From Burkholderiaceae bacterium (GTDB lineage: Bacteria > Pseudomonadota > Gammaproteobacteria > Burkholderiales > Burkholderiaceae_E), in assembly GCA_024711155.1 (NCBI GenBank), contig JANJTK010000183.1, forward strand, positions 1 through 34,050: DNA of 34,050 nt, in the 5' to 3' direction. A program made the translations under genes and the position numbers. Numbering within the stretch: the first letter of the stretch is position 1; every line of letters starts with the position of its first letter. Shown here one piece after another: positions 1 through 34,050 of this stretch. The notes under the pieces are model-generated. The model was not told the DNA's origin and made no database searches. It saw only the letters and a program-made list of their open reading frames with translations.

Positions 1-543
1 CTGTTCGGCGACATGACGGTCGAGGAGAACCTGATCGTCGGCGCGCACTGCCTGCCGGGCGGGCGCCGCGCGGCGGCGCGCGAGCTCGCGCGGCAATACG
101 AGCTGTTTCCCATCCTGAGCGAGCGACGCCGGCAGCGCGCACAGTCGCTGAGCGGCGGCGAGCAGCAGATGCTCGCGATCGCACGTGCCCGGATGGCGTG
201 CCCGAAGATGTTGATGCTCGACGAGCCTTCGCTCGGGCTGGCGCCGATCATGGTCGAGCGCATCATGACGCTCATCTGCGACTTGCGCGCGCGCGGCACG
301 ACGATCCTGCTCGTGGAGCAGAACGCGCGTGCAGCGCTCGGCATCGCCGACCGCGCCTACGTGCTGGAGACCGGACGCATCGTTGCGACCGGCGCGGCCG
401 CGGTGCTAACCCAGGACCCGAACATCGCCGACGCCTACCTCGGCGGGGCCGACGGATCGCTGGAGGAGAGGATCCGCGAGCGCGCGCGAAGCATGGAGCC
501 TGCGCATGCTCGCGCCGAAAGAGCGCCCGTTGCCGGGAAGTGA
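1..543 (+). CDS. livF: Branched-chain amino acid-type ABC transporter ATP-binding protein LivF (5' truncated by window edge)
   Basis: Frame open from base 1 (LFGDMTVEENL...); LSGGEQQMLAIARA signature, LMLDEPSLGLAP Walker B, TILLVEQNA, LivF-like C-terminus. Confidence 0.93.
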   Translation: MFGDMTVEENLIVGAHCLPGGRRAAARELARQYELFPILSERRRQRAQSLSGGEQQMLAIARARMACPKMLMLDEPSLGLAPIMVERIMTLICDLRARGTTILLVEQNARAALGIADRAYVLETGRIVATGAAAVLTQDPNIADAYLGGADGSLEERIRERARSMEPAHARAERAPVAGK

Positions 544-644
544 CGGCGCCGCCCCGTCGCGCGCAGTCCGGTCGTGAATCGGCTGCCTGGCCGCCGCCGC
601 GCGGCAAGGTGGGCACCGGGTTCGTTCGTCAAGCGATCACCGGA

Positions 645-1403
645 TCAACCGTTGGGCCGCAGCGCAGCCATGCGCTCGGTGATCTCGCTTGCGGCGGTGC
701 GCAACGTTCGCGCGAGCGCCGTTTCTCCGATCGCCTTGATGGCGTCCAGTGCTCCGACGAGCGCCAGAGCGGCGACAGCGTCGCCGTCGGAGTCGAGGAT
801 CGGGACGCCCACGGCGCCGACGCCCGGATCGACCTCGCCGAGCGACAGATAGGCGCGACGCTTGCGTATCTCCGCCATGCGCGCGCGAAACGCCGCCCAG
901 GTTGCGCCGAGTCCCGCCGCTTCGATGTCGGCCCTGCGTGATCCGTAGATCCGCATCAGCTTGGCCCGTGGCTGGTAGGCCAGCAGCACCATGGGGCCGG
1001 CGCCCCGGAACAGCGGCCGGGGTCGTCCGCGTCCGTAGCGCAGGATCGGCGATCCGCCGGCATCGACGCGGTGGACGTCGACCACCCGGAAGCCGCCGTA
1101 CATGGCCGTCAAGACGGCATGGAGATGGGTCTGCCTCGCCAGAGCATCCATCACGGGCAGGCTGGCGAGCAGGACCGGGTCGCTTTCGCGCAGGCGATAG
1201 TCGAGTTCGACGATGCGGGCGCCGAGCGCATCGCGCCCGGCGCCCGCCTTCTGCAGGAAGCCCGCATCGACGAGTTCCTTCACGTACCGGTATCCGGTGG
1301 CCCGGCTGTAGCCGAGGGACTCGATGATTGCGTCGGTATGCCAGTTGGGGTGCTCTGCAGTGAACAGGTCGAGGATCGCAAGCACTCGGGACGAGCTGGT
1401 CAT
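645..1403 (-). CDS. IclR family transcriptional regulator (IclR1)
   Basis: N-terminal wHTH (SSSRVLAILDLFTAEHPNWHTDAIIESLGYSRATGYRYVKELVDAGFL) followed by IclR-type effector domain. Confidence 0.9.
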   Translation of the reverse strand: MTSSSRVLAILDLFTAEHPNWHTDAIIESLGYSRATGYRYVKELVDAGFLQKAGAGRDALGARIVELDYRLRESDPVLLASLPVMDALARQTHLHAVLTAMYGGFRVVDVHRVDAGGSPILRYGRGRPRPLFRGAGPMVLLAYQPRAKLMRIYGSRRADIEAAGLGATWAAFRARMAEIRKRRAYLSLGEVDPGVGAVGVPILDSDGDAVAALALVGALDAIKAIGETALARTLRTAASEITERMAALRPNG

Positions 1404-1473
1404 GTCTTCCGGATCCGTGTGTCAGAGGGGGGTTTGCACGCGCACGATTCGTGGCGATGCGCATTGTTACCCA

Positions 1474-1503
1474 TTGACGCCGCCGAAGGGCTGGGAATAG
1501 AAT
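1474..1503 (+). promoter_or_regulatory. Possible sigma70-like promoter for the TRAP operon (TTGACG-N18-TAGAAT)
   Basis: Boxes read by eye in the 420-bp IclR1/dctP divergent intergenic region; about 320 bp upstream of dctP start. Confidence 0.3.
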
Positions 1504-1823
1504 CGCATAAGCTGAGATTTTTCGACACCCTCCCGCCGCGCCCTCGATTGACTTTCCGGTGAATCGCCAAAGGGGATCGTAGTGCGTTTCCTTATCGCGC
1601 CCTGGTTGCTCGCGCGGGCGTTGCGCCACTGCTCGAGACGCCCGCCCGTCCGCGATCTCGACGTCCGGCACGACTTCCGAACGCTGAGTCCGGCCGAGAA
1701 CGGAACCTCGGGTCGCCAACGGTCGGCACAAGACCGCCGGGTCCTGCGGTTCGCAAACGTTCCCGGCGCGCTCCCGATTTCTCGCCAGACACTCTGCCAT
1801 CCCTGCTAGAGGAGGAATCCACC

Positions 1824-2831
1824 ATGCTCAGACGCATCCTGCGCGTGATTGTCCCGGCCCTGGCGCTCGCCTCGTTTGCTGCGGCGGCCGAACCGGTCAA
1901 GCTGAAGTTCGCCATCTTCACTCCGGACAAGGAGATGACGTTCGTCACCACCTTCAAGTCGTTTGCCGATGCGGTCAACCGCGACGCGCAGGGCGCAATC
2001 CAGGTCGAGCTTTACCCGAACGGTGCGCTCGGGCGCAACCCGATGGCGCAGGCGCAGATGGTGCTCGACGGCGTCGCCGACATCGCCTGGGTGGTCGCCT
2101 CGTACACCCCGGGCCGCTTCCAGGAAAACGAAGTCCTCGAACTGCCCGGCTTGTTCCGTGACCTGCGGGAGGCCACGCTCGTCTACACCCGGCTGGTGGC
2201 GAGCGGCGCGCTGAAGGGCTACGAAGACTTCTACCCGGTGGGCACGTTCGGCACCGCGCCATACAGCGTTCACATGCGACAGCCAATCTCGTCCATCGCC
2301 GACCTCAAGGGCAAGAAGGTGCGCACTTCCGGCGCGACCGACGCCGCCTCCCTGAAGTCGCTCGGCGCGGTGCCCATCGGCATGCCGATCACCGAGGTCG
2401 CCGAGGCGGTCAGCCGTGGCACCATCGACGGTTCCACCGCTCATCCGTCGGTGCTGTTCGACTTCGGCCTGGTGCGCGTGACCAACCATCACTATCTCAC
2501 GCGCCTCGGGATCGTGCCGGTCGCGATCCTGATGAATCGCAAGAAGTACGATGCGCTGCCGCAGGCCGGCAAGGACGCGATCGCGCGCCACAGCGGGGAG
2601 GTGAGCGGGAAGAACTTCATCGAGGGCATCACCCGCTACAACGAATCGCTGGTGAAGAAGCTGCAGGAGATGCCCAACCACACCGTGGTTGTCCCGTCGC
2701 AGGCCGAGAACGAGGCGACGCAGAAGGTGCTGAACGGCGTGATCGACGAATGGGCTGCGAAGAGCCCACGCAACCGCGAGCTGCTCGAGACGGTGCGGCG
2801 CGAGATCGCGAAAGTCCGTTCGGGCGGCTAG
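1824..2831 (+). CDS. dctP: TRAP transporter substrate-binding protein, DctP family
   Basis: Signal peptide (MLRRILRVIVPALALASFAAAA), DctP-type fold sequence (VELYPNGALGRNPMAQAQMVLDGVADIAWV), AGGAGG ribosome binding site, followed by DctQ and DctM. Confidence 0.93.
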   Translation: MLRRILRVIVPALALASFAAAAEPVKLKFAIFTPDKEMTFVTTFKSFADAVNRDAQGAIQVELYPNGALGRNPMAQAQMVLDGVADIAWVVASYTPGRFQENEVLELPGLFRDLREATLVYTRLVASGALKGYEDFYPVGTFGTAPYSVHMRQPISSIADLKGKKVRTSGATDAASLKSLGAVPIGMPITEVAEAVSRGTIDGSTAHPSVLFDFGLVRVTNHHYLTRLGIVPVAILMNRKKYDALPQAGKDAIARHSGEVSGKNFIEGITRYNESLVKKLQEMPNHTVVVPSQAENEATQKVLNGVIDEWAAKSPRNRELLETVRREIAKVRSGG

Positions 2832-2840
2832 CCTCGAGCC

Positions 2841-3359
2841 ATGGCGGATCTGCTCGAGCGTGCCGGGCTCGCGGCAACCCGCGCGCTGTCGGTTTTCGGA
2901 CTGATGGCTCTGCTTGCGCTGGCGCTGATGACCCTGGCCGACGGCACGCTGCGCTGGCTGGTCAACCGGCCCATCACCGGCGTGCGCGACGTCGGCGCGC
3001 TGGTCATCGCGCTGGTCGTGTCGTGTTGCCTGCCGGTCAGTCTGATGGAGCGTTCGAACATCACGATCCGCGTGCTGCCCTCGCTGCTTGGCGAGCGAGC
3101 GGGCGTGCTGTTCGACGCGCTCGCCGCGTGCGCGGTGGCCGCCGTGATGGTGCTTCTGTCGTGGCAGTTCACCACCTACGCCGGCAACATCGCGCGTGCC
3201 GGCGAGACCACATGGATCCTCAAGATACCCACGGCGCCGTTCTGGTACGGAGTGGCGGCGCTGCTGTGGTGCGCGGTCGTCCTGCAGGGAATCGTGGTGG
3301 TGCTCGAGTTCGCACGCCTGTTCGGCCGCGTCAGCCGGCGCGCCCCGTCGGGCCACTAG
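2841..3359 (+). CDS. dctQ: TRAP transporter small permease, DctQ family
   Basis: Four hydrophobic segments, characteristic RNITIRVLPSLLGER-like motif (SNITIRVLPSLLGERAG), adjacency to DctP. Confidence 0.88.
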   Translation: MADLLERAGLAATRALSVFGLMALLALALMTLADGTLRWLVNRPITGVRDVGALVIALVVSCCLPVSLMERSNITIRVLPSLLGERAGVLFDALAACAVAAVMVLLSWQFTTYAGNIARAGETTWILKIPTAPFWYGVAALLWCAVVLQGIVVVLEFARLFGRVSRRAPSGH

Positions 3360-3624
3360 CGGCCCGAAGGGTAATGGCTCGACGCGACGATCACTTCCGC
3401 CGAGGTCTGAACGGGCGATCCGGTGCGCCTGGTCAGGGGGTAGATCATGCCCCCGCTGATCGGGCACCGGCGGGCGCTACGCCGTACGCTCGATTGAATG
3501 CAGGACACCTGTGCTGGCGCAACCCCTGACGATCGTCCGCTCGCGCGCTGGAGGACAAGTGCCGAAGCCACCCGATCGCTCCTGCACTGCAGGCAACCCG
3601 ACGCACCCCCAGAGGCGCTAGATC

Positions 3625-4932
3625 ATGGATCCGCTCGCGATCGGCGCGCTCGGGCTCGCGGCGCTCTTCACGCTCATCTTTCTGCAGGTGCCGATCGGCT
3701 TCGCGATGATCATCGTGGGCCTGGTCGGCTACGCGATGCTGGCCGGATGGGCTCCGGCGCTCAGCATGCTCGCCTCGGAGCCGTCGGCGCTGCTCACCAG
3801 CCTGGACCTCGCCGCGGTACCGCTCTTCCTGCTCATGGGTACTTTCGCCACCGCCGCGGGCTTCTCGGCCGACATCTACGCCGCAGTTGCCGCTTTGCTC
3901 GGGCATCGTCGCGGCGGCCTCGCGTATGCCACGATCGGCGGCTCCGCCGCCTTCGGCGCAGTGTGCGGGTCCTCGACTGCCACCGCCGCGACATTCGCCA
4001 AGGCCGCGCTGCCGGAGATGTTGAAGCGCAACTATGCCAGCGGGTTCTCGCTCGGCACGATCGCCGCGGGCGGTACCCTGAAGTCGCTCATTCCGCCGTC
4101 GATCGTGATGATCCTGTATTGCATCGTCGCCAAGGCCTTCATCTTCGATCTGTTCGTCGCCGCGATCGTTCCCGCCATTCTGGCGATCTTTCTCAACCTG
4201 CTCGCGATCGCCGTGGTCGTGCGACTGAACCCGTCGCTCGCACCGGCGAGCGCTCAGCGCGCCAGCCGCGCCGAGCGCGCCGCAGCGCTCAAGCGCGCCT
4301 GGCCCGTCCTGCTGCTGATGGCTTCGGTGTTCGGCGGCCTCTACAGTGGCGTCTTCACTGTCAGCGAGGCGGCGTCGGTAGCCGCCGTGCTGTCGCTCGT
4401 CTTCGGGCTCGCGCGCCGGCGTTTCACCTGGTCGGCGGTCTGGATCGGCCTGCGCGAGACGGCGAGCGCCACCGCAATGCTCTACGTCATCATCATCGGC
4501 GCGACCGTGTTCACCTACTTCGTCACGCTGGCGCGCGTGCCGGAGGCGCTGATCGAGGCGATCGGAAGACTCGACGTCGCGCCGCTCGTGATCATCTTCT
4601 CGCTGCTTCTCGCCTATCTCGTGCTGGGAGCAGTGTTCGACGAGATCTCGGCGATGCTGATCACGCTGCCGTTCGTGCTGCCGATCATCGAGCGGCTCGG
4701 CTACGACGTCGTGTGGTGGGGGATCATCAACGTCGTCATCATCGAACTCGGCATGATTGTGCCGCCGATCGGCATCATCGTATTCCTGCTGCACGGCCTG
4801 GCGCCCCACGTTTCTCTCGTGAGCATCTACCGCGGCGTCACGCCGTTCATCTTCGCCGACCTCGTCCTGCTGCTGGTTCTGACGCTGTTTCCCGGGATTT
4901 CTCTCTGGTTGCTCGCGGCGTTCGGCCGGTGA
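3625..4932 (+). CDS. dctM: TRAP transporter large permease, DctM family
   Basis: Long polytopic membrane protein with DctM motifs (GSSTATAATFAKAALPEM, IPPSIVMILY, LGAVFDEISAMLITLPFVLPI, ELGMIVPPIGI). Confidence 0.93.
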   Translation: MDPLAIGALGLAALFTLIFLQVPIGFAMIIVGLVGYAMLAGWAPALSMLASEPSALLTSLDLAAVPLFLLMGTFATAAGFSADIYAAVAALLGHRRGGLAYATIGGSAAFGAVCGSSTATAATFAKAALPEMLKRNYASGFSLGTIAAGGTLKSLIPPSIVMILYCIVAKAFIFDLFVAAIVPAILAIFLNLLAIAVVVRLNPSLAPASAQRASRAERAAALKRAWPVLLLMASVFGGLYSGVFTVSEAASVAAVLSLVFGLARRRFTWSAVWIGLRETASATAMLYVIIIGATVFTYFVTLARVPEALIEAIGRLDVAPLVIIFSLLLAYLVLGAVFDEISAMLITLPFVLPIIERLGYDVVWWGIINVVIIELGMIVPPIGIIVFLLHGLAPHVSLVSIYRGVTPFIFADLVLLLVLTLFPGISLWLLAAFGR

Positions 4933-5001
4933 TCCGTGGCTGAACCGCCGGGGCAGCGCGGTGGGGATCGGACCGGGGAGGGAACCGGGCAAATCCCGGG
5001 G

Positions 5002-5030
5002 TTGACACCGACTAGGCCTGGGAGCAGGAT
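5002..5030 (+). promoter_or_regulatory. Possible promoter (TTGACA-N17-CAGGAT) for the corrinoid-fragment/URO-D unit
   Basis: Perfect -35 consensus; weak -10; 35-70 bp upstream of GTG start at 5065. Confidence 0.3.
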
Positions 5031-5064
5031 TTATCGCGCATGGTAAGAATTTCGGAGACAAGGC

Positions 5065-5220
5065 GTGACCGACCACGAGGCCGGACTGAGGGCGAAGACC
5101 CGCATCATGATCGGCGGCGGTCAGGTGGACGAGACGGTGAGCGCCTATACCTGGGCCGACGGGCGCGGCAGCAGCGCCATGGCGGCGGTGTCGCTCTGCC
5201 AGCAGCGGGTCGCGCAATGA
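5065..5220 (+). CDS. 51-aa truncated cobalamin (corrinoid)-binding domain fragment, C-terminal part only
   Basis: GTG start with GGAG ribosome binding site 7 nt upstream; translation (M)TDHEAGLRAKTRIMIGGGQVDETVSAYTWADGRGSSAMAAVSLCQQRVAQ matches the C-terminal end of B12-binding corrinoid proteins (xIMIGGGxVxxxxxxxxxADxxxxxAxxAVxL). Stop overlaps the URO-D start (ATGA). Not in the supplied ORF list. Confidence 0.6.
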   Translation: MTDHEAGLRAKTRIMIGGGQVDETVSAYTWADGRGSSAMAAVSLCQQRVAQ

Positions 5221-6482
5221 ATGCGTCCACGCAACCGGCGCCGACCGGGGGCGCGGCGCGCCACGCCGAGCGCCTGAAGCGCGTCATGGACGCGGTCGAG
5301 TTGCGCCAGCCCGACCGCGTGCCGACGGCGTTCTTCAGCACGTTCTGGACCGCGCGGTACGGCGGCATCAGCTGCCGGCAGGCGATGTACGACTACGATC
5401 GCGTGACGCAGCTCGTGAAGCAGGCGGTCCTCGAACTCGAGCCCGACCTGTTCGCGCTGCCGCATCAGCTGAGCCTGCTCGGGCCGGTGATGGACCTGCT
5501 CGATTTCCGCCAGTTGCAGTGGCCGGGGCACGGCACCGACGAGAACACGGGCTACCAGTACCTCGACAAGGAGTACATGAAGGCCGAAGAGTACGAGGAC
5601 TACCTGCTCGATCCGACCGGGTTCTTCCTGTCGAAGTACCTGCCGCGCGTGGGCGGGGCGTTCGAGGGGCTCGCCGAGCTGTCGAACGTACCGGCGCTCT
5701 ACTACATCCGGCTGCTGATCGGTGTGCGCGCCTTCGCCAACCCGAAGTTCGTGCGCTCGATCGAGGCGCTGCAGAGGGCCGGCCAGGAGGCGCAGCGCTT
5801 GATGGGCCACTCGATCAGCTTCGCCAGCGAGATGGCCGAGCTGGGTTTTCCGCTGGCGCACGGCGTGGGCTCGATCGCGCCCTTCGATTTCTTCGGTGAC
5901 TACATGCGCGGCTCGAAGGGCATCATGCTCGACATGTACCGCCGCAAGGACCAGCTGCTGGCCGCTCTGGAACGGGCGCTGCACTTCATCCGGAACGCGA
6001 CCGTCCAGGGTGCGAAGGCCGGGCCGAGCCGCTTCGTGTTCATCCCCGTCCACTGGGGACCGGACGCCTTCATGTCGCAGGCGCAGTTCAAGACCTTCTA
6101 CTGGCCGACGCTGCGCAAGCTCATGATGACTCTGATCGAGCACGACCTGATTCCGGTGCCCCTCTGGGAGAGCGACTGCAGCTCCCGGCTCGAGACGATT
6201 GGCGACATCCCGCCCGGCAAGGCCATCTACTGGTTCGAGCGCACCGACCTGGTCCGCGCGAAGGAAGTGCTCGGCGACGTGGTCTGTCTGCGAGGCAACG
6301 TGCCGACTTCGCTCATGGTCGCGGGGACGCCTGCGGACGTCGACGCTTACTGTCGCAATCTGATCGAAAAGGTCGGCAAGGGCGGTGGACTGATCCTCGA
6401 CGCGGCGTGCGGCATTCCGGACGAGGCGCCCCTCGAGAACGTGCGGGCGATGTTCCAGGCAGCCCGCACCTACACGCCCTGA
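5217..6482 (+). CDS. Uroporphyrinogen decarboxylase (URO-D) family protein / MtaA-like corrinoid methyltransferase
   Basis: URO-D fold sequence (RLKRVMDAVELRQPDRVPTAFF..., FIPVHWGPDAFMSQAQFKTFYWPTLRKLM, CLRGNVPTSLMVAGTPADVDAYCRNLIEKVGKGGGLILDAACGIPDEAPLENVRAM). Confidence 0.85.
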   Translation: MNASTQPAPTGGAARHAERLKRVMDAVELRQPDRVPTAFFSTFWTARYGGISCRQAMYDYDRVTQLVKQAVLELEPDLFALPHQLSLLGPVMDLLDFRQLQWPGHGTDENTGYQYLDKEYMKAEEYEDYLLDPTGFFLSKYLPRVGGAFEGLAELSNVPALYYIRLLIGVRAFANPKFVRSIEALQRAGQEAQRLMGHSISFASEMAELGFPLAHGVGSIAPFDFFGDYMRGSKGIMLDMYRRKDQLLAALERALHFIRNATVQGAKAGPSRFVFIPVHWGPDAFMSQAQFKTFYWPTLRKLMMTLIEHDLIPVPLWESDCSSRLETIGDIPPGKAIYWFERTDLVRAKEVLGDVVCLRGNVPTSLMVAGTPADVDAYCRNLIEKVGKGGGLILDAACGIPDEAPLENVRAMFQAARTYTP

Positions 6483-7351
6483 GCCGTCGCCCTTGCGTTG
6501 CGGCGCGAGCGCCGCACCATTGCGGTAGCGCCCTCGGCGGCAGTGTTCGGCGCCCCGGCCAGGCGGCCGAGTTCCATCCGCATCCGGTCGGCCCCGCGAG
6601 CGAGAATGCCGACGAGGAACTCCCGACGAGGTGCATCGAGCTTGCTCTCGGGGATGACGAATGCAAGGCTTGCGAGGACCTCGCCGTCGGGATTGAATAC
6701 CGGCACCGCGAGCCCGATCAGGCCGGCGACCAGTTCGCCGCGCGATTCGGCGTAACCGGCGCGACGGATGGCGCGCAAGTGTTCCTTGAATGCCTCCCAG
6801 TCCCTGCCCAGCCCGACGCTGCGGATCTCCGCGTGAAACGCCTGGTAGAGCCGGCGCAGACGCGCTGCCGGCAGGCCGGCGAGGATCGCCTTGGCGCTCG
6901 CGCTGCGGAACAGCGGTAGTGCTCGGCCGCGGTCGTGGCCGAGCTCCGCGGGGACATCGCTGGCACGCTGCAGGTGGATGCACATCACGCTGTCGCGCAG
7001 CAGGCTGCAGAGGATGATCGTGTGGCCGGAGGTGACGAAGAGGTCCGCAGCCAGCGGCTGTCCGATTCTCAGGAGCGGATCGGACGCGCGGATCTGGCGA
7101 TCGATCTCGATGAAGCGCGGCCCGAGCGCGTACAGGCTGGCGCTCAGCTTGACGAGGAGTCCGGCTTTGCAGAGCTCGCGCACGTATCTGTACAGCGTAG
7201 CGCGCTTGTAGCCGGTGGCGGCAATCAGGCTGTCGATCGTGCGGGCAGGCTCACGCTCGGTGAACAGATCCACCAGCCCCAGCATGCGGCTGAAGCTGCT
7301 GCTCGCGCGCACCGCCGGCTGTGGCCGGCGGTGCGCGCGAGAGTCGGTCAA
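6470..7351 (-). CDS. IclR family transcriptional regulator (IclR2), probable TTG start overlapping the upstream stop codon
   Basis: wHTH (SSSFSRMLGLVDLFTEREPARTIDSLIAATGYKRATLYRYVRELCKAGLL) and IclR effector domain; similar in layout to IclR1. TTG start inferred from the TTGA overlap. Confidence 0.85.
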   Translation of the reverse strand: MTDSRAHRRPQPAVRASSSFSRMLGLVDLFTEREPARTIDSLIAATGYKRATLYRYVRELCKAGLLVKLSASLYALGPRFIEIDRQIRASDPLLRIGQPLAADLFVTSGHTIILCSLLRDSVMCIHLQRASDVPAELGHDRGRALPLFRSASAKAILAGLPAARLRRLYQAFHAEIRSVGLGRDWEAFKEHLRAIRRAGYAESRGELVAGLIGLAVPVFNPDGEVLASLAFVIPESKLDAPRREFLVGILARGADRMRMELGRLAGAPNTAAEGATAMVRRSRRNARATAQGV

Positions 7352-8958
7352 AACGACACTGTCCTTCTTGGATCGAACGCTGGCCACCACTTGGCGATTC
7401 CGAGATCCGTTGCGATGGCATTGGCCGCGTTGTAGCCGCAGGCGGCGATCGCGTGGCCGCCCGGATGCGTCGAGGCGCCACACAAGTAGAGCCCGTCGAT
7501 GAACGTGCGGTACTGCGACATGCCGGGCCAGGGCCGATTGTAGCCGAGTTGCTCGGGGCAGATTTTCCCCTGGCAGATGTCGCCGCTGACCATGTCGGGC
7601 AGGTACTCCTCGATGTCCTTCGGCGTGTGGATGAACCGGCCGAGGATCTTGTCGCGTGTCATGTTGGGCGCGTAGGTCCGCAACAGATCGAGCATGCGCT
7701 CGGCAGTTTCCCGCCCCACCTCGGGCCATGCGGCGGCGCCGCCCTCGGCGAGGTCGAACGGCGCGGTCAGGCCGAGGTACGCGACGTGCCCACCCGCAGG
7801 CGCCTGGGTCGGGTCGTGCGTGGAGATGATGCCGGCGCTCATTCCGGCGATTTCGGGCACCTGTCCGGCGCGCGCCTGCGCACCCATGCGCACCAGGTCG
7901 CCCGCGGATTCGAACCCGATCGTGTACATCAACGCCTCGTTGACTGCGGGCTCGAGCCGCGAGACGCCGAACACTGGCCGCTCGCTCAGCGCAAGGTGCA
8001 CGCGAAACAGCGAGGTCTCGCTGAACTTGTAGTTCGCCAGGCGCTCGCGCACCTCCACCGGGAGCTTGTCCTCGCCCAGCATGAACATGAACGTATGTAT
8101 CGGGTCGATCGAGCTGGCAACGAATCGTTCCGCTCGCAGTTCCCGGCCATCCCTCAGCGCGACGCCGCGTGCGGAGCCGCGCTCGACCAGGATGCGCTCG
8201 ACCGGCACGCCGGTATGAATCACGCCGCCGTTCTCGCGCACGATGCGCTCTAGCGCCTCGGACAGCCGCCGCGTACCGCCGCGCACGATCCCCGTGCGGC
8301 CCGCGAACCAGTTGACGATGGTCGCGAAGACCAGCGCCGGCATGCCCCGCGTGGTGACGTCGTACTCGGCCGAGACTGCGCCGCGGATGATCGACTGTCG
8401 GCAGTATTCGGACTCGAACAGTTCGTTGGTGTACTCGAGCGGACTCCGATTGAGCACGACGTCGAGGTACTCGGCCCCGCCGGGCTTGCGCCGGATCTCG
8501 TCGTGCCACTCCTGCGGCGGCCGCGGCGCCGAGAACATCTCGGGCATCACGAAGTCGACGTACCACTGTTGCCACTTCGGGCCGACGCGGCTGAAGGTGT
8601 CGGCGTCGCGCGGCGAGATGCGACGCAGCGACTCGCAGGTACGTGCGATGTCCTGGTAAAAGAGAAAGTAGCTGTCGTGCCGAACGAAGGCTTTCTTCGG
8701 ATTCGGGAACACGTACGACACGCCGTAACGGTCCAGCTCGAGGTCGCTGTGGACCGGGCTGTCGTGGACCTTGGTGTAGAGGGCGTGGATGTTGTGCCTG
8801 AACCCCGGAACCGAGAGTTCGTCGGTGCAGAAGCTGCCGCCGGCAACCGGTCGCCCCTCGACCACCGCGATGCGCAGGCCCGCCCTGGCGAGGTAGGCGG
8901 CGGTGATCAGGCCGTTTTGCCCAGCGCCGATGATGATGCCGTCGTAGCTCTCGTCCAT
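7348..8958 (-). CDS. Phytoene dehydrogenase-like NAD(P)/FAD-dependent oxidoreductase
   Basis: N-terminal dinucleotide fold DGIIIGAGQNGLITAAYLARAGLRIAVVEGRPVAGG; C-terminal LYLCGASTHPGGHAIAACGYNAANAI motif; GGGAGGAGCC ribosome binding site. Confidence 0.9.
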   Translation of the reverse strand: MDESYDGIIIGAGQNGLITAAYLARAGLRIAVVEGRPVAGGSFCTDELSVPGFRHNIHALYTKVHDSPVHSDLELDRYGVSYVFPNPKKAFVRHDSYFLFYQDIARTCESLRRISPRDADTFSRVGPKWQQWYVDFVMPEMFSAPRPPQEWHDEIRRKPGGAEYLDVVLNRSPLEYTNELFESEYCRQSIIRGAVSAEYDVTTRGMPALVFATIVNWFAGRTGIVRGGTRRLSEALERIVRENGGVIHTGVPVERILVERGSARGVALRDGRELRAERFVASSIDPIHTFMFMLGEDKLPVEVRERLANYKFSETSLFRVHLALSERPVFGVSRLEPAVNEALMYTIGFESAGDLVRMGAQARAGQVPEIAGMSAGIISTHDPTQAPAGGHVAYLGLTAPFDLAEGGAAAWPEVGRETAERMLDLLRTYAPNMTRDKILGRFIHTPKDIEEYLPDMVSGDICQGKICPEQLGYNRPWPGMSQYRTFIDGLYLCGASTHPGGHAIAACGYNAANAIATDLGIAKWWPAFDPRRTVSF

Positions 8959-8992
8959 CGGCTCCTCCCCGAATTCGCGCGCAGCAACGTGA

Positions 8993-9049
8993 ATGACATT
9001 CTATCCGTTCCCGGGTAGATTGCAAAAAATCCAGGATTGCAGGAAAAAC
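8993..9049 (-). promoter_or_regulatory. Conserved promoter/operator element, copy A
   Basis: ATGACATTCTATCCGTTCCCGGGTAGATTGCAAAAAATCCAGGATTGCAGGAAAAAC; near-duplicate of copy B. On the - strand reads TTGCAA-N16-TAGAAT with a perfect AATCC-A-GGATT dyad just upstream of the -35. Confidence 0.65.
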
Positions 9050-9166
9050 ACGTTAGACCGCCCGGACGCACGCGCTTCGGGTAGTCGCCGCGCCTGGGCG
9101 ACGTCGGAGGGGCTTTCCGAAGTCGTTGACGCGTGCCGTTTCCATTGACCCTTCGAGGACCGTCCG

Positions 9167-9772
9167 ATGTCAGATGCCAGGACCGCCGAACGGCAAGCGA
9201 TCGCCGAGTTGCAACAGAACTGGGGCTTCTGGCGCGACAACGCGGATTGGGACAATCTGCGCGCGACGTTTCATACGGAGGGAACCATTGCCGTCACCTG
9301 GTTTCAGGGGCTGTTCCGCGATTTTGTCGATGCGTCGATCGAACTGCGCAAGAAGCGTCGGGGCTCGCGTCACTGGATCGGCGGTTCGATGATTTCGATG
9401 CTCGGAGCACGCGCGACTGCCGAGACGAACGTGGTCATCATGGGGCGCCAGACTCTGCATGGAGTCGAAGTCGATTCGACGTGCTGGGCGCGCTTTCACG
9501 ACCTGCTGGAAAGACGAGACGGCCGCTGGGCGATCTGCCGGCGCGTCGCGATCTACGACAAGGACCGCCTCGATCCCGTCGTGCCGGGAGCCGCGATCGC
9601 CTTCGACCAGGCGCTGCTTGCGCGCTTTCCCGGCGCCTATCGTCACCTGGGCTATGCGCTCGCCTGCAGCGCGGGTGCACAGATCGCGCTCGACCTGCCC
9701 ACCGGCGACGGCGACGGGCCCGAGCGGCTGCGCGCCGAGGGGCGCGCCTGGCTGGCGCAGGCAGACCGCTGA
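9167..9772 (+). CDS. SnoaL/NTF2-like domain protein
   Basis: Small cone-shaped fold family signature (AIAELQQNWGFWRDNADWDNLRATFHTEGTIAVTWFQG...GRWAICRRVAIYDKDRLDPV). Confidence 0.75.
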   Translation: MSDARTAERQAIAELQQNWGFWRDNADWDNLRATFHTEGTIAVTWFQGLFRDFVDASIELRKKRRGSRHWIGGSMISMLGARATAETNVVIMGRQTLHGVEVDSTCWARFHDLLERRDGRWAICRRVAIYDKDRLDPVVPGAAIAFDQALLARFPGAYRHLGYALACSAGAQIALDLPTGDGDGPERLRAEGRAWLAQADR

Positions 9773-9793
9773 GCGCCTGTGAACCGGGCGGCG

Positions 9794-9840
9794 CGGTTGA
9801 GCGGTGGCGACCGCGGGATGCGGCCGCGCGCGCTCAACCG
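9794..9840. terminator. Candidate bidirectional hairpin terminator between convergent genes
   Basis: Perfect 10-bp arms CGGTTGAGCG (9794-9803) and CGCTCAACCG (9831-9840) with a nested CGCGG/CCGCG stem; lies between convergent SnoaL and Fe-ADH stops. No T-tract. Confidence 0.4.
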
Positions 9841-11012
9841 TCGATCGCCTCGATCATGAGGCGATATTCCACCTGCGTCGGGTGGTGCGGCGCAGGAAGG
9901 TTGAAGAAACAGTCGTGCGCGACCGCGGCCGCCCGTTCCGGATCCGCGAGGCGGTAGCCGTACTCCTTGAGGCTCTTCGGCAGTCCGACGCGCGCGCTGA
10001 ACGCTTCGACGGCATCGGCCGGATGTAGCCCCTCGCGCAACCCCATCGCCGTGGCGAGCTGCGCCATGCGCGCGCTCATGCGCGGCTCGAGAAAACGCAA
10101 CACGGCCGGCAGCGCGAGCGCGACGAGCACCCCGTGGTGCAGTCCCTGGTCGCCCAGGGTATTGCCGATCGCGTGCGCCGAGCCGAGTCCCTTTGCGTGC
10201 AGCATCGCCTGCGTCGCCGCCAGCATCACGTGCCCGCGCGCTTCGAGGTCGCTGCCGTCCTCGACCGCTCGCGGCAGCCAGGCCAGCACGCGCCGCACCG
10301 CGTCGATCGCGAGCGCGTCGCCGATCGGGTTGTTCGCCTTGGCGAGAAACCCCTCGACGGCGTGCGAGAGCGCGTCCAGCCCGGTGGCCGCGGTCAGGAA
10401 CCGCGGTAGCGTGAGCGTGAGTTCGGGGTCGCAGACTGCAATCTTCGGGACCAGCCACGGGCCGGTCATGCCTTCACCGGGCGCGTCCGCCGCGGGGTGG
10501 ATTCCCGCGCCGCGCGAGACTTCGCTGCCGCTGCCCGCGGTCGTCGGTACTGCGATCAGCTTCGCAATGCCCGGACCGATCCGCTCGGGGCGGCCGAAGT
10601 AATCGTGGATCGGGCCGGGGTGCGTGGCCAGCACCGCCACCGCCTTGGCCGCGTCGATCACCGAGCCTCCCCCGAGGGCGACGAGCCCGTCGCACCCGGC
10701 GGCGCGGTAGGCTGCGAGCGCGCGCTCGACGCAGTCGATCGTCGGGTTCTCGGGGATCTCGTCGAAGACCGCCAGCGCGGTCCCGCGCATCGCCGTGCGC
10801 ACCCGGTCGAGTGCACCGCACCGCACCAGGCCCGCGTCGGTCACGACCAGCGGCCGTGTCACGCCGAGCACCGCCAGCTCGCCGGGCAACAGTCGCAGCG
10901 CGCCGGGTCCGAAATGCACGCGCGGATACTGGATGAGCGGACTGGGCATGCCGGAAGAGATGTCGGGCGAGGGCACGAGGCGGTCTCCAACGGTTGCGTC
11001 GGGTGAGCTCAC
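9834..11012 (-). CDS. Iron-containing alcohol dehydrogenase / maleylacetate reductase-like protein
   Basis: GGGSVIDAAKAVAVLATHPGPIHDYFG, TTAGSGSEVSRGAGI, ATGLDALSHAVEGFLAKANNPIGDALAIDAVR, HAKGLGSAHAIGNTLGDQGLHHG motifs. Confidence 0.9.
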   Translation of the reverse strand: MSSPDATVGDRLVPSPDISSGMPSPLIQYPRVHFGPGALRLLPGELAVLGVTRPLVVTDAGLVRCGALDRVRTAMRGTALAVFDEIPENPTIDCVERALAAYRAAGCDGLVALGGGSVIDAAKAVAVLATHPGPIHDYFGRPERIGPGIAKLIAVPTTAGSGSEVSRGAGIHPAADAPGEGMTGPWLVPKIAVCDPELTLTLPRFLTAATGLDALSHAVEGFLAKANNPIGDALAIDAVRRVLAWLPRAVEDGSDLEARGHVMLAATQAMLHAKGLGSAHAIGNTLGDQGLHHGVLVALALPAVLRFLEPRMSARMAQLATAMGLREGLHPADAVEAFSARVGLPKSLKEYGYRLADPERAAAVAHDCFFNLPAPHHPTQVEYRLMIEAIDG

Positions 11013-11032
11013 GGTCAGTCACCGGCCGCCGG

Positions 11033-11815
11033 TCACTGCGTCCACTCCAGCTTCGATCGGACGGCGTCCCGTCGAGCCGCAAACAGCGCGAGATAGCTCG
11101 GGTTGAGCCACGCCTCGATCGCCGTTCGATAGCTCGGCCGCGCGAACAGGCGCTCTCGCCACGCCGCCACTCTCCTTCTCGCGCGCCACAGCGAATCGAG
11201 ACCGAGGTGCTCGAGTCGCACGATGTACGGCATGTAGCCGGTATCGGCGAGCGAAAACGTGTCGCCTGCGAGCCAGGCGCTCCCCTCGAGCACGTCCTCG
11301 ATCGCTTGCAGCGCACGCGACCAGCTGTCGAGCGCTGGAACGAACGTCGGCGCATCCATCCCGCGCTCGATTCCCATCCGCCGCCGCTCGCGCGCCTCGG
11401 CGCTCGGTACGGCACGCAGGTAGGCCTCCAGCTCGGCAGGGGTCTTGCTCAGGTGCTGCTCGCGGAAAGCGATGCACATGCTGAGCGTGCCGATCGCCGC
11501 GTGCAGTTCGTCGTCGAGCCGCTTGGTCCACAGGCGCATGCGCGCTAGCTCGAACGCCGTCGCCGGGCGCAGGCCGGGATCGGGAAAGGCGTCGTCGAGA
11601 TACTCGCAGATCACAGTCGACTCGATGACGACGCCACCGTCGTGGACGAGCGTCGGAACGACGCCGTTCGGATTCAGCGCGAGGTAGTCGGGGCGCAGCG
11701 CATCACCCGCCCGCAAGTTCATGTGCACGCCGGCCCAGTCCAGGCCCTTTTCGGCGAGCGCGACGCGCACCTTCGCGGCGCAGACCGACATGTCGTTGTG
11801 GTAGAGCTGCAGCAT
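11033..11815 (-). CDS. Glutathione S-transferase family protein, LigF-like (beta-etherase-like)
   Basis: GST N-domain (LQLYHNDMSVCAAKVRVALAEKGLDW...LNPNGVVPTLVHDGGVVIESTVICEYLDDAFPD) and MRLWTKRLDDELHAAIGTL, resembling the LigF type as recalled. Confidence 0.85.
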   Translation of the reverse strand: MLQLYHNDMSVCAAKVRVALAEKGLDWAGVHMNLRAGDALRPDYLALNPNGVVPTLVHDGGVVIESTVICEYLDDAFPDPGLRPATAFELARMRLWTKRLDDELHAAIGTLSMCIAFREQHLSKTPAELEAYLRAVPSAEARERRRMGIERGMDAPTFVPALDSWSRALQAIEDVLEGSAWLAGDTFSLADTGYMPYIVRLEHLGLDSLWRARRRVAAWRERLFARPSYRTAIEAWLNPSYLALFAARRDAVRSKLEWTQ

Positions 11816-11894
11816 GGGGCTCCTCCCGGGTGCGCCGCGCGGATGCGATGCGGGCGCCGGAAATGCATCGGCGGCACTGCTCGCCGGGGCGACG

Positions 11895-11952
11895 ATGACA
11901 TCGTATCCGTTTCCGGCAGGAGTGCAAATAAATCCAGCATTACAGGAAAAAC
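11895..11952 (-). promoter_or_regulatory. Conserved promoter/operator element, copy B
   Basis: ATGACATCGTATCCGTTTCCGGCAGGAGTGCAAATAAATCCAGCATTACAGGAAAAAC; 48 of 58 aligned columns match copy A by hand alignment. On the - strand TTGCAC-N16-TACGAT. Confidence 0.65.
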
Positions 11953-12051
11953 GCAGCGAATGACCTGCTCGCGAACCTGGGCCGGGGTCGTCACCGAAGC
12001 CCGATCATCGACTGGACGCGCGAAGAATTGTTCCTGGATTCTGAGTGGCAC

Positions 12052-12080
12052 TTGACGATTGAGTGAAAGTCAGCTCCAAT
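12052..12080 (+). promoter_or_regulatory. Candidate promoter of the large catabolic operon (TTGACG-N17-TCCAAT)
   Basis: -35/-10-like boxes with 17-nt spacer, 47 bp upstream of the acyl-CoA dehydrogenase ATG; a CCTGGATT half-site like that in elements A/B lies at 12033-12040. Confidence 0.35.
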
Positions 12081-12126
12081 CTGGTCAGGGGTCGATTCAC
12101 GCGCCCCTGTGCTGGAGGATGCACGG

Positions 12127-13284
12127 ATGCAGGCTCTCGCAGTCGAGCACGCATTGTTCCGCGACGCGGTGCGCGCGTTCGTCGCGAAGGAAGTCACTCC
12201 GCACGTCCTCGACTGGGAGCGGGAGGGGGAAGTTCCGCGCGACCTGTTCCAGCGCATGGGAGCGCTCGGCTATCTCGGCCTGCGCCTCGCGCCGGAGTAT
12301 GGCGGCGAAGGGTGCGACTTCCGCTACACGGCAATTCTCGTCGACGAACTGATGCGATGCGGTTCGGTCGGCGTTCCGGTCAGCGTGATGGTTCATGCGG
12401 AGTTCGCCACCCGGGTCATCGACCGTGCGGGTTCCCCGATGTTGCGGGAAGAGTTCGTACGGCCGGCGGCGACGGGGGCGCGGATCGGCGCGCTCGGAAT
12501 CACGGAACCCGACGCGGGCAGCGACGTCGGCGCCATCCGCACCACGGCCGTTCGCGACGGCGGCGATGTGGTCATCAACGGAGCCAAGACCTACATCTCG
12601 AACGGCACGATTGCCGATTTCGTCACGACTGCAGTCCGGACCGGGCCGCCGGGCAACGCCGGCATATCGCTCGTCGTGGTGCCGTCGGATGCGCCCGGGT
12701 TCGTCCGTCCGCGCCGATTGAAGAAGCTCGGTACGCATGCATCCGATACCGCAGAGCTCGCGTTCCAGGACTGCCGCGTGCCGTTGCGCAACGTGGTTGG
12801 CCACGAGAACGGCGGCTTCCGGCTGATCATGCAGGGATTCGAGGGCGAGCGGCTGGTGCTGGCGCTCATCGCCTGCGCGCAGATGCGCCTGATGCTCGAC
12901 GAGGCGCGTGCCTGGGGGCACGCGCGCAAGGCGTTCGGCCGGGCGCTTCTGGGGAACCAGTCCTGGCGCCACCGGCTGGCCGACTGTACGACGTCGCTCG
13001 CCGCAGCAGAGGCGCTCACGCGCGAGGCGATCGACCTCCATGTCGCAGGGGCGGAGTGCAACGGGACGATCTCGATGGCGAAGCTGTTCGCGACCGAGTC
13101 CGCGCTCGACGTCGCGCGCACCTGCGCCCAGATTTTCGGCGGCATGGGATACATGGAGGAATGCCTGATGGCGCGGTTGCACCGCGACTGCCTGGCGTTC
13201 ACCGTCGGCGCGGGCACCAGCGAGATGATGCGCGAGATCGTAGCGCGCGAGAGCGGCTTCCTTCCTGGAGCGGGTGACGCATGA
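12127..13284 (+). CDS. Acyl-CoA dehydrogenase (isovaleryl-CoA-dehydrogenase-type active site layout)
   Basis: GITEPDAGSDVGAIRTTA, GAKTYISNGTIADFV, FEGERLVLALIACAQMRLMLDEA, AFGRALLGNQSWRHRLAD, FGGMGYMEE, GAGTSEMMREIVAR. ATG at 12127 has GGAGG at 12114-12118; in-frame GTG at 12109 is an alternative start. Confidence 0.92.
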   Translation: MQALAVEHALFRDAVRAFVAKEVTPHVLDWEREGEVPRDLFQRMGALGYLGLRLAPEYGGEGCDFRYTAILVDELMRCGSVGVPVSVMVHAEFATRVIDRAGSPMLREEFVRPAATGARIGALGITEPDAGSDVGAIRTTAVRDGGDVVINGAKTYISNGTIADFVTTAVRTGPPGNAGISLVVVPSDAPGFVRPRRLKKLGTHASDTAELAFQDCRVPLRNVVGHENGGFRLIMQGFEGERLVLALIACAQMRLMLDEARAWGHARKAFGRALLGNQSWRHRLADCTTSLAAAEALTREAIDLHVAGAECNGTISMAKLFATESALDVARTCAQIFGGMGYMEECLMARLHRDCLAFTVGAGTSEMMREIVARESGFLPGAGDA

Positions 13285-14342
13285 ATGCGGGCTCGGCGAT
13301 CGGTCCGGTCTATGTACTGGGCGTGGGCGAGTCGGGGACAGTTCCGGAGGATTCGCGCTCAATTGCCGAGATGGTTCTGGCAGCGGTCGAGAACGCGCTC
13401 GCCGACGGCGGGCGGGACCACCACGACGTCGACGCCGTGGTGAGTGCCTCGGTGGACCTGTTCGACGGGCTCACGGCGTCGAACATCGCGATCACCGAGG
13501 TCGTCGGCGCCGTGATGAAGCCGGAGTCGCGAATTTCGTCCGACGGGCTCGCGGCGGCGTTGCACGCGGTGTGCCAGATCCGCGCCGGCGCGTACGACAC
13601 CGTGCTCGTCGTTGCGCACGCGAAGGCGTCGATGGCGCCGTTCGACGCATTGTCGCGCTGGGCGATGGACCCGATCTACCTGCAACCGCTCGGACTGGAC
13701 TTCGTCACCTGCTCCGCGCTGCAGGCCGCACTCGTTGCCGGTGTCGAGCCCGCCGCCGAGCAGCGCTGGGCCGAGCAGGCGGCACGGCGGCGATCCGCGC
13801 GGGACAGCGCCTTTGGCGGCGCGCGCACGACCCGGGAGGTGCTCGCGTCGCCGATGCTCTCGACGCCGTTGCGCGAGGGCATGCGCGCCCCGCTCGGCGA
13901 CGGTGCGTGCGCGGTGCTGCTGGGTACCCGGCCCGGCCGCGCGCCGTCGCCGCGGGTGGCAGGAATCGGCTGGGACATGGATGGGCACCTGCCTGGCGAG
14001 CGCGATCTCTCGCGCTGGGCGGCGCTCTCGCGGGCTCTGGCGCGCGCGCGCTCCGCGGCCGACGAGACGGTCCCCGCGACGATCGACCTGGCCGAGCCGT
14101 CGTGCATGTACCCGCACGAGGAGGATCTGTTCCGCGACGCTGCCGGACTCGGCGATTCGACGCTGCTCTCGCCCGATGGCGGCCTGTTCCCCGGGACGGC
14201 GCCGGTGGTCGCGGGCCTGTCGCGGCTGGTCGCCGCGGTCCAGCGGATGCGCGACGACGCCGCGTGTCGCAGCGCCCTCGCGCACGGCGCCTGGGGGCCC
14301 GCGGGCCAGGCGCACGCGGTGGCGCTGCTGCGGGCGCACTGA
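13281..14342 (+). CDS. Thiolase-fold protein, degenerate (no recognisable catalytic Cys/His motifs)
   Basis: Thiolase N-domain layout (MVLAAVENALADGGRDHHDVDAVVSASVDLFDG...ISSDGLAAALHAVCQIRAGAYDTVLVVAHAKAS) followed directly by a second thiolase-fold gene and two DUF35 genes; ATGA overlap with upstream gene. Confidence 0.7.
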   Translation: MNAGSAIGPVYVLGVGESGTVPEDSRSIAEMVLAAVENALADGGRDHHDVDAVVSASVDLFDGLTASNIAITEVVGAVMKPESRISSDGLAAALHAVCQIRAGAYDTVLVVAHAKASMAPFDALSRWAMDPIYLQPLGLDFVTCSALQAALVAGVEPAAEQRWAEQAARRRSARDSAFGGARTTREVLASPMLSTPLREGMRAPLGDGACAVLLGTRPGRAPSPRVAGIGWDMDGHLPGERDLSRWAALSRALARARSAADETVPATIDLAEPSCMYPHEEDLFRDAAGLGDSTLLSPDGGLFPGTAPVVAGLSRLVAAVQRMRDDAACRSALAHGAWGPAGQAHAVALLRAH

Positions 14343-14369
14343 CGTGAACGACGCGGGAAGGGAGGCGCG

Positions 14370-15527
14370 ATGAGGCCGGTCGCGATCGTCGCTACGGGCC
14401 AGTCTGATCATGCGCGGGCGCGCGACGACGTGTCGCAGCCAGAACTCGTGCGCGAGGCGGTGCAGCGCGCGCTCGACGACGCCGGCCTGCGTCCGCGCGA
14501 CGTCGACGCGGTGGTGCTCGCGAACATGGAACTCTTCGAGGGGCGGGCGCTGCCGGAGTTGTGGGCCGGAGAGGGCGCATTCGCGGCAGGCCGCCCCTGC
14601 ATGAAGATCGCGACGGGAGGCACCTCGGGCACCAGTTGCTGCATTGCGGCGTTCCACCAGGCGGCGGCGGGCTTGTTCGACGTGGTGCTCGCGGTGGGAT
14701 TCGAGAAGCACTCCGAGGGCCACACGCAGACCGGCATGGCGCTCACGGATCCGTACTGGGACCGCGCGGTGGCCTCGGGCGCAGTGGGCAATTTCGCGCT
14801 GTCAGTGTCGCAGTACATGGCCGAGCGCGGCGTCAGCGAGCACCAGGCGGCGCTGGTCGCGGTAAAGGCGCGACGCAACGCTGCGCGCAATCCGCACGCC
14901 CACCTCCAGATGCCGGAACTCACCGTGGAGGAGGTGCTCGCGTCGAAGCCCCTCGCGCATCCGCTGCGCATGCTCGACATGTGTCCGCAGTCCGATGGCG
15001 CGTGCGCGATCGTCGTTGCGGCGGGCTCGCGCGCCCGCCGGCTCAGTCAGCGGCCCGCGTGGGTGAGCGCGGCGGTGACGCGGCACGACCAGCCCTACAT
15101 CGGCGACATCGAGCGGCGCCTGGTCACGATGCGCACCTTGCGTGACGCGGCGCGGGAGGCGTACCGGCAGGCCGGCGTGGCCGATCCCCTCGAGGATTTC
15201 GACGTCGCCGAGATTTACGAGCCGGTCACCTATGCCGAACTCGCGTGGTACGAGGCGCTCGGCTTCTGCGAGCCGGGCGGGGCCGGCCGATTGATCGAGG
15301 AGGGGGTGACGCAGCTCGACGGCCGCCTCCCCGTGAACCCGTCGGGTGGAGTGCTGTCGACGAATCCGGTCGGCGCGTCGGGCGTGATCCGGGTCGCCGA
15401 GGCGGCCCTGCAGATCCACGGGCGCGCCGGAGCGCGACAGGCGGGCGAGGTGCGGCGGGCGCTGGCGACTGGATACGGTGTCTACGCGTGGGCCGACGTC
15501 ATCGTGCTGGACGAGCGACAGCCATGA
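14370..15527 (+). CDS. Thiolase-superfamily protein (acetyl-CoA acetyltransferase/SCP2-thiolase-like, altered active site)
   Basis: IATGGTSGTSCCIAAFHQAAAGLFDVVLAVGFEKHSEG, PQSDGACAIVVAA, YEPVTYAELAWYEALGFCEPGGAGRLIEEG, PVNPSGGVLSTNPVGASGVIRVAEAALQIHGRAGARQ. Confidence 0.88.
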   Translation: MRPVAIVATGQSDHARARDDVSQPELVREAVQRALDDAGLRPRDVDAVVLANMELFEGRALPELWAGEGAFAAGRPCMKIATGGTSGTSCCIAAFHQAAAGLFDVVLAVGFEKHSEGHTQTGMALTDPYWDRAVASGAVGNFALSVSQYMAERGVSEHQAALVAVKARRNAARNPHAHLQMPELTVEEVLASKPLAHPLRMLDMCPQSDGACAIVVAAGSRARRLSQRPAWVSAAVTRHDQPYIGDIERRLVTMRTLRDAAREAYRQAGVADPLEDFDVAEIYEPVTYAELAWYEALGFCEPGGAGRLIEEGVTQLDGRLPVNPSGGVLSTNPVGASGVIRVAEAALQIHGRAGARQAGEVRRALATGYGVYAWADVIVLDERQP

Positions 15528-15976
15528 ACGCACCGATCGTCGTTCAGGTCGAGATGAACCAGGTGTGGCGCTATGCAGCGTGCGCCGAGATGGCGCGCTT
15601 CTGCGCGGGCCTGAAGCAGCGGCGCATCGAGGCCATGCGCTGCGGCGGCTGCGCGCGCCGCTACCTTCCGCCTCGGCCGTTCTGCGGGAACTGCCACCTG
15701 AGGCTCACCGAATGGGTGCCGGTGTCGCACGAAGGGGTGCTGGACGCGTGGACCGTGGTCCACCTGCCGATTCTCGACGGGCGCACCGGCACGACACGTG
15801 ATGCGCCCTACGGGATGGGCCTGATCCGGCTCGACGGAGCCGACACGACGATCAATCATTACCTCGACCTCAACGACGCCGGAAGGCTCGCGGTCGGACT
15901 TCGCGTGCGCGCGGTGTGGCGGGACCGGCTCGAGGGAGCGATCGACGACATCCGTCACTTCGAGGTGCTGCCGTGA
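15524..15976 (+). CDS. DUF35 Zn-ribbon/OB-fold acyl-CoA-associated protein (first)
   Basis: ATGA overlap start; CGGCARRYLPPRPFCGNC zinc ribbon then OB-like domain (GVLDAWTVVHLP...GMGLIRLDGADTTINHYLD...GLRVRAVWRD). Confidence 0.85.
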   Translation: MNAPIVVQVEMNQVWRYAACAEMARFCAGLKQRRIEAMRCGGCARRYLPPRPFCGNCHLRLTEWVPVSHEGVLDAWTVVHLPILDGRTGTTRDAPYGMGLIRLDGADTTINHYLDLNDAGRLAVGLRVRAVWRDRLEGAIDDIRHFEVLP

Positions 15977-16395
15977 TCCGGGAAGGCGCGATCCGCATTC
16001 CGTTCCGCTACGCCGCGGGGCGCGCCGGCAGTCGCTTCCTGGCGAATCTTCGCGACGAACGGCGGATCATGGGCGGACGCTGCGGCGATTGCGGAGGGGT
16101 TCACGTGCCGCTGCGCTCGTGGTGCCCGACGTGCGGCGGGCAACGGCTCTTCGACCAGTCGGTCGGTCCCGAGGCGACGGTCGTCTGCGCGACCGCGCGG
16201 GCGGACGGCGAGGTGTTCGCGCTGCTCAAGCTCGACGGCGCCGACACGCCGATGGTTCATCGCCTGATCGGAGAGGCGGCCACTGGCGGGATGGCGGCTG
16301 CCGGCGCGCGCGTGCGCGCACGCTTCGCGGCGCATCGCCGCGCCGACATCCGGGACATCGAGGGATTCGAGGCGATGGAAGGGCCGTCGTCATGA
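15973..16395 (+). CDS. DUF35 Zn-ribbon/OB-fold protein (second), GTG start
   Basis: GTGA overlap start (VIREGAIRIPFRYAAGRAGSRFLANLRDERRIMGGRCGDCGGVHVPLRSWCPTCGG...FALLKLDGADTPMVHRL); CxxC/CxxC zinc ribbon. Confidence 0.83.
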   Translation: MIREGAIRIPFRYAAGRAGSRFLANLRDERRIMGGRCGDCGGVHVPLRSWCPTCGGQRLFDQSVGPEATVVCATARADGEVFALLKLDGADTPMVHRLIGEAATGGMAAAGARVRARFAAHRRADIRDIEGFEAMEGPSS

Positions 16396-17183
16396 GCCTG
16401 AGAACCGCGCGCAGCGGAAGCGTGTTTGTCGTGACGCTCGACCGGCCGGCGGCGCGCAATGCCCTCGACCGCGCCCTGCGCGAGGCGCTGCTCGACGCCT
16501 GGAGCGCGTTCCGGGACGATCCCGGGCTGCGCGTCGCGGTCCTGACCGGTGCCGGAGACAGCAGCTTCTGCGCGGGCGCCGACCTCAAGGAGATGGCCGC
16601 CTACTACCGCTCGATGACCCCGATCGAGCGCCGCGAGCGCGGGGAGCGCGAGCCGGGCCTCGGCGGCCTGACGCGCAACCTCGATCCCGGCAAGCCGGTG
16701 ATCGCGGCAGTCAACGGGCACTGCCTCGCCGGTGGGCTGGAGCTGGCGCTGGCCTGCGACCTGCGCGTCGCGGCCCAAAACGCGACGTTTGGCCTCCCGG
16801 AGGTGCGTCGCGGCCTGATCCCGGGCGCGGGGGGGACACAGCGCCTGCCGCGATTTGTTCCGCAAGCGGTTGCCGCCGAGATGCTGCTGACCGGCGAGCC
16901 GATCGACGCGTCGCGCGCGCTGGCGATCGGACTCGTCAACCGCGTGGTGCCGCTCGCCGCCCTGATGGACGAGGCGCTGGCGCTCGCGGCGCGCATCGCG
17001 CGCAACGCGCCGCTCGCGGTGCAGGCGGCCCGCGTGGCGATGCGGCGCGGTGCGCACCTGTCGCTCGACGACGCGTTGCGACTCGAGCAGTTCTATGCCG
17101 AGCCGCTGCGCCAGACCGAGGACGTGCAGGAAGGGCTGCGGGCGTTCGTCGAGCGGCGCGAGCCGGTCTTCGCGGGGAGGTGA
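16392..17183 (+). CDS. Enoyl-CoA hydratase/isomerase family protein 1
   Basis: ATGA overlap; CAGADLKEM, VIAAVNGHCLAGGLELALACDLRVAA, FGLPEVRRGLIPGAGGTQRLPR. Confidence 0.92.
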   Translation: MSLRTARSGSVFVVTLDRPAARNALDRALREALLDAWSAFRDDPGLRVAVLTGAGDSSFCAGADLKEMAAYYRSMTPIERRERGEREPGLGGLTRNLDPGKPVIAAVNGHCLAGGLELALACDLRVAAQNATFGLPEVRRGLIPGAGGTQRLPRFVPQAVAAEMLLTGEPIDASRALAIGLVNRVVPLAALMDEALALAARIARNAPLAVQAARVAMRRGAHLSLDDALRLEQFYAEPLRQTEDVQEGLRAFVERREPVFAGR

Positions 17184-17186
17184 GCG

Positions 17187-17966
17187 ATGGCGTACGAAAC
17201 CCTGCGTTGCGGTCTCGAGGGTTCGGTGATGCGCGTGACGCTGAACCGCCCCGAGGTGCTCAACGCGATGAACGCCGTCATGCTGCGCGAAGTGAGGGAG
17301 GCACTCGCACGGGCCGCCGCCGACGCGGCGGTTCGCGCGGTCCTCGTCGACTCGGCGAGCGACCGGGCCTTCTCCAGCGGCATCGACGTCGCCTACGTGA
17401 AGGACCTGTCCGATTTCGCGTTGCGCGAGGTCGGTCGCGAACTGCACCGCACGTTTCATGCGCTGCGCACCACCGAAAAGCCCGTCGTCGCTGCGATCGA
17501 CGGCCTCTGCCTCGGCGCCGGGCTGGAGTTCGCAGTGAGCTGCGACTTCATGATCGCCACCGATCGATCGCGCTTCGGGCTGCCCAACATCCACCGCGGC
17601 ATACCGGCCATCGTGGAGGCGGCGATCCTGCCGATCGCGGTCGGGATCCAGGCGGCGCGCGAACTGTGCTATCTGGGCGAGTTCTGGGATGCGGCCCGCG
17701 CGGAGCGGCGCGGGCTGGTCCATTCGGTGCATCGGCCGGCAGCGTTTGGCGACGCCGTCTCGGCACTGTGCGGAAAACTCACCGCGAAGAGTCCGTCGGC
17801 GCTCGCGACGCAGAAGGAGATCATCCACAAGTGGATGACCACCGACCTCGAGTCCGCGATCGACTTCTCGATCAACACGGTGGTGCTGAACTGGCTGACC
17901 CGCGACCAGAAGGAGGGCATGGCGTCCTTCCTGGAGAAGCGCGCGGCGCGCCGCCCCGGAGAATGA
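17187..17966 (+). CDS. Enoyl-CoA hydratase/isomerase family protein 2
   Basis: TLNRPEVLNAMN, FSSGIDVAYV, VVAAIDGLCLGAGLEFAVSCDFMIATDRSRFGLPNIHRGIPAIVEAAIL. Confidence 0.9.
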   Translation: MAYETLRCGLEGSVMRVTLNRPEVLNAMNAVMLREVREALARAAADAAVRAVLVDSASDRAFSSGIDVAYVKDLSDFALREVGRELHRTFHALRTTEKPVVAAIDGLCLGAGLEFAVSCDFMIATDRSRFGLPNIHRGIPAIVEAAILPIAVGIQAARELCYLGEFWDAARAERRGLVHSVHRPAAFGDAVSALCGKLTAKSPSALATQKEIIHKWMTTDLESAIDFSINTVVLNWLTRDQKEGMASFLEKRAARRPGE

Positions 17967-17967
17967 C

Positions 17968-18849
17968 GTGGACGAGGCGATCGTCACCTGCGCCCTGACC
18001 GGCGCGCAGCAGGGCAAGGCGACCAATCCCGCGCTGCCGGAGCAGCCCGACGAGATTGTCGCGCAGGGACTCGAGGCGTGGCGCGCGGGCGCGTCGATCC
18101 TGCACCTGCACGCCCGCGATCCGGCGGGACGGGCAACGGCCGACGTCGGTGTCTTCCGGACCATCGTCGAGGGACTGCGCACCGGGGGATGCGACGCGGT
18201 GCTGAACCTGTCGACCGGAGGGGCGGTGGCGGGGCTCGCCCTGGAGGCCCGGCTCGGTGTCGTGATCGAACTCGAGCCGGAGATCGCCTCGTTCAGTGTC
18301 GGCAGCGGCTGCCTGCTGGGGCGTCGCGATCCGCAGGCCCGGCGGTGGGTCAACGACCGCGTCGTGCCGCTGTTCGCCTCGCACGCGGAACTCGAGCGCG
18401 TCGCGCGGTTGTTCGCGGCGCACGGCACCCGGCCCGAACTCGAGGTCTATCACGCCGGAATGCTCAACAACGTCGAAGCGCTGCACGCGCTCGGACTGCT
18501 CGAGGAGCCGCTGCTGGTCAACATCGTGATGGGCATTCCGGGCGAATGCACGCAGCCGACGGTGAAGAACCTGCTTCACCTGGTCGAGGGGCTGCCCGCG
18601 AGCGCTCGATGGCTGGTCTCGGCGATCGGCGCGCGCAACCACTTCCGCATGCTGGGCGCGTGCATCGCGATGGGTGGGCACGTGCGGGTCGGCATGGAAG
18701 ACAACGTCTACGTGGCGCCTGGACGGCTCGCGCGCTCCAACGGCGAGATGGTCGAGAAGGCCGTGCGCGTGCTGCGCGAACTGGGCGTCGAGCCCGCGAG
18801 CCCGGCGCGGACGCGAACCCTTCTGAACCTCAAAGGGAGACGAGAATGA
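17968..18849 (+). CDS. BKACE family beta-keto acid cleavage enzyme (DUF849, 3-keto-5-aminohexanoate cleavage enzyme-like)
   Basis: ILHLHARDPAGRATADVGVFRTIVEGLR, NLSTGG, GIPGECTQPTVKNLLHLVEGLP, SAIGARNHFRMLGACIAMGGHVRVGMEDNVYVAPGRLARSNGEMVEKAVRV. Confidence 0.92.
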   Translation: MDEAIVTCALTGAQQGKATNPALPEQPDEIVAQGLEAWRAGASILHLHARDPAGRATADVGVFRTIVEGLRTGGCDAVLNLSTGGAVAGLALEARLGVVIELEPEIASFSVGSGCLLGRRDPQARRWVNDRVVPLFASHAELERVARLFAAHGTRPELEVYHAGMLNNVEALHALGLLEEPLLVNIVMGIPGECTQPTVKNLLHLVEGLPASARWLVSAIGARNHFRMLGACIAMGGHVRVGMEDNVYVAPGRLARSNGEMVEKAVRVLRELGVEPASPARTRTLLNLKGRRE

Positions 18850-19724
18850 CCCGTGAACGGATCTCGATCGATGCCTGGGCCACTTACATCAGCCCGGAGG
18901 GCGCGAAGCGCTGGCCCGAGGAGTTCCTCCACATCTTTCGCAAGTACCGAAGCCCCGAGATCATGGTCAGGGGGCAGGCGATCGAGTCGATGATCGCGGA
19001 GATGGACGCGGCCGGCGTCGAACGGGTCGTGCTGTCCGCCTTCTATCACCGGGACATCCCGGTGGTCACGAACGACGAAGTAGCGGCCTTCGTGCGTCGC
19101 TATCCCGACCGGTTCGTCGGTGCCGGGACCGTCAACGTGATGCGCAAGCCGATGGAGGTCGCGCGGGAGGTCGAGCGACTGGTGAATGAACTCGACATGG
19201 TTGCGATCCGCCTCGAGCCGTACATGGTCGGCGACGGCATGACCGGGTTGCCACCCAACGACAAGCACTACTGGCCGGTGTACCTGAAGTGCTGCGAGCT
19301 CGGCGTCCCGGTGGCGATCCAGATCGGTCACACCGGCCCGTTGTTGCCCTCCGAGTGCGGCCGGCCGATCTACCTCGACGAGGTCGCGCTCGCGTTTCCC
19401 GAACTGACCATCATCGGCTGCCACCTCGGCCAGCCGTGGCACGAGGAGATGATGACGCTCGCGTGGAAGCACCCGAACCTTTACGTCGAGACCTCGGCGC
19501 GCGCGCCGAAGCTCTGGCCGGCCTCGTTCGTCGATTTCGCGCGGGGCTGGGGCCGCGACAAGGTGATCTGGGCCACCGACTACCCGTTGCTGACCTTCGA
19601 ACGCACGCTGGCCGAACTCGAGGCGCTCGGACTGGAGCCCGAAACCTTCCGCAAAGTAGTGCGCGATAACGCAGTGCGCGCATTCGGACTCGACCGGCGC
19701 CACGTGGAGGGTGGGCGGCCATGA
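18846..19724 (+). CDS. Amidohydrolase-2 (ACMSD-like) family protein without the N-terminal HxH metal motif
   Basis: ATGA overlap; RISIDAWATYISPEGAKRWP, FVGAGTVNVMRKPMEVAREVERLV, VPVAIQIGHTGPLLPSECGRPIYLDEVALAFPELTIIGCHLGQPWHEEMM, VIWATDYPLLTF. Confidence 0.87.
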   Translation: MTRERISIDAWATYISPEGAKRWPEEFLHIFRKYRSPEIMVRGQAIESMIAEMDAAGVERVVLSAFYHRDIPVVTNDEVAAFVRRYPDRFVGAGTVNVMRKPMEVAREVERLVNELDMVAIRLEPYMVGDGMTGLPPNDKHYWPVYLKCCELGVPVAIQIGHTGPLLPSECGRPIYLDEVALAFPELTIIGCHLGQPWHEEMMTLAWKHPNLYVETSARAPKLWPASFVDFARGWGRDKVIWATDYPLLTFERTLAELEALGLEPETFRKVVRDNAVRAFGLDRRHVEGGRP

Positions 19725-20506
19725 CGGACAAGCTGACGACGTCGGTGCGCGACGGGGTGTGCACCATCACGCTGAACCGGCCGGAGCGGCTCAACGCGAT
19801 CGACCTGGAGATGCTCGAGGCGCTGATCTCGGCGCTCGACACCTGTGCGACCGACACGGCGGTGCGCACCGTCGTGCTGCGCGGCGCCGGGCGGGTGTTC
19901 TGCGCCGGCGCCGACATCGGCCAGATGATCGAGCGCACTCCCGACGAGTGGGAGCGGATCGTGCAGCGCTACCTCGATCCGGTCCGCCGGATCGCTGCCA
20001 TCGACAAGCCGGTGCTTGCCTGCCTGCACGGCGATGTCGTCGGCGGCGGGCTGGGCCTCGCGATGGCCTGCGACATGCGGGTCGCCGCGCACGGTTCCCG
20101 GTTCTGCGCGCCGTTCATCAAGCTGGCGCTGGCAGGCTGCGACATGTCGGCGGGCTACTTCCTGCCGCGGCTCGTGGGCATGGGGATGGCAACCGACATG
20201 ATGATGACTGGGCGCTTCGTCGACGCCGACGAGGCGCTCAGGGCCGGTCTGGTCAACCGCCTGGTGCCGCAGGACGACCTCGAGCGCGAGACGGATCTGC
20301 TCGCGGGTGCGCTCGCCCGCGGACCTGCGTCGGCGCTCGCGGTGACCAAGCGTGCGATCCGCCGCTCGGTCGATCGCGACATGGGGGCGGAGTTCGACTA
20401 CGAGGTTTTCGTGCAGGTGCAGGCGCTGCAGAGTGCCGACCATCGCGAGGGCGTCGCCGCGTTTCTCGCGCGGCGGGCGCCGCGCTTCGACGGGGCGCCT
20501 CAATGA
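19721..20506 (+). CDS. Enoyl-CoA hydratase/isomerase family protein 3
   Basis: ATGA overlap; TLNRPERLNAIDLEM, FCAGADIGQMIERTPDEW, VLACLHGDVVGGGLGLAMACDMRVAA, FIKLALAGCDMSAGYFLPRLVG. Confidence 0.92.
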   Translation: MTDKLTTSVRDGVCTITLNRPERLNAIDLEMLEALISALDTCATDTAVRTVVLRGAGRVFCAGADIGQMIERTPDEWERIVQRYLDPVRRIAAIDKPVLACLHGDVVGGGLGLAMACDMRVAAHGSRFCAPFIKLALAGCDMSAGYFLPRLVGMGMATDMMMTGRFVDADEALRAGLVNRLVPQDDLERETDLLAGALARGPASALAVTKRAIRRSVDRDMGAEFDYEVFVQVQALQSADHREGVAAFLARRAPRFDGAPQ

Positions 20507-21645
20507 CCGACGCGCTGCTGTCCGGGGACGAGCGCCAGTTCCGCGACAGCGTTCGGGCCTTCGTCGATCGCGAGGTGGTGCCGAATGCGGCGCGCTGGGA
20601 CGCCGAGGAGCGCTACCCGCGCCAGATGCTGCGCCGCTTCGGCGAACTCGGCTGGCTCGGGACAGCATTCCCTGAATCGGTCGGCGGAAGCGGCGGCGGT
20701 GCGGTCCATTACGCGCTGTTGTGCTCGGAGCTGGCGCGCGGATCGGCGGCGGTCGCGCTCGGGCTCTACGTGCACACGGCGCTCGGGGCCGCTGCCTTGC
20801 TGCACCTGGGGAACCCCGCGCAGCAGCAGCGTCTACTACCCGAGGCGTTGCGGGGCGAGCGCACCCTGTGCTGGGGCTACGCCGAGGCCGGCGCCGGCGC
20901 CGACGTCTCGACCGTCCGCACGCGGGCCAGGCGCGACGGAGGCGACTGGGTGCTCGATGGGGCGAAGCTCTACATCACGAACGCGACCTTCGCCGACACC
21001 ATGCTGATCGTGGCCTCGACCGCACCGGACCAGGGGCTCAAGGGCCTTTCGCTCTTCGTTGTCGATCGGGGTACGCCCGGATTGAGTGTCGGTGCACCGT
21101 TGAAGAAGCTCGGCATGGGGGCCTCGGAGATGGCCGAGATCGTCTTCGACGGCTGCCGGATCCCGCACGAGAACCTGCTGGGCCAGGAGAATCGCGGATT
21201 CCTCCAGGCAATGAAGGTGCTCTCGCTGGGGCGCGTCGCGAGCGCCGCTTTCGGCGTCGGGCTCGGGCGGGCGGCGCTGGAAGCCGCAATCGCCTACGGG
21301 CGGGAGCGAGTCCAGTTCGGTCAAGCAATCGTGCGGCATCAGTACGTGCGCTTCACGCTCGCCGACATGGCGACACGGCTCGAGGCGGCATGGCAGCTGT
21401 CGCTGGCGGCAGCGCGGCTGATCGACGCCGGCGCGCCGTTCGACCGCGAGGCGTCGGTGGCCAAGCTCTTCGCGAGCGAAACCTGCACCTGGATGTGCGA
21501 GCGGGCGCTTCACCTGTCGGGCGCGCAGGGCCAGATGCGCGACAGCCCCGCGCAGCGCTTCTACCGCGACTGCAAGGTGCTCGAGCTCGGCGAGGGAACG
21601 AGCGAAGTCCAGCGCGAGACGATCGCGCGTCATCTCGGGATCTGA
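20503..21645 (+). CDS. Acyl-CoA dehydrogenase (second, EGT-type)
   Basis: ATGA overlap; GYAEAGAGADVSTVRTRA, GAKLYITNATFADTMLIVA, KKLGMGASEMAEIVFDGCRIPHENLLGQENRGF, RVQFGQAIVRHQYVRFTLADMATRLEAA, LGEGTSEVQRETIARHL. Confidence 0.93.
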   Translation: MTDALLSGDERQFRDSVRAFVDREVVPNAARWDAEERYPRQMLRRFGELGWLGTAFPESVGGSGGGAVHYALLCSELARGSAAVALGLYVHTALGAAALLHLGNPAQQQRLLPEALRGERTLCWGYAEAGAGADVSTVRTRARRDGGDWVLDGAKLYITNATFADTMLIVASTAPDQGLKGLSLFVVDRGTPGLSVGAPLKKLGMGASEMAEIVFDGCRIPHENLLGQENRGFLQAMKVLSLGRVASAAFGVGLGRAALEAAIAYGRERVQFGQAIVRHQYVRFTLADMATRLEAAWQLSLAAARLIDAGAPFDREASVAKLFASETCTWMCERALHLSGAQGQMRDSPAQRFYRDCKVLELGEGTSEVQRETIARHLGI

Positions 21646-21655
21646 GGGGTCGGGA

Positions 21656-22291
21656 ATGGGAATAGCCGAACGAAGGGAGCGCGAGCGCGAGGCGCGCCGG
21701 CGGGCAGTGCTGGAGGCAGCGCGCGGGCTGCTGCTCGAGCGCGGCTTCACCGGCACGACGACCAAGCTGATCGCCGAACGCTGCGAGTTCTCCGAGGCGA
21801 CGCTCTTCTTCTACTTCCAGAGCAAGGACGAGATCCTGGTCTCGCTGCTGTTCGAGGGGATCGAGTTCTGGTCCCGGGGACTGAGGCGCATCGAGGCGCT
21901 GGACCTGCCCGCGGAGCAGAAGCTGCTCCGGCTGTGGCGGTACTTCGGCGAGGTGCGTGCCGAGCATCCAGAGTACTTCCACCTGTCGGCCTACCTGGCC
22001 CAGCCGCGCGCCGCCGAGAACGTGGCCGACGAGGTGAAGGCGGAAGTGATGCGCCGCTCCGGCGAGAACTTCGCCCTGCTCGCAGAGATCGTCCAGAAGG
22101 CGACCGGCGCGACCAACGGACGGCTGGCCGCGGATCTGCTTTGGGGCGCGTTTCTCGGGCTGATGGCATTGCGCGATTCGCGCGGTTGGCTCGGCGCGAA
22201 GTCGCATCCGAGCGACCGCGAACTGGGCGCCGCGTTGCACCTGTTGCTGGACGGATTGCTCCCGGGAAGGGCGCGAGGGGGGGGACGATGA
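21656..22291 (+). CDS. TetR family transcriptional regulator
   Basis: HTH RRAVLEAARGLLLERGFTGTTTKLIAERCEFSEATLFFYFQSKDEIL. Confidence 0.92.
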   Translation: MGIAERREREREARRRAVLEAARGLLLERGFTGTTTKLIAERCEFSEATLFFYFQSKDEILVSLLFEGIEFWSRGLRRIEALDLPAEQKLLRLWRYFGEVRAEHPEYFHLSAYLAQPRAAENVADEVKAEVMRRSGENFALLAEIVQKATGATNGRLAADLLWGAFLGLMALRDSRGWLGAKSHPSDRELGAALHLLLDGLLPGRARGGGR

Positions 22292-23328
22292 CGACGATGC
22301 TGGCCGCGCGCCTCGTGAGTCCCGGACAGCCGCTGAACATCGAGGAGGTGCCGCGGCCTCGACCCGGAGAGGACGAGGTCCTGTTGCGGGTCGAAGCGTG
22401 CGGGTTGTGCGGCACCGACCTGCATCTCGCGGTGGTGGGCGACATTCCAGTCGAGCGGGTCCCGATCACGCTCGGCCACGAGGGCGCCGGTGTCGTCGCC
22501 GCGCTCGGCTCCGGGGTGCGCGAGTTCGCGATTGGCGACCGCGTCGCGATGTTTCCGGCGGCGTTCTGCGGCAAGTGCCGTTTCTGCCTCGCGGGCCGGC
22601 ATTCGCTGTGCGACGCGTCGCGGGTCTATGGAATGGCGCGCGACGGTGCGCTCGCCGAGTACGTCGTCGCACCCGCGCGAACCCTGATCCCGATTCCGGA
22701 CGGGGTGTCGTCCGAACTGGCCGCGATCGTCACGGACGGCGTCTCGACGCCGTTTCACGCGCTGCGCAGTCGCGGCCGACTCGTGGCGGGCGAGTCGGTC
22801 GCGGTGTTCGGGTGCGGCGGCCTCGGTACGCACGCGATAATCCTGGCCCGCCTGATGGGTGCCGGGCGAATCGCCGCCATCGACGTCGATGCGAGCGCCC
22901 TCGAACGGGCGCGCAGACTCGGCGCGGACCTCGTGCTCGACGCCAGCGCAGGGGATCCGGCAAAGGCGATCCGTGCCGGGTTCGGCCGCGGCGCGGACCT
23001 CGCGCTGGAGTTCGTCGGAAAGGTGGAGACGGCCGAGGCCGCCATCCGCGCGCTCGACAAGTCGGGGCGCGCGGTGCTGGTCGGGGTCGGTGCGGGCCGT
23101 CCGGCGCTTCCCGCGCTGCTGGCCTTCGTCGGGCGCGAGCAGTCGGTGCTGGGTTCGTTCGGCATGGATCGCGCCGACATCGAAGACCTGCTCTCGATGG
23201 TCGCGGACGGCCAACTCGATCTCTCCGCCTCGATCAGCGGGCGCTACGCGCTTTCCGACGTGAACGCGGCGTTGCAGCGCCTGTGCGACAAGAGCGGCGG
23301 CGTCGTGCGCATCGTGGTCCGAACCTGA
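22288..23328 (+). CDS. Zinc-dependent (MDR) alcohol dehydrogenase
   Basis: ATGA overlap; ACGLCGTDLHL, ITLGHEGAGVVAALG, structural Zn CGKCRFCLAGRHSLC, VFGCGGLGTHAIILARLMGAGRIAAID. Confidence 0.93.
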   Translation: MTTMLAARLVSPGQPLNIEEVPRPRPGEDEVLLRVEACGLCGTDLHLAVVGDIPVERVPITLGHEGAGVVAALGSGVREFAIGDRVAMFPAAFCGKCRFCLAGRHSLCDASRVYGMARDGALAEYVVAPARTLIPIPDGVSSELAAIVTDGVSTPFHALRSRGRLVAGESVAVFGCGGLGTHAIILARLMGAGRIAAIDVDASALERARRLGADLVLDASAGDPAKAIRAGFGRGADLALEFVGKVETAEAAIRALDKSGRAVLVGVGAGRPALPALLAFVGREQSVLGSFGMDRADIEDLLSMVADGQLDLSASISGRYALSDVNAALQRLCDKSGGVVRIVVRT

Positions 23329-23337
23329 GCCGGCGGG

Positions 23338-24231
23338 TTGGCCGTGACTCCGCTCGCCGAGTTCGCGCAGCAGATCGTCAGCGGCGTTGCGCTCGGCTGC
23401 ATCTACGTCCTGGTCGCGCTCGGCTTCGTCCTGATCTACAAGGCGACCGAGGTCGTCAACTTTGCGCAGGGCGAACTGATGATGCTCGGCGCGTTCTTCG
23501 GTTACACGTTCGTCGTCCTGCTGGAATTCCCCTTCTGGCTCGGACTGGCTGCGGCGGTCGCGTGCATGGCTGCCCTGGGAGGGCTCATCGACCGCGTCGT
23601 GGTACGACCGATCGTAGGCCAGCCGGTGTTCGCGATCGTCATCGTGACGATCGGCATCGGATTCGTCGCGAGAAGCGTCGTGAGCTTCGTGCCGGGCTGG
23701 GGCGTCGACACGCGGGCGCTCGAGACCCCGTTCACCGGCAAGGTCGCCGCCATCGGGCCACTGGCGGTCAGCCACGACCAGATCGCGGTCATGGCGACGA
23801 CCGTCGTGCTCGTGGCCACGCTGTTCCTGTTCTTCCGGCGCACCCGGCTCGGCATCGCGATGCAGGCGGCGTCCCAGAATCACCTTGCGGCCTACTACGC
23901 CGGAATCCCGGTACCGCGGATCTTCTCGATGATCTGGGCGATCAGCGCTGCCGTGTCGGCCGCCGCCGGCATGCTGCTCGCGCCGATCGCGTTCGTGCAC
24001 GTCAACATGGGGATGATCGGCCTGAAGGCCTTCCCGGCGGCGGTGCTCGGCGGCTTCGGGAGCATCCCGGGCGCGATCGTCGGTGGCCTGGTGATCGGCG
24101 TGGTCGAGTCGCTCGCGGGCTTCTACCTGCCGGAGGGATTCAAGGACGTCGCGGCCTACGTGGTGCTCCTGGCCGTGCTGGCGGTCCGGCCGCAGGGGCT
24201 GTTCGCGTCGCATGCCGGCAAGAAGGTGTAG
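23338..24231 (+). CDS. livH: Branched-chain amino acid-type ABC transporter permease LivH (TTG 23338 or GTG 23344 start)
   Basis: QQIVSGVALGCIYVLVALGFVLIYKATEVVNFAQGELMMLGAFF; LivH-family C-terminus VVLLAVLAVRPQGLF. Confidence 0.93.
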   Translation: MAVTPLAEFAQQIVSGVALGCIYVLVALGFVLIYKATEVVNFAQGELMMLGAFFGYTFVVLLEFPFWLGLAAAVACMAALGGLIDRVVVRPIVGQPVFAIVIVTIGIGFVARSVVSFVPGWGVDTRALETPFTGKVAAIGPLAVSHDQIAVMATTVVLVATLFLFFRRTRLGIAMQAASQNHLAAYYAGIPVPRIFSMIWAISAAVSAAAGMLLAPIAFVHVNMGMIGLKAFPAAVLGGFGSIPGAIVGGLVIGVVESLAGFYLPEGFKDVAAYVVLLAVLAVRPQGLFASHAGKKV

Positions 24232-24234
24232 CGG

Positions 24235-25311
24235 ATGCACGTCGAGCTGAAGACGAGCTTCGACCAGGACCTGCGCGTTTTCGGGCACCGCGGGGTCGCC
24301 CTCTGGTACGTCGCGCTTGCGGTGGCGGCGATCGCCGCTCCGCTCGTGCTCGGCACCTATCCGGTGTCGCTGCTGGGGTTCGTCTGCGTCTACGCGATGG
24401 CGGGGCTGGGAATGATGCTCCTCGCAGGCTACGCCGGCCAGGTCTCGCTGGGGCACGCGGCGTTCCTCGCCGCGGGCGCCTATGCAGAGGCGATTCTCGC
24501 GGCACACGGATGGCCGTTTCCGGCGAGTTTCCTGGCCGCGGGTGCGGTCGCCGCCCTGCTCGGCGTGGTGATCGGCCTGCCGGCGTTGCGGATGAGCGGG
24601 ATCTACCTGGCCGTGGCGACGCTCGCTTTCGCCTTCATCGTCGAGGAAGTGCTCGCCCGCTGGGAGTCGGTCACGCGCGGCAACAACGGCTTTCCCGTGC
24701 CGCCGCTGTCGGTCGGTCCGGTCACGATCGACGCCGAATGGAAGCTCTACTACCTCGCGCTGGGGTTGCTGGCCGTCGCGCTGCTCGGAGCGCGCAACCT
24801 GCTGCGCTCGAAGACGGGGCGCGCGCTGATGGCGCTTCGCGACAGCGAGATCGCCGCCCAGAGCATGGGGGTCGCGATTGCGCGCACGAAGCTGGTCGCG
24901 TTCGCGCTCAGCGCGGCCCTCACCGGCTTCGCCGGGGCGCTGTACGCGCACAAGATCCAGTTCCTGAGCCCGGACCAGTTCACGATCGTCGCGTCAGTCG
25001 AACTGCTCGTGCTGGTGCTCGTCGGCGGGCTGGGCTCGCTTCACGGCGCGGTGCTCGGCGCAGCGTTCATCGTCGCGCTGCCGCAGGCGATCGTGCTCGT
25101 AAAGGGGCTGACCGGACTCTCGGCGGCGAGCCAGGCGGGTCTCGACGCCGGTGTGTACGGGATCGTGCTCATCGTGTTCATGCTCTACGAGCCCCACGGC
25201 CTGTATGGGCGCTGGGTGAAGGTCCGGGCATACCTCGAGCTGTTCCCGTTCTACCGACGCGCGACGTTCAGGCGCCAGCGGTCCTACGCGCGCACGGAGC
25301 GGCTGCGATGA
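24235..25311 (+). CDS. livM: ABC transporter permease LivM
   Basis: YAMAGLGMMLLAGYAGQVSLGHAAFLAAGAYAEAIL; RALMALRDSEIAAQSMGV. Confidence 0.93.
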   Translation: MHVELKTSFDQDLRVFGHRGVALWYVALAVAAIAAPLVLGTYPVSLLGFVCVYAMAGLGMMLLAGYAGQVSLGHAAFLAAGAYAEAILAAHGWPFPASFLAAGAVAALLGVVIGLPALRMSGIYLAVATLAFAFIVEEVLARWESVTRGNNGFPVPPLSVGPVTIDAEWKLYYLALGLLAVALLGARNLLRSKTGRALMALRDSEIAAQSMGVAIARTKLVAFALSAALTGFAGALYAHKIQFLSPDQFTIVASVELLVLVLVGGLGSLHGAVLGAAFIVALPQAIVLVKGLTGLSAASQAGLDAGVYGIVLIVFMLYEPHGLYGRWVKVRAYLELFPFYRRATFRRQRSYARTERLR

Positions 25312-26066
25312 ACTGCCTCGAAGTCGAGGACCTCTCGCTCGCGTTCGGGGGCGTGCAGGCGCTCTCCGGCGTGAGCTTCGGTGTGCGCCGCGGGGAGGTG
25401 TTCAGCATCATCGGTCCGAACGGCGCCGGCAAGACCACGATCTTCAACGTCATCAGCCGCATCCATGCGCCGGACCGGGGAAGCGTGCGCTTCGACGGGC
25501 AGGACCTGGGCCGGATCGCGCCGCACGCGGTGATCGGGGCCGGGATCGCACGCACGTTCCAGAACCTCGAGCTCTTCGAGCACGCCACGGTGCTCGAGAA
25601 CCTGCTGCTCGGTCGCCACGCGCGCTTCTCGACGTCGCTCGCGGCCGAACTCGTCTTCAGCCGCTCCGTGCGCCGCGAGGAGCACCTTCATCGGGAGCGC
25701 GTCGAGGAAGTGATCGAATTCCTCGATCTGCAGCCCTGGCGCGACGCGACGATCGGCGCGTTGCCATACGGCGCACGCAAGATCGTGGAGCTCGGGCGCG
25801 CGCTGGCCTCGGATCCGACGCTGTTGCTGCTCGACGAGCCGTCGTCGGGTCTCAACGTCGAGGAAACGCAGGAGCTGGCCTTCTGGATCAGCGACATCCG
25901 GCACGACCTCGGCATCACGGTGATGATGATCGAGCACGACATGGCGCTGGTCGGCGAAGTGTCCGACCGCGTGCTGGCGCTCAACTACGGCCGCACGCTG
26001 GTCGAGGGCACGCCGCAGGAGGTCCAGCGCCACCCCGACGTGGTCCACGCCTATCTGGGGCAATGA
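25308..26066 (+). CDS. livG: ABC transporter ATP-binding protein LivG
   Basis: Start in ATGA overlap; IIGPNGAGKTTIFNVISR Walker A, ARTFQNLELFEHATVLENLLLGRHAR, LPYGARKIVELGRALASDPTLLLLDEPSSGLN. Confidence 0.95.
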   Translation: MNCLEVEDLSLAFGGVQALSGVSFGVRRGEVFSIIGPNGAGKTTIFNVISRIHAPDRGSVRFDGQDLGRIAPHAVIGAGIARTFQNLELFEHATVLENLLLGRHARFSTSLAAELVFSRSVRREEHLHRERVEEVIEFLDLQPWRDATIGALPYGARKIVELGRALASDPTLLLLDEPSSGLNVEETQELAFWISDIRHDLGITVMMIEHDMALVGEVSDRVLALNYGRTLVEGTPQEVQRHPDVVHAYLGQ

Positions 26067-26067
26067 C

Positions 26068-26844
26068 GTGAACGGCGAAGCGCTCCTGTCCGCCAGGAAC
26101 ATCGAGGCGTCCTATGGCCCGGTGCTGGCGCTGCGCGGCGTGACGGTGGAGCTCCGTGCCGGGGAGGTGGTCGCGGTATTGGGTGCCAACGGCGCGGGCA
26201 AGAGCACCCTGCTCAGGGTGATCTCCGGGACGATCGCGCCGACCCGTGGCGAGGTGCGCCTCGACGGCGAGCCGACCGGGGCCGCAGCCCCGGACGCGCT
26301 TGCGCGCCGGGGCATCGTCCACGTGCCCGAGGGCCGGGAGGTGTTTCCGCTGCTGTCGGTGCGGGACAACCTCGTCGCCGGCGCCTACCTGTGGAACAAC
26401 GACCGGCGGGTCGCCGCGGATTTCGAGCGCATGTTCGAGTACTTCCCGAGGCTGCGCGAGCGTCAGTCTCAGCAGGCGGGTCTGCTGTCGGGCGGAGAGC
26501 AGCAGATGCTCGCGATTGCGCGGGCGCTGATGGCGCGCCCGCGGGTCCTGCTGCTCGACGAGCCCTCGCTGGGCCTGTCGCCGGCGCTCGTGAAGGAGAT
26601 CTTCGCGATCGTCTCCAGGATCAACCGCGAGTCGGGCGTCAGCGTCCTGCTGGTCGAGCAGAACGCCGCGCAGGCGCTTGCGCTGTCGTCCCGCGGGTAC
26701 GTGCTCGAACTCGGCCGGATCGTCATGGAGGATTCGAGCGCGCGTCTGCTCTCCAACGAGGACATCCGCGAGTTCTACCTCGGGATCAAGGACCGCGGGC
26801 TGCGCGGTGAGCGGCGATGGAAGCGCAGGAAGCAGTGGCGCTAG
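26068..26844 (+). CDS. livF: ABC transporter ATP-binding protein LivF
   Basis: VLGANGAGKSTLLRVISG, VPEGREVFPLLSVRDNLVAGAY, LSGGEQQMLAIARALMARPRVLLLDEPSLGLSP. Confidence 0.95.
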   Translation: MNGEALLSARNIEASYGPVLALRGVTVELRAGEVVAVLGANGAGKSTLLRVISGTIAPTRGEVRLDGEPTGAAAPDALARRGIVHVPEGREVFPLLSVRDNLVAGAYLWNNDRRVAADFERMFEYFPRLRERQSQQAGLLSGGEQQMLAIARALMARPRVLLLDEPSLGLSPALVKEIFAIVSRINRESGVSVLLVEQNAAQALALSSRGYVLELGRIVMEDSSARLLSNEDIREFYLGIKDRGLRGERRWKRRKQWR

Positions 26845-28739
26845 CCGGCGCCGGTGCCGTTTCGCGCGGCGTGCCGCAGCGTGCCGGGCGCGCGGCCGCC
26901 GAGGCGGCGCTCGTCGTCGAACCGACGCCGGGGGCGACGCTTGCGCGCGCGTTCGCGCTGGCGGTGGCCAGGCGCGGCGAGCGGATCGCGTACCGGGAGA
27001 AGAAGCGCGGCCTGTGGCGTGCGACCAGCTGGGCGCAGTACGGCGAGCGCGTGCGGGACACAGCGCTCGGCCTGCGCGCGCTCGGATTCGGGCGCGGCGA
27101 ACGCGCGTGCATCATCGGAACCAACCGCCCCGAGTGGATGATCGCGGACCTGGCGATCCTGACCCTCGGTGGCGTGTCGGTCGGCGTCTACCCCACCGAT
27201 TCGCCGCGTCAACTGCGTCACGTCGTCTGCGACTGCGACGCGCGCTGGCTGTTCGTCGAGGACGAGGAACAGCTCGACAAGGCGCTGGAGGTCAGAGACG
27301 GCATGGCGGGCCTGGCCCGGATCGTGGTGTTCGACCTGGAGGGCCTGCGCAACTTCCGCGATCCCCAGGTCACGAGCCTCGACGCCCTGATGGAGACGGG
27401 ACGATCGCGCGCGGCGGCGAATGCAGGAGAGTGGCAGTCTGCGCTCGAAGCGGTCGAGCCCGCGGACCTCGCGGTGCTGATCTACACCTCGGGTACGACC
27501 GGTCCGCCGAAGGGCGCGATGCTGACGCACGGCAGCCTGGTCTTCCAGGCGCGCTGTCTCGCCGCCGTCCTGCCGGCGGGCCCGGAGGACGAGCAGTTGT
27601 CGTTCCTGCCGCTATGTCACATCGCGGAGCGACTGCTGACGACTTTCCGGCCGATCTTCCACGGCGCAACGGTCAACTTCGTCGAGAGCGCCGACACCAT
27701 GCCGCAGAACGTGCGCGAGGTGTCGCCGACGGTGTTCTTCGGCGTGCCACGCATCTGGGAGAAGTTCTACTCGGCGATCCGAATGGCGGCGGACGACGCC
27801 ACTGCGTTCGAGCGGCGCGTGTTCGACTGGGCGATCGGTATCGGCGCGGCCGTCGCGGAGCATCGCCTGCAGGATCGGCCGGTGCCGCGGATGCTCGGAC
27901 TCGCGCACCGGGCGGCGGAGGTGCTGGCGCTACGCCGCGCGCGCAAGCTGATCGGCATGGACCGTGCGCGCTACGTCGTCACAGGGGCCGCGCCGATCTC
28001 GCCGGACCTGATCCGCTGGTACTTCGCGCTCGGACTCGACATGCGCGAGGCCTACGGCATGACCGAAACCACCGGTGTGGCGACGCTTCCGCCGCCGGGG
28101 CGGCGCCGGATCGGCAGCGTCGGCGTCGCTTTGCCTGGCACCGAGGTGCGGATCGGGGACGAAGGCGAGATCCTCGTGCGGGGCGAGCACGTGTTCGCCG
28201 GATACGTGGGGCTCCCCGACAGGACGCGCGAGGCGATCGACGACGAGGGCTGGCTGCACACCGGGGACGTCGGATCGATCGACGCGGACGGCTACCTGCG
28301 CGTCACGGATCGGCTCAAGGACATCTTCATCACCGCGGGCGGCAAGAACGTGACGCCGTCGGAGATCGAGAACCAGTTGAAGTTCAGCCCGTACGTCTCG
28401 GACGCGATCGTGATCGGCGACCGGCGCAGGTATCTCACCGCGCTCGTGATGATCGACCACGAGAACGTCGCGAAGTTCGCGCAGGACGCGCGGGTGCCGT
28501 TCACCAACTACGCGAGCCTGTGCCGGGCTCCCGAGGTGACCGCCCTGGTCCAGGGCGAGATCGACCGGGTCAATGCGCGTTTCGCGCGGGTGGAGGCGAT
28601 CAAGCGCTTTCGCCTGATCGAAGTGCAGCTCACCGCGGAGGACGAGGAGCTGACTCCGACGATGAAGCTCAAGCGCAAGCTGGTCAACGAGAAGTACCGT
28701 GACCTCATCGAATCGATGTACCAGGAGAGCGAAGGGTGA
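26817..28739 (+). CDS. AMP-binding long-chain-type acyl-CoA synthetase/ligase
   Basis: YTSGTTGPPKGAMLTH P-loop, YGMTETTGVATLPPPGRRRIGSVG, DEGWLHTGDVGSIDADGYLRVTDRLKDIFITAGGKNVTPSEIEN; 28-bp overlap with LivF. Confidence 0.94.
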   Translation: MEAQEAVALAGAGAVSRGVPQRAGRAAAEAALVVEPTPGATLARAFALAVARRGERIAYREKKRGLWRATSWAQYGERVRDTALGLRALGFGRGERACIIGTNRPEWMIADLAILTLGGVSVGVYPTDSPRQLRHVVCDCDARWLFVEDEEQLDKALEVRDGMAGLARIVVFDLEGLRNFRDPQVTSLDALMETGRSRAAANAGEWQSALEAVEPADLAVLIYTSGTTGPPKGAMLTHGSLVFQARCLAAVLPAGPEDEQLSFLPLCHIAERLLTTFRPIFHGATVNFVESADTMPQNVREVSPTVFFGVPRIWEKFYSAIRMAADDATAFERRVFDWAIGIGAAVAEHRLQDRPVPRMLGLAHRAAEVLALRRARKLIGMDRARYVVTGAAPISPDLIRWYFALGLDMREAYGMTETTGVATLPPPGRRRIGSVGVALPGTEVRIGDEGEILVRGEHVFAGYVGLPDRTREAIDDEGWLHTGDVGSIDADGYLRVTDRLKDIFITAGGKNVTPSEIENQLKFSPYVSDAIVIGDRRRYLTALVMIDHENVAKFAQDARVPFTNYASLCRAPEVTALVQGEIDRVNARFARVEAIKRFRLIEVQLTAEDEELTPTMKLKRKLVNEKYRDLIESMYQESEG

Positions 28740-28789
28740 CCGCCCCCCTACCGCGGGCGGATTCTCAATCGGGCGAAGGAGGGACGATC

Positions 28790-29965
28790 ATGAGACGAAC
28801 GGGTCGGATACTGGCCGCGATCGCGGCGACGGCAGCGCTCTGTGCGCCGGGGCCTGCGGCTTCGCAGATCCAGGGCGTGACGGACACCGGGATCGTGCTG
28901 GGGACGCTGCTCGACCTGAGCGGGCCCATCAACTTCTGGGGGCTGCCGATCAAGAACGGCATGGAGATGGCTGTCGACGAGATCAACGCCGAAGGCGGCA
29001 TTCATGGAAGGCGCCTCGGATTGATCGTCGAGGACATGGCCTACGATCCCAAGAAGGCCGTGCTCGCCGCGCAAAAGCTCCTGAACCAGGACCGGATCTT
29101 CGCGATGGTCGGGCAGATGGGAACCGTGACCGCCGCGGCGACGATGCCGCTGGTCCTGAAGGCCGGCGTCCCGCACGTGTTTCCGGTCACGCCGGCCGAG
29201 ATGTTCTTTGATCCGTATCACAAGCTGAAGTTCGCGTTCTTCACCCCCTACTACGACGACATCCGGACCGGCGTGAAGTACATGGTCGAGACGCACGGCA
29301 AGCGGCGCGTCGGCATCCTTTACCAGGACGACGAGTTCGGCGCCAACCTCCTGAAGGGCGTCAGGGACCAGCTCGACGCGATGAAGCTCTCGCTCGTGTC
29401 CCAGACGAGCTACAAGCGCGGCGCCACCGACTTCTCGAGCCAGATCGCGAAGCTCAGGAGTGACGGCGTGGACCTGGTTGTGCTCGGCACGATCGTTCGA
29501 GAGACGATCGGTGCGATGGCAGCGGCACGGCAGCTCAGCTGGAACGTGGACTTCCTGACTTCGCAGGCGGCTTATGCGCCCGAGGTCCCGATGCTCGGCA
29601 AGGCGGCGGTCGAGGGGCTGTTCGGCGCGGGCCAGACGCCGATCCCCGACCCCGAGACCGCCGGCCCGGAGGCGCTGGCGTGGATGAAGCGCTACGAGCA
29701 GCGCTTCGGCAAGCCCGCCAACGTCCAGGCGGTGGTCGGCTACATCGTCATGCAGACGGCCGCGATGGGGCTGAAGAACGCCGGCCGCAGCCTGACCCCC
29801 GAGACCTTCGCTGCGGGAATCGAGCAGATCCGCGATTACCGCAACGCCTTCGGGAGCGCGCCGATGTCGTTCTCCGCCGACAATCACCTCGCGGCACGGC
29901 AGGTGTTCATGGCCCGCGTCCAGAACGGCAAGTGGGTGCGGTTGACCGATTTCGTGAGGTACTGA
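28790..29965 (+). CDS. ABC transporter substrate-binding protein (LivJ/LivK-like, Peripla_BP_6)
   Basis: GGAGGG ribosome binding site before ATG 28790 (the longer ORF starts at 28736); signal peptide MRRTGRILAAIAATAALCAPGPAASQ; TDTGIVLGTLLDLSGPINFWGLPIKNGMEMAVDEINAEGGIHGRRLGLIVEDMAYDPKKAV. Confidence 0.93.
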   Translation: MRRTGRILAAIAATAALCAPGPAASQIQGVTDTGIVLGTLLDLSGPINFWGLPIKNGMEMAVDEINAEGGIHGRRLGLIVEDMAYDPKKAVLAAQKLLNQDRIFAMVGQMGTVTAAATMPLVLKAGVPHVFPVTPAEMFFDPYHKLKFAFFTPYYDDIRTGVKYMVETHGKRRVGILYQDDEFGANLLKGVRDQLDAMKLSLVSQTSYKRGATDFSSQIAKLRSDGVDLVVLGTIVRETIGAMAAARQLSWNVDFLTSQAAYAPEVPMLGKAAVEGLFGAGQTPIPDPETAGPEALAWMKRYEQRFGKPANVQAVVGYIVMQTAAMGLKNAGRSLTPETFAAGIEQIRDYRNAFGSAPMSFSADNHLAARQVFMARVQNGKWVRLTDFVRY

Positions 29966-30038
29966 GGAAGCAGCGCGGCGGGTCGCGGGGCGCTGCCGCC
30001 GCGATCCGGCGCGAGGGCGCCGGGCGCACAATGCGTCC

Positions 30039-31346
30039 ATGAAGACGATCCGACTGCATCCCGGCCGCGAGCGTTCGCTGCTGCGCCGCCATCCCTGGGT
30101 GTTCGACTCCGCCGTCGCGAAGGGCGGCGGCGACAGCGGCGAGACCGTGCGCATCGAGTCGCACGAAGGCAAGTTTCTCGCGTGGGCCGCGTTCAGTCCG
30201 CAGTCGCGGATTCGCGCGCGCGCGTGGAGCTTCGACGAGGCGCAGCGCATCGACGCAGCGTTCCTGGCGGCCGCGCTCGCGCGCGCGATCGCTGCGCGGC
30301 GCCGCTTCGACGTGCGCAGCGACGCCGTGCGCCTGGTGCACGGTGAGTCGGACGGACTGCCGGGTCTGGTCGTCGACTGCTACGGCGACACGCTGGTCGC
30401 GCAGTTCGGCAGCGCCGGCGCCGAGCGCTGGAAGGGCGTCGTCGCCGATGCGCTGCTGAGCGCGACCGGCCTCGCGCGCCTCTACGAGCGCTCGGACGCC
30501 GGCGCGCGCGCGCTCGAAGGCCTGCCCGCCGTCACCGGCTGGTTGCGCGGCGGCGCAGCGGCGGGCGCCGCGGCAGGCGGGGAGGCCTGCGGGAACGACA
30601 GTGGGGAGGCCTGCGGGAATGCCGACGGGGAGGCGCCGCCGCCGGCGCTGGAGATCGTCGAGCACGACTGGCGCTTCACCGTCGACATCGCCACCGGCCA
30701 CAAGACCGGTTTCTACCTCGACCAGCGCGACAACCGCAAGCGCTTCGCCGACTGCGTGCAGCGACTGCGACTGCGCCGGGTGCTGAACTGCTTCTGCTAC
30801 ACCGGCGGCTTCACGGTGGCGGCGCTCGCCGGGATGCGCGCGGCCGACGTCGACGACGGCGAGGTCGTGTCGATAGATTCGTCGGCGCCCGCACTCGATC
30901 GCGCCCGCGCACACGTCGCGCTCAACGGCTTCGACCCTGCGCGCACGCGCTTCGTCGACGCCGACGTCAACGCGTCGCTGCGCCGGTTCCTGGAAGACGG
31001 CGCGCGCTTCGACGCGATCGTCCTCGACCCGCCGAAGTTCGCGCCGACGGCAGCGCACGCCGAGCGCGCCGCGCGCGCGTACAAGGACATCAACCGGCTC
31101 GCGCTGCAACTGCTCGAGCCGGGCGGCGTGCTCTTCACCTTCTCGTGTTCGGGCGGCGTCAGCGCGGATCTGTTCCACAAGATCGTCGCCTCGGCGGGCG
31201 CCGATGCGGGTGTCGACGGCTACATCGTCGAGACGCTGGAGGCGGCGCCCGATCATCCGGTGACGCTGGAGTTTCCGGAAGGGGCGTACCTGAAGGGGCT
31301 GGTGGTGATGCGCAAGGGGGACATCGATGCGAGGCACGGTCGATGA
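30039..31346 (+). CDS. rlmI: Class I SAM-dependent rRNA methyltransferase, RlmI family (23S rRNA m5C1962-type)
   Basis: PUA-like N-terminus (RLHPGRERSLLRRHPWVFDSAV), TGHKTGFYLDQRDNR, VLNCFCYTGGFTVAAL, FDAIVLDPPKFAP, LFTFSCSGGV. Confidence 0.9.
   Translation: MKTIRLHPGRERSLLRRHPWVFDSAVAKGGGDSGETVRIESHEGKFLAWAAFSPQSRIRARAWSFDEAQRIDAAFLAAALARAIAARRRFDVRSDAVRLVHGESDGLPGLVVDCYGDTLVAQFGSAGAERWKGVVADALLSATGLARLYERSDAGARALEGLPAVTGWLRGGAAAGAAAGGEACGNDSGEACGNADGEAPPPALEIVEHDWRFTVDIATGHKTGFYLDQRDNRKRFADCVQRLRLRRVLNCFCYTGGFTVAALAGMRAADVDDGEVVSIDSSAPALDRARAHVALNGFDPARTRFVDADVNASLRRFLEDGARFDAIVLDPPKFAPTAAHAERAARAYKDINRLALQLLEPGGVLFTFSCSGGVSADLFHKIVASAGADAGVDGYIVETLEAAPDHPVTLEFPEGAYLKGLVVMRKGDIDARHGR
30579..30634 (+). 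repeat. 24-bp in-frame tandem repeat (about 2.3 copies) inside the RlmI-like gene
   Basis: GGGGAGGCCTGCGGGAAC at 30579, GGGGAGGCCTGCGGGAAT at 30603, GGGGAGGC at 30627; encodes GGEACGND/SGEACGNA/DGEAPPP. Confidence 0.85.
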
Positions 31347-32617
31347 AGCGCTTGTCCGACCCTGCGGCGTTCTTTGCCGGGCTCGCACCGGCGGCGACCG
31401 TGGTGCTGCACTCCGGCTTCGCCGAGCCGCCGCTGCTGGCGCACCACCTGGCGGCGCAGGCCGCCGAGCTCAATGGCGTGCGGGTCCTGACGCTGATGCC
31501 GATGGGCGAACCCGAGTACGCCACCGCAGCGGCGACGGCTCACCTCGACGTGGCGACCTTCCTGCCCGGCCGCGGCCTGCGCGCGGCGGTCGACGAGGGG
31601 CGCGCGCGCGCTCTGCGTCAGCCGCTGTCGCGGATTCCGGGGCTGTTCGAGCGCGGCGAGCTGAGGGCCGACGCGATCCTGCTGCAGGTGGCGCCGCCCG
31701 ATGCGCAGGGCCTGGTTTCACTTGGGATCTCAGTCGACTACCTGCGCGCGGTGCTGGCACAATCGCCGGTCGTCGTGGCCGAGATCAACCCGCAGATGCC
31801 GCGCACCCTCGGCGACGCCGCGCTGCCGGTCGACCGGATCGACTTCTTCGTCGACGCGAACGGACCTCTGCTCGAGGCGGCGCCCGTGCAAGCCGACGAT
31901 GTCGATCGCCGAATCGCGCAGCACGTCGCCGCGCTGATCGAGGACGGCGCGGTGCTGCAGGTCGGCATCGGTTCCTTGCCCGACCAGGTGCTGGCGCAAC
32001 TCGGGCACCTGAAGCATCTCGGACTGCACAGCGGCATCGTCAGCGACGGTATCCGGCCGCTGATCGAAGCCGGCGTCATCGACAACAGCACGAAGAGGCG
32101 CTTCGAAGGCGTCTCGGTGACGGCGATGGCGGGCGGAACGCGCGACTTCTACGACTTCGTTCACCAGAATCCGGCCATCGAGTTTCATCCGTGCTCGGTG
32201 ACGCATGACCCCGGCGTCCTGCGGGCGATCGACTGCCTGTGCGCGATCAACAGCGCGCTGCAGGTCGATCTCGGCGGGAACGCCAACGCCGAACAAGCCA
32301 ACGGTCGCCTGATCTCGTTGCCGGGCGGCCTGCCGGACTTCGCCGCGGCCGCGACGAAGTCGCGCGGCGGCAAGAGCATCATCGCGCTGCGATCGTCGTT
32401 CGCCCGCGGCGCGCACAGCAACGTCGTCGCGCGCCTGGGGGAGGGTGCGCCGGTCACCGTGGTCGCCGACGACATCGATTTCGTCGTGACCGAATACGGG
32501 GTGGCGTCGATCCGGTGTCTCGCACCGGCGCAGCGCGCGGCCGCGCTGGTGGCAATCGCGCATCCCGCTCATCGCGAGCGGCTGCAGCGCGAGTTCGCGC
32601 TGCTGGCGAATTCCTGA
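31343..32617 (+). CDS. Acetyl-CoA hydrolase/transferase family protein (4-hydroxybutyrate CoA-transferase-like)
   Basis: ATGA overlap; VEIN-like AEINPQMPRTLG, VLQVGIGSLPDQVLAQLGHLKHLGLHSGIVSDGIRPLIEAGVIDNSTKR, TEYGVASIRCLAPAQRAAALVAIAHPAHRERL. Confidence 0.9.
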   Translation: MKRLSDPAAFFAGLAPAATVVLHSGFAEPPLLAHHLAAQAAELNGVRVLTLMPMGEPEYATAAATAHLDVATFLPGRGLRAAVDEGRARALRQPLSRIPGLFERGELRADAILLQVAPPDAQGLVSLGISVDYLRAVLAQSPVVVAEINPQMPRTLGDAALPVDRIDFFVDANGPLLEAAPVQADDVDRRIAQHVAALIEDGAVLQVGIGSLPDQVLAQLGHLKHLGLHSGIVSDGIRPLIEAGVIDNSTKRRFEGVSVTAMAGGTRDFYDFVHQNPAIEFHPCSVTHDPGVLRAIDCLCAINSALQVDLGGNANAEQANGRLISLPGGLPDFAAAATKSRGGKSIIALRSSFARGAHSNVVARLGEGAPVTVVADDIDFVVTEYGVASIRCLAPAQRAAALVAIAHPAHRERLQREFALLANS

Positions 32618-32667
32618 GGCCCCTCCGCGCGCACCAGCCTGCACGGAGTCGCGTCGCAGATCGATCA

Positions 32668-32700
32668 TTGCAATTATGGAGCGTTGCTCCATAATTGCAA
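32668..32700. repeat. Perfect inverted repeat, 15-bp arms with 3-nt spacer, at the DUF4143 ATPase start
   Basis: TTGCAATTATGGAGC-GTT-GCTCCATAATTGCAA; flanked by further GATCAT (32663-32668)/ATGATC (32703-32708) complementarity with a 2-nt bulge. Confidence 0.95.
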
Positions 32701-32702
32701 GC

Positions 32703-33869
32703 ATGATCCCCCGCAGGCTGCAGCTGGCTCTCTCGTCCGCCCTTGCCGAAGTCCCGGCCGTGGCGCTGCTCGGCCCGCGGCAGGTCGGGAAGACCACGCT
32801 GGCGCTCGAAGTGGCTGGAACACGACCGGCAATCTATCTCGACCTGGAGTCAGAGACCGACCGGGCGAAGCTCGCAGTGCCCGAGCTCTATCTCGAGCAG
32901 CACGCAGACAAGCTCGTGATTCTCGACGAGATCCAGCGCACACCGCAGCTCTTCCAGAGCCTGCGCGGGCTCATCGACTCCGGTCGGCGACGCGGGCAAC
33001 GCAAGGGGCGCTTTCTCGTGCTGGGCTCGGCGTCGATCGACCTGCTGAGGCAATCGAGCGAGTCGCTCGCCGGGCGCATCCGTTATCTGGAGCTCGCGCC
33101 GCTCGATGCTGCAGAAGTCGGTCGCGATCGTCTCGATGGGTTGTGGCTGCGCGGCGGATTCCCGGAGAGCCTGCTGGCCGAATCCGACGCGGCGAGCCTG
33201 CGCTGGCGGGTGGATTTCATCCGCACCTACCTCGAGCGAGACGTCCCCCAACTCGGGCCGCGCGTTCCGGCGGAGACCCTTCGCCGCCTCTGGACGATGC
33301 TCGCGCACCAGCAGGGCGGATTGCTCAACGCTGCGGCGCTTGCGCGCGCACTGGCGGTCGACGGCAAGACGGTCGCCGGCTACCTCGACCTGCTCGTGGA
33401 CCTGCTCCTCGTGCGCCGCCTGGCGCCGTGGCACGGCAACATTCGCAAGCGCCTGGTCAAGTCGCCCAAAGTCTATGTTCGAGACAGCGGACTGGTGCAC
33501 GCCCTCCTCGGTATCGGCGACCGCGAGGCGCTGCTGGCGCACCCCGTGGCCGGTTCAAGCTGGGAGGGGCTGGCGATCGAATCGCTGATCGGCGCTGCAC
33601 CGGGCGGTACGGGCGCGAATTTCTTCCGCACCTCGGCCGGCGCCGAGGCCGACCTGTTGCTCGCACTTCCCGGCCATCGCCAACCGTGGGCGATCGAGAT
33701 CAAGCGGGGGCTGGCGCCGAAGATCGAGAGAGGCTTTCACCATGCCTGCGAGTCCGTGCGGCCGGAGCGGCGCTTCGTCGTGTACGGCGGCGTCGAACGC
33801 TTCCCGCTCGCCGATGGAATCGAAGCGATCTCGCTCGGCGACCTGTGCAGCGAAGTCTCTGCCGCCTGA
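32703..33869 (+). CDS. AAA (AAA_14)/DUF4143 domain ATP-binding protein; start ATG 32703, or in-frame ATG 32676 inside the palindrome
   Basis: VALLGPRQVGKTTLALEVAG Walker A, LVILDEIQRTPQLFQSLRGLID, GRIRYLELAPL, DUF4143-type C-terminus with AEADLLLALPGHRQPWAIEIKRG (E/D..EIK nuclease-like motif). Confidence 0.92.
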   Translation: MIPRRLQLALSSALAEVPAVALLGPRQVGKTTLALEVAGTRPAIYLDLESETDRAKLAVPELYLEQHADKLVILDEIQRTPQLFQSLRGLIDSGRRRGQRKGRFLVLGSASIDLLRQSSESLAGRIRYLELAPLDAAEVGRDRLDGLWLRGGFPESLLAESDAASLRWRVDFIRTYLERDVPQLGPRVPAETLRRLWTMLAHQQGGLLNAAALARALAVDGKTVAGYLDLLVDLLLVRRLAPWHGNIRKRLVKSPKVYVRDSGLVHALLGIGDREALLAHPVAGSSWEGLAIESLIGAAPGGTGANFFRTSAGAEADLLLALPGHRQPWAIEIKRGLAPKIERGFHHACESVRPERRFVVYGGVERFPLADGIEAISLGDLCSEVSAA

Positions 33870-33911
33870 ACCGGTCGGTGTCAGCGGCTTGCCTTCTCGC
33901 GCCCGGGAGAA

Positions 33912-34050
33912 TCAGCGCCCGCGCAGGTCGAAGCGCGGAAGCCGCAGGCTGATCAGCACGCAGGCTGCCGCGATCACGGCACAGGCGAGAAACGCCGCGT
34001 GCGCGCCGTCGACCAGCCCGTTTCGGGCTGCGTCCAGCAGCGGCGCGGCA
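33912..34050 (-). CDS. MFS transporter C-terminal end (truncated by window edge)
   Basis: - strand frame AAPLLDAARNGLVDGAHAAFLACAVIAAACVLISLRLPRFDLRGR*, like the last TM helix of DHA2-type drug/H+ antiporters. Not in supplied ORF list. Confidence 0.6.
   Translation of the reverse strand, partial: AAPLLDAARNGLVDGAHAAFLACAVIAAACVLISLRLPRFDLRGR

Follow-up and report, generated by a model that had tools for sequence, protein, structure and literature searches.

The question raised by this locus is whether two short stretches of DNA, which closely resemble each other and precede different genes, are two copies of one regulatory element, and, if so, which regulator acts on it. The window (the whole stretch of DNA that was analysed, 34,050 nucleotides) is an entire contig (C84) of a 2.95 Mb draft genome in 300 contigs, 90.5% complete, and it belongs to the genus, with an RlmI-like methyltransferase at 30039 that is 85% identical in the congeners G006 and G015. 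When the two stretches were realigned, the match described in an earlier note on this DNA proved exact in its coordinates, identity and gap: 48 of 58 columns are identical, with a single 1-nt gap, and both copies lie on the minus strand.

8993..9049, minus strand: element copy A, predicted promoter and upstream box of the FAD-iclR2 operon; 48/58 to copy B, two genomic copies only; read from 9049 to 8993 as GTTTTTCCTGCAATCCTGGATTTTTTGCAATCTACCCGGGAACGGATAGAATGTCAT
11895..11952, minus strand: element copy B, predicted promoter and upstream box of the GST-Fe-ADH operon; same basis as copy A; read from 11952 to 11895 as GTTTTTCCTGTAATGCTGGATTTATTTGCACTCCTGCCGGAAACGGATACGATGTCAT

The sequence shared ahead of the two transcription units goes beyond chance. 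Aligned locally, the intergenic regions reached a score of 47, and the element by itself 39, whereas 2000 dinucleotide shuffles averaged 13.4 and never exceeded 27. Each half of the element occurs exactly twice in the window, where 0.00 occurrences were expected, and the next-best match to the element inside the window scored 15. The similarity stops at the borders of the block, the 100-bp flanks of the two copies being alike only at chance level (p 0.20 upstream, 0.07 downstream). The element has a GC content of 42-43%, compared with 69% for the contig. A coding origin for the conserved block is unlikely, because it carries a 1-nt gap and is intergenic in both places.

The genes to which the element may belong, together with the other regulators of the window, are the following.

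7348..8958, minus strand: FAD oxidoreductase, CrtO/phytoene desaturase-like (Amino_oxidase; Pfam, NCBIfam)
6470..7351, minus strand: IclR2 regulator (PF09339 match at 7148-7291 plus translation); its start codon, probably TTG, overlaps the stop codon of FAD (TTGA)
11033..11815, minus strand: glutathione S-transferase, GST (Pfam)
9834..11012, minus strand: iron-containing alcohol dehydrogenase, Fe-ADH (Pfam), 20 nt after GST and in the same operon
9167..9772, plus strand: SnoaL-like protein (Pfam), divergent from FAD
12109..13284, plus strand: acyl-CoA dehydrogenase (Pfam), at the head of the CoA operon and divergent from GST
645..1403, minus strand: IclR1 (Pfam), divergent from the TRAP (DctP) operon
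21656-22291: TetR

From this arrangement, copy A is predicted to drive a two-gene operon of the FAD oxidoreductase and IclR2, the latter apparently being translationally coupled to the former, and copy B to drive GST and Fe-ADH. The acyl-CoA dehydrogenase is probably under its own promoter, and nothing was found that links the element to the expression of this gene or of the divergent SnoaL gene.

In each copy the conserved block covers roughly positions -58 to -2 in a sigma70-like promoter, comprising an AT-rich upstream box, the hexamer TTGCAM, a 16-nt spacer and TASRAT. The hexamers and spacer proposed in the earlier note were present as it had described them, and so was the ribosome-binding site common to the two downstream genes, since the window has GGGAGGAGCC at two places only, ahead of FAD and ahead of GST.

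8998..9025, minus strand: promoter A, with TTGCAA and TAGAAT 16 nt apart and a start predicted near 8991; promoter scan, 9/12 of the sigma70 consensus
11900..11927, minus strand: promoter B, weak, with TTGCAC and TACGAT 16 nt apart and a start predicted near 11893; read from the sequence, below the scan threshold
9027..9049, minus strand: upstream box A, GTTTTTCCTGCAATCCTGGATTT, 21/23 positions identical to box B, directly upstream of the -35 hexamer
11930..11952, minus strand: upstream box B, GTTTTTCCTGTAATGCTGGATTT
8960..8969, minus strand: FAD ribosome-binding site GGGAGGAGCC, by sequence
11818..11827, minus strand: GST ribosome-binding site GGGAGGAGCC, by sequence

Both copies have the sigma70-type layout, with two hexamers near TTGACA/TATAAT and a spacer within the 16-18 nt usual for this type, copy A at 9/12 and copy B sub-threshold. 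The predicted leaders would measure 33 nt for copy A and 78 nt for copy B. The AT-rich box of 23 nt differs at 2 positions between the copies, and the spacer between -35 and -10 is largely conserved, CCGGRAACGGA being kept in both; the distance from the box to the -35 hexamer differs by 1 nt. An extent from the predicted start site to some 20-odd bases above -35 is what would be expected of the footprint of a regulated promoter. We infer that upstream box A is a candidate activator site or an UP-like element, and the weak promoter B would suit an activator. The dyad AATCC-A-GGATT (11 bp), to which the earlier note had drawn attention, is indeed perfect in copy A. The symmetry argument built on it fails, because the dyad is broken in copy B and no palindrome joint to both copies exceeded chance, the best one being equalled in 86 out of 300 column shuffles. 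Other identities considered for the block were a sigma54 promoter (GG-N10-GC), for which the spacing is wrong (by sequence, copy A has GG-N7-GC and copy B has GG-N8-GC), and a structured RNA leader or riboswitch, dropped because no Rfam family matched in 8900-12200.

The search for further copies showed that the element is confined to this locus. In the assembled genome (2.95 Mb), the upper half and the promoter half of the element (up to 3 mismatches each) and its 16-base core (up to 2 mismatches) each gave two sites only. Among 150 relatives the upper half gave merely scattered matches with 2-3 mismatches, and for some of them the surroundings were fetched, none of which aligned over the element (best score 18). 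The lower half had no match among 60 relatives, and the exact composite had none across 398 genomes of the order other than its own. No third copy was thus found in the assembled genome or in the relatives searched, which speaks against a dispersed repeat and gives no sign of phylogenetic conservation, although a further copy could lie in the missing tenth of the genome. Plasmid searches returned no homologue above 60% identity and a viral scan returned none. The earlier note had allowed that the element might turn out to be an abundant dispersed repeat; with two copies only in 2.95 Mb, a dispersed repeat or MITE, of which many genomic copies would be seen, was rejected. More generally, that it should be mobile or dispersed is suggested by little beyond the two similar copies 2.9 kb apart and is largely refuted, because these two keep the same orientation and the same register to promoters and starts.

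The orthologous loci of relatives were also compared. For the FAD oxidoreductase no close orthologue was found: the best identity within the family was 39%, and 369 genomes sampled from the class yielded none either. Relatives of GST were found at 15 loci in 85,462 species genomes (best 53% over the full length, one 65% over 83 residues), and the element was absent upstream at all 15. In the relatives searched, neither copies of the element nor close orthologues of FAD or GST were found.

As to the regulator, a common element before two operons is most simply, and in our judgement probably, read as co-control. The earlier note had assigned this to a single regulator, a claim that holds in part: there is a promoter-shaped element shared by the two operons, and the case for IclR2 is strengthened by the overlap of its gene with the FAD stop codon, which would place the gene within the operon driven by copy A. 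An adjacent IclR gene in an autoregulatory position is therefore at hand, and IclR2 may tentatively be considered the best local candidate, an autoregulator that would also control GST/Fe-ADH. The parts of the claim that concern IclR1 and TetR found no support, the element being absent upstream of either gene.

Two consensus operators have been published for the IclR family, GKTYCRYW3-4RYGRAMC for group 1 and TGRAACAN1-2TGTTYCA for group 2 (PMC8222616). Inside either copy there was no match to them within 4 mismatches, and the idea that the element is an IclR operator of a known type was dropped. The consensus scan had its positive control in GGTTCGAACCGCGGACC, from relatives, which fits the group 1 consensus (PMC8222616) with one mismatch, the central W positions being left free. 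The recognition helices read YKRATLYRYVREL in IclR2, YSRATGYRYVKEL in IclR1 and FTRPTGYRYIREL or FTRPTAYRYLREL in IclRs of the same family, and since they differ, different operators are to be expected.

The linkage between an IclR gene and enzymes of this kind appears to be recurrent in relatives, because IclRs adjoin FAD homologues in G002, G006, G013 and G015 and a TRAP-GST cluster in G056. In the four congeneric operons, as in the window, an IclR gene and an FAD oxidoreductase gene lie side by side on one strand, the oxidoreductase being a homologue with 37-38% identity. However, there the IclR gene comes first, directly upstream of FAD, whereas IclR2 follows FAD; the congeneric IclRs are just 29-34% identical to IclR2. 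The element of the window is missing from the leaders of these operons, in which GGTTCGAACCGCGGACC, or a sequence close to it, forms a group 1 IclR site. These leaders (L105, L107, L108 and L110, from G006, G015, G013 and G002, respectively) all combine GGTTCGAACCGCGGACC or its close variants with a -10-like box and a -35-like box, TTGACC, and the near-perfect group 1 site sits just before the IclR start; judging by this placement, it is a probable autoregulatory operator in the genus.

A second comparison is offered by the IclR/TRAP transporter/GST cluster of the same family (G035, G043, G050 and G056). It resembles the window in its divergent IclR-DctP arrangement, within an IclR/DctPQM cluster (DctM 68-69% and DctP 64-65% identical), and in having GST (in G056) and SnoaL relatives nearby. 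In G056, in contrast to the window, GST lies directly behind DctM, together with an FAA hydrolase, and the IclR-DctP promoter of the cluster has a different AT-rich motif, CTTGAATATTGACATTTCTTCAATATC, instead of the element. In the IclR-DctP intergenic regions (L141-L144, from G056, G035, G043 and G050) this motif is repeated around TGACATTT, as CTCAAATAGTGACATTTGCTTCAAG and CTTGAATATTGACATTTCTTCAATATC; it is probably the operator of an IclR controlling a TRAP transporter, and in G056 it is followed by the genes for GST and the FAA hydrolase. Homology between the element and this motif was rejected as inconsistent between the copies, because the best p in 20 tests, 0.03, was obtained with copy A and had no counterpart in copy B.

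Outside the family, the autoregulated catabolic operons of PcaU/PcaR/PobR and HmgR (PMC8222616) are comparable in that the regulator gene adjoins catabolic genes, the operator lies at most about 80 nt from the start and few neighbouring units are co-controlled. They differ from the window in that neither consensus group is found in the element and in that IclR2 follows the enzyme gene instead of preceding it.

The proposal that we favour, to which we give a probability of roughly 0.4, is that a paired promoter-operator sets FAD-iclR2 and GST-Fe-ADH together, most likely through IclR2. The element would be a duplicated promoter-operator (about -58 to -2) driving two neighbouring catabolic operons on the minus strand. 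RNA polymerase with the housekeeping sigma factor would use TTGCAM/TASRAT, and both promoters would be set jointly by a regulator that binds the conserved upstream box and perhaps the conserved spacer too; if this regulator is IclR2, as seems most likely, it would thereby also regulate itself. The starting point is what was observed: a duplicated block of known extent that is built like a promoter and occurs at two sites only, and the order of the genes. What speaks for the proposal is a match far beyond the shuffles between flanks that are at chance, two genomic copies only, a conserved spacer and the coupling of IclR2 under copy A. Against it count the missing phylogenetic footprint, IclR consensus and joint palindrome, the 1-nt difference in spacing, the weakness of promoter B and the 14 HTH_IclR matches in the genome, which has many other regulators besides. 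In another reading the two operons are co-controlled via the element by a regulator encoded elsewhere (for example LysR, TetR or another IclR) and not by IclR2. In its favour are the missing IclR consensus, the best local dyads, which resemble no known IclR type, and the many other regulators of the genome, with HTH_IclR matches on other contigs among them. A local regulator is nevertheless favoured by the position of iclR2 in the operon and by the IclR-enzyme linkage that recurs in relatives, and we consider this reading rather unlikely.

It is also conceivable, with still lower probability, that a promoter was copied by local duplication or recombination and kept because it was functional, the box being UP-like and no specific regulator being shared. 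The near-identical core promoter and ribosome-binding site, the AT-richness in a GC-rich contig and the chance-level palindrome agree with such an origin. On the other hand, similarity has decayed to chance in the flanks but not in the block, which suggests selection on the block, and a plain promoter would need neither the conserved spacer nor the 23-nt box. Control by IclR1 or TetR, tying in the CoA operon, is very improbable. Both regulators are encoded in the window and could act in trans, and IclR1 is similar to IclR2; the congeners, however, keep the CoA operon with its TetR under another promoter motif. In G009, G013 and G014 this operon is conserved (52-72% identity for most genes, 52-54% for TetR), GST, Fe-ADH and the element are all absent there, and the different conserved motif is CACGAAAACTGAGTATYGTTCG. 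Because of these observations the element would seem foreign to the CoA operon, and the suggestion in the earlier note that this operon might belong to the regulon is not supported. A weak TCCTGGATT match upstream of ACAD1 (9/9 bases) was judged to be chance at that length.

If co-control by IclR2 is right, it provides a functional link between the orphan CrtO-like FAD oxidoreductase, GST and Fe-ADH that homology alone does not give; it also points to IclR2 as the candidate regulator and adds an operator that belongs to neither of the two published IclR consensus groups. Its reach would be local and the kind of system, ordinary local control, is well known; a small local regulon of this known kind is plausible. 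A more speculative, rather doubtful extension is that IclR2 or an unlinked regulator reads an operator type not yet described (TTTTTCCTGYAATSCTGGATTT), tying the FAD oxidoreductase to GST/Fe-ADH in an undescribed glutathione-dependent catabolic route.

Some minor observations concern the surroundings. In the congeneric CoA operons (L115-L120, from G009, G013 and G014), the conserved promoter motif CACGAAAACTGAGTATCGTTCG is a candidate site for the TetR regulator of the operon. In the window, the TRAP transporter genes are followed at 5040-6482 by a URO-D/MtaA-like methyltransferase domain protein without a Pfam match over its first ~260 residues. IclR1 and IclR2 are paralogues, 37% identical, and stand at either end of this TRAP transporter/URO-D block.
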